This document shows positions 1 through 58,286 of a stretch of DNA of 58,286 nt, piece after piece. The stretch is from an uncultured Pseudomonadota bacterium. GTDB lineage: Bacteria > Pseudomonadota > Gammaproteobacteria > Ga0077536. The stretch lies in assembly GCA_903825645.1 (NCBI GenBank), contig CAIKBL010000044.1, positions 1 to 58,286 on the forward strand, in the 5' to 3' direction. The notes below the pieces were generated by a model. The model saw only the letters and a list, made by a program, of their open reading frames with translations. It made no database searches and was not told the origin of the DNA. The position numbers and the translations under genes were made by a program. Position 1 is the stretch's first letter. Every line of letters starts with the position of its first letter.

Positions 1-39
1 GCGATCGTGCACCGCCCCATCCTGAACAGGCGTGTAACT

Positions 40-2151
40 ATGTCTTCTTACCTTTGCGGCCTCGATATCGGGGGTACTTTTACCGACTGCGTGCTCATCG
101 ATGAGGCGGGTCGCCTCACCATCGCTAAGGCACCTTCTACTCCCCGAAATTTTGCGGAGGGTGTCCTCGAAGCACTCCGTCGCGCCGGGGCGCGCGTGGG
201 TCTCGAACTCGAGCCCCTGCTCGCTTCCATCACGATGCTGAATCATGGGACCACCGCAGGCACCAACGCCATCATCCAGCGGCGCGGGGCTAAAGTCGGA
301 CTCCTGACTACCCGGGGACACAATGATGTCATCCATATCATGCGTGGATCACGTGGGCTTTCGGGTCAGGACATCAAGCTCATCGTCCATATCCCGGAAA
401 GCAGTAAACCAGAGCCGATCATCCCCAAACGTCTGATCCGGGGGATCTCTGAACGGGTTGATTGCTTCGGCAAAGTGGTCGTCGAGCTGAATGAAGATGA
501 AGCGCGCGAAGCGATCCGGAGTCTCGTGGCAGACGGCGTCGAAGCCCTTGCCATCTGTTTTCTCTGGTCGTTCCTCGAGCCGAGCCACGAGCGCCGGGTC
601 AAGGCGTTAGCAGCCGAGATCGCGCCGCACCTCTATGTCACGTGCTCCTGCGATTTAGCCCCTAAGTGGGGGGAATACGAGCGGACCACAGCCGTTGCGC
701 TGAATGCCTATATTGGTCCGCTAACCGTTGGATATCTGACGCAATTAGACCAGCAGCTCAAGTCGCTCGGATATCGGCCGCCGCTCCAGATCACGCAGTG
801 CGCCGGCGGCACCATTTCGGTACGTAAAGCCAGCGAAGCGCCCCTGTTGACCCTCGACTCCGGACCCGTCTCCGGCGTCACTGGCTCCCTTTATCTCGGC
901 GCCGTGATGGGAGAGCCCCACATCATTACCACCGACATGGGCGGCACCTCCTTCGACGTCGGCGTCATCCATGACAGCAAGGCCGTCGTCTCCTACAAGA
1001 GTCTGGTCCACCAGTACGAATACTTCCTCCCCAAAGTCGACGTCCAAACGATGGGCACTGGCGGCGGCAGCAAGGTTTGGATCGACAAGACCACGCGCAC
1101 GCTTCGGGTCGGCCCGCAAAGTGCGGGCGCAGATCCGGGGCCAATCTGCTACCGCCGCGGCGGTACAACACCGACCACCACCGATGCCGATCTTGTCCTT
1201 GGCTACCTGGACCCGGACAATTTCGCGGGCGGCACAATGCAATTAGATCGCGATGGTGCGATTGCCGGTTTGCAAGCGCTCGCCGATGAGCTGGGAATGA
1301 GCCTGTATGAGCTCGCCAGTGGCGTCGCCCAAATTGCCGAATTCCAGATGGCCGATCTAGTCCGCAAGGCAACGATACAAAAAGGGCTGGATCCACGCGA
1401 TTTTGTGTTGTTTGCGTTCGGCGGCGCCGGGCCTGTCCATATGGCGGTGACGGCGCGGGAGGCGGGGATCCGACGCGTCATCGTGCCACAGGGCGACACC
1501 GCCTCAACTTGGTGCGCGTTTGGAGCCGCCTCGGCAGACACCCTGCACGTCAACGAGCAGGTCCGGATCATGTCTTCCCCGTTCGACGTAGCCAGTATCA
1601 ATGGATTACTGGCCGAACTGACCGCGCGGGGCCGCGCGCAGCTCGAAGAGGACGGGATCGCCGCGGAGCGTCAGCGCTATCGATATTCCATCGACACGCG
1701 GCATCGAGGCCAGATAAATGAAGTCGAGGTTGAACTCGACGGGAGCATACTCTCGGCGTCCGATCTCGAAGATCTGCGTCAGCGCTTCGTACGGCGCTAC
1801 GAGCAGCTTTACGGGCGGGGCGCATCGCTCCCAGGTGCTCGCCTAGAATGCGTCACCTTCCGCGTCCGGGCGAGCGCCGAGTCGCGCAAACCTCGAATCC
1901 AGACCGCCGCCACACTGAGCACACATATTCCGGCGACTGCCTGCACCAGCACACGCGAAATCTACTGGGCAGAATGGAAGAAGACCGCGCAGACCCCGAT
2001 CTATGATGGCTACCGTCTCGAACCAGGCAACCGGCTGGACGGCCCATGCGTACTGGAAACCACGACCACCTCCATCGTGATCCATCCCGGACAATCGGTC
2101 AGCATGGATGCACTCGGCAATTTCGTCATCGAAACCGGACTCGCGTCCTGA
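40..2151 (+). CDS. HyuA-type ATPase subunit (hydantoinase / acetone-acetophenone carboxylase beta family)
   Basis: The 703-residue product has the two phosphate-binding signatures of the ASKHA-fold hydantoinase A/oxoprolinase family: GLDIGGTFTD near residues 7-16 and DMGGTSFDVG near residue 299. In this family the subunit uses ATP to activate its substrate or bicarbonate and works with an HyuB partner, which follows 21 bases downstream. I chose the ATG at 40 because the family normally begins a few residues before the first glycine motif; a GTG at 7 would add 11 residues. Substrate cannot be read from sequence. The fused zinc-ribbon tail on the HyuB partner points to an ATP-dependent carboxylase of the acetone or acetophenone type rather than a plain hydantoinase or 5-oxoprolinase. 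Any promoter or further operon genes to the left lie outside the window. Confidence 0.88.
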   Translation: MSSYLCGLDIGGTFTDCVLIDEAGRLTIAKAPSTPRNFAEGVLEALRRAGARVGLELEPLLASITMLNHGTTAGTNAIIQRRGAKVGLLTTRGHNDVIHIMRGSRGLSGQDIKLIVHIPESSKPEPIIPKRLIRGISERVDCFGKVVVELNEDEAREAIRSLVADGVEALAICFLWSFLEPSHERRVKALAAEIAPHLYVTCSCDLAPKWGEYERTTAVALNAYIGPLTVGYLTQLDQQLKSLGYRPPLQITQCAGGTISVRKASEAPLLTLDSGPVSGVTGSLYLGAVMGEPHIITTDMGGTSFDVGVIHDSKAVVSYKSLVHQYEYFLPKVDVQTMGTGGGSKVWIDKTTRTLRVGPQSAGADPGPICYRRGGTTPTTTDADLVLGYLDPDNFAGGTMQLDRDGAIAGLQALADELGMSLYELASGVAQIAEFQMADLVRKATIQKGLDPRDFVLFAFGGAGPVHMAVTAREAGIRRVIVPQGDTASTWCAFGAASADTLHVNEQVRIMSSPFDVASINGLLAELTARGRAQLEEDGIAAERQRYRYSIDTRHRGQINEVEVELDGSILSASDLEDLRQRFVRRYEQLYGRGASLPGARLECVTFRVRASAESRKPRIQTAATLSTHIPATACTSTREIYWAEWKKTAQTPIYDGYRLEPGNRLDGPCVLETTTTSIVIHPGQSVSMDALGNFVIETGLAS

Positions 2152-2172
2152 GTTCCCAAGGGAGTTCTCCTC

Positions 2173-4455
2173 ATGCCACGTATCAGTGAAATTACCGACG
2201 TCGACTTTGATGGCGTCAACCATCCCTATGTGCCGCCCGCCATCCTGCGGATTTCGCCAAAACTGAAGCTCCATCGGGATTGGGATACCGAAATCGATCC
2301 GGTGACCTACGAAGTCGTCCGCCACAATCTCTGGCAGATTAACGAAGAGCATGGTGCGACTATCCAGCGCCTGTCCGGCTCCCCGGTCGCCATGTATGCG
2401 CTCGATCTTAATCCTTCGTTACTGACCGAGGATGCGGAGTTCGTGTATTTCGGTCCCTACATGCAGTACATGTCGGGCGTGACCGACACGCAAGTGAAAT
2501 GGACGCTGGAGTTTCGCAGCGATAACCCCGGGATTCAGGATGGCGACATGTTCCTCGCCAACGATCCCTGGGTGGGCGCGGCTCACCAGCAGGATGTCAT
2601 GCTGCTGTGCCCCGTGTTCTGGGAAGGCGAGCTCTTTTGCTGGGTCACCAATTGCCTGCATCAGTACGACATCGGTGGTATTACGCCCGGGAGTTTTTGT
2701 CCGTCTGCGGAATCCGTGTACGACGAAGGCATCATGCTGCCCCCCATCAAGATCATTGAACGGGGCGAAATCCGCCGCGATATCGAGGCGGTCTATCTCA
2801 GAGCCTCACGTAAACCGCAACTGGTGGCGCTCGATTTTCGGGCGCAGATGGCGGGTAACTCTACCGCACGTGACCGGGTTCTCGAACTCATTCGCCGCTA
2901 CGGCCCACGCACTGTCAAGGGTGTGATGAAGAAGATCATCGACAATTCAGAAACCGCTTTTCTGGACAAAATGTCACGGATCCCCGACGGCTACTGGCAA
3001 GAACGTACCTATATCGAGGCTTGTCGGCCCGGTGATCGACGTACCCATCGCGTTCAGCTGCAGTTACGTAAGGAAGGGCACAAGATGGTGTTCAGTAACG
3101 ATGGCTCGGCCGGGCAAGAGGGGGCCATGAATGCCACTTACTCGGGCTGGCGGGGCGCCATTATGGTCGCGGTCACAGAGCTCCTGTGCTGGGATCAGTA
3201 TTTCGCCGTCGGCGGCGCGCTACGACATATCCTTTTCGATCCGACCCCGGGAACGTTGAACTGCGCGGACTTCCCAGCTTCCGTGTCTACGGCGCCGATC
3301 CAATCCATGGAAATTTCGCTTTATCCGGCCTACAACGTGTTATCTAAGATGATTTATCCGGATCCCGAGATGCGAAAAGACATCATGTGCATCGGCGGCA
3401 CCAGCCAGTGGCCGGCCACACTCTTTCGGGGCATTGACCAATGGGGCGAGCGCTACGGCTATTTGCTTATCGATCCCATTGGAGGGGCGATAGGCGCCTT
3501 TGCGCAGGCGGACGGCATTAACACCGGGGGGCAGTCAAGGACGCCCATCTGCCAGTTGCCGAACATCGAACATACCGAGCAGAGCTTTCCCATCCTGTTC
3601 CTCTACCGCAAGGAGCTTCCAGATTCCGGCGGCGCGGGCAAATACCGCGGCGGGCTATCCGCCGAGAGTTGCTTCATTCCACACAACACGGATTTCATTA
3701 CCCAGGATACCTTGTCGTCCGGCAACGCCACCCCGACATCCCCGGGCATGATGGGCGGTTATCCTTCGAGCACCAACGCCTATACCTTTATCCGGAACAG
3801 CAATATCGCGGAATTAAATAACGCCTCGCACATGATCGAGGACACCGCAGAGGTCGTCGGCACACCGGAGCTCCTCCAGCTACGACAGGAAAACTTCATC
3901 CAACATCCGACTGACGTCTACGCCGTGCGCTGGACCGGCGGTGGCGGGTTTGGCGACCCGCTTGACCGTGCCACTACAGACATCGAACGCGACCTGGAGG
4001 ACTACGCCATCACGCCGGCAGCGGCACTGACTATGTACGGTGCCATCGTGGTCGGCGCGGGAACAATCGATATCGACGCCACCGCCGCGTATCGTGCCGA
4101 AATTCGTGCGGTCCGCGTACGTCGAGCACAGAAACCTGCGCGGATCCGCGAAGGTACTCTCCTATTTGAGGCCAGTGTGTCGCTGTACGCCCGCCAAGAT
4201 CGGGACGGGGCCTTCTGGGCCTGTGCGAAGTGCAGCACGGATCTCGGCTCGACAAAAAATAACTACAAGGACTTATGCCTGCGTGAAGATCATCCAGTCT
4301 CAGCATCCAACCCACTGATTGGTGATCCGAGTCGCTTTATTGATGATGAAGTAACCTTCAGGCAATTCTGTTGCCCAGGGTGTGGCACACAAATCGATAA
4401 CGAAATCGCCGTCGCCCGAGATCCCGTCTTGTGCGATATCGCGATTCTGGCCTGA
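2173..4455 (+). CDS. HyuB-type catalytic subunit with fused C-terminal zinc-ribbon (acetone/acetophenone carboxylase alpha-like)
   Basis: A 760-residue hydantoinase B family protein. The N-terminal part has family features such as DPVTYEVVRHNLW and FLANDPWVGAAHQQD, and the core continues to a Gly-rich GGGGFGDPLDR segment. Beyond the core there are about 100 extra residues carrying CAKC (C684, C687) and CPGC (C734, C737), which look like a zinc ribbon of the acetone carboxylase gamma type that is usually a separate small subunit. The RBS AAGGGAG lies 8 bases before the ATG. It follows hyuA by 21 bases and precedes a ridA-like gene by 13 bases, so the three form one operon. Likely role is ATP-dependent carboxylation of a ketone or related compound; hydantoin or lactam hydrolysis is the alternative. 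Confidence 0.85.
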   Translation: MPRISEITDVDFDGVNHPYVPPAILRISPKLKLHRDWDTEIDPVTYEVVRHNLWQINEEHGATIQRLSGSPVAMYALDLNPSLLTEDAEFVYFGPYMQYMSGVTDTQVKWTLEFRSDNPGIQDGDMFLANDPWVGAAHQQDVMLLCPVFWEGELFCWVTNCLHQYDIGGITPGSFCPSAESVYDEGIMLPPIKIIERGEIRRDIEAVYLRASRKPQLVALDFRAQMAGNSTARDRVLELIRRYGPRTVKGVMKKIIDNSETAFLDKMSRIPDGYWQERTYIEACRPGDRRTHRVQLQLRKEGHKMVFSNDGSAGQEGAMNATYSGWRGAIMVAVTELLCWDQYFAVGGALRHILFDPTPGTLNCADFPASVSTAPIQSMEISLYPAYNVLSKMIYPDPEMRKDIMCIGGTSQWPATLFRGIDQWGERYGYLLIDPIGGAIGAFAQADGINTGGQSRTPICQLPNIEHTEQSFPILFLYRKELPDSGGAGKYRGGLSAESCFIPHNTDFITQDTLSSGNATPTSPGMMGGYPSSTNAYTFIRNSNIAELNNASHMIEDTAEVVGTPELLQLRQENFIQHPTDVYAVRWTGGGGFGDPLDRATTDIERDLEDYAITPAAALTMYGAIVVGAGTIDIDATAAYRAEIRAVRVRRAQKPARIREGTLLFEASVSLYARQDRDGAFWACAKCSTDLGSTKNNYKDLCLREDHPVSASNPLIGDPSRFIDDEVTFRQFCCPGCGTQIDNEIAVARDPVLCDIAILA

Positions 4456-4468
4456 GGTATATATCCCG

Positions 4469-4954
4469 ATGCCCCGCACCACCGCCCGTCTCCAGGCTTT
4501 GAAGCTGGTCTTGCCGCCGCCCCTGAAGCTACCGCCCGGGATCACGCTACCCTTCCCGTGGGTGCGGATCCGCGGCAACCGCGCCTACATATCCGGCCAT
4601 GCGCCGCAGCAAGCGGACGGCGCGCTAGCAGGCCCCTTCGGCAAAGTCGGCGCCGCTGTGTCGCTTGCTGAAGCCCAGCGGCTGGCACGCATGACGGGCT
4701 TGTCGATTCTGGGCAGCCTCCAGCGTGAACTCGGTTCGCTGGACCGAATCACGGCATGGCTGCGGGTCTTCGGGATGGTGAACTCTGCACCTGGCTTCGG
4801 TCAGCAACCGGCGGTCATCAATGGCTTCTCTGAGCTGTTGCTCGACGTCTTTGGCCCTGATATCGGCGCCCACGCCCGTTCGGCGGTCGGCATGGCGGAA
4901 TTGCCTTTCAATCTCCCGGTCGAAATCGAAGCTGAAGTCGAAATCGACAGTTAG
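4469..4954 (+). CDS. RidA/YjgF/YER057c-family protein
   Basis: The 161-residue product belongs to the YjgF/UK114 (RidA) superfamily in its longer form. Visible family features are IRGNRAYISGHAPQ near the start, LGSLDRITAWLRVFGMVNSAPGF in the centre (split here by function: turn plus helix) and a C-terminal HARSAVGMAELPFNLPVEIEAEVE strand segment, where the Arg of HARSAVG corresponds to the imine- or carboxylate-binding Arg of RidA. Members hydrolyse reactive enamines or imines, or serve as small-molecule hydrolases in catabolic operons. The start is the ATG 13 bases after the hyuB stop. Position as the last gene before a strong terminator suggests it works on a product or by-product of the HyuAB enzyme. 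Confidence 0.85.
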   Translation: MPRTTARLQALKLVLPPPLKLPPGITLPFPWVRIRGNRAYISGHAPQQADGALAGPFGKVGAAVSLAEAQRLARMTGLSILGSLQRELGSLDRITAWLRVFGMVNSAPGFGQQPAVINGFSELLLDVFGPDIGAHARSAVGMAELPFNLPVEIEAEVEIDS

Positions 4955-4994
4955 CGGAGCGCTCGCTCAACCGGTGCCGGAGCACCGCACACCA

Positions 4995-5028
4995 AGGCTC
5001 GCCACCCTTGCGTGGCGAGCCTATTTTC
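4995..5028 (+). terminator. Rho-independent terminator of the hyuA-hyuB-ridA operon
   Basis: A perfect 11-bp inverted repeat (AGGCTCGCCAC / GTGGCGAGCCT) with a 6-base loop is followed by ATTTTC. It lies 40 bases after the ridA stop. The remaining sequence up to 5227 shows no gene. Confidence 0.85.
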
Positions 5029-5227
5029 GGACTGGCGAAAGTAACTCCCGCGCAATGCGCCACCGAGCCCCCGCGTCGCTGACGCACAACCGTCAAAAAA
5101 ACCCCGTATCTTGATCTTGCGCTCAACGCTCTCGAGCCTCTACTGTCAGCGGAAAGTCCTTGAAAGCTCCGGTGAATTTAAAGCTTAAAGTTCGGTCAAA
5201 TCCCGGGCCCAACCTGCAGCCGTCCCC

Positions 5228-6049
5228 ATGAGGCGATCACGTCCACATAGTGGTGTCGCCACGGGCAAATGGACCTTGGTTGCCGGGTTGTTTTTTTTTG
5301 CCGCGACAGGCTGCATTGCCCTCCACGCCCATCGACCGGCGCTTGCCGTTTATGCGCTCAGCTTCTGGCACTACCTTGTCTACGGTCTGGCTTATTTTTT
5401 TCGCGCCGTTCCGCTCGCTGTTTTCAGGCGCGACGCCGTCATCCTGAAAACGGTCGCATTGCTGGCACTGGGAATTACTTATTTCTCCGTACCGATCACC
5501 CTCACTTCACTGGCGGTCACCGCTAGCGGCTTCCTGCTTAATTGCACGGCAGCATATGCATTGGGGTCGACCCGAACCTACTATGGCGTTGAACTCGGTT
5601 GTGTCCTGCCACGCCGCGTCACTGACTTCCCCTACAACAGCATGTCCCATCCGATGCTCATCGGCAACCTAATCGCATTTGGTGGCACCTTGCTGAATCC
5701 CGCTTTCCGGGCGGCGTGGGCGCCATTGGTCATGGTGCATCTCGGCATGAATGCGGGACTGCTGATCATGGAAACGCTCACGCCGACGCCACGTCACGTC
5801 GTGCAGCAGTCCTGGTTGTCGCGACAAAAATACGCCGCAGCAGGCATTCTGGGGACCGTCGGGCTTCTGGTGGCCGCCGGAGAGTGGTCGGATCTTTGGG
5901 CGCCTTCCGGTGCTGTATTCGCCATCGGCGCCTGCAGCACAGGTTATGCCGCCGTACTCTTGATCGCGTACGCCACCCCGACCGCCGCAAAACACGCGCG
6001 CAGTCAAGGATTCCACGCCGCATCGACATCTCAGGTTAATCCGTCATGA
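5228..6049 (+). CDS. Integral membrane methyltransferase, Opi3/PEMT-like (phospholipid N-methyltransferase family)
   Basis: The 273-residue protein is strongly hydrophobic, with about seven or eight membrane segments. The motif YYGVELG at 118-124 followed by RVTDFPYNSMSHPM at 130-143 resembles the YFG...RVTxFPFxxxxNPMY signature of eukaryotic phosphatidylethanolamine N-methyltransferases such as Opi3 and PEMT, which bind S-adenosylmethionine at the membrane face. Expected role is methylation of a lipid head group or other membrane-embedded amine; isoprenylcysteine-type methyltransferase is the nearest alternative. There is no clear Shine-Dalgarno before the ATG. The stop overlaps the start of the next gene as ATGA, implying translational coupling with the oxygenase. 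Confidence 0.72.
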   Translation: MRRSRPHSGVATGKWTLVAGLFFFAATGCIALHAHRPALAVYALSFWHYLVYGLAYFFRAVPLAVFRRDAVILKTVALLALGITYFSVPITLTSLAVTASGFLLNCTAAYALGSTRTYYGVELGCVLPRRVTDFPYNSMSHPMLIGNLIAFGGTLLNPAFRAAWAPLVMVHLGMNAGLLIMETLTPTPRHVVQQSWLSRQKYAAAGILGTVGLLVAAGEWSDLWAPSGAVFAIGACSTGYAAVLLIAYATPTAAKHARSQGFHAASTSQVNPS

Positions 6050-6864
6050 AAACCACCGCGCTCAACCCTATCGCCGATCCCCAGCTTTTCCCTGCTTACG
6101 CCGGCGAGTTCAATACGCCCGCGAGCAGACACACGATTGATGCCCTCGTGCAGTGGACGGAGCATGAATTCCGAGACGATCTGGCGCGCCGCCCCTCGAA
6201 GCATGTTTATGTGAGACGACTGCCCGAAACCATAGTCGCCCAAATCGACGTACTGCGGGACAGTCCGGTAATTCACGCCGCCATTCTGCGGCAATTTCCT
6301 CCCGGGCATGTATTAACGCCAATGAAGCACACCGATGAGCTTTATTTGTCCCATTACAACAAAGATTTCGGCGGCGACCACGGCTTATATGCCAAACATT
6401 ACGACGGCAATCTCCGTTTTATTTCGTCCTGTGCCGTCGTTCGCGCACTGATTTATCTACAATCCGACGCCACCTATACCGTCGTTTTTGGCGATAGCCA
6501 GCTTTCCCATCCCTTCGTGACCTATGAATTCGCCCTACTTGATTTTCACCGAGAATTGCATTGGGTCGAGGGTACCTATGATTCATCCAGCCCATCGCGC
6601 ATCCTGCTGAAATGTAATTACTTCATCGCACCGTCGAAACAAGCTTGGCGGCAAAAAGCGATATTGGCGACAAATACAAGCGTGTTCTATATCGTCAAAG
6701 CCGCGATGGAATATGCTAAAAGTCCGCGCAACCCGCTTCAATTCGGAATCGGCTTGCTCTGCAATCTATTCCGTAAGCTGAACAACGCCCACCCGTACCT
6801 ACCCCTCGCCGCGGCGGCACTCCTCATCGGGGGCGCGGTGAGCACTGTCGCTTGTCTGATCTAG
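6046..6864 (+). CDS. Fe(II)/2-oxoglutarate dioxygenase-like protein with C-terminal membrane anchor
   Basis: The 272-residue product shows a prolyl-4-hydroxylase-like double-stranded beta helix: HYD at 118-120 as the HxD iron ligands, then ALIYLQ, VVFGD, the distal His in ELHW at 172, and Arg185 in SRILLK as the probable 2-oxoglutarate carboxylate ligand. The spacing of about 50 residues between HxD and the distal His fits the family. The last 20-odd residues (249-271) are a hydrophobic stretch with no following basic domain, as in a tail-anchored protein. The start codon overlaps the methyltransferase stop by four bases, so both proteins probably act on the same membrane substrate. Substrate is unknown. 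Confidence 0.65.
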   Translation: MKTTALNPIADPQLFPAYAGEFNTPASRHTIDALVQWTEHEFRDDLARRPSKHVYVRRLPETIVAQIDVLRDSPVIHAAILRQFPPGHVLTPMKHTDELYLSHYNKDFGGDHGLYAKHYDGNLRFISSCAVVRALIYLQSDATYTVVFGDSQLSHPFVTYEFALLDFHRELHWVEGTYDSSSPSRILLKCNYFIAPSKQAWRQKAILATNTSVFYIVKAAMEYAKSPRNPLQFGIGLLCNLFRKLNNAHPYLPLAAAALLIGGAVSTVACLI

Positions 6865-6947
6865 CCACACCCAGCGCCTCGACAGCGCACGCGTGATAGG
6901 GTCAAATGCCGGGTGCCTCGCCTACCATGCGAGCCTCCCGGAGCAGA

Positions 6948-7763
6948 ATGTCCCCCCTGCTAACATTAGCAATCCACCAGTCCCTATGGACCACCGCGCA
7001 AAACGGGTGTCGGCAGGCGATTACTACGCTCGATCTGGGGCGCTCTGCGGCTACGGTGGAACTCAGCGATCACGGCTGGCGTTGGGAGCAACAGGACTTC
7101 CCTTGGCTTGATCGTCCGCGCGAGCGCACCATCTACCATTGGACCGGGAGCGTCTTTGAACCTGTCGCGCGCTTCACTGACGCGCTTTACAAACTAATCC
7201 CCACACCTCACGGTCCGCCGACGTTCGAGATTGATGGAATCAAAATGTTGCCAAGCGCCCACGTCTCCCCATACGAGGACGCCGCCCGGAAGGTCCGACT
7301 CGTCCAGCCTCAGGGAAAGCGCGTTCTGGACACCTGTGGCGGCCTTGGTTATTTCGCAGCCTGGTGTCTGGATGTCGGGGCCGCACAGGTCGTGTCCTTC
7401 GAGAAGAACCCCGCAGTTGTCTGGCTCCGACACTTGAATCCATGGTCCCCAGGCGCGGACGAGCGCCTAACGCTCCGAGAGGAGGACTGCGTCGCCGCCA
7501 TAGCGGGCCTGCCGGATGCCTCATTCGGGGCAATCCTGCACGATCCGCCCCGGTTCGGAATCGCCGGCGAGCTTTACGCCCAGACGTTCTATGCCCAATT
7601 GGCACGGGTGCTCACCCCCGGAGGCCGTCTCTTCCACTACACTGGGACCCCGAATGCGCTCACCAGCGGTCGGGATGTACCGGCCGAGGTGACGCGTCGA
7701 CTGCGGCAGGCTGGTTTTACCGTCGCGCCGAACGGTGACGGCTTAGTCGCCGTCCGGCGTTGA
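6948..7763 (+). CDS. Class I SAM-dependent methyltransferase / spermidine-synthase-fold protein
   Basis: The 271-residue product contains a Rossmann methyltransferase core: VLDTCGGLGYF (motif I, 127-137), an acidic position in VVSFEKNP (148-155) that would bind the ribose, and ILHDPPRFG as a motif-IV-like loop. The short N-terminal domain with ERTIYHW and the SPYEDA segment recalls spermidine-synthase-like proteins found mainly in archaea and some bacteria, but polyamine substrate cannot be claimed. I chose the ATG at 6948 because GGAG stands four bases before it; ATGs at 6906 and 6927 would extend it by 14 or 7 residues. The stop lies 32 bases before the helicase start. Confidence 0.68.
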   Translation: MSPLLTLAIHQSLWTTAQNGCRQAITTLDLGRSAATVELSDHGWRWEQQDFPWLDRPRERTIYHWTGSVFEPVARFTDALYKLIPTPHGPPTFEIDGIKMLPSAHVSPYEDAARKVRLVQPQGKRVLDTCGGLGYFAAWCLDVGAAQVVSFEKNPAVVWLRHLNPWSPGADERLTLREEDCVAAIAGLPDASFGAILHDPPRFGIAGELYAQTFYAQLARVLTPGGRLFHYTGTPNALTSGRDVPAEVTRRLRQAGFTVAPNGDGLVAVRR

Positions 7764-7795
7764 GCCGGACGCCCCCAATTTTGCAGGATCTGCAC

Positions 7796-8932
7796 ATGAA
7801 CTTCACAGAACTGGGCGTGCCAGCCGACCTGCTGGCCGCACTCGCACGCCAGCACGTCACCGTCCCTACCGCGATCCAAGAAGCGGCATTACCGATATTG
7901 CTAGCGGGACAGGACGCCTATTTGCACGCTGAGACCGGCACAGGCAAGACACTGGCCTATCTTTTACCTATTTTTTGCGCGTTGGACGACGGGCTTGCAG
8001 CGACCCAAAGCGTTATCGTCGCCCCGACCCATGAGCTGGCCATTCAGATACAGCGCCAATGTTGTGATCTCGCCCAAAACGCCGGCCGGCCCGTGCGTAC
8101 CCTGCTTTTAATCGGCGGCACCGCGCTCGATCGACAACTGGACAAACTGAAAAAGAAACCCCACCTGGTCGTTGGCTCACCGGGACGCATCCGCGAACTG
8201 ATGGAGATGGGTAAGCTCAAAGTCCAGCATCTAAAATCGATTGTCATCGATGAAGCCGATCGGTTACTCGGCATCGAAAGTCTGTCCGATATCAGTGCGT
8301 TGGTGCAGGCTGCGCCATCGACTCGGCAACTTATTTTTGCCTCTGCCACCGAGGAAGCCGGAAATGCCGCGACGCTCGCGCGCCTTGCCCCTACGCTGAC
8401 ACTCGTGCAGACCGGTACATCGGCGGTCAATGCTGATATCGAGCACTTCTATGTCGTCTGTGAAGAGCGTGAAAAATCGGAGATGATTCGAAAGCTCTTT
8501 CATGCGCTGCGCCCGCCGCGGGCGATGGTATTCGTACACCGCAACGACAGCGCAACGCAGATAGCCTCAAAACTCACCGATCAAAAAATCCCGGTCGCGG
8601 ACTTGACTGCCACCCTGAACAAGCTTGATCGCAAGCGGGCGATGGACGACTTCCGCAGCGGTGCCGTGCGCGTCTTGCTGGCCTCGGATATCGCCGCGCG
8701 AGGCCTCGACATCAAGGGCGTTACCCATGTGTTCAATTTAGATGTGCCAACCCTGAGCAAAGCCTATTTACATCGGGTCGGCCGCACCGGGCGTGCCGGC
8801 GAGCGAGGTACCGCGATTTCGCTGCTGACTGAGGCAGAAGTGCGCCTCATCGGCCGCTACCAGGAGGAACTCGGGATATTGATCGAACGCGTCCGCGTGC
8901 GTGATGGACAGGTCTTCGTGACAAAAAAATGA
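7796..8932 (+). CDS. DEAD-box ATP-dependent RNA helicase
   Basis: The 378-residue protein is a minimal DEAD-box helicase with the Q motif region (VPTAIQ), Walker A AETGTGKT at 45-52, PTHELA (motif Ia), GSPGR (motif Ib), DEAD at 152-155, SAT (motif III), ASDIAARGLD (motif V) and HRVGRTGRAG (motif VI). It ends about ten residues after the helicase core and lacks the basic tail of RhlB, RhlE or SrmB, so I do not assign it to one of these. It probably remodels RNA in ribosome assembly or decay. The start at 7796 has an AGGAT ribosome binding site; the frame stays open upstream to a TTG at 7760 that overlaps the previous stop but has less support. Confidence 0.92.
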   Translation: MNFTELGVPADLLAALARQHVTVPTAIQEAALPILLAGQDAYLHAETGTGKTLAYLLPIFCALDDGLAATQSVIVAPTHELAIQIQRQCCDLAQNAGRPVRTLLLIGGTALDRQLDKLKKKPHLVVGSPGRIRELMEMGKLKVQHLKSIVIDEADRLLGIESLSDISALVQAAPSTRQLIFASATEEAGNAATLARLAPTLTLVQTGTSAVNADIEHFYVVCEEREKSEMIRKLFHALRPPRAMVFVHRNDSATQIASKLTDQKIPVADLTATLNKLDRKRAMDDFRSGAVRVLLASDIAARGLDIKGVTHVFNLDVPTLSKAYLHRVGRTGRAGERGTAISLLTEAEVRLIGRYQEELGILIERVRVRDGQVFVTKK

Positions 8933-9255
8933 TCGGTGCGCTTTATCCGACCGACAGGGGTGACTCGGGTGGCGCCTGGTGTGCGTGGTCTCCACTTCTC
9001 GCACCGGGTCGACCCACGCCCGATCGGCCCTCACTACACCATTCATCCACGTTAGACGAGCCCTACAGCGCAGTCCGAATGGACAACCCAAAGTAGCGCG
9101 CCTCAAACAAGCAACTACATAGCGAACGGCGTGGGCAACCTATAGTATGCCGAGTTACCCGGCCACCGTTTGGCGGGCGACTGTAACCGCCAAAAATCAA
9201 AAATCGAACCTTCGGTGCGATCAAGCGCAGATGAGGGGCGATAGAAGGAACTGTT
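8933..9255. other. Intergenic region without recognisable gene
   Basis: This stretch of about 320 bases separates the helicase from the dikinase operon, both on the plus strand. I see no convincing ORF, RNA or strong hairpin. It should hold the promoter of the dikinase operon; a TATAGT hexamer at 9141 is a possible -10 but has no good -35. An A-rich patch with a short tandem AAAAATC lies near 9195-9208. The ribosome binding site GAAGGAA directly precedes the GTG at 9256. Confidence 0.5.
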
Positions 9256-10896
9256 GTGCCATCACCGGATACGCTAACGACGCTTAATTTTGAATCACCC
9301 GGGCCCGGCTCCTGGACCCAAGATCCGGTCCACTTCCCGCGACCGATGACTCTCTATTTTCAGGAAAGCCATCCGCCGGCCTTTAAAAAAGGCACACGTG
9401 ATTTCGCCCGATTTTACGGGATGCTCATCGACGGCATTCATGTCAGCTACGTTAACGGTTTTGGCTACAATCAGGTGGTCCCCGCACCGGATTCGGAATT
9501 GCCAGCACGTGCCCAGCGGGCCGAGCAGGTATTCGCGCAGAAACTGTGGCGGGAACAGCTTCGTGAATGGGATGAAAAGCGTAAACCTGCGGCTATCGCG
9601 ATGCATCGGGAACTGCAGTCTATTAACCCGGATACGCTCTCCGACACGGCGTTTTTGGCTTACCTGACACGCTGCCGAGACCATCATGCCGCCATGATGG
9701 CTCAACACATGGAATTCACCGCGGGTGCGATAATCCCGACGGGCGATTTCCTTGTCCATGTAACGGAATGGACCAATTTATCCCCCTCGGATCTGCTGGG
9801 TCTGATGCGCGGCTCCGCCGAGGTATCTTCCGGCGGCTCTGATGAGATGGCACGCCTCAGGCAGGCATTCGCTGAGGATGTCAACGCACGCGCCCTTCTC
9901 GCCTCAGATGGAGAACCCGACCAAGTACTTGCCGATCTGCGCGGTTTAAAAACCGAAGCCGGCTCAGCGCTCTCCGATTATCTCGATTTGGTCGGAAACC
10001 GCCTTGTCGATGGTTTCGACATCGCCGAGCCCTCCGTACTTGAATTGCCGGATGCACTTCTGAGGTCTATCCGCCTCGCCGTGGTGGCGGAAGCCTATAC
10101 GTCTGACGCCGTTCAAGCCAGTATTGCTGACGCACGCGCCCACGTGCCGGCCGCTCATCAGGCACAATTCGATGAACTGCTTGGCGAAGCACGCCTCACC
10201 TATCGACTCCGTGACGAACGAGGTGTCTACAGCGACATCTGGGCCGCGGGTCTGATGCGGCGTGCCGTCCTCAGCGCGGGCCGGCGGGCGGCAAGTCAAG
10301 GACGCATCACCAGACCACCCCAGATGTTGGATGCGAGCTTCGATGAGATGTGCGCCTTGCTCACGGGCGCTAGAGGCCCGTCTGCGGACGAACTCGATAG
10401 ACGCGCTAACCATCGAGCGCGGTACACCGCTAAAGATGCGGCGCCGCTCCTCGGGCCACCGGTACCGCCGCCATCGGATCTCTCGGGTGAAACAGCCGCC
10501 ACGGGTCGCTTGATGCGCGCTACCTTTACCGCATTAGGTCATTTATTCATGAGCTCTACGGTAGAGAATGAAGAAAAAATTCTTTACGGCCTCGGCGCCA
10601 GCAAAGGTGTCTACGAGGGCATTGCCCGCCGCGTCTCCGGTCCCGCGCAATTTGATCTCATCAAACAAGGCGATGTACTCGTGACAGAATCCACGACCGA
10701 GGCTTTCAATATCCTGCTTCCGCTACTGGGTGGAATCGTCACCGATAACGGTGGCCTTTTGTCCCACGCCGCCATCGTCTCACGCGAATATGGCGTGCCG
10801 GGTGTGGTCGGAACCAGCGACGCCACGCAACGGATTGCAAACGGTACGCGTGTACGGGTTGATGGCGGTGCCGGCGAAGTCACTATACTCGAATGA
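9256..10896 (+). CDS. PEP-synthase/dikinase-type swivelling phosphohistidine subunit (phenylphosphate synthase-like)
   Basis: The 546-residue product matches the part of the PEP-utilising enzyme family without the ATP-grasp domain. The C-terminal swivel domain contains TESTTEAFNILLP and the phosphohistidine motif GGLLSHAAIVSREYGVPG with His504. The 400 residues before it resemble the substrate-side module of rifampin phosphotransferase and phenylphosphate synthase subunit 1. The ATP-grasp half is encoded separately by the next gene, which starts inside this one (four-base ATGA overlap). The predicted reaction is transfer of a phosphoryl group from ATP through His504 to an organic hydroxyl. 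A phenol or another alcohol is possible; the sequence does not decide. Start is GTG with GAAGGAA upstream. Confidence 0.78.
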   Translation: MPSPDTLTTLNFESPGPGSWTQDPVHFPRPMTLYFQESHPPAFKKGTRDFARFYGMLIDGIHVSYVNGFGYNQVVPAPDSELPARAQRAEQVFAQKLWREQLREWDEKRKPAAIAMHRELQSINPDTLSDTAFLAYLTRCRDHHAAMMAQHMEFTAGAIIPTGDFLVHVTEWTNLSPSDLLGLMRGSAEVSSGGSDEMARLRQAFAEDVNARALLASDGEPDQVLADLRGLKTEAGSALSDYLDLVGNRLVDGFDIAEPSVLELPDALLRSIRLAVVAEAYTSDAVQASIADARAHVPAAHQAQFDELLGEARLTYRLRDERGVYSDIWAAGLMRRAVLSAGRRAASQGRITRPPQMLDASFDEMCALLTGARGPSADELDRRANHRARYTAKDAAPLLGPPVPPPSDLSGETAATGRLMRATFTALGHLFMSSTVENEEKILYGLGASKGVYEGIARRVSGPAQFDLIKQGDVLVTESTTEAFNILLPLLGGIVTDNGGLLSHAAIVSREYGVPGVVGTSDATQRIANGTRVRVDGGAGEVTILE

Positions 10897-12143
10897 AAAA
10901 AGTAGTCCCTTTCGCAAAGGCGCGAGAAACCTCGCTTTATGGATCGAAGGCCGTCGGTCTTGGTGATGCGGAGCGCAATGGCTTATCGGTACCGCCTGGG
11001 GTAGCGATCTCAGGCGATTTAGTCGAGGCGATAGCCGCGGGCGATGAAAAGGCCATTGAGAAAACAAACAAGGCAATTGCGGGTTTGTCGCCCCCATTCG
11101 CCGTCCGTTCTTCCGCGGTGGACGAGGACGGTGCCAATGCCAGCTTTGCTGGACAACATCTCACCCTCCTGAACGTCCATTCCGCCTCCGATGTGGCCAG
11201 CGCAGTTCGTGACGTGTGGTGGTCCGCGAATTCGGACTCCGCCATTACCTATCGCCAGCGCGTCGGCCTGTTTACGCGCCCTAGCGTTGGCGTCGTCGTA
11301 CAGACGCTACTCGACCCAACCGCCGCAGGCGTTATGTTTACAGAGAATCCCGTCACCGGCGCTGACGAGCGCCTGATTGAGGCGAGTTGGGGCCTCGGCG
11401 AAGCCGTGGTCGCAGGCCTCGTCATCCCGGACCATTTCCGCGTCGACCGTTCCGGCCAAATACTGGAACGCAAGGCGGGACGGAAGCGAATCGCAATCCG
11501 TTCGTTGCCTAACGGCGGCACGTTCGAGGAGCAGGTACCCGCCACCCAAGTGTCCCAGCTCTGCCTTGATGATCCGGCACTCACGGCACTAAACGCGCTC
11601 GCATTGCGATGCGAAAAAGTCTACGGGCCCAGACGTGACATCGAGTGGGCGTTTCAGAACGACACCTTGTATTTGCTGCAATGCCGTGCAGTGACTACCG
11701 GGAAGAAGCCGGCCGATAGCCCGCCTCCCCCGCCATCACAGGATCCCGTAACGGCGCTCGGAAGCACGGAGCTCTTCGCCGAGATGGATCGTCGACAAGT
11801 CGAGCAGATAGCACGCCTGCTTAAAAAGCGACACTTCGCAAAAGGTGAAACGGTCATCATGGAAGGTTCTGGTGGTGCCGCTTTTTTCCTTATAGAGACC
11901 GGCGAAGCCGCGGTTTCCCGTAAAGGCGTGCAGCTCTCGAGCTGTGGCCCCGGTGATTATTTTGGCGAAATCGCACTCATCGATGGTGGCCCCCGCTCAG
12001 CCACGGTCACTGCCACGACCGAGCTCGTGTGTTACGGGCTCACTTTTTGGGAGTTCCGACCACTCGTCGAACGCAATGGCGCCATCGGATGGAAGCTGTT
12101 GTGTGCGCTGGCTAAGCGACTCCGCGCGGTCGAGGCCGGATAG
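10893..12143 (+). CDS. Dikinase ATP-grasp subunit fused to a cyclic-nucleotide-binding domain
   Basis: Residues 1-268 form a PPDK/PEP-synthase N-terminal ATP-grasp domain: GSKAVGLG (17-24), VRSSAVDEDG (71-80), ASFAGQ, GVMFTENPVTG (146-156), SWGLGEAVVAG (165-175) and the closing LLQCRAVT. A proline-rich linker at 271-285 joins it to a cyclic-nucleotide-binding domain at about 288-400. That domain keeps the phosphate-binding cassette FGEIALIDGGPRSATV including Arg368, so it may really bind cAMP or cGMP. The protein is the ATP half of the split dikinase, with the swivel subunit encoded just upstream. In phenylphosphate synthase a third, CBS-domain subunit is present; here a fused nucleotide sensor seems to take a similar regulatory place. 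Confidence 0.82.
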   Translation: MKKVVPFAKARETSLYGSKAVGLGDAERNGLSVPPGVAISGDLVEAIAAGDEKAIEKTNKAIAGLSPPFAVRSSAVDEDGANASFAGQHLTLLNVHSASDVASAVRDVWWSANSDSAITYRQRVGLFTRPSVGVVVQTLLDPTAAGVMFTENPVTGADERLIEASWGLGEAVVAGLVIPDHFRVDRSGQILERKAGRKRIAIRSLPNGGTFEEQVPATQVSQLCLDDPALTALNALALRCEKVYGPRRDIEWAFQNDTLYLLQCRAVTTGKKPADSPPPPPSQDPVTALGSTELFAEMDRRQVEQIARLLKKRHFAKGETVIMEGSGGAAFFLIETGEAAVSRKGVQLSSCGPGDYFGEIALIDGGPRSATVTATTELVCYGLTFWEFRPLVERNGAIGWKLLCALAKRLRAVEAG

Positions 12144-12266
12144 CCTCAGCCAAACCACGCTGCGGCTATAGGTGACGGCGACAGGCATACCAGCGTAGCA
12201 GGGGCTCGACTTAAGCAAAACATTGCCCGGTCGTCCCGGTTAATCCGCGAGGATCGGGCAGTTGTG

Positions 12267-12800
12267 TCAACGGCTGCTTGGGGCTTTAGCCTGCATGATC
12301 CAGCCAAGGACATCGTTCGGATCACGCTGACCCCAAACCCCGATTTCGCCCCGACCACGGGCGTGAACGGGCTCTACCCGACGCCATTCGGTCGCCACAA
12401 CGCGATACGCGATCCGCCACTTTCCGTCGCGTTTCTCGAAACGATCGACATAGCGGATCCCAATGACGTCGTCCTTGCCTATGCCCTCAACATCTTCGCG
12501 CCGATGATAGGCGACGGCATACGTTTCGGCCCGTGCCACCTCCCCGTCGACTTCGATCAGCATGTTGCCCATGAAATGCTGGGTCGCGGTCCAACGTGCG
12601 AGAAAAGGACCCGCCGCCGCAATGAAGGTATCGACATTCCCCGACAGCGAGCCGTGATCGTCGTAGGCATCCGGGTGATAGCAGCTTCGCACCAGTTCGA
12701 AGTCCAGGCGATCAATCCCGCGCGCATAGCGATAAATGACATCAGCAATTTGTTGACGGGCGATCAAATCTTCCAAGCCGGCGATTTCGCGTATTTCCAT
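12267..12800 (-). CDS. NTF2-like / SnoaL_4-family protein
   Basis: The 177-residue product shows the opening helix DLIARQQIADVIYRYARGIDRLDF and the AYDDHG and ATQHFMGN segments that are typical of SnoaL_4 or scytalone-dehydratase-like NTF2-fold proteins in catabolic gene regions, including hydroxysteroid and bile-acid dehydratases. The conserved Tyr, His and Asp are compatible with acid-base dehydration or isomerisation, but the substrate is not known. I start at 12800 because GAGGAG lies upstream of this ATG; the frame is open to 12854 without a better signal. It converges on the dikinase operon. Confidence 0.75.
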   Translation of the reverse strand: MEIREIAGLEDLIARQQIADVIYRYARGIDRLDFELVRSCYHPDAYDDHGSLSGNVDTFIAAAGPFLARWTATQHFMGNMLIEVDGEVARAETYAVAYHRREDVEGIGKDDVIGIRYVDRFEKRDGKWRIAYRVVATEWRRVEPVHARGRGEIGVWGQRDPNDVLGWIMQAKAPSSR

Positions 12801-12961
12801 GGTATGGACTCCTCGGTAACGGGGTAATAGGGCAACCAAGCCCCGGTGCGCCATAGTCCCTGATTATGTGCCGAGACCGCCGTGCATTGCACCCGGACCT
12901 CGCAACCGCCCCCCATCGGCCCGATAATGACCCGCTGTTCTTCGATTCTGTTATTCCCGAT

Positions 12962-13978
12962 ATGGACGCGCTGCAGAACCCCTCGCCCCGACTGTTACTA
13001 GCGCCCATGGAAGGCCTGCTGGATCACCGCTTGCGGTCGGTGTTAACCGCGGCTTCGCACTATGACTGGGGCGTCACCGAATTCGTCCGGATCACAGACT
13101 CACTGTTGCCCAGGCGATGCTACGCCCGCGTGGCGCCTGAATTGGATCAAGGGTCGCGAACTGCCACCGGTGTCCCGATCCGGGTCCAGTTGCTCGGCTC
13201 TGATCCGGCCTGCCTCGCCGAAAACGCCGCGCGTCTAGCAACCCTAAAGCCGGCCGGTATTGATCTGAACTTCGGCTGTCCTGCCCCGATCGTGAATCGG
13301 CATGGCGGGGGCGCAATTCTGTTGGATACGCCGACCGTGCTCTATCGGATCACCGCTGCGGTCAAGCGCGCGATTGACGGGAGTACGCCACTCACGGCGA
13401 AAATGCGCCTCGGCGTCCGCGATAAATCCCGTGCGCTGGAGGCCGCGCAGGCATTATGCGAGGGCGGGGCCGAATTATTGGTCGTCCACGCGCGGACCAA
13501 AGAAGAAGGTTACCGGCCGCCAGCGCACTGGGCATGGGTCGCGCATGTGGCGGAAGCGATCCCGATCCCGGTCGTCGCCAATGGCGAAATTTGGACAGTG
13601 GCCGATTACCTGCAGTGTCGAGCCGAGAGTGGACGCCGGGATGTCATGCTCGGACGCGGCGCGGTCGCCGATCCCTTTCTCTGTGAACGTATCCGGGATC
13701 TGCTTGCGGGTCGCCGGGTACGGTCCGCGACGGAGGACTGGGGGCGCGTCTGGCCGTTGCTTGAACGTTATTGGTCGCTCGTCCGGACAGATCTGGTGCC
13801 GAGGCACACGCCAGGGCGCTTGAAACAATGGTTAAATCTACTGCGCCGACATTACCCCCAGGCGGCGGCGCTGTTCCATGCGATTCGCACCCTGACGGAT
13901 CCCGCCGAGATCGACCTACTGATGACCGCGCCACCGGCAATTCATTCCTCCGGTCGTCCCCGCCACGCCTTGATTTGA
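12962..13978 (+). CDS. dusC: tRNA-dihydrouridine(16) synthase DusC
   Basis: The 338-residue flavoprotein reads MLLAPMEG-type N-terminus (LLLAPMEGLLDHRLR), NFGCPAPIVNRHGGG with the catalytic Cys, KMRLGVRD, VVHARTKEEGY and VANGEIWT, and ends with the C-terminal helical domain that binds tRNA. TKEEGY and the VGRGAV-like MLGRGAVADPFL resemble DusC rather than DusA or DusB. It reduces uridine 16 in the D-loop of tRNAs using NADPH and FMN. I start at the ATG at 12962, immediately before the conserved barrel; the frame is open to 12866. The 3' end overlaps the convergent arfB gene by 37 bases. Confidence 0.88.
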   Translation: MDALQNPSPRLLLAPMEGLLDHRLRSVLTAASHYDWGVTEFVRITDSLLPRRCYARVAPELDQGSRTATGVPIRVQLLGSDPACLAENAARLATLKPAGIDLNFGCPAPIVNRHGGGAILLDTPTVLYRITAAVKRAIDGSTPLTAKMRLGVRDKSRALEAAQALCEGGAELLVVHARTKEEGYRPPAHWAWVAHVAEAIPIPVVANGEIWTVADYLQCRAESGRRDVMLGRGAVADPFLCERIRDLLAGRRVRSATEDWGRVWPLLERYWSLVRTDLVPRHTPGRLKQWLNLLRRHYPQAAALFHAIRTLTDPAEIDLLMTAPPAIHSSGRPRHALI

Positions 13979-14355
13979 GCACGCTTCGACTTCGAATCAA
14001 GCCGGCGCTCCTTGGCGCCGCGGGTCGGACGGGTCGGTTTGCGAATTTTGGGTGGTATCGCAATCGACAAGATGATCGCCTTCAGTCGGTCGAGGGCATC
14101 TTCATAATTTTGCTCTTGGCTACGGAATTGCTGGGCTTTGATGATCAGCACGCCATCGGCCGTGATCCGTCGATCAGCCAGAACGAGTAAGCGCTCCTTG
14201 TAAGCCGCAGGCAACGACGAGCCCTGAATATCGAAGCGCAGATGGATCGCGCTAGAGACTTTATTGACGTTCTGGCCGCCCGCGCCCTGCGCGCGGACAG
14301 CCTGCACTTCCCAATCCGTCTCCGGCAAAGTGATCCGGTTGGAGATCCGAAGCAT
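13942..14355 (-). CDS. arfB: Alternative ribosome-rescue factor ArfB (peptidyl-tRNA hydrolase, GGQ domain)
   Basis: At 137 residues it has the length of E. coli ArfB/YaeJ (140). The catalytic GGQ is at 26-28 in RAQGAGGQNVNKV, followed by the class I release factor fold, and the C-terminal tail after residue 105 is rich in Lys and Arg (KPTRPTRGAKERR), as needed to enter the empty mRNA channel. It hydrolyses peptidyl-tRNA on stalled ribosomes that lack a stop codon. It lies 16 bases downstream of the amidohydrolase gene on the same strand, so the two are probably cotranscribed, and its end overlaps the end of dusC. Confidence 0.92.
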   Translation of the reverse strand: MLRISNRITLPETDWEVQAVRAQGAGGQNVNKVSSAIHLRFDIQGSSLPAAYKERLLVLADRRITADGVLIIKAQQFRSQEQNYEDALDRLKAIILSIAIPPKIRKPTRPTRGAKERRLDSKSKRAQIKAWRGRPEE

Positions 14356-14371
14356 TGCCGAACCTAAGACT

Positions 14372-15379
14372 CTATTTCAAACCGTAGAAACGCGTGGCCG
14401 TGCCGCGGAAGAGGTTATCCTTTTCCGTTTCGCTGTAGCCTGCTGCTATTTTCTTGAACGCGTTCCACAACACAGCATAGGACACACTGCATTTGTCGAC
14501 CGGAAAATTGCTTTCGAACATGCAGCGCGCGGGTCCGAATACCTCGATGGCGGCATGGTAATAGCGTGCCTGCCGTTTAACGAGATCATCGGAACCTGGC
14601 GGCTTCGCGGCCGTTTCGAAACCGAAACCGTTCCACGGCATGGCGAGCCCCCCCAACTTCATCGAGACATTCGGGCACGTGGCCAATTCCGTCAAATCTC
14701 GCAACCATTGCCCGAAGATTTCCTCTTGGTGCCCGGCATAGGGACCGATACCCACGGGGGTTCCCAAATGATCCAGCACAATCTGTACCTCCGGGTAGGC
14801 GCGCGCGAGCGCCGTTAGGTACGGCGTTTGCGGATGATAGTGATAGGCGTCGAAGCACAAGCCCATTTGCCCCAGCACCGCAAACCCGGCGCGGAAGGCC
14901 GGATCCTCGTAGAGCTTAGCGTCTTTCAACCCCTCACCTGCAAAAAGCGCATCACTGGCATCCCAGGCGGCAATCTGCCGGATCCCCCGGAATAAACTAC
15001 TCGCCGCTACATGGGCCTCGAGCACTTCACGTACGCGCGCACCGAGCCGCAATTCCGCGGTGGCCATGATCGCCCCTATCTGGGCCGCCTGGGGCCGCTG
15101 ACGCGCTTGCGCGGCGATCCCGGCAACCCATTCGGTCTCCCCAACCGCCTTCATCTCTTCCGGTCCATCCGTGCGGTAGCCTTCCCAACACTGCAGATAA
15201 ACCGTCTGCTCGACCCGGTGTGTGCCCGTATCGGTCCACAGTCCCTCGAGATCATAAAGCGGAAATTCTGTCGTCTGCGCAAAAAAATGGTGATGGGGAT
15301 CGACGATACGCCGCGCCGGCTCAATCGTTTCTTCCGTGACCTGTGCGAGCCAATCCTGTCGAACTTCTACCAGTGCCAT
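14372..15379 (-). CDS. Amidohydrolase 2 family metal-dependent hydrolase (COG3618-like)
   Basis: The 335-residue TIM-barrel protein has the metal-binding DPHHHF at 27-32, GIRQIAAWD in the middle, LDHLGTPVG (a conserved His on strand 6) and FESNFPVDK near the end, the pattern of the COG3618 lactonase/amidohydrolase group that opens lactone or related rings in sugar and aromatic catabolism. The start has AAGGAG eight bases upstream. It leads a two-gene transcript with arfB. The actual substrate is not visible; neighbours do not specify it. Confidence 0.85.
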   Translation of the reverse strand: MALVEVRQDWLAQVTEETIEPARRIVDPHHHFFAQTTEFPLYDLEGLWTDTGTHRVEQTVYLQCWEGYRTDGPEEMKAVGETEWVAGIAAQARQRPQAAQIGAIMATAELRLGARVREVLEAHVAASSLFRGIRQIAAWDASDALFAGEGLKDAKLYEDPAFRAGFAVLGQMGLCFDAYHYHPQTPYLTALARAYPEVQIVLDHLGTPVGIGPYAGHQEEIFGQWLRDLTELATCPNVSMKLGGLAMPWNGFGFETAAKPPGSDDLVKRQARYYHAAIEVFGPARCMFESNFPVDKCSVSYAVLWNAFKKIAAGYSETEKDNLFRGTATRFYGLK

Positions 15380-15657
15380 GTGTTGTTCTCCTTATTGGGT
15401 CATTGATACGCGCCGGATCTCCTGCGCCTATAGGCCGGATCCCTCCCCTCCTGGCGGATCGCCTAGTCGGCACAGTGCACAATCGAACTCCGATGTGCAA
15501 CGGACGCGAGCTTGGTCGCCCGCGCCGAACAGCCCGACATAGGAGACACCAGTCGGCCTTGATACACTCGGCTCTATGCGTGGAAAATTTTGTTATCGGA
15601 TACGGCGGGTCCCGCTCGACGGCTATAGGCGCGCTACGGAACCCGAGTCGGCTTCGC

Positions 15658-16659
15658 ATGTCCGTTGATTTTGCCGCACTCCTTAAGGAAATTGGCCGCG
15701 GCAAACGGGCTGCCCGAGCCCTTTCGCTCGAGCAGGCGACCGCACTTGGTCAGGCGCTGGCGGAAAATACTGTACCGGATGGAGTGCTTGGGGCGCTCCT
15801 GCTTGCGTTCCGCATGAAGGGCGAAACGGCGGTCGAACTCATCGGTCTGCAAGCAGGTCTGCAGACAGCGCTAGCGCGTCTTCACTGTCCCGCCGAGCAG
15901 GCGCCGCTCGTCATCCCGAGTTATAACGGGGCCCGACGCACGGCGAACCTGGTCCCGCTGCTAGCGCTGATGCTCCGGGCGCTCGAGATCCCTGTCCTAC
16001 TCCATGGCCCTCGTGCGGTCGCGGGCCGAACGGCGACGGTGACGCTCCTCGAACGGCTCGGGGTCTTCCCAAGCGAAAGCCTGGCCGCGGCAAGCGAGGC
16101 ACTCTCGCGCAAGCAACTCGCCTATCTCCCGATCGAGATCCTAGCGCCCGCGCACGCACGTCTGCTTGCGTGGCGCACGACGCTCGGCGTCAGGAATTTT
16201 GCACACACGCTCGTCAAGCTGATTGAACCTTTCAATGACCCAACAACCCGTCTCATCAGCATCACCCATCCCGTCTATCAAGAACTCATGCGGGAATGTC
16301 TCACCACCACGTGCGGGAGCGCGGTACTGATGCGCGGTCATGAAGGTGAGCCCGTGGCACATCCCAATCGTCTCCCGGCCATGCTGTGGATCAGAGACGG
16401 TGTCGAGCAGATCCTCCCCTCAGCAGAAGAAGGGACAGACGGCAATACAACCTTCAGTCCGCTACCAGAGCTTGACCTAGAGGCTACCGCCGACTGGACC
16501 GCCCGGGTGATTACTGAGCCCGGCCGCTTCGTCCTACCTCGGCCACTCCTTGAGCAGGTGAGCCGGTTGGTCTGGACACGTCAGCGGCAGCCGTCACTCA
16601 ACCTCGCCCGTCACCACGTTTTCACCTATTTTGGGCAAAGACCGGTGATCTCGACATAG
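15658..16659 (+). CDS. ybiB: TrpD2/YbiB-like glycosyltransferase-fold DNA-binding protein
   Basis: The 333-residue product resembles YbiB, a homologue of anthranilate phosphoribosyltransferase that lost catalysis and binds nucleic acid. The N-terminal helical domain (LLKEIGRGKRAARALSLEQA and DGVLGALLLAFRMKGET) is the TrpD-type dimer domain; the larger domain shows ALEIPVLLHGPR, LERLGVFPS, TLGVRNFAHTLVKLIEPF and MRGHEGEP, all frequent in YbiB. In E. coli the gene is tied to the SOS response. I start at the ATG at 15658, matching known N-termini; the frame is open much further upstream without coding signal. Confidence 0.82.
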   Translation: MSVDFAALLKEIGRGKRAARALSLEQATALGQALAENTVPDGVLGALLLAFRMKGETAVELIGLQAGLQTALARLHCPAEQAPLVIPSYNGARRTANLVPLLALMLRALEIPVLLHGPRAVAGRTATVTLLERLGVFPSESLAAASEALSRKQLAYLPIEILAPAHARLLAWRTTLGVRNFAHTLVKLIEPFNDPTTRLISITHPVYQELMRECLTTTCGSAVLMRGHEGEPVAHPNRLPAMLWIRDGVEQILPSAEEGTDGNTTFSPLPELDLEATADWTARVITEPGRFVLPRPLLEQVSRLVWTRQRQPSLNLARHHVFTYFGQRPVIST

Positions 16660-16797
16660 CGTGCCTTGCCGGTTATTTCTCTCGAACTGCGCACCAAGCG
16701 GGTCGCGCCCACGTCGATAGTCGCAGATCCAGCCCTCTCGATTACTGCGTGTTCACGCAGAACGGCGTCGCTCGACATGGACTCGCAGCCTCGCCCT

Positions 16798-17205
16798 TCA
16801 TGGGCATCCGGGTGCCACGGTCGGCGACCACTCGCCGGGAACGAAGGTCGCTTCCCCTTCACCGGGCCAGGGCGGCATCGTGATGGCGACGGCAACAAGC
16901 GCCTCATCACGGGTCGATCGAAATTGAAACGCCGTCCCCTTGGGGATACTGATTGCCACACCCGGCCCGACCGCGATCACCTCCGCACGGTCCTCCTGAG
17001 CGCGCCACAGCTGTCCAACCCCAGAGATGAAGTACCACATTTCCGAGACCGTCGCGTGCCGAACCGCTACCGATACGCCCCACGGGGGGAGTGAAAAATG
17101 GGCAAGGCTCCCGCCCGGCAGCTGCAACAAGATCCGCACGTCCGAACCGTCAGGTGCACGCACATCGGCCACTGCCGGTAAACATTTTGTTTCGAAATAG
17201 GGCAT
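16798..17205 (-). CDS. Small cupin-domain protein
   Basis: The 135-residue product is a single cupin barrel: VRHATVSEMWYFISGVGQLWR forms motif 1 (with His and Glu as likely metal ligands) and GVAISIPKGTAFQFRS forms motif 2, which here has no usual His, so a metal site may be incomplete. Cupins of this size bind small ligands or act as isomerases. The start at 17205 is fixed by GGAGG located between it and an earlier in-frame ATG at 17232. The gene diverges from pepN, with about 180 bases between them. Confidence 0.78.
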   Translation of the reverse strand: MPYFETKCLPAVADVRAPDGSDVRILLQLPGGSLAHFSLPPWGVSVAVRHATVSEMWYFISGVGQLWRAQEDRAEVIAVGPGVAISIPKGTAFQFRSTRDEALVAVAITMPPWPGEGEATFVPGEWSPTVAPGCP

Positions 17206-17382
17206 TTGCCGGCCTCCGTTTGGCTTTGGCATGCAAGGCGACTATAACAATTCACGAAGCGCCATGCCGGACAGCTCGAACCGCGCACAGGGGCGTGTCG
17301 CCAAGGTGTTTTGCTCATCAATGCTTGCGCGCAGAACCCAGCGCACATTAACAGGGCGGGGTCGGTTCACTATACTGTCGCC

Positions 17383-20028
17383 ATGACAGAGCCCCGCACA
17401 CCCGGTATGGTCTACCTGAGCGACTACCAGCCCCCGCCTTTCCATGTCGTGACAATCGATCTGGACGTTGACATCCAGGCTGACTTCACACAGATCACCA
17501 CACGTCTCGCGCTCTTGCGCAACCCGGCGGGGAAAGATGCCAAGGCACCACTGGTGCTTGACGGTGACGGACTCGAACTCCTGGCCATTTCGCTCGATGG
17601 TCGCCCGCTAGATGCGACCGCCTTCCAGCAGGACGCCAAGGGGCTGACACTCACCGCGCTGCCTGACACCTGCGAACTGCAGACCACCGTCCGCATTTCC
17701 CCCGAGAAAAACACCCAGCTGATGGGCTTATATGCGGCGCAAAACGGTTATTTCACGCAATGTGAAGCGGAGGGATTCCGGCGCATCACCTTTTACCCCG
17801 ATCGCCCCGACGTCATGAGCCGCTTCACCACCACGATTAGGGCTTCCCGCGTGGACTGTCCCGTGCTGCTCTCTAATGGCAATCAGGTCGCGGCCGGGAT
17901 CACCGAAGATGGTCGACATTGGGCGCGTTGGGTCGATCCCTTTCCGAAACCAGCTTACTTGTTTGCCTTAGTCGCGGCCCGGCTCGACCAGCTCGAGGAT
18001 CGCTTCACAACGCTTTCAGGTCGTGAAATTCGCCTAGGCATCTATGTGGAGCCCGGGCGACTCGACCAGTGCCAGTTTGCGATGGCAGCGTTGAAATCCT
18101 CGATGCGCTGGGATGAAGACACCTACGGTCTCGAATTCGATTTGGACCAGTACATGATCGTCGCGGTCTCGGATTTCAATATGGGCGCGATGGAGAACAA
18201 GGGTCTCAACATCTTCAATACCAAGTACGTCTTGGCACGGCCGGATCTCGCGAGCGATCAGGATTTCATGATGCTCGACCGCGTCATCGCACACGAATAT
18301 TTCCATAACTGGACCGGAAACCGCGTCACCTGTCGCGACTGGTTCCAGCTGAGCTTAAAAGAAGGCCTGACCGTTTTTCGCGATCAGCAGTACGGTGGCG
18401 ATCGTTATTCCCACGGGGTGCAACGGATTCAAGAAGTCCAGGCGCTTCGTAACAGCCAGTTCCCGGAGGATGCCGGCGCGATGGCCCATCCGGTACGACC
18501 CAGCGCCTATCTCGAAATCAGTAATTTCTATACGGCCACCATCTACAACAAAGGTGCTGAAGTCGTCCGGATGATTCACACCCTGCTCGGTGCTCAGGGA
18601 TTCCGTCGCGGCATGGATCTGTATTTTGCCCGCCATGACGGACAGGCTGTTTGCACCGAAGATTTTGTGCGGGCGATGCAGGATGCGAGCGATACTGATC
18701 TGACGCTGATGCAACGCTGGTACGATCAGGCGGGAACGCCGCGAGTCAAGGTCATCGCTGACTATGATGCTGGGGCCCAGACCTATACGCTCCATTTCAC
18801 CCAGTCATGCGCACCTGGGGGTCCTAGCCTGCCGCAGCACCCGTTCCCTATTCCCATCAAGCTCGGACTCCTCAGTTCGAGCGGGAAGCCGCTTGCGCTC
18901 GAAAGTCCCGCATTAACGCACGTGGGGGATGACGCCCTCTATCTGCTGCGCGAGGCCACGGGCAGGCTTCGTCTTACGGCTGTACCTACCCATCCGATTC
19001 CATCACTGCTGCGTGGATTTTCCGCACCGGTTGCACTGGATTTCGACTACTCGGATGACGCACTTGCATGCTTGATGGCGCATGACGTCGATCCGTTCAA
19101 CCGATGGGAGGCCGGTCAACGGCTCGCCATGAAAAACTTGCTGGCCCGCATTGACGCCATCCGACGCGACGCACCGGCCGTCGAGGCACCCGCTTTTCTC
19201 GCAGCCTGTGGGCGGATTCTGGCGAGCGCAAGTGGAGATCCGGCTTTCGCCGCCGAGGCGCTCGGTCTGCCTGCGGCAAGCTTTATTGCCGAACAACTCG
19301 ATCAAATTGATCCGGATGCAATCCTTGCTGCACGCGTGGCGCTTCGCCGCGCGATCGCGCTGCATCTGCGCACCGAGTTTTACACGGCCTATCACACGTA
19401 CACCGTGCCTGGACCGTATGAGCCGACACCCGTTGCTGCCGGCCGACGTGCGTTGCGTAATGTCTGTTTGAGTTATCTGATGGAACTCGGCGAGCCCGCT
19501 ATCGAGGCCCTGTGCTATCGACAATTCGAAACAGCCGATAACATGACTGATGCAAGTGCCGCCTTGATGACGCTCGCCAATGTCGACTGTCCGCAGCGTC
19601 GCGTGGCGCTCGCCGCGTTCTATCACCGCTGGCAAGCGGAGCCGCTGGTGCTAGACAAGTGGTTCGCGGTCCAAGCCACCTCGCGCTTGCCCGGCACCCT
19701 GAAGATAGTAGAAACCTTACTCACCGATCCGATGTTCGAGTTGACCAACCCAAACAGGGTCCGCGCCCTCATCGGGAGTTTCTGTCAGGGCAACCAAGCC
19801 GGGTTCCATGCGACCGATGGCAGCGGGTATCGGTTTGGTGCCACGCAGATCTGCGCACTGGATCCCCTCAATCCACAAATTGCCGCTCGCCTCGCGCGTG
19901 CCTTTGACAGATGGCGGAAATTCGATCCTGGCCGGCAGATTCACGCCCGCGCCGCGCTGATGGAGATCCAAAGGCTGCCTGGCTTGTCCAAAGATACGAC
20001 AGAAGTCGTCACCCGCGCACTTAACTGA
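17383..20028 (+). CDS. pepN: Aminopeptidase N (M1 family)
   Basis: The 881-residue enzyme is close to E. coli PepN (870). The substrate exopeptidase motif GAMENKG is followed by the zinc site HEYFHNW (H304, E305, H308) and the third ligand Glu327 in LKEGLTVFRDQ; NFYTATIYNKGAEVVRM carries the transition-state Tyr. The C-terminal 400 residues form the superhelical domain of bacterial PepN. It trims N-terminal residues from peptides in the cytoplasm. I start at the ATG at 17383 because the family begins directly with the YLSDYQPP beta domain. A T-run follows the stop but without a strong stem. Confidence 0.96.
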   Translation: MTEPRTPGMVYLSDYQPPPFHVVTIDLDVDIQADFTQITTRLALLRNPAGKDAKAPLVLDGDGLELLAISLDGRPLDATAFQQDAKGLTLTALPDTCELQTTVRISPEKNTQLMGLYAAQNGYFTQCEAEGFRRITFYPDRPDVMSRFTTTIRASRVDCPVLLSNGNQVAAGITEDGRHWARWVDPFPKPAYLFALVAARLDQLEDRFTTLSGREIRLGIYVEPGRLDQCQFAMAALKSSMRWDEDTYGLEFDLDQYMIVAVSDFNMGAMENKGLNIFNTKYVLARPDLASDQDFMMLDRVIAHEYFHNWTGNRVTCRDWFQLSLKEGLTVFRDQQYGGDRYSHGVQRIQEVQALRNSQFPEDAGAMAHPVRPSAYLEISNFYTATIYNKGAEVVRMIHTLLGAQGFRRGMDLYFARHDGQAVCTEDFVRAMQDASDTDLTLMQRWYDQAGTPRVKVIADYDAGAQTYTLHFTQSCAPGGPSLPQHPFPIPIKLGLLSSSGKPLALESPALTHVGDDALYLLREATGRLRLTAVPTHPIPSLLRGFSAPVALDFDYSDDALACLMAHDVDPFNRWEAGQRLAMKNLLARIDAIRRDAPAVEAPAFLAACGRILASASGDPAFAAEALGLPAASFIAEQLDQIDPDAILAARVALRRAIALHLRTEFYTAYHTYTVPGPYEPTPVAAGRRALRNVCLSYLMELGEPAIEALCYRQFETADNMTDASAALMTLANVDCPQRRVALAAFYHRWQAEPLVLDKWFAVQATSRLPGTLKIVETLLTDPMFELTNPNRVRALIGSFCQGNQAGFHATDGSGYRFGATQICALDPLNPQIAARLARAFDRWRKFDPGRQIHARAALMEIQRLPGLSKDTTEVVTRALN

Positions 20029-20052
20029 TTTTTTTAAACTTTGGAATGCACA

Positions 20053-20772
20053 ATGGTCAAGGGAATTTTTTTCGATCTCGGGGGTACCCTCGTTAGTTAT
20101 CATCAGGTCCAACGCGTCCATGTGCCGCTGCTCCTTGAGGCGGCCAATAGACTCGGCGCTCACGACGTCAGTGCAATCAAAAAGGCTTACGCGACAGCCG
20201 TCGAGGAAACCACGGAGCGCTATGCGCCACTCGATTATTATCTGCATCGTGATTTCTTCGGCGATACTTTCCACCGTTGCTGCGAGTTGATGGAGACAGC
20301 GGTAACGCCGGAGATCAGTGCCTGGTATCAGGAAGAACATCTATCCCGTTTGCGGGATTGCTTAGTCTTGAAACCCGATTGCCACGCGACATTACGTACG
20401 ATGAAATCTCGCGGACTTTACCTTTCCGTCGTCTCGAATATTGACAGTGACATGCTCGAGCCCATCATCGCCCGCGATGGTCTGCACGAATATCTCGATC
20501 ATTGGACAAGTTCGGAGACTGCGCAGTCCTGCAAGCCGCACGCCCGATTCTTTGAGATGTGTCTCGCAAAATCAGGCCTTGCGGCGGAAGAAGTGCTGTT
20601 CGTTGGCGACTCGCCAGAACATGACATCGATGGCGCCGCGAGAGTCGGAATGAAGACCGCCCTTATCTTAAACGAGGGGATTGAACCGCCACTACAAAGT
20701 GGTCGCGCCCGGGCGACGCCGGACTACGTGGTCCACTCGCTCAGCAGCCTGCTAGAGCTAGTGCCCGGTTGA
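20053..20772 (+). CDS. HAD-superfamily hydrolase
   Basis: The 239-residue product has haloacid-dehalogenase motifs: FFDLGGTL (motif I, where the second Asp is replaced by Gly, as in several HAD subgroups), SVVSNID (motif II), the Lys of SCKPHARFF (motif III) and FVGDSPEHDIDGA (motif IV), with a helical cap between motifs I and II. The changed motif I (DLGGT instead of DxDGT) still occurs in active phosphatases but could alter catalysis. Its TGA overlaps the TTG start of the next gene, so the two are coupled. Substrate unknown. Confidence 0.85.
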   Translation: MVKGIFFDLGGTLVSYHQVQRVHVPLLLEAANRLGAHDVSAIKKAYATAVEETTERYAPLDYYLHRDFFGDTFHRCCELMETAVTPEISAWYQEEHLSRLRDCLVLKPDCHATLRTMKSRGLYLSVVSNIDSDMLEPIIARDGLHEYLDHWTSSETAQSCKPHARFFEMCLAKSGLAAEEVLFVGDSPEHDIDGAARVGMKTALILNEGIEPPLQSGRARATPDYVVHSLSSLLELVPG

Positions 20773-21257
20773 ACCGCGTTGCCCTCTTTGCGGATGTGCA
20801 GAATCTATACTACACCACCCGCGAAGCCTACAACCGGCAGTTTGATTACAACGCTTTCTGGGCGATGGCGACGCGTGATCGGACCATCATCGGCGCATTC
20901 GCCTACGCTATCGATCGCGGGGATGAAAAGCAGCGTCAATTCCAAACCATCCTGCGGGCAATTGGTTTTGAGGTCCGCCTAAAACCCTTCATTCAACGCG
21001 CTGACGGCTCGGCTAAAGGCGATTGGGATGTAGGTCTCGCACTTGACGTCATGGAACAGTCCGCGAGCGTAGACACGATCGTCCTTGCCTCCGGCGATGG
21101 CGACTTTGATCTGTTAGCTCAGCGCGTGATCGCGAAATATGGCGTGGAAGTCGAAGTCTATGGGGTACCACGCTTGACCGCCGCCTCCTTGAAGGCCGCG
21201 GCCACGCGGTTCATCCCCATCGAAGATCCCTTGCTGCTCAAGCGACGTCCAGGTTAA
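20769..21257 (+). CDS. NYN-domain (LabA/DUF88) PIN-like nuclease
   Basis: The 162-residue product is a single NYN domain with the acidic residues of a PIN-like metal site: ALFADVQNLYY, KGDWDVGLALDVM and LASGDGDFDLLAQRV. Such proteins are RNA-cutting or RNA-processing nucleases. The start is TTG, overlapping the HAD stop (TTGA), which is the only reasonable start before the conserved first strand. Its stop shares four bases with the convergent yaeQ stop. Confidence 0.85.
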   Translation: MNRVALFADVQNLYYTTREAYNRQFDYNAFWAMATRDRTIIGAFAYAIDRGDEKQRQFQTILRAIGFEVRLKPFIQRADGSAKGDWDVGLALDVMEQSASVDTIVLASGDGDFDLLAQRVIAKYGVEVEVYGVPRLTAASLKAAATRFIPIEDPLLLKRRPG

Positions 21258-21823
21258 CGCGATCCAGAGGCCGTGTCGCGAATGCTCTCTTTTAACGAGA
21301 CCACATCCAGCGTGACCGCGTTGGTTTCCGAAAGGATCTGGACCTGTCCGTCCTGAATCAGACACTGAAGATTCATTTGCCGGGCGGCGAGCGCAGCAAG
21401 CGCGGTGCTTTGCGTACCCGGGACCGACATCACTTTTAGATTCGACAGCTTGCTCAACACCGGCGCTTGTTTGTCCCACCAGGTTTCGCTGGTGCGGCCC
21501 TGATAGACCACCACAATGACCTCACGGGCACGACCACAGGCACGCCGTAAGGCGGCCTCGTCTGGATGGCCGACGTCGATCCAACGGAGAATCCCGCCGG
21601 TCAGATCGGTCTGCGCCAAATCGGGCTCATCCTGCGCGCTGAGCCCGCGTCCAAAGGCGAGTCCCTCATCCGCAAAGAGCGCATAAGCGAGAATTCGGAT
21701 CATCATGCGCCCGGGGGTCTCGGAGGGATGCTGTGCAAGCGTCAGCGCATAGTTCGCATAGTGATGTCGATCCATGTCACTGAGTGAAAGCGCCACCTTG
21801 ACGACGGTCGCGCCTTTGCTCAT
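21254..21823 (-). CDS. yaeQ: YaeQ-family protein
   Basis: The 189-residue product matches YaeQ (E. coli 181 residues): the N-terminus SLSDMDRHHYANYALTLAQHPSE is split between strand and helix exactly as in that family, followed by MMIRILAYALFA and the PD-(D/E)XK-like core IDVGHPDE...VVVYQG. YaeQ has a restriction-endonuclease-like fold and was linked to RfaH-independent suppression; its biochemical role remains unclear. The ATG at 21823 fits the usual N-terminus. It follows the luciferase-like gene by 58 bases in the same direction. Confidence 0.9.
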   Translation of the reverse strand: MSKGATVVKVALSLSDMDRHHYANYALTLAQHPSETPGRMMIRILAYALFADEGLAFGRGLSAQDEPDLAQTDLTGGILRWIDVGHPDEAALRRACGRAREVIVVVYQGRTSETWWDKQAPVLSKLSNLKVMSVPGTQSTALAALAARQMNLQCLIQDGQVQILSETNAVTLDVVSLKESIRDTASGSR

Positions 21824-21881
21824 CGCGCGACCCCGGTCGCGCCCCGCAGCAGTCCCCGCGTAACGCTCAAACTCAACGCCA

Positions 21882-22880
21882 TCATACGAGCTTACGCAGG
21901 ATCTCGGCCGCATATTCGAACGAACGCAGACGTGCGCCATGATCATAAATCTGGGCCGTCAGCATAAGTTCATCCGCGCCGGTCGCTGTCACAAAGGCGG
22001 CTAGCTTTTCGGCTGCTGTCGGCGGCGATCCCACGCAGGCGTACTGCAGCGCATGCGCGACCCCTGCCCGCTCAGACGGGTTCCAGTAGCTATCCATATC
22101 ATCGCGCGGTGGCAGCAGCTTGCCGGGAGATCCCCGAAAGAGATTAGTAAATTGCTGCTGGACCGAGGTAAAGAGTTTCGTCGCCGCGGTATCGGTTTCC
22201 GCAATGAAGATTCCAACCCCCAACATCACATGGGGTCTCTCGAGTTGAGCCGATGGCTTAAACTGCCGTCGGTAGATATCGATCGCCTGCAAGAGCGCAT
22301 CGGGTGCGAAATGCGAGGCAAAGGCATAAGGCAAACCCAGGGCCGCGGCAAGCTGTGCCCCGAACAAACTTGATCCCAGGATCCACAGCGGCACCTCGAG
22401 GCCAGCGCCGGGGACTGCCCGGACCTGTTGCCCGGGTTGGACGGGACCGAACAGGGCCTGTAGCTCGAGGACATCCTGCGGGAATCGATCAGCACTCATC
22501 GCGCTATCTCGCCGCAACGCACGTGCCGTCACCATGTCGCTGCCGGGCGCACGTCCCACCGCTAAATCGATGCGTCCGGGATAGAGCGTTTCCAGCGTGC
22601 CAAACTGCTCGGCGATAACCAGCGGAGAATGATTTGGCAACATGACCCCCCCGGCACCCACCCGAATGGTTGAGGTGCTGGCCGCGACATTTCCAATCAC
22701 CACGGCGGTCGCAGCGCTCGCAATCCCGGGCATGTTGTGATGCTCGGCCAGCCAGTAGCGGCGATACCCCCATTGCTCCGCATGTTGGGCTAGATCTCGT
22801 GCATTTCGAAAGGCATCGGCGGGCTCGCAGCCTTCGGACACGGGAGCGAGATCGAGGATAGAAATCGGTACACCTGTCAT
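21882..22880 (-). CDS. Luciferase-like flavin monooxygenase (YhbW group)
   Basis: The 332-residue TIM-barrel protein shows the bacterial luciferase family pattern [11 protein letters not shown] at the start, [39 protein letters not shown] and [10 protein letters not shown], as in E. coli YhbW. Such enzymes use reduced FMN to oxygenate or otherwise convert small organic molecules. The start at 22880 gives the expected short lead; the gene begins 11 bases after the FIST gene ends, so they share a transcript. Confidence 0.85.
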
Positions 22881-22891
22881 CACGCAACCCC

Positions 22892-24043
22892 TCAACAAAA
22901 AACGGTTAACACGCCCGTGTAGGCGTACAAACGGTTATGAAAAATCTCCCCATTGGCAAAAAAACCAACCACCGGTAGATCACCCAGGGCTTCCTGAATC
23001 AGGCGAAGCTCTTGTGACTGATCCCCAAACTGGTGTCGACCTCGCCCGAGGCAGGAATAATACAGTGCCCCGCGCGGGGCAGATCCCATCCTCGTTTTGA
23101 GATCTGCCAGCATGCGATGCAGATCGGAACGCGCTGTATTGCCATCCCGTCGACAGAATTGAATGAGCGACCCCGGCGTCAACATCTCGCCGATGGCGAG
23201 CCGCTGTTGTGCCGGATCAATGCCCAGCAGATTGCGGACCATATAGTCGCCGGTATCCGAACCAGGGACCGGAAAAGACGCAAATATATACCCGCCAGCA
23301 CGACTCAAATCATGTGCGATAACCGTTCCGACTTCTTCCCGAAACACCTCGAGGGCGGGCCGGTCATCGAGCTCTTTCAAGACGTTCTGCTCGCAGCTCG
23401 TCATGACATGCGGCGTTCCAATAGGTGTACAACCCTGCGTATGGCTGGTAATCACCGACACCGCACTCGAAAAGAAAACACCGGACAATCCGCTCACCAC
23501 GGTGTCGCCCGCAATCTGGAGATGTGTGGTGCGGGAAGACGTCACGCCGCCAACACAAAACGCACCGGGCACCTGCGTCCGAATCAACTCGATGAGCGTC
23601 GCCGCGGTCGCTTGGGTCGGATCAGCGTGCAGGACGCCGAAATGACCCGGTCCGGCCGTCTTGAGCCAGTTGTCCTGCTTGTGCAGGAATGCGTCTAAGC
23701 TCTCCCGCTGCAACGGCAAAATGCGCAGCGCATCATCCGGAAAACTGGCCAGCATGATGGCAAGCGCTGGCTCATCATAATACTCCTGCCCCGTCGCGCA
23801 GATGCCAAGCCCGGTGGTACCTGTCCAGAGCGCGATCCCGGTCTCACGCTGCAAGTCGGCTAACACGCGGGACAGCGTTGGCACCAGGGCGTCAGTCGCA
23901 TAGACGAACCCGAAATTGGCGGTCGGATCGACTGGCCCAATCTGCGCCAGACATTGCGCTATCAACGTCTCAGCGGTACCGCCGCTCGCGTGCCCCAACT
24001 GAAAACGCGCGCGTTTCGCTTCTTCCCCGGCCATCGTCACCAT
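22892..24043 (-). CDS. FIST N/C-domain protein
   Basis: The 383-residue product has FIST_N features ([43 protein letters not shown]) followed by FIST_C features ([45 protein letters not shown]). FIST domains are thought to sense small ligands such as amino acids and often sit beside signalling proteins; here the domain pair stands alone. The start is supported by AGGAGG six bases before the ATG at 24043. It is likely cotranscribed with the flavin monooxygenase, which could make or use the ligand. Confidence 0.85.
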
Positions 24044-24117
24044 ACTCGTCCTCCTTGCAGTACGGCGCACTATACCGGAAGTCTTCCGGCATGCCGGTGG
24101 GTGCTATTTTAACGGGT

Positions 24118-24345
24118 TTAGAGATCGGTGATTTGGACGCGCTTGTGGCGACTGCTGGCACCGCTTTTGATCGACACGCGCCGTTTCACGACGTCAAAGT
24201 GCGCCGCTACCAATGCGATCACCGCCGCATTTGCCGCCCCCTCCAGTGGTGGCGCGACAACACTCGCGACCCAACTGCCATCCGCCTGGAGGATCAGTGT
24301 GTCGCGACGCGCATTGGGCTTTACCTTGACACGCAACAGGGTCAC
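24118..24345 (-). CDS. YggU/DUF167-family protein
   Basis: This 75-residue product is a full DUF167 domain: RVKVKPNARRD at the start, APPLEGAANAAVIALVA in the centre and VSIKSGASSRHKRVQI at the end. The family is widespread and of unknown biochemical function. Its start overlaps the preceding gene's stop by four bases (ATGA). Confidence 0.9.
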   Translation of the reverse strand: MTLLRVKVKPNARRDTLILQADGSWVASVVAPPLEGAANAAVIALVAAHFDVVKRRVSIKSGASSRHKRVQITDL

Positions 24346-24665
24346 GGCCTAGATCCCCATTCGCGCCGAAGTACGCTGTACGCCACGAACCGGCGGACCC
24401 GTCCGTCGCACAGCAACTTGTCTTCATGGAGGGGGAAAATCGGGCATGGGATCGGCTCACCATCCACCTTGCCGGTGAGGGCCCATTCAACTTCCGCGCG
24501 CATACCGACATCGGTCACCGGCGGCACCCGTCCCCACCACAGCCACAATGCAGAATCGACCCTATACCGCGTGCGCGCGTCGGCAGGGGCGATGGCTAAC
24601 GGCAGCAAGGAAACAGTCGTCCCCGTTAACCCGTCACCCGCCAACGCCGATGCATTCGCCGTCAT
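24342..24665 (-). CDS. Hypothetical protein, 107 residues
   Basis: I do not recognise a family. The protein begins with Ala/Leu-rich sequence without a clear signal peptide, then has a region rich in Trp (LWLWWGR) and a basic end (VRRFVAYSVLRREWGS). It is coupled to the DUF167 gene (ATGA overlap) and lies 24 bases after the quinohemoprotein gene, which supports it being real. It could belong with either neighbour. Confidence 0.55.
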   Translation of the reverse strand: MTANASALAGDGLTGTTVSLLPLAIAPADARTRYRVDSALWLWWGRVPPVTDVGMRAEVEWALTGKVDGEPIPCPIFPLHEDKLLCDGRVRRFVAYSVLRREWGSRP

Positions 24666-24689
24666 GCCGCCGAATCGAGCCGATCAGAT

Positions 24690-26528
24690 CTATTTCGGAC
24701 CGTACGCGAAAAACACGTTGCCCGGAATTCCCCACAGCCCGTAACCGGCCCCAAAGTAGACCCAACCACCCGCAACCGTCACACCCGCGCCCTTAATAGC
24801 GCCGCCGTGCGCCGGCACTTTGTTGACGGTCACGAAATTTCCTTTGGTATCCACATCCCAGATTATCTTGCCGCTCGTGGGCTCATAGGCACGCATATGT
24901 CCGTCCATCGAACCCGAGAAAAGCACCCCCGGGATAAGGGTCGCTGCGGCCGGCTGGCCGGCATTACAACCCGGTATGGACTCACAATCAGGCTTCGCCG
25001 CTGGAGTATTCCAGCGCTCAGCGCCGTCGGCAATGCGCACGGCATAGATCCCTCCTGCCGCGCCGTGGGCGACTTTGCTTTCCCAGACATCAGAGATAGG
25101 CACATAAACGTTAGTCTCATCTGCGGCGAAACCCCACTCGATACCGCCCAGCACGCCCCCCGGCGAGAGTCGTTTCTGCCATAAGATTTTGCCGTGATCG
25201 TCCGGGTCCAGTGCATGAAGCACGCCCGATTTCTGACCGGCAAGTAACACGCGTTTGCCATCGGGCAGACGGCGCAGGATCGCGGATGAGCCAAAGTCGA
25301 TATCAGGCCCACATTTGGATTTGGCGCCCGCCTCAATCGTCGGCACAACGCAGGCCGTCGAAAACGCATCGTCCTTAGTCGCCTGCCAGTGCCAACGCAT
25401 CGCACCGGTCTTCATATCCAGCGCCACCACCGAGTCGCTGGTATCCGCCGCCGGTAGCGAATAGCTGTCACCCGTGGTGACGTAGATAAGGCCTGCTTTC
25501 GAATCGATCGTCGGCTGCGACCAGACGGCCGCACCCGACGGCCCCCAAAGCTGGGTTCCCATCGCGGTTTTGGTCGTTTTAACGGCCGGCTGTGGAATGA
25601 GGTAGGACTTCCACTTCTGCTTGCCGGTCACTTCGTCCAACGCGACCACACTGCCCCGGAAAGAGCAGCACTCGTAACGCGGCGAGGCACCCGCAAGCTC
25701 CTCGAAAGAAGCCACAGGGACGTAGAGCACGCCGTCATGACGGGCAATGGTGCCGGTCACAAGCGCATGTGGATGCGCTTCGACCTTGCGCTGCCAAAGC
25801 AGCTTCCCCGTGTTGGCGTTGAGCGCGTAAACATGCGCGCTGCGATCGGCCGCGTAGAGCACAAAGCTACCGTTAGCGCGTTTGGCGAGCAAAATGCCGC
25901 CCCGGACCGCAGCCGGTGTCGGAAATTTCCAGTGCGCGCAGCCGCTCTTCGCGTCAAGTGCGTAGATACCGCCTTCGTGAGAGCCGAGGAAGATGCGCCC
26001 ACCGGCCACTGCAGGTTGCGTAGAAACGGTCGTCGCCCCGGGGAAACCGAACGTCCATTTGAGCTCGAGCTTGGAGAGATCGGCCGCGGTCAGCCCCGCG
26101 CGCGCCGCAGGCTGGAAATGGGAGTTGTCATCATCGAGCCCCCACCCCGACCAGTGCGGCTTATCAAGCGTATCTGCGGGCATTTGCGGCGAGGCCCTGC
26201 ACATCACGAGCGCCTCTTTTTGCCTTGCCTGCGGGACCGTACCCCACTTGATACTTGAGGCATAGATCGCCACCGCCCGTCGTTCGAAGTCGTTGAGATC
26301 CGACGCAATCACCGTCATCAACCCTTTGGACAGGGCGCTGTAAATTTTCTCCGGGGGTAATTCGGCAAGCTGGTCCGGCGTCAATGCCCGCGCGACGGGG
26401 GTCGGGCTATGGCACCCGGCACAGTGGCCTAGAAAGACCGCCTTGCCCATAGGATTATCCTCCGCCGCAGTGACGCAGGTCCCGGCCAACATCAAAAGCC
26501 CCATCCAGAAAAGCTTGCGCCGCATCAT
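24690..26528 (-). CDS. Periplasmic PQQ-type quinohemoprotein (polyvinyl-alcohol-dehydrogenase-like)
   Basis: The 612-residue protein has a signal peptide (about residues 1-21), then a cytochrome c domain with CAGCH at 36-40, and then a beta-propeller of repeated blades (AVAGGRIFLGSHEGGIYALDA-type, each broken here by loops) characteristic of PQQ enzymes. Cytochrome first and propeller second is the order of polyvinyl alcohol dehydrogenase, the reverse of most quinohemoprotein alcohol dehydrogenases. It should oxidise an alcohol in the periplasm and pass electrons to its own heme. GGAGA precedes the first ATG. It leads the minus-strand run down to the FIST gene. The substrate and the metal in the PQQ site cannot be read. 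Confidence 0.82.
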   Translation of the reverse strand: MMRRKLFWMGLLMLAGTCVTAAEDNPMGKAVFLGHCAGCHSPTPVARALTPDQLAELPPEKIYSALSKGLMTVIASDLNDFERRAVAIYASSIKWGTVPQARQKEALVMCRASPQMPADTLDKPHWSGWGLDDDNSHFQPAARAGLTAADLSKLELKWTFGFPGATTVSTQPAVAGGRIFLGSHEGGIYALDAKSGCAHWKFPTPAAVRGGILLAKRANGSFVLYAADRSAHVYALNANTGKLLWQRKVEAHPHALVTGTIARHDGVLYVPVASFEELAGASPRYECCSFRGSVVALDEVTGKQKWKSYLIPQPAVKTTKTAMGTQLWGPSGAAVWSQPTIDSKAGLIYVTTGDSYSLPAADTSDSVVALDMKTGAMRWHWQATKDDAFSTACVVPTIEAGAKSKCGPDIDFGSSAILRRLPDGKRVLLAGQKSGVLHALDPDDHGKILWQKRLSPGGVLGGIEWGFAADETNVYVPISDVWESKVAHGAAGGIYAVRIADGAERWNTPAAKPDCESIPGCNAGQPAAATLIPGVLFSGSMDGHMRAYEPTSGKIIWDVDTKGNFVTVNKVPAHGGAIKGAGVTVAGGWVYFGAGYGLWGIPGNVFFAYGPK

Positions 26529-27025
26529 GTTGTTCTCCGCCGTTTGGTTGCGTCCAGACTTTACCGGATCTGCATCGAGGGGGGAAACGATAAGGACCCG
26601 TTATTTTTCGTGCCGAGCCTGGCGTTGTGACACGGGGCTCGTCAGTCCCGCGTCCCCGGCACGCGGGCCAACAGGGAGAGCCTGCGGCGGGCGCGACCGG
26701 ACCGCACGTCTCTATCGTCGTCAGGGAAGCGAGCGCGTGCCACAACTGGGACGGCATCCCGCAGGGGCAAGTGCGCTTTGTGGCGGTAGCGTTACCCGTA
26801 TAGCCGAATGACGACTGACGACAACTGCGCTGGCGCGCGCACCAGAAGCCGCCACTTTCGGTAGATTCAACCCGGGATCCCGGTGCCCGGCCAGGCGCGC
26901 GTCTGACCCGGCCAGGCGAAAAACAACGCGGTCCTTCCCTTGTGCTCAATCGGTCGCCTTGAAAGTGCGCGAGCGACCCCACAGGTCGAGTAGACTTGCG
27001 CGCACATAAATCCAAGGATTGCTGA
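26529..27025. other. Divergent intergenic region without recognised gene
   Basis: About 500 bases lie between the starts of the quinohemoprotein (minus) and the MFS carrier (plus). Several long open frames exist on both strands, but their translations are low-complexity Arg/Ser/Pro sequence with no family features and no ribosome binding sites. The region must hold both promoters. AAGGA stands seven bases before the MFS start at 27026. I see no RNA gene or mobile element, though the GC-rich repetitive look would fit decayed DNA. Confidence 0.45.
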
Positions 27026-28282
27026 ATGCCTGCTTCGCGGAGGACCCAATTCATAGCCGCCGTCATCGGCAATGCGCTCGAATGGTATGATTTCGTGGTC
27101 TTCGGATTCCTGACTGTAGTGATTTCGCGGCTGTTTTTCCCTGATCAAAACGCGTTGATTGGTCTGCTCAAAACAACGGCGACGTTTGGGGTCGGTTTTT
27201 TTATGCGGCCGGTTGGCGGTCTGATGCTGGGGATATACGCCGACAGGCACGGCCGAAAAGCCGCCATGCAACTGATCATGGGGCTCATGACATTAGCGCT
27301 CCTGATTATGGCGAGCGCACCGCCCTATTCGGTCATTGGCCTTGGCGCCCCTGTCCTGATCGTCGCCGCGCGTCTCATCCAGGGCTTCGCCACAGGTGGC
27401 GAGTATGCCGTGGCTACAGCCTTTTTGGTCGAGTCAGCGCCACCCGATAGCAAGGGCTTCTATGGTGCCTTCCAGTCCGTCGGTCTGACCCTCGCCGCAC
27501 TCGGCGGGGCTGCAGTAGGGATGGCCATCACCACGCTATTGACCCCCGCCCAGCTCGACAGTTGGGGCTGGCGCGTGCCGTTTGTGATCGGATTGCTGAT
27601 CGCGCCGGTCGGGCTCTATATCCGCCGCCATCTCGAAGAACCTGCGGCGTACCAGTCGAGTCAAAAAATCCTCGCGCACGCGATCAAACCACGCCTACGT
27701 GATAACCTCGGCGGGCTCGGGATCAGCTTTGGTCTCACGGTGACCGGTACCATTACCTACTATGTACTGCTGGTCTACATGCCCACTTTTGTACAACAGC
27801 AACTCGGCCTGCCGCTGGCCACTGCTTTCAAGACGCAGGTCATCTCACTCGTCCTGCTGACGCTCGCGATCCCCGCGTGCGGTGCCCTCTCAGATCGGTG
27901 GGGTCGTCGACCCTTGCTCATCAGCGGCGCCCTGTTGTTACTCGGACTCCTCTATCCCTTGTTCTCGTTCGTCCAGCGTGCCCCGGGATTTCAGAGTCTG
28001 CTGATCCTGCAAGTGACGCTGGCTATTCCGCTCGCCCTTTTCTATGGTCCGCTCGCCACCACCGTTGCCGAACAATTCAAAACCGGCATCCGCTCCACCG
28101 GTTTGTCACTCGCCTATAACCTTGCGGTCATGCTCTTCGGCGGCTTTGCGCCTTTTTTGGTAACCCTAATGGTCAAGTCGACGGGCGATCCGCTCGCGGG
28201 CGCGTATTATGTCATGTTCGGTTGTGTCGTTGGGCTTCTCGCCGCCGCGTTTGTCCGCGATCCGCGGTCAAACGCTGATTAA
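27026..28282 (+). CDS. MFS transporter, metabolite:H+ symporter (MHS) family
   Basis: The 418-residue protein has about 12 membrane segments and the MHS signatures: IGNALEWYDFVVFGF in the first helix, FFMRPVGGLMLGIYADRHGRKA (split as helix plus cytoplasmic loop), ARLIQGFATGGEYA and DRWGRRPLL in the second half. MHS carriers import organic acids, betaines or aromatic acids with protons. The start at 27026 has AAGGA upstream. It is a single gene, divergent from the quinohemoprotein; uptake of that pathway's product is possible but unproven. Confidence 0.9.
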   Translation: MPASRRTQFIAAVIGNALEWYDFVVFGFLTVVISRLFFPDQNALIGLLKTTATFGVGFFMRPVGGLMLGIYADRHGRKAAMQLIMGLMTLALLIMASAPPYSVIGLGAPVLIVAARLIQGFATGGEYAVATAFLVESAPPDSKGFYGAFQSVGLTLAALGGAAVGMAITTLLTPAQLDSWGWRVPFVIGLLIAPVGLYIRRHLEEPAAYQSSQKILAHAIKPRLRDNLGGLGISFGLTVTGTITYYVLLVYMPTFVQQQLGLPLATAFKTQVISLVLLTLAIPACGALSDRWGRRPLLISGALLLLGLLYPLFSFVQRAPGFQSLLILQVTLAIPLALFYGPLATTVAEQFKTGIRSTGLSLAYNLAVMLFGGFAPFLVTLMVKSTGDPLAGAYYVMFGCVVGLLAAAFVRDPRSNAD

Positions 28283-28418
28283 GGCCGGGGGATGATCGAC
28301 TGTCCCGCCGGGGGGGGCGTGGGTCGGCCGCAGCCGTACGTGGGCAAGCCGGTTCGAAAACGTTATCGTTGCGCGCCGCGCATGACCGACTGAATCGCTA
28401 AACTGGAGAATCACTAAA

Positions 28419-28799
28419 ATGAGCCAAGCACCTATTGCCTGTAACGTACTCGGAGAGCCGTTAGTCCCCTGCTCATTTGACCCGATGACCGGCTTCTATC
28501 GTGATGGCTGCTGCAATACCGGGAAAGAAGACCTGGGCAGCCATACGGTTTGCGTCGAAGTGACGACTGAGTTTCTCGCCTTCTCGCGCGCGGGCGGCAA
28601 CGATCTGTCGACCCCGCGCCCGGAATTTGGGTTTCCCGGCCTACAACCGGGCGAGCGCTGGTGCCTGTGTGCGCCACGTTGGCAAGAGGCTTATGAAGCG
28701 GGCGTCGCACCGCGGGTCTTTCTGCTGGGCACTCACGAAGGCGCACTCGAGCACGTCGACTTGGCCGCGTTAAAAACCCATGCTCGAGATTTGTCCTAG
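28419..28799 (+). CDS. DUF2237-family protein
   Basis: The 126-residue product fits the DUF2237 family: CNVLGEPLVPCS, GFYRDGCCNTG, LGSHTVCVEVTTEFLAFS, GNDLSTPRPEFGFPGL and the CLCAPRW motif. Several conserved Cys suggest metal or redox function but none is established. The ATG has GGAG ten bases upstream. It stands alone between the MFS gene and the convergent DUF3014 gene. Confidence 0.9.
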   Translation: MSQAPIACNVLGEPLVPCSFDPMTGFYRDGCCNTGKEDLGSHTVCVEVTTEFLAFSRAGGNDLSTPRPEFGFPGLQPGERWCLCAPRWQEAYEAGVAPRVFLLGTHEGALEHVDLAALKTHARDLS

Positions 28800-28819
28800 G
28801 AACCCTGCTATCTGTTGAT

Positions 28820-29755
28820 TCAACGCGTCCCTGCCGGCACTACAGACGTCACCAGCCGCGCGCGCAGCGCGGTCAACCATTGTTGTACCCGTGCCATATG
28901 GGCCGGCCCGAGGCGATATAACATGCGCTGGCCGGCAGATGCCGCTTCGAGTTCGGGATCGGCGTACTGGTAAAACACCTTGGGCTGAAGCAATGGAATC
29001 GGCGCGGGTGGCGCGGTGGTGGCGAGAAGGTGGTCAATCACCTCCAGCAGCCGCGCATCAAAGGCCTTGCCCGGGAATCCCAGCGCTTCATAGGTACGTT
29101 GTATCTCTGGGTAAAACTGGCGGTAGATCCGAGCCACCTCCCCCACATTCAAGTTGACGATGAGAGACACGAGCGCGTCATAACGCGTGGCGTTGCCCGA
29201 ATCGAGCATGATGAGGGTATCCGTTTCTAAGATCCCCAAGTGCCCCGGTACCGGCTTCAATAACCGGTATTTAGGCTGTAGCTTACCCGCCGTCAAATTG
29301 TCGACTGAGAGTACGAATTTACGGACCAACTCGGTGGTCTGGAAATGACGCTCCCACACCGGCGGCGCCATCAGCGCGCTCAGTGCCACCCCGATAGCCT
29401 GATCGACGTCCACGGGGGCGGCGAGCGGCGGCGTTGCCGAGCTTGCGGCGGCGGGCTCGCCCGCGGCGTTCGCGTGCGCCGGCGCCATCGTCGCCGCGTC
29501 AGACGAACCCGGTGGCGAGACCACCGGCACCGAGGCCAAGGATCGGTCGGACACGACGCCCGTCGTCTCGGAGATCGTCGGCGAGGTCGGTGCAGCAGCC
29601 GGTGTCGTCGCCGTCACAAGTCCCGCGCTACCGGATGGCCCCGCATTCGCGACTGGCGTCGCGACGGAATGGCGCTGCGCATACCAGTTACTGCCGAACC
29701 ACCCGAGGACCGCACAAAAGGCAATCGCGCTCACTATCTGGACGAAAAATCGCAT
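28820..29755 (-). CDS. DUF3014-family membrane-anchored protein
   Basis: The 311-residue product has an N-terminal membrane segment (about 7-25), a low-complexity Ala/Pro/Ser/Thr linker to about residue 110, and a conserved C-terminal domain with ALMAPPVWERHFQTTELVR, KFVLSVDNL, SGNATRYDALVSLI, RIYRQFYPEIQRTYEALGF and ADPELEAASAGQRMLYRLGP, as in DUF3014. It is probably anchored in the inner membrane with the domain in the periplasm. Function unknown. It starts 11 bases after the preceding 144-residue gene. Confidence 0.85.
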   Translation of the reverse strand: MRFFVQIVSAIAFCAVLGWFGSNWYAQRHSVATPVANAGPSGSAGLVTATTPAAAPTSPTISETTGVVSDRSLASVPVVSPPGSSDAATMAPAHANAAGEPAAASSATPPLAAPVDVDQAIGVALSALMAPPVWERHFQTTELVRKFVLSVDNLTAGKLQPKYRLLKPVPGHLGILETDTLIMLDSGNATRYDALVSLIVNLNVGEVARIYRQFYPEIQRTYEALGFPGKAFDARLLEVIDHLLATTAPPAPIPLLQPKVFYQYADPELEAASAGQRMLYRLGPAHMARVQQWLTALRARLVTSVVPAGTR

Positions 29756-29766
29756 GGTGGGACACC

Positions 29767-30201
29767 CTACAAGTCAACCAACGACAACGCGCTGGTATCG
29801 ATAAAACACGGCGGCGGGGGCACGCGCTCATCAAGAAGCGCGCCCGGTGGAGCCAGACTCAACTGACTCAGATCAAAAACCGGCGGAATGACGTCAATAG
29901 ACTCGATCAACATCACCCCAGGCGGGGCCAGCGTGAGCCCCGTATCGCTGGGCGCGACTTCCGGCGTAGGGGGCACCTTCACGCGTTCGACCTCTGCGCC
30001 GAGCGCTTCGAGTGCTTTCTGATACTGCTCGGCACTGGCTTCGGTCACCCCTTTTTTGACAAGGGTACGCACGCCAAGCAAGGCCTCACTTTGGACCAAC
30101 GAGATCTTGAACAGACGGGCGAGGGCAGCCTGCACGGTCAAGGGATCATGACCAGGACGCAGTTGCCCGGTCAGCACGATATCGAATAAAAAAGGGATCA
30201 T
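29767..30201 (-). CDS. Conserved hypothetical protein with C-terminal LAPPG repeats
   Basis: The 144-residue product has an N-terminal domain with the recurrent gammaproteobacterial pattern ...[10 protein letters not shown]...[12 protein letters not shown]...[13 protein letters not shown], often seen at the front of DUF805-type and related proteins. The C-terminal half has two copies of an (S/T)LAPPGxxLxE-x-DxSxLSL pattern. No enzyme activity is indicated. I start at 30201 because AGGAG precedes it; the frame is open to 30252. It is cotranscribed with the DUF3014 gene. Confidence 0.65.
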
Positions 30202-30386
30202 GGAACTCCTTTGCGCACCTACCAGGCCGTCATGTCGCCCATACTGTCCCAAAAGCGCTCGGGATGCGCCCTTGCGCGGCTTATGGTATCAAGAGCACTG
30301 ATTCTACAAGAGGATGGAGTCGACGGTATGTCTCGCTCAATCAAACGTCTGCAACACACGTTCCACCCGAAGAAAGGAAACTACCT

Positions 30387-30920
30387 GTGATCCAGCCCAT
30401 CCTACGCATGGGCGATCCCCGCCTGCTCACCGTCGCTGCGCCCGTCGCTGAATTCGGGACGCCCGCGCTCGACACCTTGCTGCAGGATATGTTCGACACC
30501 ATGCGCGCGGCAAACGGCGCGGGCCTTGCGGCGCCCCAGATTGGCGTGCCGCTCCGGATCGTGATTTTCGGGCAACCAGAGCTGAATTCCCGCTATCCTG
30601 ACGCACCGGTGGTGCCGCAGACCGTCCTCATCAACCCAGTGCTCACCGCGCTCGATGACATTCAGGTGGACGGCTGGGAAGGCTGTCTCTCGGTGCCAGG
30701 TTTGCGCGGTGTCGTCCCCCGCTACCTCCGGTTACATTATGAAGGCTATGACGCCGAGGGACAGGCGTTTGCGCGTACCGTAGAAGGATTTCACGCGCGG
30801 GTGGTGCAGCACGAGTGCGATCATCTGGACGGCGTGTTGTACCCGATGCGCGTGCAAGATTTTACGCGCTTCGGGTACACCGACGTCCTCTTCCCCGGCT
30901 TAGACGCCAGCGATGACTAA
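30387..30920 (+). CDS. def: Peptide deformylase
   Basis: The 177-residue product has all three deformylase motifs: [10 protein letters not shown] (motif 1), EGCLSVP with the metal Cys (motif 2) and HECDH with the two metal His and catalytic Glu (motif 3). It removes the formyl group from nascent proteins. The GTG at 30387 is chosen because AAGGAA lies eight bases before it and the protein then begins at the usual point; the frame is open to 30264. Its end is eight bases from the convergent VOC dioxygenase end. It is not next to fmt, so it may be a second copy. Confidence 0.93.
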
Positions 30921-30928
30921 CCGAGGGT

Positions 30929-31894
30929 TCAGTCGCGCAGGACGCCGAGTTGGGCGACCAGCGCCTCCCGGCTTTCCTTGAACTGCGGGGCGACCATCAC
31001 GTCATGGCCGAGGCGCTCAGCCGTCTCGTCGCACAGGAATCCATCAGGATGGCTGACTGTCGCTTCAAATAAGGCTCCACTCGGGGTGCGCACGTAGATG
31101 GAGTCGAAATAGCCCCGGTCTTTGACTTCAGAGATATCGGTAAAGCCCATCGCCTCCAGCGATCCCTTGACGGCGCCCTGCTCCGCATGCGTACCCACCT
31201 GGAAAGCCATGTGGTGCACCGCCCCTTCTGAAAAGGTCCAGCTACCTTGTTTCAAATTCGGCTCCACCACAAAATCGACGTAAGTTCCGCTCCCCCCTGC
31301 ACCCAGGGCATAGCGGACATATTGCCGGTCTTCGGCGATCCGCCTGCCGCCCCAGCCATGCGTCATAAACTCTTCCATCGACTCGATGTCCCGTACCGAC
31401 ACGCAGATGGCATGTGTCCCGCGCAGCATGAGTGCCTTGGGCACTGGCCCACTGCTAAAGGGCGCCCGCGTATCGTCGTCAATCCCGACAATCGAGTACC
31501 GGATCCCGCAAGGATGGGTAAAATCGACGCAGCGCTCGCCCAGACGTTCGTCTTCCGTGGTGGCAAAACCGTGTCCTTCAAGGCGCGTCTTCCAGTAACC
31601 CAACGAAGACATCGGTGCGGAAAGGGAAAAATACGTGATTTGCCCCGAGCCAGGCCGCGCTTTGGCGCCGAGATGCCGCAGCGGAAACGAGGTCACCAGC
31701 GAGCTTTCCTCTCCCATATCGTTGCCGTAATACAGGTGATAGATGGGAATTTGGCCGTCGTATAGCAACGTCTTTTTGACGGATTTCAAACCCAGCACCT
31801 TGGTATGGAAGTCATAATCTTCCTGCGCGTCACCGGTACAGAGGGTGATGTGATGGTGGCGGGTTAACGCGGCACCGGGTGAGACATTTGACAT
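30929..31894 (-). CDS. VOC-family ring-cleaving dioxygenase (PcpA/LinE/MhqO type)
   Basis: The 321-residue protein has two vicinal-oxygen-chelate modules. HHITL (first metal His region), DFHTKVLGLKSVKKTLLYDG (typical of the hydroquinone dioxygenase group, split as helix and strand), AVHHMAFQV (second His) and GALFEATVS (Glu) make a complete 2-His-1-Glu iron site. Relatives such as PcpA and LinE cleave hydroquinones; MhqO-type proteins act on quinone adducts. AGGAGA precedes the start. A glutathione S-transferase lies 0.6 kb away in the same direction, a combination frequent in quinone handling. Confidence 0.82.
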   Translation of the reverse strand: MSNVSPGAALTRHHHITLCTGDAQEDYDFHTKVLGLKSVKKTLLYDGQIPIYHLYYGNDMGEESSLVTSFPLRHLGAKARPGSGQITYFSLSAPMSSLGYWKTRLEGHGFATTEDERLGERCVDFTHPCGIRYSIVGIDDDTRAPFSSGPVPKALMLRGTHAICVSVRDIESMEEFMTHGWGGRRIAEDRQYVRYALGAGGSGTYVDFVVEPNLKQGSWTFSEGAVHHMAFQVGTHAEQGAVKGSLEAMGFTDISEVKDRGYFDSIYVRTPSGALFEATVSHPDGFLCDETAERLGHDVMVAPQFKESREALVAQLGVLRD

Positions 31895-31993
31895 GAGGTT
31901 CTCCTAACGCTCGTGAATAGGATGATGGAACAGCATGAGTTTTTCGAACAAAAACACTAGCACACTGTCCCGCAAGGACAACGCATTAATTTG

Positions 31994-32473
31994 TCAGCCC
32001 ACGAACCGGTCCTGCTCGCGATGTTGGTGAAGCCAACGTTCGAGTTCGCGCGCAAAGGCCTGACGATCACTCGCGCTGTAAGTCGACGGCCCGCCCGTCT
32101 GGACGCCGCTGCTACGCAGCGTTTCCATGAAATTCCGTAATTCGAGCAGTCCCTGCACGTTATTGGCGGTGTAGCGCTCCCCGCGAGGATTGAGGGCCTC
32201 AGCGCCTTTGGCGACCACCGCGGCGGCCAGTGGAATGTCTGCCGTGATTAAGAGTTCGCCGGGCTTTACGCGCGCCACAATGTAGGCATCCGCGCCATCA
32301 AAACCGCGGGCAACCCGCACCTGCCTAATAAAAACTGACGTTGGAATGGTGAGACTCTGGTTGGCGACCAACACGATGCGGATCCCCGTCCGATCGGCCG
32401 CGCGGTACAACATCTGCTTAACCGGCACCGGGCAGGCATCCGCATCCACCCAGATCTGGGGCGACTCGGCCAC
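31994..32473 (-). CDS. yaiI: YaiI/YqxD (DUF188) family protein
   Basis: The 159-residue product follows the YaiI pattern: [63 protein letters not shown] and the basic end [12 protein letters not shown]. The fold is PIN-like and the function unproven. The start is GTG at 32473. It lies between the GST gene upstream (38 bases) and the VOC gene. Confidence 0.92.
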
Positions 32474-32511
32474 CCCAGATGTATTATCTGAAACCCTTCC
32501 CGAGGTCGTAC

Positions 32512-33348
32512 TCAGAACACCACCGGCAGTTCAAGATGCTGCTCATAGACAAAGTCTCGGTGCGCCCGCAAGGCAGGCGTGAGTGCGGCCTCAATCCGCG
32601 GATCGGTGTTGCCGTAAGCTCCGCGAAAATCATCCGCCATCGGGCAACGCTCAGGCGACATCGGATCCAGAATGGCACAACAGGCCGCCCAATAAATGTC
32701 TAACGCCGAGAGACTATCCCCAATTAAGTAGCGCTTGCCCGCGGCCTGCTGGCTCGCCAGTTGGGTCGCCAAGGCGGCGACGATGTCCCGGATCCTAAGC
32801 GCGGCCGCTTCCGCTGCCGCGGGCGTATAACCATATTTATTGCCCAGAAACATCCAAAACTCGCGTTGCGGATCATTGTCGGGAAGCGTCTTGAGTGGTC
32901 CATCGACCATCAGCAGGCGCTTGACCCAGACGAGTCCATTTTCGCCTAACAATTCGTTCGCGAGTCCAAACATACGGGCGCGATCATCGACCCCTGCCGG
33001 GATAAGAGCTGGCTCAGGCGCTAGACGCTCGGCCAGATTAAGCTGATCAACCCAACCCGCACGCGGGCGTTCGTCATGCCAGGCGACTACCGGCGCGCTT
33101 GCTTGGCCCGTCCAAGCGATTAATTCTGCCTGCGTGTCACCCATACCGAGCGCGAGATCGGAGGTGCCCGCGTCTCCGCTACGCACCGCGGTGTATTTCA
33201 GCCCCTTGACGTGATAAACGCCCTTGCAAGCTTCCCGCCATGGTCCGGGAATGGGGTAGGCGCCGAGGACTATCCGTAATCCGCTCATCTTCCGTGCAGC
33301 GGCAATCTCCACATACGTCACCTTGATGTCTTCGAATCCAATCGCCAT
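32512..33348 (-). CDS. Glutathione S-transferase-family protein
   Basis: The 278-residue product has a thioredoxin-like N-terminal part ([39 protein letters not shown]) and an all-helical C-terminal GST domain ending with [18 protein letters not shown], where the Asp is the conserved N-capping residue of GST helix 6. GAGGAG precedes the ATG. Several members of this group conjugate or reduce quinones or epoxides; with the nearby PcpA-like dioxygenase, a role in hydroquinone/quinone metabolism is plausible but not shown. Confidence 0.72.
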
Positions 33349-33929
33349 CGGTCATCTCCTCAATTGTGCGTCAGTCATGAATCGCAGGAGACTGACCCGA
33401 AACCACCAGCATGGCAAGCCTTCTCGCATTCGTTGCGAAACCCGACATTAAGCGCAGATCAGCATCAGCTGACAGCGCACCCTGTTGGCGAACGCCGGTC
33501 CCGGCCCGCGGTTCAAGGCTGCGACCACCCGCCGCGAGGCAACGCCACCCGAGCATAACGCTTGGCAGGACATTGCTCGGTAGACCGCTCGGACGGCCCT
33601 GCGTTGGCTGCTCCGGCGGCGCCGACGATCGCACGGCGGCACCCCTAAAATGAGTCCCTCGGGCAAGTAGTCCCGCAAGCCGCGCGTGTGCCTGCGCGGG
33701 AGGTGTTCGGCTCTCCTCAGACCATCGAAACCGCACAACATTTGCTCATCATCCGTGCGTTGTGGGCCACTGCGCTGTTGCGCAAGCGCAATCCTGTCTG
33801 GTTGGGAGACCTCACGCGTGGGCGCGCCGTCCGATCCGTTGTATGCTTCGCGTCCGATGGTGATCAGCTGTGATTTGGCAGGCATGGTCATGCTGCACAG
33901 CACAAATTGAATCTTCCGGGAGGAAACTG
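33349..33929. other. Intergenic region of 580 bases, no supported gene
   Basis: The region separates the minus-strand GST gene from the plus-strand PhyH operon and should hold both promoters. Open frames occur (for example 33448-33903 minus, 33688-33873 plus), but the translations have no recognisable domain and no good ribosome binding sites. The sequence is unusually long for a promoter region here and may be a decayed gene. The strong GGGAGG for the PhyH gene lies at its right edge. Confidence 0.45.
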
Positions 33930-34724
33930 ATGGAACTCTCCACCGCCCAAATCGCCCATTTCCATGATCGGGGATACGTCTTCCTGGAAAACGTATTTAG
34001 TCCGCCTGAAACGTCGCTGCTGTGCGACGAAGCTCATCGCATTTTCGCGACCTCGCGCGAGGAAGTCGTGCGCGAAAAAGATGAAAAAACCGCCAGAACA
34101 GCCTTTGCCGCCCATCATTACAATGAGGCTTATCGTCGACTGGGATGTCACCCCCGACTCATCACCCCGGTCATGCAGTTGCTTGATGGACCGGTCTACA
34201 TGCACCAGTACAAAATCAATGCCAAAGCCGCGTTCAATGGTGACGTCTGGCAGTGGCACCAAGATTACGGGACCTGGGCACGTGATGATCTGATGCCCGA
34301 ACCACGGGCGATGAACATTGCACTCTTTCTCGACGACGTCACAGAATTTAACGGCGCGCTGATGTTCATTCCGCGCAGCCACCGCCAAGGGACTCTCGAA
34401 GCCGGCCATGATCTGCAGACAACGAGCTATCCCCTGTGGACCATCAGTAACAACGAAATCACCCGTTTGGTCCAAGAAGGCGGGCTGGTGTCGCCCAAAG
34501 GCAAGGCGGGCTCAATCGTCCTGTTCCACGGCAATCTGGTTCATGGTAGTCCCTCCAACATGTCGCCGTTCGATCGCACGATTGTCTATCTCAGCCTGTG
34601 TCATGTGGACAACCATATCCGTCGGTTCAAGCGCCCAGAGTGGATCGCGCACCGCGATTTCACCCCCATTGCGCCGCTGGCCGATGATTGTCTAAACGAA
34701 CTCATCAACGTCAGGGCGGCCTAA
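33930..34724 (+). CDS. Phytanoyl-CoA dioxygenase (PhyH) family Fe(II)/2-oxoglutarate oxygenase
   Basis: The 264-residue product has a complete facial triad in the PhyH/ectoine-hydroxylase pattern: WHQDYGTW with H110 and D112, NIALFLDDVTEFNGALMFIPRSH as core strands, GSIVLFHGNLVHGS with H205, and R216 for 2-oxoglutarate. The start at 33930 has GGGAGG seven bases upstream. It is followed after four bases by the SAF-domain dehydrogenase and then a flavin monooxygenase, so all three probably convert one metabolite, with a hydroxylation as the first step. The metabolite is unknown. Confidence 0.83.
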   Translation: MELSTAQIAHFHDRGYVFLENVFSPPETSLLCDEAHRIFATSREEVVREKDEKTARTAFAAHHYNEAYRRLGCHPRLITPVMQLLDGPVYMHQYKINAKAAFNGDVWQWHQDYGTWARDDLMPEPRAMNIALFLDDVTEFNGALMFIPRSHRQGTLEAGHDLQTTSYPLWTISNNEITRLVQEGGLVSPKGKAGSIVLFHGNLVHGSPSNMSPFDRTIVYLSLCHVDNHIRRFKRPEWIAHRDFTPIAPLADDCLNELINVRAA

Positions 34725-34728
34725 TCCG

Positions 34729-36096
34729 ATGAATCTCCATGCGCTTTTGACCGCACGCGAACAGGCAGGACGGCCCATCCGGGTCGGTTTAATTGGGGCC
34801 GGCAAATTCGGCTCCATGTTTCTGGCCCAGGCGCGGCGAACGCCGGGGATGCACGTGACGGGTATCGCCGATCTGTCGCCGACGCGGGCAAAAGCGGCCC
34901 TGCAGCAGGTGGGCTGGCCCGCGGACTGCGCGACGGCGCGCACCGCCCAGGAAGCCTTGCAACACCGCACGACCTGGGTGACCGACGATGCCGCCGCGCT
35001 CATCGCGGCAGACGGCATCGAGGTGGTTATTGATGCCACCGGAAATCCCGCGGCGGGGATCCGGCACTGCCTGCTGGCTTTCGAACATGGACGGCACATC
35101 GTGATGGTGAACGTTGAGGCGGATGCACTCGCGGGCCCTCTCCTCGCGGACCGTGCACGCCGTGCAGGCGTCGTCTATTCACTCGCCTATGGCGATCAGC
35201 CCGCGCTCATCTGCGAGATGGTCGACTGGGCTCGGGCGAGCGGCTTACACGTGGTGGCCGCCGGCAAGGGCACCAAATATCTGCCGACCTATCATGACTC
35301 CACACCCGAAACGGTATGGCAGCATTACGGGTTAACGGCCGAGCAGGCCGAAGTCGGTGGCCTCAACGCCCAGATGTTCAATTCCTTTCTGGACGGGACC
35401 AAGTCCGGTATCGAGATGGCGGCCGTCGCCAACGCGACGGGCCTTACGCCGCCCCAGCACGGCCTCGCATTTCCGCCCTGCAACGTTGAGGCGTTAGCGA
35501 GCGTCCTGCGCCCGCGCGCGGACGGTGGTGTCCTCGAGGGGACCGGCATGGTCGAAGTTATCTCCAGTCTAGACCGCAACGGCCAGCGTCTGCCGCGCGA
35601 TCTGCGCTGGGGGGTTTACGCCGTATTTGAGGCGCCCGATGATTACGTCGCGCGTTGTTTTGCTGAATACGGACTCGCCACCGATGATTCCGGTCGCTAT
35701 GCCTCGATGTACAAACCCTTCCATCTGATTGGCCTTGAGCTCGGGATTTCGGTCGCGAGTGTCGCCCTCAGAAGAGAGTCTACCGGTGCGCCAATCACCT
35801 GGCGCGGCGATGTGGTGGCCACCGCCAAACGTGATCTGGCCGCCGGTGAAATGCTGGATGGCGAGGGCGGGTTTTGCGTGTGGGGCAAACTGATGCCGGC
35901 CGCTGACTCGTTGGCGATCGGCGGCCTGCCGATTGGGCTTGCCCACCATTGTCGACTTAAGCACCCGGTCAGCCGCGGCGCCCCGCTGTGCTGGACGGAT
36001 GTCGACATCGACCAGAATCAAGAGTGTGTCCAGATCCGTCGAACGATGGAACGTGAATTTGCACCGGTGCCCGCGGCGCCCACGCGTGTCGCCTGA
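34729..36096 (+). CDS. NAD(P)-dependent oxidoreductase with C-terminal SAF domain (COG4091-like)
   Basis: The 455-residue product has an N-terminal Rossmann domain (VGLIGAGKFGSM at 19-30, VVIDATGNP) like homoserine dehydrogenases, a central catalytic part (AYGDQPALICEMVDWAR, AAGKGTKYLPTYHDSTPE, GTKSGIEMAA) and a C-terminal SAF region from about residue 370 (RDLAAGEMLDGEGGFCVWGKL). COG4091 proteins include D-apionate oxidoisomerase, which combines oxidation and isomerisation of sugar acids. It lies four bases after the PhyH gene. A branched hydroxy- or sugar-acid substrate is an inference from that family. Confidence 0.8.
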   Translation: MNLHALLTAREQAGRPIRVGLIGAGKFGSMFLAQARRTPGMHVTGIADLSPTRAKAALQQVGWPADCATARTAQEALQHRTTWVTDDAAALIAADGIEVVIDATGNPAAGIRHCLLAFEHGRHIVMVNVEADALAGPLLADRARRAGVVYSLAYGDQPALICEMVDWARASGLHVVAAGKGTKYLPTYHDSTPETVWQHYGLTAEQAEVGGLNAQMFNSFLDGTKSGIEMAAVANATGLTPPQHGLAFPPCNVEALASVLRPRADGGVLEGTGMVEVISSLDRNGQRLPRDLRWGVYAVFEAPDDYVARCFAEYGLATDDSGRYASMYKPFHLIGLELGISVASVALRRESTGAPITWRGDVVATAKRDLAAGEMLDGEGGFCVWGKLMPAADSLAIGGLPIGLAHHCRLKHPVSRGAPLCWTDVDIDQNQECVQIRRTMEREFAPVPAAPTRVA

Positions 36097-36135
36097 CGCG
36101 ATCGTCCCTCCCCTATAGTCTCAAGGAGCCCTTTC

Positions 36136-37242
36136 ATGCACGTCGGAATGTCCCCCATCTTCCAGAATCCCAATAACCAGCTGTCGGATACCGAGGTTTA
36201 CCGCGAGGAAGTCCGCCTTGCCGATCTGGCTGAGCCGCTTGGTTTCGACTCCATCTGGGCCATTGAGCACCACTTCACGGACTACACCATGTGTCCGGAT
36301 CCGGTCCAGTTTCTGACCTACATGGCGGGACGCACCCAAAAAGCCCTGCTTGGTACGAGCGTCATCGTGATCCCGTGGCATGACCCGATGCGCGTCGCAG
36401 AGCAGATCTCCATGCTGGATCACCTCTCCGGCGGACGCATGATCCTGGGGCTTGGTCGCGGCCTGGGAAAGATCGAATACGAGGGGTTCCGCATCCCGCA
36501 GGGCGAAGGCCGTGAACGTTTCGTGGAATACGCCGAGATGTTGCTGGAGGGACTTGAGCGCGGCTATATGGAAGGGGGCGCGACCCTCAAGCAACCTCGC
36601 CGGGACATCCGTCCGCTGCCGATGAATTCTTTTCGGGGCCGCAGCTACGCCGCGGCAGTCTCCCCGGAGTCCATGCCCATCATGGCCAAACTCGGGGTCG
36701 GTCTGTTGGTTATCCCGCAGAAGCCGTGGGAAGTCGTAAAGCAGGATTTAGCGATTTACCGCGATGTATTCGAAAAAACTAACCAGCACGCACCACCACC
36801 GCCGTTCTGCGGTGGGTTTTATTTCGTCGACAAGGATCCGGTCAAAGCCGAGGAGATGGCGATGAAATGGATTGGGGACTACTACCACACCGCGATGAAG
36901 CACTATGAGATGGCAAGCAGCCAGTTTGGGACTGAAAAAGGTTATGAATTCTACCGCAATGTCAGCAAATACATTGGTCGTCATGGTCAGGACAGTGCGG
37001 CAGCCGACTTCGCCAAACTAATGCCCTGGGGCACACCGAAACAGGTGCTGGAGAAGATTGAGTACATGCGGGAAATCCTGGACATGAACGCGATCAGCTG
37101 CAATTTCAGCTATGCGGGCATGCCGTACGCGGCGGCTGAAGCCAGCATGCGATGCTTTGCAGAGCACGTGCTCCCCGAACTCAAAAAATGGAAAACAGCC
37201 CCCTTTGGGCAATCTACCGCCTTGAATCTGCGCGCGGCCTGA
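36136..37242 (+). CDS. Luciferase-like flavin monooxygenase
   Basis: The 368-residue protein is a second luciferase-family member of a different subgroup: VRLADLAEPLGFDSIWAIEHHF, GTSVIVIPWHDPMRVAEQ, LSGGRMILGLGRGLGKIEYEGF (split as strand and loop) and GTPKQVLEKIEYMREIL at the C-terminus. AAGGAG precedes the ATG by eight bases. It closes the three-gene operon with the PhyH oxygenase and the SAF dehydrogenase. It should use FMNH2 from a partner reductase that is not in the window. Confidence 0.88.
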   Translation: MHVGMSPIFQNPNNQLSDTEVYREEVRLADLAEPLGFDSIWAIEHHFTDYTMCPDPVQFLTYMAGRTQKALLGTSVIVIPWHDPMRVAEQISMLDHLSGGRMILGLGRGLGKIEYEGFRIPQGEGRERFVEYAEMLLEGLERGYMEGGATLKQPRRDIRPLPMNSFRGRSYAAAVSPESMPIMAKLGVGLLVIPQKPWEVVKQDLAIYRDVFEKTNQHAPPPPFCGGFYFVDKDPVKAEEMAMKWIGDYYHTAMKHYEMASSQFGTEKGYEFYRNVSKYIGRHGQDSAAADFAKLMPWGTPKQVLEKIEYMREILDMNAISCNFSYAGMPYAAAEASMRCFAEHVLPELKKWKTAPFGQSTALNLRAA

Positions 37243-37257
37243 ACAACCCGCAATACG

Positions 37258-37293
37258 GACACCCCGCAGGCCCGACGCGACCTGTGGGGTGTC
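37258..37293 (+). terminator. Strong hairpin after the PhyH-dehydrogenase-monooxygenase operon
   Basis: A 13-bp inverted repeat with one G-T pair (GACACCCCGCAGG / CCTGTGGGGTGTC) and a 10-base loop starts 16 bases after the monooxygenase stop. It has no following T-run, so it may terminate weakly, protect the mRNA end, or attenuate rlmKL downstream. Confidence 0.5.
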
Positions 37294-37349
37294 ACCCAGC
37301 CGCGTCCCGGACAGGCGCCCGGGACAGAGTGCTGTATCATGCGGCGACC

Positions 37350-39548
37350 ATGCTATTTGAACTATTCGCCACCTGCCCGAAAGGCACGGTAGAACTACTC
37401 GGCGCCGAGATCTCGGCGCTGGGTGCCACCGCACTCAAACCACGGACGGGCGGGATCGCCTTCACCGGCTCGCTCGAAGTCGCCTACCGTTGCTGCCTCT
37501 GGTCACGGGTGGCGAATCGCGTTCTGCTCATCCTGGCGCGCTTCCCCGCGCCGGATGACGCCGCCCTTTACGCGGGGGTATCGAGTCTCGATTGGTCAAC
37601 GCATCTCAACGCCCTCGGTTCGCTGGCGGTAGATGCCGTGGTCAATCGCTCGCAGCTAACCCATACGCAATTCGTGGCCCAGCGCTGCAAAGATGCCATC
37701 GTCGACCAGTTTAGGGCGGCAACGGGCCAGCGACCGAGTGTGGACACCCACGATCCCGACCTCCGGCTGAACCTCTATGTCGAGCGCGATCAGGCCCAGC
37801 TCGCACTCGATCTCGCGGGTGAAAGCCTGCATCGGCGCGGTTATCGGACCCGTCAAGGCGCGGCGCCGCTAAAAGAAAATCTGGCCGCGGCGATCCTTTT
37901 GCGTGCCCGTTGGCCGGCTTTCGTCGTTCAAAAAGCCCCACTGGTCGATCCCATGTGCGGCTCGGGCACCTTCCTCATCGAAGCGGCCCAGATCGCTGGT
38001 GACATCGCCCCAGGACTCGCTCGGGGGGTCATCGGCTGCGCCCGCTGGCAGGGCCATGACGCGGCGTTATGGGCTGTGTTGCTTGCCGAAGCCCAAACCC
38101 GTGCGGCAGCCGGGTGTTTACAGCTGCCCGCGATACTCGGTTTTGATGCAGATCCGCGCGCGGTCGACACTGCTCGGGAGAACATCGATAACGCCGGCCT
38201 GTCTGATTATATCCAGATCATCGAAGGGTCGATTGAAGCCGCCCGCCCCCCGCCTGACACCCAAACCGGGCTCGTGGTCTGTAACCCACCCTACGGGGAG
38301 CGCCTCGGCGTGCGCGCCGACATGGCAGCGCTCTACCGCAGCTTTGGTCGCCAGTTGCGTGAGCAGTTCAGTGGGTGGGAAGCCGCGATCCTCATCGGGG
38401 ATCGGGGGCTAGGCAACGCATTTGGTATCAAGGCACAACGGATCCACAGTCTTTACAACGGCGCCCTAGAGTGTTCACTCCTGCGGTTGACCCTGCGGCC
38501 AGAATTCTTCAACCCGGAGATGCCGCCCGGGAGTGCGCGCGTAGTCCGCGCCCAGCAACGGCTAGCGCGTCAGGACGCGCCGTCGCCGGGCGCGCAGATG
38601 TTCGCTAACCGCCTCCAAAAAAACCGCCGCGCGCTCAGTCGGTGGGCGCGCAAAGCGCAGGTGAGCTGCTATCGGCTATACGATGCCGACATGCCCGAGT
38701 ATGCGCTGGCGATTGATGTGTACCAGACGCCCGAGTTGTGGCTGCATGTTCAGGAATACGCGGCGCCGCCTTCTATCGACGAAGAAAAAGCCCGCATGCG
38801 GCTCGACGAAGCACTTGCCCAACTCCCCGGTCTGCTCGACATCCCGCCAGAGCGCGTCATCTTCAAACGCCGGCAACGACAGCGCGGCAGCGCCCAATAC
38901 GAGCGCCTGGCAGACGCGGGCAATTTTCTGGAGGTGGCCGAAGATGGACTGCAGTTTCGAGTCAATCTCCGCGATTACCTCGACACCGGTCTTTTCCTGG
39001 ATCATCGACTCACCCGTGCGCTGTTGCGAGAACGCGCCGCCGGGGTGGAGCTGTTGAACCTGTTTGCGTATACGGGCAGCGCCAGCGTGTACGCGGCGGC
39101 CGGCGGCGCACGGGCCACCACGTCGGTCGACATGTCCGGGACCTATTGTGCCTGGGCACGGCAGAATCTGGCACTCAACGGCTTCGGACTACCCCGCCAC
39201 GAGGTCATCCAAGCAGACTGTCTCGAGTGGCTGGCCCAACCACCACATCGACGCTACGGTCTCATTTTTCTCGACCCGCCGACCTTCTCGAATTCGAAGC
39301 GCATGCAGGGAACACTCGATATTCAGCGCGACCATGTGGCGCTTATTCAGCAGTGCCTGCGCTGGCTTGCGCCCGTCGGCACCCTCGTGTTTTCGACCAA
39401 CTTGCGTCGTTTCAGGCTCGACGCCGACGCCCTCTCGACGCTCGAGATCGTCGACCGCAGCCGCGAAACCGTGCCGGAAGACTTCCAACGCGATGTCCGT
39501 ATTCATCAGTGCTTCGAACTCAAACTGCGGTCAACGGACGCGGATTGA
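37350..39548 (+). CDS. rlmL: Bifunctional 23S rRNA methyltransferase RlmKL
   Basis: The 732-residue protein has the fused arrangement typical of Gammaproteobacteria: an N-terminal ferredoxin-like/THUMP region, the RlmL methyltransferase (VDPMCGSGTFLIEAA motif I and VCNPPYGERLG motif IV, making m2G2445) and the RlmK methyltransferase (LNLFAYTGSASVYAA and FLDPPTFSNSK, making m7G2069). E. coli RlmKL has 702 residues. The ATG at 37350 opens directly with FELFATCPKGTVELL; the frame is open upstream into the preceding gene without coding signal. Confidence 0.95.
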   Translation: MLFELFATCPKGTVELLGAEISALGATALKPRTGGIAFTGSLEVAYRCCLWSRVANRVLLILARFPAPDDAALYAGVSSLDWSTHLNALGSLAVDAVVNRSQLTHTQFVAQRCKDAIVDQFRAATGQRPSVDTHDPDLRLNLYVERDQAQLALDLAGESLHRRGYRTRQGAAPLKENLAAAILLRARWPAFVVQKAPLVDPMCGSGTFLIEAAQIAGDIAPGLARGVIGCARWQGHDAALWAVLLAEAQTRAAAGCLQLPAILGFDADPRAVDTARENIDNAGLSDYIQIIEGSIEAARPPPDTQTGLVVCNPPYGERLGVRADMAALYRSFGRQLREQFSGWEAAILIGDRGLGNAFGIKAQRIHSLYNGALECSLLRLTLRPEFFNPEMPPGSARVVRAQQRLARQDAPSPGAQMFANRLQKNRRALSRWARKAQVSCYRLYDADMPEYALAIDVYQTPELWLHVQEYAAPPSIDEEKARMRLDEALAQLPGLLDIPPERVIFKRRQRQRGSAQYERLADAGNFLEVAEDGLQFRVNLRDYLDTGLFLDHRLTRALLRERAAGVELLNLFAYTGSASVYAAAGGARATTSVDMSGTYCAWARQNLALNGFGLPRHEVIQADCLEWLAQPPHRRYGLIFLDPPTFSNSKRMQGTLDIQRDHVALIQQCLRWLAPVGTLVFSTNLRRFRLDADALSTLEIVDRSRETVPEDFQRDVRIHQCFELKLRSTDAD

Positions 39549-39679
39549 GCCCGTAACGTCAAGACGGTGAGGGCACTCAATCGATAAAAACTGAGCGAAT
39601 AGATCTGGATACGGGTGGCTGCAAAGTCCGAGGGGTGTTAGCGGTCCCACCGATGGGCCCGAGGGCTTTTCACCTGGTT

Positions 39680-39708
39680 GATAATCGTAATGATAGTAAT
39701 TATCATTT
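39680..39708 (+). promoter_or_regulatory. Fur box before the iron-uptake pair
   Basis: An AT-rich stretch with GATAAT, AATGATAG and the palindromic arm AATTATCATTT closely follows the Fur consensus (repeats of NATA/TAT around GATAATNATTATC). It stands out against the GC-rich background and ends about 30 bases before the cupredoxin gene. Expected effect is repression of the two downstream genes when iron is plentiful. Confidence 0.85.
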
Positions 39709-39737
39709 AGGAAAATCTGAAATGGAAAGGGATCCCG

Positions 39738-40079
39738 ATGAGACGCGCTGGCCTGTTGCGCTCTGGACTCTTGTTGATGTGCGTCCTCCCGCTCGCCGCC
39801 GTGCGTGCCGGGGATATCCCTGAATTCGCCTTGTCGGTTAAAGCGCACCAGTTTGAACCCGCGGAGCTGGTCATCCCAGCCGCGACCAAGGTAAAACTCA
39901 TCATCCATAATCTCGACGCGGCGCCTGAAGAATTCGAGAGTTACGAGTTGAAGCGGGAAAAGGTTATTCCCGGGCAGTCGAGCGGCCTCCTCTTTATCGG
40001 ACCCTTAGCACCGGGCACCTACCCCTTTTTCGGCGACTTCAACCCGGAAACCGCGCGTGGCCATCTGCTTGTCAAATAA
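39738..40079 (+). CDS. Periplasmic cupredoxin-domain protein of an FTR1 iron-uptake operon
   Basis: The 113-residue product has a signal peptide (cleavage near residue 24, AVRA) and a cupredoxin-like domain: FALSVKAHQFEPAELVIPA, HNLDAAPEEFESYELKREKVIPG, PLAPGTYPFFGDFNPETARGHLLVK, each a strand of the fold with no classical type-1 copper Cys visible. Such proteins accompany FTR1/EfeU permeases and are thought to present iron or aid its oxidation. A Fur box lies just upstream and FTR1 follows 33 bases downstream. Confidence 0.85.
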   Translation: MRRAGLLRSGLLLMCVLPLAAVRAGDIPEFALSVKAHQFEPAELVIPAATKVKLIIHNLDAAPEEFESYELKREKVIPGQSSGLLFIGPLAPGTYPFFGDFNPETARGHLLVK

Positions 40080-40112
40080 CCCGTTCAACAACAAGCTGTT
40101 CTGGAAAGGCTG

Positions 40113-41666
40113 ATGGTCACTGTCCTGTTGATCGTTTTTCGTGAGGCGCTCGAAGCTGCACTCCTCGTTGGGGTGGTTTTTGCCGCCACCCGGGGGATCC
40201 CCGGACGCGGTCGCTGGATCGGTTTCGGGATGGCCGGCGGCGCCATCGGGGCCCTGCTGGTCGCCGCGGGTGCCGAGCAACTCACGGCGGCGCTCGAAGG
40301 GATCGGTCAGGAAATCTTCAACGCGGGAGTGCTGGGTCTCGCGGTCGCGATGCTCAGTTGGCACACCCTGTGGATGAAAGCCCATGCGCGAGACATGATC
40401 AACGCGACGCGCGCGCTTGGCGAGTCGATCAGCATCGGTCAACAACCGCTGTATGCACTGGCCATTCTCGTTGGCCTCGCCGTGCTCCGAGAGGGCTCGG
40501 AAATCGTGCTGTTCCTGACTGGACTGTCCGCCGCGGGCAGCGTCACGCGCGGCGGGCTTCTGGCGGGCGGCGTCCTGGGTCTGCTCGCCGGCGTGGGTGT
40601 CGGCGGCGGGGTCGCCTGCGGGTTGCTCCGCATGTCTGTGAAACACCTGTTCGGGATCACGAGCGCCTGGATTGCCCTGCTGGCGGCCAGTATGGCCGCC
40701 CAGGCGCTGGCGTTCCTGACGCAGGCAGGACTTATCGCCGTCCTGACCGAGACCGCTTGGGATACCACGGGTTTCGTGGCCGACCAGAGCATTCCCGGAC
40801 AGGTACTGCGGGCATTGTTTGGTTACATCGGCGCACCGATGAAGATTCAGGTCCTCGCCTATGTGAGTGTCGTGGTAGGCCTCGGTCTCGCGCTGTGGCG
40901 TCCCCCGCTGCTGCGCCAACGGGCCCTCTCGATCTTAGTCGGGACGCTCGCCGTGCTTGCCGGCATGATGCCGATCCGACCGGCGCGTGCGGACTTCCAG
41001 GTCTATTCGCCTTATGTCGAGCAGGGTGCCTGGGAGTTTGAATTTCGCGGCACCCACTCGTTTGATAAACGGGCGGCACAAAATGCGGCGCAGGGTTATC
41101 TCACGGAAATCGGTTATTCGCCGACCAGTTTTTGGCACACCGCGCTGTTTTTTGAGGCCGAGGGCGTCGCTGCAAACCACCTGCGCGCCTCGGAATTCGC
41201 TTGGGAGAACCTCTTCCAGCTCACGGAGCCGGGGCAATATTGGCTCGATCTCGGCGCGTACATTGAGTATGCCAAGGGGCTTTTTCACGCGAACAACAAC
41301 GCCCTGGAATGGAAAATCTTGGCGGAGAAAGCGGTTGGGAACTGGACGTTTACCGTCAACCCGATCTTCAGTCAGGAATTCGGACGCGGTAGTGCGCCCG
41401 GCGTTCAGTTCGGCTATGCCGGGGGCACGCATTATCGCCTCTCTCCTTTTTTTGAACCCGGCTTCGAGGCCTATGGTTCCCTCGGAGAGCTGGCTCATGC
41501 CCTGCCGGGAGACCTGCAGCAGCACTGTCTCGGGCCCGACCTTCGCGGTCAGGTCCGGATCGGGCGTGGGAAACTCGAATATAACGTGGGCTATCTTTTC
41601 GGTTTGACGCCGAATACGCCCCAAGGTGCCGTGAAACTCACCCTGGAATACGAAGTCCGCTTCTGA
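40113..41666 (+). CDS. FTR1-family iron permease fused to a C-terminal outer-membrane-type beta-barrel domain
   Basis: Residues 1-265 form an FTR1/EfeU permease with seven likely membrane helices and both iron-binding motifs, REALE at 10-14 and REGSE at 126-130. The reading frame then continues in place of a stop: residues 268-293 read as a signal peptide (RQRALSILVGTLAVLAG then PARA before DFQVYSP), followed by about 220 residues of alternating polar/hydrophobic strands (WEFEFRG, WLDLGAYIEY, YEVRF) ending in Phe, as in outer-membrane barrels. In most genomes I would expect these as two genes. The fusion may be cleaved by signal peptidase after ARA. AAAGG precedes the ATG. It follows the cupredoxin gene under the Fur box. 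Confidence 0.82.
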   Translation: MVTVLLIVFREALEAALLVGVVFAATRGIPGRGRWIGFGMAGGAIGALLVAAGAEQLTAALEGIGQEIFNAGVLGLAVAMLSWHTLWMKAHARDMINATRALGESISIGQQPLYALAILVGLAVLREGSEIVLFLTGLSAAGSVTRGGLLAGGVLGLLAGVGVGGGVACGLLRMSVKHLFGITSAWIALLAASMAAQALAFLTQAGLIAVLTETAWDTTGFVADQSIPGQVLRALFGYIGAPMKIQVLAYVSVVVGLGLALWRPPLLRQRALSILVGTLAVLAGMMPIRPARADFQVYSPYVEQGAWEFEFRGTHSFDKRAAQNAAQGYLTEIGYSPTSFWHTALFFEAEGVAANHLRASEFAWENLFQLTEPGQYWLDLGAYIEYAKGLFHANNNALEWKILAEKAVGNWTFTVNPIFSQEFGRGSAPGVQFGYAGGTHYRLSPFFEPGFEAYGSLGELAHALPGDLQQHCLGPDLRGQVRIGRGKLEYNVGYLFGLTPNTPQGAVKLTLEYEVRF

Positions 41667-41780
41667 GCCCGAACGGGCTAAACGCGCACGCCGTTCCGCC
41701 AGCACGGCATAGGCTTCCCTTGACTAGCATCGCCCGTTAGAGTGCCTTCGCGAATTTCGCGTTAATTTAGGAGCGCTCCC

Positions 41781-42962
41781 ATGCGCGTATCTACGGTTCT
41801 CTATGACGATCGGATCACGGAGGGTCTCGAAGCGGAAGCGATTGGCGATCAACTTTGGCTGAGCCCCGCCGCGATGACCGCCGCGACCGGTTGGAAACTC
41901 GAAACAGAAGGTCTTTGTAAGGGCGACGCCTGTGTGCGCACTGACACCCAGTGGGTCGATGCAGACGGTCGGGTTAATTTATCGGCATTTGCCGCGCATA
42001 TGGGCCAACCAGTGACGCGTGAAGACGCGCACGGTGTCTGGGCCTTTGGTACCTCGGTCAACGCGCGACGGGATGCCTTGTTCTCACTCAACGCGCCCGA
42101 GTTCACGCTGCCCGACATCGACGGCAACCTCCATTCGCTGTCTGATTATCGCGGCAAGAAGATATTCATGTACTCATGGGGTTCTTACTGAGGCTGTAGT
42201 TTTGACTTGTCCGTGTGGCAGGCAGTCTACGAAGAGCTGAAGGACGAAGGACTCGAAATTATTGCGGTGGCATTCGACACGGCCGGCAAGGCCGCGGTGG
42301 AAGCGAAAATCAGGGCGGCAGACTGCGCAGAGCGACCCGCGATGCTTGCGCGCCTGATGGGCTGGAATGACGATTTGTGGGCGCGCCAGGCACCCCCGAC
42401 CTATCCTTGCCTGATTGATGAAGCGCATGTAGTCGCTGAGCTGTATGGCATGACCAACGTGCCTCAGGGCGTGTGGATCGACGAAAACGGCCGGATTGTG
42501 CGGGCCGCAGAGTCTGCCGGAGCTTATGACATGGTGCACCATATGAACCGCGCTACGTTTGAAATTCCGGATGATGCAGCGGAAGCCGGTATCGCCATTC
42601 GTGATCTCTACATCAATGCGTTGCGCGATTGGGTACGCAAGGGCGCCAGTAGCGCGTATGCCTTGCCGGCTAATGAAGTGAGGCGTCGGATGCGAGGACC
42701 AAGTGAAGCGGACGTCCGTGCGGCGACGCACGTGCACATCGGCCGTTATCTATACGGCAAGGGTGCGATTGAAGGCGCAAAGTTCCACTTCAAGGAAGCT
42801 GTACGGCTTTGTCCTGACAGTTGGAATTATCGTCGTCAATCAAACATGCTCGATCCGCAGAGCATCGGCGAGTTGAATGCTGGTCCCGATTTTTGGGAGG
42901 CCATCGACGCGTTGGGCGGCAAAGCGTTTTATCCGGCAGCGGATTTCAGCAGCGCCGGCTGA
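41781..42962 (+). CDS. Predicted selenoprotein: redoxin (AhpC/TSA, thioredoxin fold) with in-frame TGA at the catalytic Cys
   Basis: Two open stretches in the same frame are separated only by TGA at 42189-42191. Read through, they give 393 residues: an N-terminal domain (GLCKGDACV, residues about 1-110), a thioredoxin-fold redoxin (APEFTLPDIDGNLHSLSDYRGKK, then YSWGSY-U-GCSFDL) and a C-terminal TPR-like helix pair (IGRYLYGKG...HFKEAVRLCPDSW). The TGA is codon 137 and falls where Cys homologues, as I remember them, have the first Cys of a WCGC motif; Cys139 follows two residues later. AGGAG precedes the ATG. Alternatives are a nonsense mutation, a sequencing error or a split pseudogene. Against these, coding pattern and domain continue without a shift on both sides. 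Confidence 0.8.
42189..42230 (+). promoter_or_regulatory. Candidate bacterial SECIS element directly after the in-frame TGA
   Basis: Downstream of the TGA the mRNA can fold as an imperfect hairpin: GTA (42196-42198) with TAC (42228-42230), a U-rich bulge, GACT (42204-42207) with AGTC (42224-42227), and an upper CC/GG pair closing a G-first loop GTGT at 42213-42216. The loop begins about 21 bases after the TGA, inside the range known for bacterial SECIS elements. The upper stem has mismatches, so the fold is plausible rather than proven. Confidence 0.45.
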
Positions 42963-42968
42963 GCGAGT

Positions 42969-43006
42969 GACCGGGAGGACGTATTAGGCGCCCTCCCGGT
43001 CTGTTT
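42969..43006 (+). terminator. Rho-independent terminator after the selenoprotein gene
   Basis: A perfect 10-bp inverted repeat GACCGGGAGG / CCTCCCGGTC with a 13-base loop is followed by TGTTTG. It starts six bases after the stop codon at 42960-42962, which supports that this stop, and not the TGA at 42189, is the natural gene end. Confidence 0.8.
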
Positions 43007-43018
43007 GTCGCATCGGCG

Positions 43019-43552
43019 CTAGCGTCGGGTGATTTCCGGAGCGAGCGTTTCTGTCGGATTCGGTAACCGAACAACCGGTTCAAAGGGCGGGTTATGCCAA
43101 CCGTCCGATCCGGCGGCCGAGAGGCGTCGGTTCTTAATCCGCCAACCCACGGCCGTCAAGACCAAACGATCGTGGTATCGACCCCAGAGGTCAATCCGCC
43201 GGCCATCCGCCGTCGCGAGATGCCATGCGTAAACATAGGCTGTCGATTCAGCCGATCCGTCCCCCGTAAAGCGAATACGTACATTCGAGAGATGATGGCT
43301 GGTCGCCGTGAAGGCCGCCAGGGTCTTGGCGAACATGCGCGCCAGATTATCCCGGCCGATCACCGCATGGCGTGAGCCGAGTTCAAAGCAGCCATCAGAA
43401 GCGAAGACTTCTGTCACGAGCGACGCCGGATCATTGCGATCGACAAAATGACAGTAATCCTGCAGGGTCTCGGTGATCCGCTGACGGTGCACGATCTCCC
43501 ACAAGGTTCGGGCGTTGTCCTGCAACGCGGCGTGGTTCGATTGATTGTCCAT
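43019..43552 (-). CDS. NTF2-like / SnoaL_4-family protein
   Basis: The 177-residue product is a second NTF2-fold protein: RITETLQDYCHFVDRNDPASLV as first helix, FASDGCFELGSRHAVIGRDNLARMF, SHHLSNVRIRFTGDGSAE and DGRRIDLWGRYHDRLV as strands of the half-barrel. GGAGA precedes the ATG. Proteins of this group are dehydratases, isomerases or binding partners in ring or steroid catabolism. It shares only modest pattern similarity with the one at 12267. It converges on the selenoprotein gene. Confidence 0.75.
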   Translation of the reverse strand: MDNQSNHAALQDNARTLWEIVHRQRITETLQDYCHFVDRNDPASLVTEVFASDGCFELGSRHAVIGRDNLARMFAKTLAAFTATSHHLSNVRIRFTGDGSAESTAYVYAWHLATADGRRIDLWGRYHDRLVLTAVGWRIKNRRLSAAGSDGWHNPPFEPVVRLPNPTETLAPEITRR

Positions 43553-43765
43553 ATAAAAAATCTCCGCTACTCGACGTGTTGCATTGTCCCTAAGATCCCT
43601 CGTCCGGGTTCGGTGGGCCCATAGCGCCCGCCGGGCCGCGCTAATCGTAGCGTAAACTCGGTATTTGTGAGCTCAGGTTGCCGAGGACCGGATAATCGCG
43701 ATCTCTCAACGATTAAAATCTCCCGCGCGCGCAGAAAATCCGCAAAAATCACCGTAACAATGTTG

Positions 43766-43870
43766 CTAGGGATAAATTAAATCCACGGCTTTTGGGGACT
43801 CCAGTCCGTGAAAGGAGAGCCCTGTCGCGGGATCAGGGCCGGAGAAGAACACGCCAAGGTCTTCGGCCAT
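43766..43870 (-). CDS. Possible small protein, 34 residues
   Basis: A short ORF too small for routine calling. It starts with ATG preceded by GAGAGG at 5-6 bases, encodes MAEDLGVFFSG, then PDPATGLSFHG, and ends ESPKAVDLIYP. I do not recognise it; the opening recalls phage head-tail joining proteins but the match is too short to trust. It lies in an otherwise empty 425-base gap. Confidence 0.25.
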   Translation of the reverse strand: MAEDLGVFFSGPDPATGLSFHGLESPKAVDLIYP

Positions 43871-43977
43871 TGGCGCCTCTCGGGATGTGCTGGCTGGTCC
43901 CGCCTGGCGTTTGAGGCACCCGCGTGGTCAACGATCGGTCGGGCATTACCGACACGTTGCGCACTCGCGCATCACGG
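43871..43977. other. Rest of the 43553-43977 gene-free gap
   Basis: Together with 43553-43765 this is the sequence between the NTF2-like gene and the MFS gene end. It includes an A-rich patch near 43730-43790. I see no strong hairpin, RNA or further gene in it. Confidence 0.4.
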
Positions 43978-45204
43978 CTAAGCTTCAGCTAGCTGTCGCG
44001 CGCGACGCCGCGCCAACGCCGCGACCCAATAGCCTGCGGTGCCCAGCAGTGCGCCGGCAAATATGCCCCACAACATCACGGTACTGCTGCCCGTCGTCGA
44101 CCACACGAAAGCCGTGAGCGATGGCGCCAGTGCCATCGCGACCATCATGGGCAACGCGATCGCCCCCATCGTACGGGCAAAATAATCCTGTCCCAGCCAT
44201 TCAATCGGCGCCGTCCCGCGCAGGATGGTCGTAATGCCATGTCCGGTCGCGAAAATCGCCGCAAACAAGCACAGCCAGCGCGCATGATGGGGGGTAAAAA
44301 TAAGAAAAAGAATGGCGATGGGCACCAGTGCCGAGGAGAGCGCCCCCAACCGCGCAATCGAGGCTCGACGCCCCACGGTAATCACGAGCAGACGGGCACA
44401 CAACTGGACGGGTCCGATGAGCGCAAAGGCAAAGAAGATCACCGCATCGGACACGCGCTCGGCCCGTAGTAGCGGAACAAACTGGAAGATGAGGCTGGAG
44501 GACGTGAGGCTATAGGAGGTATACCAGAGCGCGAGCCCCCAGAACACGGGATTCCGGAGCCGCCGCCGCATGACCACCCGGCCACGCTTGCGCGCGATTG
44601 GATGGCCGAGATTACGATCGCCCACCTTGTCTGGGATAAAAAACCAGTGAACGGGTGCATTGAAACAGAGATTGAGCGCACCGAGCACGAGCAGGGTCGT
44701 GCGCCATTCCAACCAAGGGATCAACGTCCCGACGAGCGGCACGAAGACCGTCCCAGCCAGCCCCGTGATCATGGCAACCGCCGAGATCCCCCGCCGCGCA
44801 TCCCGTCCGAAAACCTGGTTCACGACAGCGAAAAGCGGTTCGATGAGGCAGCAGGACAGGAAGGCGCCGAGCAGCAGCCAAACCGCATAGAACGCTGAGA
44901 GCGTCTCGACGCGTGACCAGACCAGCAGCAACAACCCGGCGCCCAAGGAGCCTAAGGTCATCAATCCGCGGCCCCCATAACGATCCAAAAGGGTACCGAT
45001 GGGGTAGGCCATGAAGCCCGTGATCAGCAATCCGCAACTCAAGGCGCCGTTGACGGCGGGGTGCGACCAACCGAGCTCGCGTTGCATAGGCTCCGCGAAC
45101 AGCGAAAAACTGAAATAAAGGGTCCCCCAGGACGTCATCTGCGCGAGCGCGACTGGCCAGAGCATGATCCACGGGCGGTGTCTAAAAGTGGGTAAGCTTG
45201 GCAT
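43978..45204 (-). CDS. MFS transporter
   Basis: The 408-residue protein has 12 predicted membrane segments with the MFS loop signature in GTLLDRYGGRGLM and the second-half counterpart VGRRASIARLG. The first helix (MLWPVALAQMTSWGTLYFSF) resembles the oxalate/formate and monocarboxylate-like MFS branch. It may import an organic acid or export a product. No clear ribosome binding site is seen. It lies 41 bases downstream of the cNMP-patatin gene in the same direction. Confidence 0.87.
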   Translation of the reverse strand: MPSLPTFRHRPWIMLWPVALAQMTSWGTLYFSFSLFAEPMQRELGWSHPAVNGALSCGLLITGFMAYPIGTLLDRYGGRGLMTLGSLGAGLLLLVWSRVETLSAFYAVWLLLGAFLSCCLIEPLFAVVNQVFGRDARRGISAVAMITGLAGTVFVPLVGTLIPWLEWRTTLLVLGALNLCFNAPVHWFFIPDKVGDRNLGHPIARKRGRVVMRRRLRNPVFWGLALWYTSYSLTSSSLIFQFVPLLRAERVSDAVIFFAFALIGPVQLCARLLVITVGRRASIARLGALSSALVPIAILFLIFTPHHARWLCLFAAIFATGHGITTILRGTAPIEWLGQDYFARTMGAIALPMMVAMALAPSLTAFVWSTTGSSTVMLWGIFAGALLGTAGYWVAALARRRARQLAEA

Positions 45205-45245
45205 GAGCTGGAAGTAACGCGACCCTGTTCCTTTTGGCCGGCGTT

Positions 45246-47003
45246 CTACCGAGCCCCTGTCCTCATCATAGCGGCCACAGTGTCCTTGATGGCGTCCACG
45301 CGCGCCAGCGCGGCGCGTCGACCACTTTCGATCATCCGCTCCGGGTGGTCAAAATCGAACGCCCCGCCCGGCTGCAACAGATCCGGCGTGATCACGATGT
45401 CCGCCTGCAAGGCCTCGAGCGTCGACCCGTAGGAGCCAAGGAGCTCCCAGGCAGCGCCGAGCACGCCGCGGAAGCCGAACAGGCGATTGATGCGTGCCTG
45501 CAGGCGAGCGCGTCGCTCGGCTCGGAAGACGGGATCTTCACCCTGGCGCGCGACCACATTGACGGCGATCCGAACCCCGCAGCGCCGGCGATCGAGCGCC
45601 TCGACCGGTACGCGGGACACAATGGCCCCGTCGATCAGAAGCCGCTCACCGTAGGCTACCGGCGGTAAGAAGCCCGGTACCGCCGAAGTCCCGAGCACGG
45701 CCGGGACCAACAGACCTTCATCGAGGATCACCCGCTCACCGGCGATCAAATCCGAGGCGACCACCGCAACCGGACAACGCAGATCGGCGAACGTCGCCTG
45801 ACCAAACACCGCATCCGCCGCCCGTTGAATACGTTGGCCCCGGAACACCGAGCTCTTCGGCCACCAGGTCGTATCCCGTACCTGGCGATTGGACCCGAGG
45901 AATTCGCGGAGGTGTCGTGCGCCCTCCACCGCACTCGCGGCATGGGCCACGGTAAGCGCTGTGATTCCCCCCATGCTCGTGCCGCTCAGGCAATCGAGCG
46001 GGATCCCATGCGCTTCCAGTGCCTCAAGGACGCCCGCATGGGCAAAGCCGCGGGCCGCACCACTCGACAGGGCCACCCCGACCTCGCAGAACGTGATGTA
46101 GCGCGCCAGGTGGTCGAGGGACAGATAGGCATTGCGATCCCAGCCCGTTGCGCCGGCGCAACGGGCAAGCTCGGCCGGGGAAAGCTGAAACGCCCAGCGT
46201 CCCCGCTCGTGCCATGGCCGCTCACCGAGGAGCACCCGTGCGTAATCCGCCGCACCGGCACGCGCGTATGGCGCCTCGTCTGTGATCGTCGCGCCCGGTG
46301 CCGTCTGCACCTCCACCACGACATCTTCCGGCATCAGGACGGCTTCCAGACCCCTCAGCGCGGCCGGCGGAAGCACCATCAACAGCATTTCATCTTCACT
46401 CGCGGCCTGGCGCCAAGTCTCAATCGTCTCCCGCGCGGGGGGCGTGCCGGCAGGGCTCAGTCCTGCCGCAAGGCCGACTGCCGCCGAGCCGGGTGCATAG
46501 TGTTGGATCCCCCGCCACAAGGTCTGGGCGAAGGTCGGGACGTCCAAGGTGGGGTCGGCGGCGGTCATGACCACTACCCCCGGGCGGCGGCCATCTTGTC
46601 GGGTGCGATACCGCAGACGCTGAATCAAAAGCCCGGTCAAGGCACGATGCAGGGCTGGCTCCTGATCCATCCACTGAAGAAAAGTCGACCTGTCCAGCCC
46701 ATAGGTGACCGTGTCCCGGATCGCGACCAGCGTCGCCGCAACTGGTAAGCCGGTGAGCAGCGACATCTCGCCGAAAAATTGGCCCGGTCCGAGGATAAAG
46801 CCCTTGGGAAGGCCCGGACCTTCCCCCGCGGGCTGGACGCGCGCGGCACCGGCCGCGATCGCATGGAAATATCGTCCGGGCTCACCCGCGCGGAGCATGA
46901 TCTCGCCTTGCTTATAGGCGTGCCGAGACACCTTCGTGCGGATCCGAAGCAACGCGGCGTCAGACAACGCAGCAAAAAAAGGGATCTCGGCCAACTCAAG
47001 CAT
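45246..47003 (-). CDS. Patatin-like phospholipase with N-terminal cNMP-binding domain (NTE/RssA type)
   Basis: The 585-residue protein has a cyclic-nucleotide-binding domain at about 1-115 and a patatin domain from about 310. The patatin part has the oxyanion loop SSGAARGFAHAGVLEAL, the nucleophile in SGTSMGG near residue 342 and the catalytic Asp in IDGAIVSRVPV near 455. The cNMP cassette reads FGEMSLLTGLPVAATLV and lacks the usual phosphate-binding Arg, so ligand binding may be lost. It should hydrolyse phospholipids or lysophospholipids at the membrane. AAGGAAA precedes the start. It diverges from the thiolase gene. Confidence 0.88.
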   Translation of the reverse strand: MLELAEIPFFAALSDAALLRIRTKVSRHAYKQGEIMLRAGEPGRYFHAIAAGAARVQPAGEGPGLPKGFILGPGQFFGEMSLLTGLPVAATLVAIRDTVTYGLDRSTFLQWMDQEPALHRALTGLLIQRLRYRTRQDGRRPGVVVMTAADPTLDVPTFAQTLWRGIQHYAPGSAAVGLAAGLSPAGTPPARETIETWRQAASEDEMLLMVLPPAALRGLEAVLMPEDVVVEVQTAPGATITDEAPYARAGAADYARVLLGERPWHERGRWAFQLSPAELARCAGATGWDRNAYLSLDHLARYITFCEVGVALSSGAARGFAHAGVLEALEAHGIPLDCLSGTSMGGITALTVAHAASAVEGARHLREFLGSNRQVRDTTWWPKSSVFRGQRIQRAADAVFGQATFADLRCPVAVVASDLIAGERVILDEGLLVPAVLGTSAVPGFLPPVAYGERLLIDGAIVSRVPVEALDRRRCGVRIAVNVVARQGEDPVFRAERRARLQARINRLFGFRGVLGAAWELLGSYGSTLEALQADIVITPDLLQPGGAFDFDHPERMIESGRRAALARVDAIKDTVAAMMRTGAR

Positions 47004-47282
47004 GTAGGGATTTCCTTGCCGCGGCGTAGACTTCCCGTGCAGCCGCGCGACATGGCCACACGCAGAGGATCGTCCCCGCGATTCCTGCCTCGATTAGGCC
47101 ATCCCCGCAGATCCGCTGCAACCGCTTCAGGCCGGCCGCGTAGCGGCGCAAGCACCTCGCAGGAAGCCGCTGAGGCTGCTAATCGACCCACGAAGAGCGT
47201 CGGGCTATCATCGACGCAGCGAGCGGCGTCGTGCGCCGCGCGGCCTTCGTTTTGGACGGCCCCTCAACCTGCGGAGATACGC

Positions 47283-48518
47283 ATGAACGATGTATTCATA
47301 GCCGGCGTCAGCATGACGCCCTTTGGTAAACACCTCGACAAATCCGTAAAGGCCATGACCGAAGAAGCCTTGACCGCAGTCCTCAAGGACGCGGGTTGCA
47401 CGCTGCGCGAGATTGAGGCCGCGTTTTTCGGTAACTGTGTGCAGGGCCATATGGAAGGTCAGGACATGGTCCGCGGAGAAGTTGCCCTGCGCGCATGCGG
47501 CCTAGAACGCGTCCCGGTCATCAACGTCGAGAACGCCTGTGCCACCGCCAGTACGGCCTTTCACCTCGCGGTGAATTACATCAAGGCGGGGGCGGCTGAC
47601 ATCGTGTTGGCGATCGGCGTCGAGAAAATGTTTTCAACCGATCGCACGCGCATGTTCAGTGCTTTTGATGGCGCCTGGGACGTGCACGCGGTTGCGCATA
47701 ACCGCGACACGCTGATCAGCATGGGGGATGGCGTCGAAGTGCCGCCCGGCACCACCTCTGATCGCCCTTATAGTGTGTTTATGGATGTCTATGCGGGTTT
47801 CTCACGCCTGCACATGAAAACCTTCGGAACCACCCAACGACAGATCGCGGCGATCGCGGCCAAGAATCACCAACATTCGACCCAGAATCCGCTGTCACAA
47901 TACCAACGGCCCTTTACCGTGGATGAAGTGCTGGCGGCGCAGCCGATCGTCTATCCCCTCACGCTGCCTATGTGCTCCCCCGTCAGCGATGGCGCGGCTG
48001 CGGCAATCGTCTGCAGCGCGGCAGGTCTCAAGCGATTGAACGCAGCCCATCAACGCACGAAACGGGTGCTGGCCACTGTCTTGCAGACCGGCAGCCAGCG
48101 CGCGCCCGATGACTACACCCACCACGCGACCCGTCAGGCCGCGGTGCGGGCCTATGCCCAGGCCGGCCTGGGACCGAAAGACATGTCATTCGCGGAAGTT
48201 CATGATGCCACCGCAATGGGTGAAATCATTGAAGTCGAAGCCCTGCAACTCTGTCCGCTGGGCGAGTGTGGACCGGCGGCCGAACGCGGGGAGCTGAGCA
48301 TCGGTGGGCGCCTGCCGGTCAATCCCTCCGGTGGTCTGGAATCGAAAGGACATCCCATCGGCGCGACCGGGCTCGGACAGATCTACGAGCTCGTGACCCA
48401 GCTGCGCGGCGAAGCAGGCGGTCGTCAGGTGGCGAATGCGCGCATCGGCGTTGCCCAGAATGGCGGCGGGATCGTCGGCGTGGAAGAAGCGGTCGTCGCG
48501 GTCACCATCCTCGGCTAA
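47283..48518 (+). CDS. Thiolase-family protein (SCP-x / lipid-transfer-protein thiolase type)
   Basis: The 411-residue product has the nucleophilic Cys in VENACATASTAFH, the EVHDATAMGEI motif where the SCP2-thiolase group has His-Asp instead of the usual NEAFA, and the final GHPIGATGLGQIYE with the second catalytic His; the closing Cys-containing CxG motif is replaced by GVAQNGGGI. This subgroup serves side-chain cleavage of steroids or branched acyl-CoA chains. GGAG precedes the ATG. The frame is open for 168 codons upstream but that part overlaps the patatin gene and looks non-coding. It stands alone. Confidence 0.9.
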   Translation: MNDVFIAGVSMTPFGKHLDKSVKAMTEEALTAVLKDAGCTLREIEAAFFGNCVQGHMEGQDMVRGEVALRACGLERVPVINVENACATASTAFHLAVNYIKAGAADIVLAIGVEKMFSTDRTRMFSAFDGAWDVHAVAHNRDTLISMGDGVEVPPGTTSDRPYSVFMDVYAGFSRLHMKTFGTTQRQIAAIAAKNHQHSTQNPLSQYQRPFTVDEVLAAQPIVYPLTLPMCSPVSDGAAAAIVCSAAGLKRLNAAHQRTKRVLATVLQTGSQRAPDDYTHHATRQAAVRAYAQAGLGPKDMSFAEVHDATAMGEIIEVEALQLCPLGECGPAAERGELSIGGRLPVNPSGGLESKGHPIGATGLGQIYELVTQLRGEAGGRQVANARIGVAQNGGGIVGVEEAVVAVTILG

Positions 48519-48538
48519 GCCACGCCACGTGAGACCTC

Positions 48539-48577
48539 AGTGGACGCGCCTCATTGCGGGGCGCCCACTGACGTTTC
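48539..48577. terminator. Bidirectional terminator between thiolase and DUF1329 genes
   Basis: A 12-bp stem with two mismatches (AGTGGACGCGCC / GGGGCGCCCACT) and a 7-base loop is followed by a short T-run on the plus strand. It lies between convergent gene ends at 48518 and 48584 and could stop transcription from both sides. Confidence 0.6.
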
Positions 48578-48583
48578 GTCTCC

Positions 48584-49966
48584 TCAGGTCCCCAGCCTTC
48601 GAATGGCTGATTCCGTGCAGTACTGGTCGAACATTGATTCGTCGTTGACCCGCATTTTGTACCCGCCGCCCACCGACTTGACCTGCTCCAACCGGGTCAT
48701 CCGGTTACTCTGCACATCGTGGGCGTGTACATTGCACCAAGACCAGTAGGGTTGCTTGCCGCCGTAATCGTCGACCTTTTGACCGCCATTCTCGTACATC
48801 GAATAACAACCATCGAATGACTTGAATGGCTCGCCGCGTCGGTCGTAAGTCACCATGTTCACCGGCAGCAAGGTTCGCGAATCAAACCAGACTCGCTTCT
48901 TTGAAATCGGCGCCCGCGGATAGCCTGTCGGCTCCGCTTCCACCACAATCGTCTCGGGAATCAATTCGACCTTCGTGTCCCAGAACGTGATCCCTTTCGG
49001 CCCCCCGTGCGTCTTGCCCTCCCAGTTCTCGTGCTCACTGTGCCAGTTCTGAGATAGCCCTGACAGGAACGGCCCCCGGCCAATAATCTTGTAGTTGCCC
49101 CAGGTCAGGTAGGGATCCCCCGCCGTCCAGGCATCCGACAGATAGAGCGTCGTCCCGGGGATCAGCGGCTCGAATCGTTGGCTCGCCGGGAAACGCCGCA
49201 CGCGCTTGAACTGTGGCAGAAAACCCATCAACTCCGGAAACTTTCGCTGATCGTAATCCCAGATGCTCAGAAACGAAGTCCCCTTCGCGTCATTCGGGTA
49301 GGTGAAAAAAACCGACTGGTAACGCAGTTTGTTCTCCGCGCCCGGCAGATAGGGCTTCGGATCAACACTCACCCGTCCCACGGCGGCGTACTCACACCAA
49401 CAGATTTCGTAGTAGTGACTTTGCTCACCCTTTTCGTCGATTTCATAGTCCTTGATGGCGTAGAACGAGACATCATGCCGACCCCATGACAAGGTGATCG
49501 GAATGAACACCTCCGCACCGGTCTTCGGCTCCGGAAACGGGTTACCGCCGATCCACGGCTTCCCTTCTTTCGTGTACACGTTACCCACCGCGTCCATCTG
49601 CGCTTGTCCCTTGTTGCGCAAGGTGGCCTGGATGTAGTCAATCGGACTCAGCCGGGTCATGTCCTTCACCGACTCCACCAGCGTCAGCTTGCGGCCCATT
49701 TGCTTGATCTGCGTATAGCGGATCGGATCCAGCAGATCCTGAATGAGCTCCACGTTGTTCGCGTCAATCACATCGCCGGGTTTCAACTTGCCTTTCGTGA
49801 ACATTTCGATAGACAGCAACTCATCCGGATAGGCCTTCTCGAACGTCCCGTTTTCCGCCACCGCGTCCCAGACGCTCCCAAACACGCCGGCTCCCAAGAT
49901 TCCGGCCGCGGTCTGTTTGACGAAATGACGTCGGCTGTAGTTGAAATCATATTTGCGAATGTGCAT
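48584..49966 (-). CDS. DUF1329 protein with Tat signal peptide
   Basis: The 460-residue product has a twin-arginine signal (SRRHFVKQTAAGILGAG) at about residues 11-28, so it is exported folded. The rest follows DUF1329: ELIQDLLDPIRYTQIKQMG, DPKPYLPGAENKLRYQSVFF, RVRRFPASQRFEPLIPGTTLYLSDAW and FDSRTLLPVNMVTYDRRGEPFK, each kept short here. DUF1329 proteins are LolB-like and occur with DUF1302 proteins, RND carriers and catabolic genes for hydrophobic substrates. GGAGA precedes the ATG. It ends the minus-strand run that begins with exbB. Confidence 0.88.
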   Translation of the reverse strand: MHIRKYDFNYSRRHFVKQTAAGILGAGVFGSVWDAVAENGTFEKAYPDELLSIEMFTKGKLKPGDVIDANNVELIQDLLDPIRYTQIKQMGRKLTLVESVKDMTRLSPIDYIQATLRNKGQAQMDAVGNVYTKEGKPWIGGNPFPEPKTGAEVFIPITLSWGRHDVSFYAIKDYEIDEKGEQSHYYEICWCEYAAVGRVSVDPKPYLPGAENKLRYQSVFFTYPNDAKGTSFLSIWDYDQRKFPELMGFLPQFKRVRRFPASQRFEPLIPGTTLYLSDAWTAGDPYLTWGNYKIIGRGPFLSGLSQNWHSEHENWEGKTHGGPKGITFWDTKVELIPETIVVEAEPTGYPRAPISKKRVWFDSRTLLPVNMVTYDRRGEPFKSFDGCYSMYENGGQKVDDYGGKQPYWSWCNVHAHDVQSNRMTRLEQVKSVGGGYKMRVNDESMFDQYCTESAIRRLGT

Positions 49967-49991
49967 ATCAAAATTCTCCGATGTGACCGAA

Positions 49992-50978
49992 TTAGACGCA
50001 AAGCGCCTGGAAGCGCTCCTCTAGCAACGAAGCATCCAGATCGCGCCCGATAAATACGAGTCGGCAACTCTCGTCTTCATCCGGCCACGCCGGCAACCAT
50101 TGTAGCGGGTAAAATTTGTTCTGCACCGCATGGACGAGCACGGGTTTGCCGCCCTTTTCCCGTGCACCCGCGATCCCCTTGATCCGCAGGATCTGCGCAC
50201 GCTGCTGATTGACGGCTTGGTTGAGAAAGACACTCAGGCCGGCGAGGCTGATCGCCCCCGGGTGGCGGATCACCAACTGTTGGTAGCGGTGCGCATGATG
50301 GACATGTGCTTCGCCACTGTGGTGTGCCAACCACTGGGTCACGGCACCTGTCCGCAGCGCCGGATTGAAGCGCTGCGCGCCAAAAAGCTGTGCCGGATTA
50401 GCCAGGAGATCGGTCTGGGTCAGCACGGGTGCCTGCGAATTGAGCCCCGTGACGCAGGCGGTCACCGCGGCGGTGACCGCCGGGGTAACCAGATCAAGTT
50501 TGCTCAGCACGATCAGATCGGCGAGCGCTATTTGATCAGCGGCAGTCGGATGTGCCGCCACCGTGGCCACGCCATTCAGGGCATCCACGACCGTCACCAC
50601 GGTGTCGATTACATAACCAGTCTGCAACGGTGGGTTGGTCATCAACGTATGGAGTAGCGGCACTGGATCGGCCAATCCGCTCGTCTCGACCAGCACACGG
50701 TCAAAGGCCTTAATTTCACCCAGCTGCCGCTGCCGGTGCAGATCGCGCAACGTCATCACCAGATCTTCGCGCACCGTGCAGCACAGACAGCCATTGCGCA
50801 GTTCGACAATCGACTCGCTCAGGCTCGCCACGATGAGGTGATCGATACTGATCTCACCGAACTCGTTGATGATCACGATCGCGTTGGAAAATGCCGGCCG
50901 CGGCAACAGGTGAGAGAGCACCGTGGTTTTGCCGCTGCCGAGGAAGCCCGTCAGAATCCCTACCGGAACCTTAGCCAT
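49992..50978 (-). CDS. G3E-family GTPase (CobW/YjiA-like metal chaperone)
   Basis: The 328-residue protein has the P-loop GFLGSGKTT, the metal-binding GCLCCTVRED that contains the CxCC motif, ETSGLADP as Walker B region and LSKLDLVTP as the NKxD-like guanine motif (here SKLD), then a His-rich HHSGEAHVHHAH loop before the C-terminal CobW domain. These proteins insert or deliver metals such as Zn or Co. I use the ATG at 50978, preferred over a TTG one codon earlier. It lies between acyl-CoA ligase and DUF1329, so it may serve a metalloenzyme of that pathway. Confidence 0.9.
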   Translation of the reverse strand: MAKVPVGILTGFLGSGKTTVLSHLLPRPAFSNAIVIINEFGEISIDHLIVASLSESIVELRNGCLCCTVREDLVMTLRDLHRQRQLGEIKAFDRVLVETSGLADPVPLLHTLMTNPPLQTGYVIDTVVTVVDALNGVATVAAHPTAADQIALADLIVLSKLDLVTPAVTAAVTACVTGLNSQAPVLTQTDLLANPAQLFGAQRFNPALRTGAVTQWLAHHSGEAHVHHAHRYQQLVIRHPGAISLAGLSVFLNQAVNQQRAQILRIKGIAGAREKGGKPVLVHAVQNKFYPLQWLPAWPDEDESCRLVFIGRDLDASLLEERFQALCV

Positions 50979-50999
50979 CAAAGGCCGACGCCGTCATCA

Positions 51000-52562
51000 C
51001 TAATTGACTGCGCGCTCGGTGTTGACCCAGAACTTCTTTCGGATCTCAGTTTTGAGGATCTTGCCGACCGGCGAGCGCGGCAAATCCGGCCAGAATTCGA
51101 TACGTTTCGGCGCTTTCACACTGCCAAGGCGCTGTTTCGTGAAATCCATCAACACCGCGTCGGTCACCTGCTTGTCTGGGCGTAATAAGACAATCGCGAC
51201 GACCATTTCACCCCATTTCGGATCTGGCACGCCGATGACCGCGCAGTTCTCGACCGCCGGATGCCCATTGATCGCGGCCTCCACTTCGGCCGAGAATACG
51301 TTGAAGCCACCCGTGATGATCATGTCTTTCTTGCGATCGACAATGTAGACGTAGCCTTGCTCATCGCAGTAGGCCACATCGCCCGTGTGATGCCAGCCCC
51401 CGTAGTGTGCTTCGGCTGTCCCCTGTGGGTTGTTGTAGTAGCACGGCGCCACCAAATCGCCCCGCGCCACGACTTCTCCACGCTCCCCTTGCGGGACCAA
51501 GTTGCCCTCCTCGTCCATGATCCCCATCACGGTCAGCGCACATGGTTTGCCGCAACTCTTTAACCGATGCCGAAGCGCCGGATCCCGGGCCGCGGCCGCG
51601 AGCTCCTCCGGCGGCAGATAGGTAATCAGCATCGGCGCTTCCACCTGCCCGTAGCACTGACACATGCAGGGGCCAAAAACATCCACAGCCTCCGCGAGTT
51701 TATCGGCGGCGACCGGCGAAGCGGCGATCAGAAAATGCGTCAGCGAGGAGTAATCGAACTCCCGTGCGCGGGGGTGGGCCAGCATCGCATAGAGCACGGT
51801 GGGGGGAAGAAACAGATGGGTCACCCGATGACGCTGGATGGCCGACATGATTTCGAGCGGATCAGTCTTGTCGAGAATGACGTTGGTCGGACCTTGCGGC
51901 GTCAGCATGAAGGTCAAGATCCCGGCCGCATGCGTCATGGGCGCCACGCACAGATGAACGGGTGGTGTCTTGCCGGCCGGGATCGTGATCCCCGTCTCCG
52001 CAATGAGGGTCGACCAGGTCAGGTTATCCCACATGATCCCTTTCGAGCGACCGGTCGTACCCCCGGTGCCTAAGATGGTGGTCATGCGGTGTGTATCGTA
52101 GGGAATATCCGCAATGGTCGTCTGCGTCGTCGCGGCCACGAAGGCCGCGAGCGAAGCAATCTCGCCATCTGCCCGGTCGATACAGACCAGTTGTTTGAGC
52201 GTCGGGACCTTAGCGCGAATTTCGGTGACGTGGCTCGCGAATTCGCTGTGATAGAACAGCCATTCGCATTCCGTCAGGTTCATGAAATCGATGTTGGTCT
52301 CGAGAGCATTGCGGGCATTGATGGGGACCCAGGTGGCATTCGCCCGGAAACTGGCGAGCACACAGGCAAAGGCCTCGACATCGTTCGGGGAATACACCGC
52401 GACGCGGCCCGCCTTACTCAGCCCACGCGCTTCAATGCCGCACGCTATCCGTGTGGAATAGGCCTGCATCTCCCGATAGGTGTATTGCCGGGTACCGGCG
52501 ACAAACGCGAGTCTGTCCGGTGTTTTCAGGACCGCCTTGTCGAAATAATCAATCACTCTCAC
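51000..52562 (-). CDS. AMP-forming acyl-CoA synthetase / ligase
   Basis: The 520-residue enzyme has the AMP-binding motifs: TTILGTGGTTGRSKGI (A3 P-loop), CQCYGQVEAPM (A5), HHTGDVAYCDEQGYVYIVDRKKDMI (A7-A8) and SPVGKILK with the catalytic Lys (A10). It activates a carboxylic acid as its CoA thioester; chain type cannot be read, but the group is common for long-chain, aromatic or steroid-side-chain acids. The start is GTG with GAGGA seven bases upstream. It follows the TPR gene by 35 bases and precedes the G3E GTPase by 21. Confidence 0.93.
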   Translation of the reverse strand: MRVIDYFDKAVLKTPDRLAFVAGTRQYTYREMQAYSTRIACGIEARGLSKAGRVAVYSPNDVEAFACVLASFRANATWVPINARNALETNIDFMNLTECEWLFYHSEFASHVTEIRAKVPTLKQLVCIDRADGEIASLAAFVAATTQTTIADIPYDTHRMTTILGTGGTTGRSKGIMWDNLTWSTLIAETGITIPAGKTPPVHLCVAPMTHAAGILTFMLTPQGPTNVILDKTDPLEIMSAIQRHRVTHLFLPPTVLYAMLAHPRAREFDYSSLTHFLIAASPVAADKLAEAVDVFGPCMCQCYGQVEAPMLITYLPPEELAAAARDPALRHRLKSCGKPCALTVMGIMDEEGNLVPQGERGEVVARGDLVAPCYYNNPQGTAEAHYGGWHHTGDVAYCDEQGYVYIVDRKKDMIITGGFNVFSAEVEAAINGHPAVENCAVIGVPDPKWGEMVVAIVLLRPDKQVTDAVLMDFTKQRLGSVKAPKRIEFWPDLPRSPVGKILKTEIRKKFWVNTERAVN

Positions 52563-52597
52563 GGCGAATCCTCAGTTTTAAAACCCCGTCCACCACC

Positions 52598-54868
52598 TCA
52601 CAGGGCGGGACAGGAAACACGCTTGCGCAGAGCAGCAAACTGCGCGGTAAAGTCTGCTTTGGGCGCGGGTAGTCGCTTAGCGACGGTCGTCACCAATTCG
52701 CAAGCCGCCGCCGGTCGGGTCGAACCGGCTCGGATATCAATGCGACTCAACATCCCTTCCCACCAGACGTCCTGTTTCGGCGGCACCTTCTCAGTGATGA
52801 TCCGCCAAGCATTATCAGCCTCGATGAACCGTTTCGTCGCCTGCGCCGCATGCGCCAACGCCCGATAGGCATCCCCTGCGTGCGGAAAATCCTTGATGAG
52901 ACTGGTCGCCTCGGTATAAGCCGTCTCGCCCTGTCCCACGAGCAGCCGATCGTCGATTTGCTGCAAGCGTATGCGTCGCTCCATTTCGGGCAGCTTCTTC
53001 AATTGGGGCGCCAAAGCAGCGGCCAGACTCAGCCGCAAATGAACGTCCGACTGGCGATGGAGAAAAGGATAGTACTGTTCGAGTTGCCAACTCTCAGCGG
53101 GCACATTCCCACGCGCCTGAATGTCGGCCAGTAGCCGCTCCGGTTGATGAAGACGTTCATAGGTCTCCAGACGGCACCACAGATAAGCGCGCTTGAGCGT
53201 CACGGATTGTCCCGACACCTTCTGCTCCTGCACCATCAGCCGCTGCAAGTACTGCGCGGGCGCCGGGTCGGTCACCGCGAGCAGCTGGTAATAAAATGCC
53301 TGATTTTGAGGGGACTCTTTGTCTTCCTTCGGCAGCGCCTTCCACGCCGCGAGGGCCTGTTGCGCAATACCCTCAAGTCCCTTACCGGTTTGCGTCGCCT
53401 CAGCAAAGTCTTTGGCGAGCACGTAGTAGCGTGTCTTCTCTACGCCGCCCGCAAACTGTCCGGTCGATTTGACGCTATCCAGATAGCGCAGCGCCGCCCC
53501 CGGCTCGCCGCTTTGCTGGGCAAGAATAAGCCGCGCACCATCCGCATCCTGATCACCCGGGCTCTGCGCGACAAAACGCTTCGCGGCGGTGACCAGCGCA
53601 TTGCGGCTTGCCGCATTGATATTGACCTCGGCGTTCCGGGCCCGCGCGATATAGGCAAGCTTGGTCGCGGCCTGTTGGACGGCAGGCTCGGTGCCGCCCC
53701 GTAACAGTTTCTCGGCTTCGCGGGCCGCGTCCTCATTGATGTTGCTTTTCAGCAGGGCGACCGCGTGTCGGTAGTGGAAACGCTCAAAATCCATACCCGG
53801 TGCACGGAGCTGCTGCATGAAGAATTCATGATATTTCTGGATAGCCGTCAACCATTGCTGGTTGTTGAAATTGAATTCCGCGAGCAGAAGCTCGGTGTAG
53901 GATCCGAGACCTTCGCGTGCAAGTTCCGGGGCATAACCCAGCATGTCGCCCAGCAGCGCCATCGTCATGTGCCCACTGTCGATGATGCGACGAATCTTCT
54001 CCGCGGCTTGTCGCGCGCCCACGCCGGTCTCGCGACCATGCGTGCCGGCCCGATGTTGCGCAAGTAGCATCATGGCCTCGGCGTGCAAATTGGCGGTTTC
54101 CGCATCTTCGCCGGCCACCGCGCCAGCCGCCATCTCCGGCGGCACCTTGCCGTGAAGGATACTGAGCTCGGCATCCGCGACCTTATACACCGGATTCTTC
54201 GGATCGGCGGCCAAGGATTTCTTCAGTCCCTCGAAGATCTGAATCGCGCGCGGCTCCTCTCCATTAGCCTTCGCCATGAAGCCCATACCCAGCCATCCTC
54301 CGTAAACCAGATTAGGCTGGAAAATCTGCATCGCCGCGGCTCGGAACCCGTGTTTCGCGGCGTAGAGGTATTTATCGTGATGCGCTTTCTGTGCAGGGCG
54401 ATCGGCCAGGGTCAACTCCAGCCAGGCCTGCCAATAGGGAAACGCAGATAAGGCGAAGTTCAGATCGTCCCACGTTGCCGAGCGGTAGATCTGCTCAAGC
54501 GCGCCTTCGTCACTCCCAGCGGCCACCTCAATGCCCCGGAGTCGGGTTTCGGTTCGCCCCCGCATCGACTTCGCAACTTCCCGTAATTGCAGTAGTACCG
54601 CGTCCGGCGCGTTGCCCTGCCGGGCCCCGTCCACCGAGGTCCCGAATTCATGCGCAACGCGCACAAATTCTGACGTCGGTGCCTGCTCGTTCAGGCGCGC
54701 GAGAAGTGCCTGCGCACTCGTGAGCGGATCGGTTTCCGCTCGCACGCCGAGGCTCGCGGTCAGGCCGACAACGTAAAGCGTGAGTGCGAGCCCGTAGCTC
54801 GCCCAATAGCACACTGAAAGGCGTCGAATGGTGCGGTCTGCCAGACCAAGGCGTAGCGGATTAAACAC
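52598..54868 (-). CDS. Large periplasmic TPR-like repeat protein of the ExbBD-vWA module
   Basis: The 756-residue protein starts with a basic stretch and one hydrophobic segment (VCYWASYGLALTLYVVGLTASLGVRA, read as two short pieces; cleavage near ...VRA before ETDP), then consists of helical repeats of the TPR/tetratrico kind throughout. It is probably secreted to the periplasm or anchored there. I choose the GTG at 54868, one base after the vWA stop, since it gives a cleaner signal peptide; an in-frame ATG at 54907 adds 13 residues. The gene is the fifth of the ExbB-ExbD-ExbD-vWA-TPR series and may act as scaffold or receptor for the motor. Confidence 0.72.
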   Translation of the reverse strand: MFNPLRLGLADRTIRRLSVCYWASYGLALTLYVVGLTASLGVRAETDPLTSAQALLARLNEQAPTSEFVRVAHEFGTSVDGARQGNAPDAVLLQLREVAKSMRGRTETRLRGIEVAAGSDEGALEQIYRSATWDDLNFALSAFPYWQAWLELTLADRPAQKAHHDKYLYAAKHGFRAAAMQIFQPNLVYGGWLGMGFMAKANGEEPRAIQIFEGLKKSLAADPKNPVYKVADAELSILHGKVPPEMAAGAVAGEDAETANLHAEAMMLLAQHRAGTHGRETGVGARQAAEKIRRIIDSGHMTMALLGDMLGYAPELAREGLGSYTELLLAEFNFNNQQWLTAIQKYHEFFMQQLRAPGMDFERFHYRHAVALLKSNINEDAAREAEKLLRGGTEPAVQQAATKLAYIARARNAEVNINAASRNALVTAAKRFVAQSPGDQDADGARLILAQQSGEPGAALRYLDSVKSTGQFAGGVEKTRYYVLAKDFAEATQTGKGLEGIAQQALAAWKALPKEDKESPQNQAFYYQLLAVTDPAPAQYLQRLMVQEQKVSGQSVTLKRAYLWCRLETYERLHQPERLLADIQARGNVPAESWQLEQYYPFLHRQSDVHLRLSLAAALAPQLKKLPEMERRIRLQQIDDRLLVGQGETAYTEATSLIKDFPHAGDAYRALAHAAQATKRFIEADNAWRIITEKVPPKQDVWWEGMLSRIDIRAGSTRPAAACELVTTVAKRLPAPKADFTAQFAALRKRVSCPAL

Positions 54869-54869
54869 G

Positions 54870-56090
54870 TCAGATGAGCTCCAGCAAATCGCCCATTTCC
54901 TTGGCAAACTTACCGCCCATGATGAGGATGATCAGGCGCCGCGTGACGCTGATTTCCCCTTCGAGCGTGGACGCGTCTCCGCCACCGGCATCCGCAATGA
55001 TCCTAAAATCCACCATGGAATCATTGCGGTACATGCCCCGATCGACCTTGCGGCCAACCTTGGCTTCCAGTGCCGCGGGATTCGACTGGTCGCTGACATC
55101 GAGCGTCGAGACTACGCCCCCCTTGGCGGCGAAGCGACGGACTTCGTGCACGATACCGTCGACCTTGCTGCCTTCTGGGGGATAATCCGCGATGAGGATA
55201 ATGACTTTTCGAGCGCCCGGCCGCCAATCAGAGCCTTCGATGGCGGCATGAATACCGGCGCCGACGGCTTCGTACATATCACCGCCACCGACCGCCTCAA
55301 GTCCGCGGGCAAAATCCTGGATACGCAGGGTGCTGTAGGTCAGCGGTTGGTTCCGCGTCACCCAATCCGCAGCATCATAGTCTTTGTAGGCAACCACCCC
55401 GAAACGCGCGAGCGGCACAAGCGCACGCACCACCGTAACGAGCTCCTCCACGCGATGCTTCACCTCTTCGAGTACCCAGCCCATCGTGCCGGTCGCATCA
55501 ATGACAAACACCACATCGAGCCCAGACTCGCGCATCCCCGCGAGATAAGCCGCGAACTGATTGGAAGAGCCCCCGAGCGCGTTACCGATGCCAACCCCAA
55601 AGCCCGCGGTGCCGCCGCCACTACCGCCGCCCGTCCCGCCGCTCGTCATCGGCCCTAGGGTCCCAACCGTTGGGATACTGGCGCGCTGAATGAGTCCTGC
55701 AGTGCCTGGGGTGGCAACCGCAATCTGCACCGGCTGCGTCTCATCACCGGCACCCCCCGCCTGTGCTTTCAGGGAAAGCGCGACGTCCGGGGGGGGCGGC
55801 GCTACCGCCTGCGGCGCAATCAGCACCTCCGGTGGTTCAAGCTCGAAATCGGATTCAAATTGCAGGGGCTCATCGCGATTCTTCTGCTCTTCTTCTGCCG
55901 GCGTCGGTTTCGGCAGCTGGGCCGGTACTTCGACCACGATCTGGCGGCCCTTGACCATCTCCATCTGCTTGGCCAACGCCTCATCGGCCTGTTTGATTTC
56001 ATGGCCTATCTTGCGGGCCGAGAGACTATGGATCGCGATGGAGACCACGAGCAGCGCGACCCAGAGGATAAATCGCGGGATTCTGCGCAT
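54870..56090 (-). CDS. TonB-shaped membrane protein with C-terminal vWA domain
   Basis: The 406-residue protein has an N-terminal membrane helix (8-24), a charged helix, then a Pro/Glu-rich stretch (about 52-105), a Gly-rich linker (148-175) and a von Willebrand factor A domain from about residue 190. The MIDAS reads DATGT (D198, T200, T202), with MYEAVGAGI and ILIADYPPEG further along. Membrane helix plus Pro-rich span is the TonB plan, but the TonB C-terminal domain is replaced by vWA, so it could carry ExbB/ExbD-driven force to a partner by metal-dependent adhesion. It starts two bases after the second ExbD gene. Confidence 0.85.
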   Translation of the reverse strand: MRRIPRFILWVALLVVSIAIHSLSARKIGHEIKQADEALAKQMEMVKGRQIVVEVPAQLPKPTPAEEEQKNRDEPLQFESDFELEPPEVLIAPQAVAPPPPDVALSLKAQAGGAGDETQPVQIAVATPGTAGLIQRASIPTVGTLGPMTSGGTGGGSGGGTAGFGVGIGNALGGSSNQFAAYLAGMRESGLDVVFVIDATGTMGWVLEEVKHRVEELVTVVRALVPLARFGVVAYKDYDAADWVTRNQPLTYSTLRIQDFARGLEAVGGGDMYEAVGAGIHAAIEGSDWRPGARKVIILIADYPPEGSKVDGIVHEVRRFAAKGGVVSTLDVSDQSNPAALEAKVGRKVDRGMYRNDSMVDFRIIADAGGGDASTLEGEISVTRRLIILIMGGKFAKEMGDLLELI

Positions 56091-56092
56091 AC

Positions 56093-56539
56093 CTATTTCT
56101 CCGCGCCTTCGCCCGTCGCGCGTGTGAGCGTGACAATGGCTATCTTGCCAACCCCAGCTTGTCCGAGCTCCTGAATGATCTGCGCCACCTTGACGGCTTC
56201 GAGTCGCGCATCCGCGGCGAGTTTGACTTCTCGCCCGTCGCCTAGCGCCTTGACGCGCGCAACCAAATCTTTGGGCGACACCGCCTCCCCGTTCAGGAAC
56301 AGGGCGCCCACCTGTGTCACCGTCAACTGAATCGCCTCATTCGCAAGATTATTGGAGGCCGCCGATTTCGGCGGGAAAATCTGCAATTGGACATCGAAAT
56401 TCGCGGCCACGATAAAAAACAAGATTAGCAAGAAAATCACGTTCAGCATGAAGAACGTGCTTTCCCAGCGGCGCTCGCGCGCTTCCTCAGCGCTATTACC
56501 GCTGATCAAATCCATCGTCGAGCGATGACCGTCTAACAC
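56093..56539 (-). CDS. Second ExbD/TolR-like protein, lacking the pore Asp
   Basis: The 148-residue product has the ExbD plan: short cytoplasmic N-terminus, one membrane helix (about 29-46) and a periplasmic domain (IQLTVTQVGALFLNGEAVSPKDLVARV). Aligned by the FF pair, the conserved Asp of ExbD/TolR helices is Asn33 here (MLNVIFLLILFF). It therefore should not carry protons by itself. Start is GTG with AGAGGA upstream; an ATG at 56515 is an alternative. It lies between the canonical ExbD and the vWA gene. Confidence 0.85.
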   Translation of the reverse strand: MLDGHRSTMDLISGNSAEEARERRWESTFFMLNVIFLLILFFIVAANFDVQLQIFPPKSAASNNLANEAIQLTVTQVGALFLNGEAVSPKDLVARVKALGDGREVKLAADARLEAVKVAQIIQELGQAGVGKIAIVTLTRATGEGAEK

Positions 56540-56554
56540 GAATGCAATATCCTC

Positions 56555-56995
56555 TTACTTGAATTGTTGCGCTTCGCGCAGACTCACCCGGGCATAACCG
56601 CGGGCGTTCACCAAATCGATCACATCAACCGCCCGCTGTAAATCGACGCCATGATCGCAGGCAATCACCACCGGCTTCGCGCCTTTTTTATCGGGTTTAG
56701 GCAGCCGTCCCGCGAGCTCACCCAGCGTCGTTCTCTGTCCGTCGAGCCAGACCTCGCCGGCCTTATGCAGCTCGATATAGACCAGCGTAGATTCATTGGT
56801 CGTACTGCCCGGGGACTGACTCTCTTCTTTTTTCGTACTGTTGAGCTCTATGCCGTGTGGCACAACAAAGCTGCTCTCCAGCATGAAAAAAATGAGCAGG
56901 ATGATGAAACAATCAACCAGCGGCACGAACGTGATCTTGATGGGGTGCTTCTTCTTTCGCCCCAAGGATAACGAGATGCGCCCGATTTCAGCCAC
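56555..56995 (-). CDS. ExbD/TolR-family proton-motor subunit
   Basis: The 146-residue product keeps the essential Asp28 in its single helix (PLVDCFIILLIFFML), followed by a periplasmic ExbD domain (TLVYIELHKAGEVWLDGQRTT, VDVIDLVNARGYARVSL, kept as short parts). It forms the proton path with ExbB. The GTG start lies inside the end of the exbB gene (8-base overlap), so translation is coupled. It is followed after 15 bases by the Asp-less ExbD. Confidence 0.9.
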   Translation of the reverse strand: MAEIGRISLSLGRKKKHPIKITFVPLVDCFIILLIFFMLESSFVVPHGIELNSTKKEESQSPGSTTNESTLVYIELHKAGEVWLDGQRTTLGELAGRLPKPDKKGAKPVVIACDHGVDLQRAVDVIDLVNARGYARVSLREAQQFK

Positions 56996-57650
56996 TGAGC
57001 GTCTCGACGGTCAAGACGCGAGTCAAGATGTCAGAAACCTCTTCAGAGACGCGTTCCAGACGTGTCTGCAGGGCGGCGTGGAGCGTCGTGAAGATAATGG
57101 CGATGACGAGTCCCACCGCGGTACAGACGAGGGCCTGCCAAATCCCGTTCGCCAGTGCGCTGGAGCCCTTTTCCGATCCCGCAACAGCGGCGAGATGGCG
57201 GAATGCATCGATCATGCCGAGCACCGTACCAAGCAATCCCAACACCGGCGACAGGTAGTACACGATTTCAAGCGCCCGGAGGAGTTTTCCATACGGTCGA
57301 AGGAACGCCATGCCGCGGCGCGCAAGCTCGTCGCGGAGCGTTTCGCGATCGGCGGTGCCGAGCTTCATCAGCCCAAATTTCACATCCTTGGCAAGCTTCA
57401 GCCAGGATTTGTCCAGCGCCTTCTGCGCCCCTTCATGATCACCCGTGCCCCAACGCTGAATCGCATTCTTGATGGTCGTGAAGCGGGAATCCGTAACCGT
57501 AGTGAATTGCAGCACCTTGTAGAACACCATCGACAAACCGATGACGGATACCGTCAGCTGGACGCCGACTACGGCACCGCCCAACTCAACCAGCGTTCTG
57601 GCGGAGCCCCAAGTGAAGCTCAGCAGATCTCCGAGACTGTGTATTTCCAT
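56988..57650 (-). CDS. MotA/TolQ/ExbB-family proton-channel subunit
   Basis: The 220-residue product has three membrane segments (about 23-45, 128-150, 170-192) and the family core SPVLGLLGTVLGMIDAF with T142 and ALVCTAVGLVIAI with T177, the two Thr that line the channel in ExbB and TolQ. It converts proton flow into movement of ExbD-type partners. It is the first gene of the module ExbB-ExbD-ExbD'-vWA-TPR, and the minus-strand run continues into the ligase, GTPase and DUF1329 genes. The ATG has a weak AGAGAG upstream. Confidence 0.92.
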   Translation of the reverse strand: MEIHSLGDLLSFTWGSARTLVELGGAVVGVQLTVSVIGLSMVFYKVLQFTTVTDSRFTTIKNAIQRWGTGDHEGAQKALDKSWLKLAKDVKFGLMKLGTADRETLRDELARRGMAFLRPYGKLLRALEIVYYLSPVLGLLGTVLGMIDAFRHLAAVAGSEKGSSALANGIWQALVCTAVGLVIAIIFTTLHAALQTRLERVSEEVSDILTRVLTVETLSG

Positions 57651-58043
57651 GACTCTCTATTCTCGTTGGGTTGTATTCCAGGGCGGGCACGTGCTGCTTT
57701 AATCGCGGCGGTATCCCCACCGACGACGCAGTAAAGGCTGCCCTCGCGGCAGTGTAGCCGCTGTGCAGCGCATTAAAACAGCCTTCACGGAAAATTTCTC
57801 GCGATTCGCACCTATCCTCGGGAGGAACCCGAGTTCCCTTGCAAACGTGTAACTACTCGATGCCGCGATGCCAAGGGCGCTCTGCGAGCACCTAACCGAC
57901 TCCACAAGGCGTGGCAATGTTGCACGTCGCAACACCTCGCGTGCCGCCATGACCTAGGGCCTTCGCCACCGGGGCATCTCTACCGTTCAGCTACCGATTT
58001 TTCAGCCGGCGGACAAGTGTAGGCCCATCCCCTGCCGGGCGGA
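57651..58043. other. Promoter-side region of the exbB module, no supported gene
   Basis: About 390 bases lie between the exbB start and the group II intron end. An 83-codon open frame (57699-57950, minus) has no family features and a poor start. The promoter of the exbB run should be here unless transcription comes from the intron side. No strong hairpin was found. Confidence 0.45.
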
Positions 58044-58286
58044 ATCGGGAAGGAGGCGGGATTACCCCCGCCGTCCTCCCACACCACCGGACGTGCGGTT
58101 CCGCATCCGGCGGTTCATTGACCACACTGGAGTCGTCGCCTCGTATCAAGCAGCGATACCAGACTTAATCGATCAAAGAAGGACTTCGGGAAAGCCTGGC
58201 TCAGGGGGCTCGCGCCACTATTCCACCCCCGCCCACGTTACTGGAAGGCCGAGCGAAACGCCCGTTCTTCCGTCAGTCCCGCCCGC
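58044..58286 (-). mobile_element. 3' end of a bacterial group II intron (truncated by window edge)
   Basis: Read on the minus strand, the sequence has the domain V hairpin at about 58083-58116 (ACCGCCGGA / TCCGGTGGT stem with a 2-base CG bulge and a short TGCG/CGCA upper stem), then a domain VI stem (GGCGGG / TCCCGCC with GGAGG/CCTCC), ending in TTCCCGAT at about 58044, the usual intron 3' end. The sequence before domain V resembles the 3' part that follows an intron-encoded reverse transcriptase ORF, which would lie beyond 58286. The domain V loop looks shorter than the standard. Confidence 0.75.

Follow-up and report, generated by a model that had tools for sequence, protein, structure and literature searches.

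The window, a stretch of DNA of 58,286 nucleotides, carries a gene in which the in-frame TGA at 42189 is very probably decoded as selenocysteine (Sec) and whose predicted product is of the kind described by the NCBIfam family NF041054. The Sec decoding itself is about as certain as sequence allows, and the gene is, judged in this way, a member of a catalogued, predicted selenoprotein family. Gene callers that treat UGA as a stop split this selenoprotein in two.

Reading frame and conservation of the UGA codon

The predicted gene and its flanking signals are:

41781–42962, + strand: selenoprotein gene, 393 residues with Sec137 (TGA), ending at stop TGA 42960–42962
42189–42191, + strand: in-frame TGA, selenocysteine 137, with Cys139 (TGT 42195–42197) two residues later
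41768–41774, + strand: Shine-Dalgarno-like TAGGAGC, 5' of ATG 41781, read in the sequence
42969–43001, + strand: strong hairpin, probable terminator (61-nt fold, z −2.85)

Starting at ATG 41781, 136 codons can be read before the TGA (ORF 41781–42191), and a further 256 follow in the same frame up to the terminal TGA. These counts bear out a previous sequence-only reading, which had described two open stretches of one frame split by this TGA alone and a 393-residue product on read-through. The ribosome-binding site that it placed ahead of the first half is likewise visible as TAGGAGC. Its terminator after the second half stands in part: the hairpin is strong, but few T residues trail it and it is absent from the list of a simple terminator scan. 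A sigma-70 promoter scan and an Rfam search over 41600–43100 returned no match. With its own ribosome site and trailing hairpin, the gene seems to stand alone. Upstream of it is a gene for an FTR1-type permease; downstream, on the opposite strand, is a SnoaL-like one. The FTR1/EfeU-like permease match at 40113–41666 covers residues 1–265; for the other ~250, Pfam gave nothing at E ≤ 0.001. At 45246–47003, a cyclic-nucleotide-binding domain is fused to a patatin-like phospholipase.

From named genomes, 112 relatives were confirmed with a profile built on 23 TGA-containing members, and 80 of these relatives were examined at the site. The alignment at residue 137, proposed in the earlier reading, places TGA/Sec there in the window and in all 80 examined relatives, always within U-G-C; the codon was shown by script in 77 of the 80 and by reading in the remaining three. 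Ahead of U-G-C stand W-A, W-G, W-S and A/H-A variants. Record titles of the relatives name Gammaproteobacteria, Deltaproteobacteria, Rubrobacter, Binataceae, Chloroflexi, SAR324, Rokubacteria, Acidobacteria, Reyranella and other Rhodospirillales, and those of the family include soil, freshwater, groundwater and marine bacteria. No Cys-for-Sec homologue in the long architecture occurs among the 80 relatives read of the 112 confirmed; of the two patterns in the scan, one was written with Cys at this position and the other lay elsewhere in the protein, and distant Cys forms could escape a search profile built on TGA members. The Cys homologues with C-G-C that had been expected at this site did not appear, and the Cys proteins that can be aligned have CxxC instead. 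The lack of Cys at the site in the relatives examined makes the family well suited to studying why Sec in some cases cannot be replaced.

Within the window's GTDB family, strong matches occur in 25 of 36 genomes, the other 11 being without a member. One TGA is present in each of 31 site-spanning matches (a hand count, on contigs that are partly those of the 80 relatives), and 30 extracted rows read WGSYUGC or WSSWUGC. Four relatives of the window (G002, G010, G011 and G014) have both WGSY and WSSW members; the window's own genome has one full-length member only. A second family, that of genome G523, has a match in 71 of 75 genomes and SelB in 71 of 75. Its 79 matches include 78 that span the site, all 78 with TGA by hand count. 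WASWUGC was found in 30/30 site-spanning matches fetched of these 78, the other 48 being known by stop count, and this motif suggests that the G523 family is Reyranellaceae. Gene and selB do not coincide everywhere. In the window's family, G015, G026, G032 and G035 have a member and no SelB match over the cut-off, SelB being in pieces in G015 and G032. In the G523 family, the gene is present with no selB match in G794, G795 and G820, and selB is present without the gene in G825, G832 and G833, many such mismatch genomes being fragmented assemblies.

More widely, a phylum sample of 398 genomes held two full-length members, both with TGA, and in 18 more genomes the match was confined to the redoxin part and contained no stop; the one motif read among these was CxxC. 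A class sample held members in 3 of 369 genomes, all of the window's family. Plasmid and phage records gave no match at the limits used, and viral contigs gave one partial redoxin match. The copy in the complete chromosome of Rubrobacter marinus (L077, 4001–5164) keeps the UGC site and has two TAG codons in its N-terminal frame; it is a broken gene or contains sequence errors.

These data bear directly on what the TGA could be other than Sec. Were it a true stop, the locus would encode two separate proteins, be a pseudogene or carry a sequencing error. A TTG start, the earliest in the downstream half, is available at 42207, and the Rubrobacter marinus copy, with its TAG codons besides the TGA, suggests that broken copies may exist. 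Such a stop is nonetheless highly improbable, given an in-frame TGA in 80/80 examined loci from several phyla and in 78/78 of the G523 family, a protein conserved on both sides of the codon and constrained silent sites past it; we rejected it on the retained TGA and the conserved flanking protein. General reassignment of TGA in this genome, for example to Trp, would also account for one in-frame TGA and is less probable still: the gene's own end is a TGA (42960–42962), the genome has selA, selB, tRNA-Sec and selD, and ResA has Cys, not Trp, at the site. It was rejected on these three grounds. Decoding as Sec is the reading we retain.

Hairpin downstream of the UGA and the Sec machinery

The candidate recoding element lies shortly after the UGA:

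42206–42222, + strand: SECIS hairpin, stem 42206–42211 with 42217–42222, loop CGUGU, extra loop pair 42212–42215 around GU

A stem-loop with G first had been placed at SECIS distance. The stem-loop is there, but G is second in its loop (42212–42216), not first. The bacterial SECIS model, as given in an excerpt of PMC13188914, has a loop of 3–9 nt, an upper stem of 4–16 bp, a distance of 16–37 nt from the UGA, G in the first two loop positions and MFE ≤ −7.5. The window's hairpin fits this outline with a loop of 5 nt, a stem of 6 bp, G second, 20 nt and, for the 52-nt stretch, −13.1 kcal/mol. The model in that excerpt also has a loop pair around G[G/U], and the window's pair is one base tighter.

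Support for the hairpin comes from conservation, not from fold energy, which for the 52-nt fold equals that of shuffles (z 0.00). The six stem pairs (18–23 with 29–34, column 1 being the U of UGA) form in 73/73 distinct sequences; many stem bases are fixed by the protein, and the silent positions carry the weight. The codon for Leu143 is NTG (CTG or TTG) in 70/70 unique sequences, compared to 948/1815 (52%) elsewhere in the same genes. Ser, where present, is TCC in 26/27 against 182/968 elsewhere, and CAA Gln codons co-occur with TTG in 3/3 cases, preserving the pair. Silent positions 24 and 27, each the third of its codon, are C-G in 56 sequences, G-C in 12, A-U in two and otherwise in three. 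This loop pair has 17 double-change cells, against 3.5 ± 1.5 in shuffles, and 99.4% of cells are paired, against 94.5%. When the partner is slid as a control, paired cells drop to 32–63%; the +3 slide, in which just 32.5% of cells pair, retains 12 that are double-change. Of five covariation measures, two do not rise above shuffles, namely pairs with double changes at 302/500 and pair types at 125/500, and since the sequences are related, shuffle counts are not probabilities. With covariation at silent hairpin sites, the data make a clean argument from evolution that the UGA is decoded as Sec.

Contig C44, which is the window, belongs to a 4.1-Mb genome that is 99.5% complete, and all four genes whose search had been suggested, selA, selB, selC and selD, are present in that genome. 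A SelA match (C69:115167–116279), a SelB match (C69:116342–118258) and tRNA-Sec (C69:118324–118415; 69.1 bits, cut-off 47; ARAGORN anticodon tca) form one cluster at 115167–118415, the tRNA lying ~65 bases past the end of the SelB match; the SelD match is on C34. Twelve additional tRNA-Sec-like matches were found, of which ARAGORN typed seven as Ser, Gly, Arg or Cys tRNAs. Among these, the match on C38, just above the cut-off at 48 bits, is a tRNA-Ser. SelB and tRNA-Sec would decode UGA 42189 as selenocysteine, guided by the hairpin, whose stem begins after 14 intervening bases.

Both formate dehydrogenase alpha-chain (FdhA) matches in the window's genome (C90:13269–15296 and C75:5265–7343) are without TGA, and the NF041054-like selenoprotein may therefore be one of the reasons why this genome keeps the Sec machinery. 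Across the window's family, the listed FdhA matches over the cut-off are also without TGA, so the main FdhA does not use Sec here; among those listed, only a weaker match (G014:C238) has one.

Family membership and domain architecture

NF041054 (WAxxUGC_long) matches the read-through protein with 298.2 bits (E 9e-89) in two stretches that cover both halves. This is 1.8 bits below the cut-off of 300, and three sister genomes score 300.3 to 305.5. The model matches all 72 aligned rows, window included. The family, named ‘ResA-like WAxxUGC motif-containing protein’, has the same U-G-C, the same length class and a match that runs from the N-terminal and redoxin parts into the C-terminal part. The window differs in its motif, WGSYUGC, where A of W-A-x-x-U-G-C is replaced by G and W, U, G and C are retained, and in an insertion of ~24 residues after the motif. 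By these features, its protein would be a WGSYUGC branch with ~24 extra residues at the edge of the NF041054 model.

The sequence-only reading had called this a new selenoprotein. The selenoprotein part is strongly supported; the family was already known, for NF041054 names the motif and PMC2398784 had listed a UGC redoxin by 2008. That ocean survey reports a ‘UGC-containing Prx-like’ selenoprotein with 46 selenoproteins and 855 Cys homologues, and describes it as commoner in non-marine samples, which agrees with the freshwater and groundwater records among the relatives here. A UGC-containing Prx-like or TlpA-family selenoprotein is also listed in an excerpt of PMC9312934, there under predicted families, and in that of PMC13188914. 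As presented in these three excerpts, it has the same AhpC-TSA or TlpA-like domain with U-G-C; the 855 Cys homologues given in PMC2398784 contrast with none seen here in the long architecture. It is likely identical to NF041054, matched by description rather than accession. Within the literature searched, which did not cover subscription journals, we found no bench work on a family of this type and no paper that mentions NF041054 by name.

The product would comprise three parts, an N-terminal domain with Cys46-x4-Cys51, a ResA/TlpA-like domain with Sec137-Gly-Cys139 and a helical C-terminus:

41781–42080, + strand: N-terminal domain, residues 1–100, beta-rich, invariant Cys46 and Cys51 (GLCxxxxC), from alignment and model
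42081–42515, + strand: ResA/TlpA-like thioredoxin-fold domain, ~residues 101–245, from Pfam, structure model and fold matches
42318–42395, + strand: insertion of ~24 residues within residues 180–205, in 22/72 aligned rows
42570–42914, + strand: C-terminal helical part, residues 264–378, weakly TPR-like, from Pfam and model

Pfam places a single AhpC-TSA/Redoxin domain at residues 104–240, across the TGA, as had been read from the sequence. The AlphaFold2 model of the read-through protein has a mean pLDDT of 93.9. Searched against the PDB, the middle domain matches 1su9 (E 9.8e-10), and ResA- and DsbE-type chains top the fold list (Z 14.0 to 12.5), including 3gl3 (Z 14.0, rmsd 2.2, 139 aligned) and ResA 2f9s (Z 13.2, rmsd 2.4, 137 aligned). 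ResA/TlpA oxidoreductases (1st9, 2f9s, 3gl3) share this thioredoxin-fold domain, and Sec137 aligns with the first Cys of their CxxC, while Cys139 stands one residue ahead of the place of their second Cys. U-G-C is thus one residue shorter than the CxxC of ResA, and an active-site CxxC is absent. ResA, in contrast, has no Sec, and its solved chains are without the N-terminal CxxxxC domain and the C-terminal helices. ResA works outside the membrane. No signal peptide is seen in the sequence of the window's protein, which therefore probably works in the cytoplasm.

The N-terminal CKGDxC domain of the earlier reading does exist, and neither of its two cysteines varies. All 80 rows that have the N-terminus contain the C-x4-C pair (74 by regex, six by reading; L128 is cut off). 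Modeled alone, the domain has a pLDDT of 90.5, with Cys46 and Cys51 on neighboring strands (45–47 and 50–52). Pfam, PDB sequence and PDB fold searches gave it no clear relative: the best Foldseek E against the PDB was 1.9, and the fold list is led by an usher N-terminal domain (Z 5.7, rmsd 3.0, 78 aligned), below the trusted level. The TPR-like C-terminal part is upheld to the extent of a weak TPR_2 match, but this is under the cut-off (17.1 bits versus 27), with 27/72 members at E ≤ 0.01.

Three alignments were made: A1 with 23 of 30 collected rows, A2 with all 81, and A3 with 72 of the 81, from which truncated or ambiguous rows and rows whose start was not found were left out (L077, L093, L105, L108, L114, L118, L125, L128 and L130). 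Invariant residues in the 72 rows include Cys46, Cys51, Sec137, Gly138 and Cys139. The insertion, ~24 residues by alignment columns, is present in 22 of the 72 rows. The window falls in a well-supported set (99/97) of 20 insertion-bearing rows, at the base of which lie two records, one deltaproteobacterial from groundwater and the other from Rubrobacter. The remaining two insertion rows (L079, L080) fall nearby and the tree needs two changes; a single origin of the insertion, found in 17% of bootstrap trees, is compatible with these data. Nine metagenome bins are titled Klebsiella pneumoniae or Asaia (L060, L065, L071, L075, L079, L123, L124, L125 and L131). All but L125 are in the tree, where they fall among environmental Proteobacteria or in other lineages, and their titles therefore look wrong.

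Possible chemistry of the Sec-Gly-Cys site

A redox function is suggested by the modeled fold. The selenolate of Sec137 would attack an oxidized substrate, either a peroxide or a disulfide, and would then form a selenenylsulfide with Cys139, which the N-terminal dithiol, or thioredoxin, would re-reduce. This cycle, with the N-terminal Cys pair as a relay, is put forward tentatively and falls somewhat short of an even chance; the role given to the Cys pair is a proposal. A more specific version, in which an obligate cytoplasmic selenoenzyme, never a Cys enzyme, exchanges electrons between an unclassified N-terminal cross-strand Cys pair and Sec-Gly-Cys, is rather unlikely. If true, the protein would contain its own selenium relay with two stages, retained by nearly every genome of some lineages (71/75 in the G523 family).

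The protein could instead be a peroxiredoxin-like peroxidase, with Sec as the peroxidatic residue, and not a thiol-disulfide reductase, a plausible but lesser prospect. Sec favors peroxide reduction, the Pfam AhpC-TSA match reaches 50.7 bits, and peroxiredoxins such as 1qmv are among the fold matches (Z 11.9, rmsd 2.8, 147 aligned). ResA- and DsbE-type chains rank above these, albeit by a small margin, and the U-G-C spacing differs from that of usual peroxiredoxins. Rather than cycling as redox pairs, the four chalcogen residues might bind a metal or metalloid as a selenolate/thiolate trap, and C-x4-C and U-x-C are indeed jointly invariant in 72/72 rows. The thioredoxin fold and the ResA alignment point to redox chemistry, however, and no recurrent metal-related neighbors were seen among the 14 largest neighbor clusters, which makes such a trap improbable. 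The same 14 clusters gave no substrate hint for the redox cycle; two correspond to the frame of the gene itself or to the antisense of that frame, and the others are mainly from Reyranella-type loci, one of these clusters also including a gammaproteobacterial locus. As read from sequence, Reyranella-type loci (L101–L119 and similar) have, within ~5 kb of the gene, a thiamine-diphosphate-enzyme-like neighbor to one side of it and xanthine-dehydrogenase-like genes to the opposite side.
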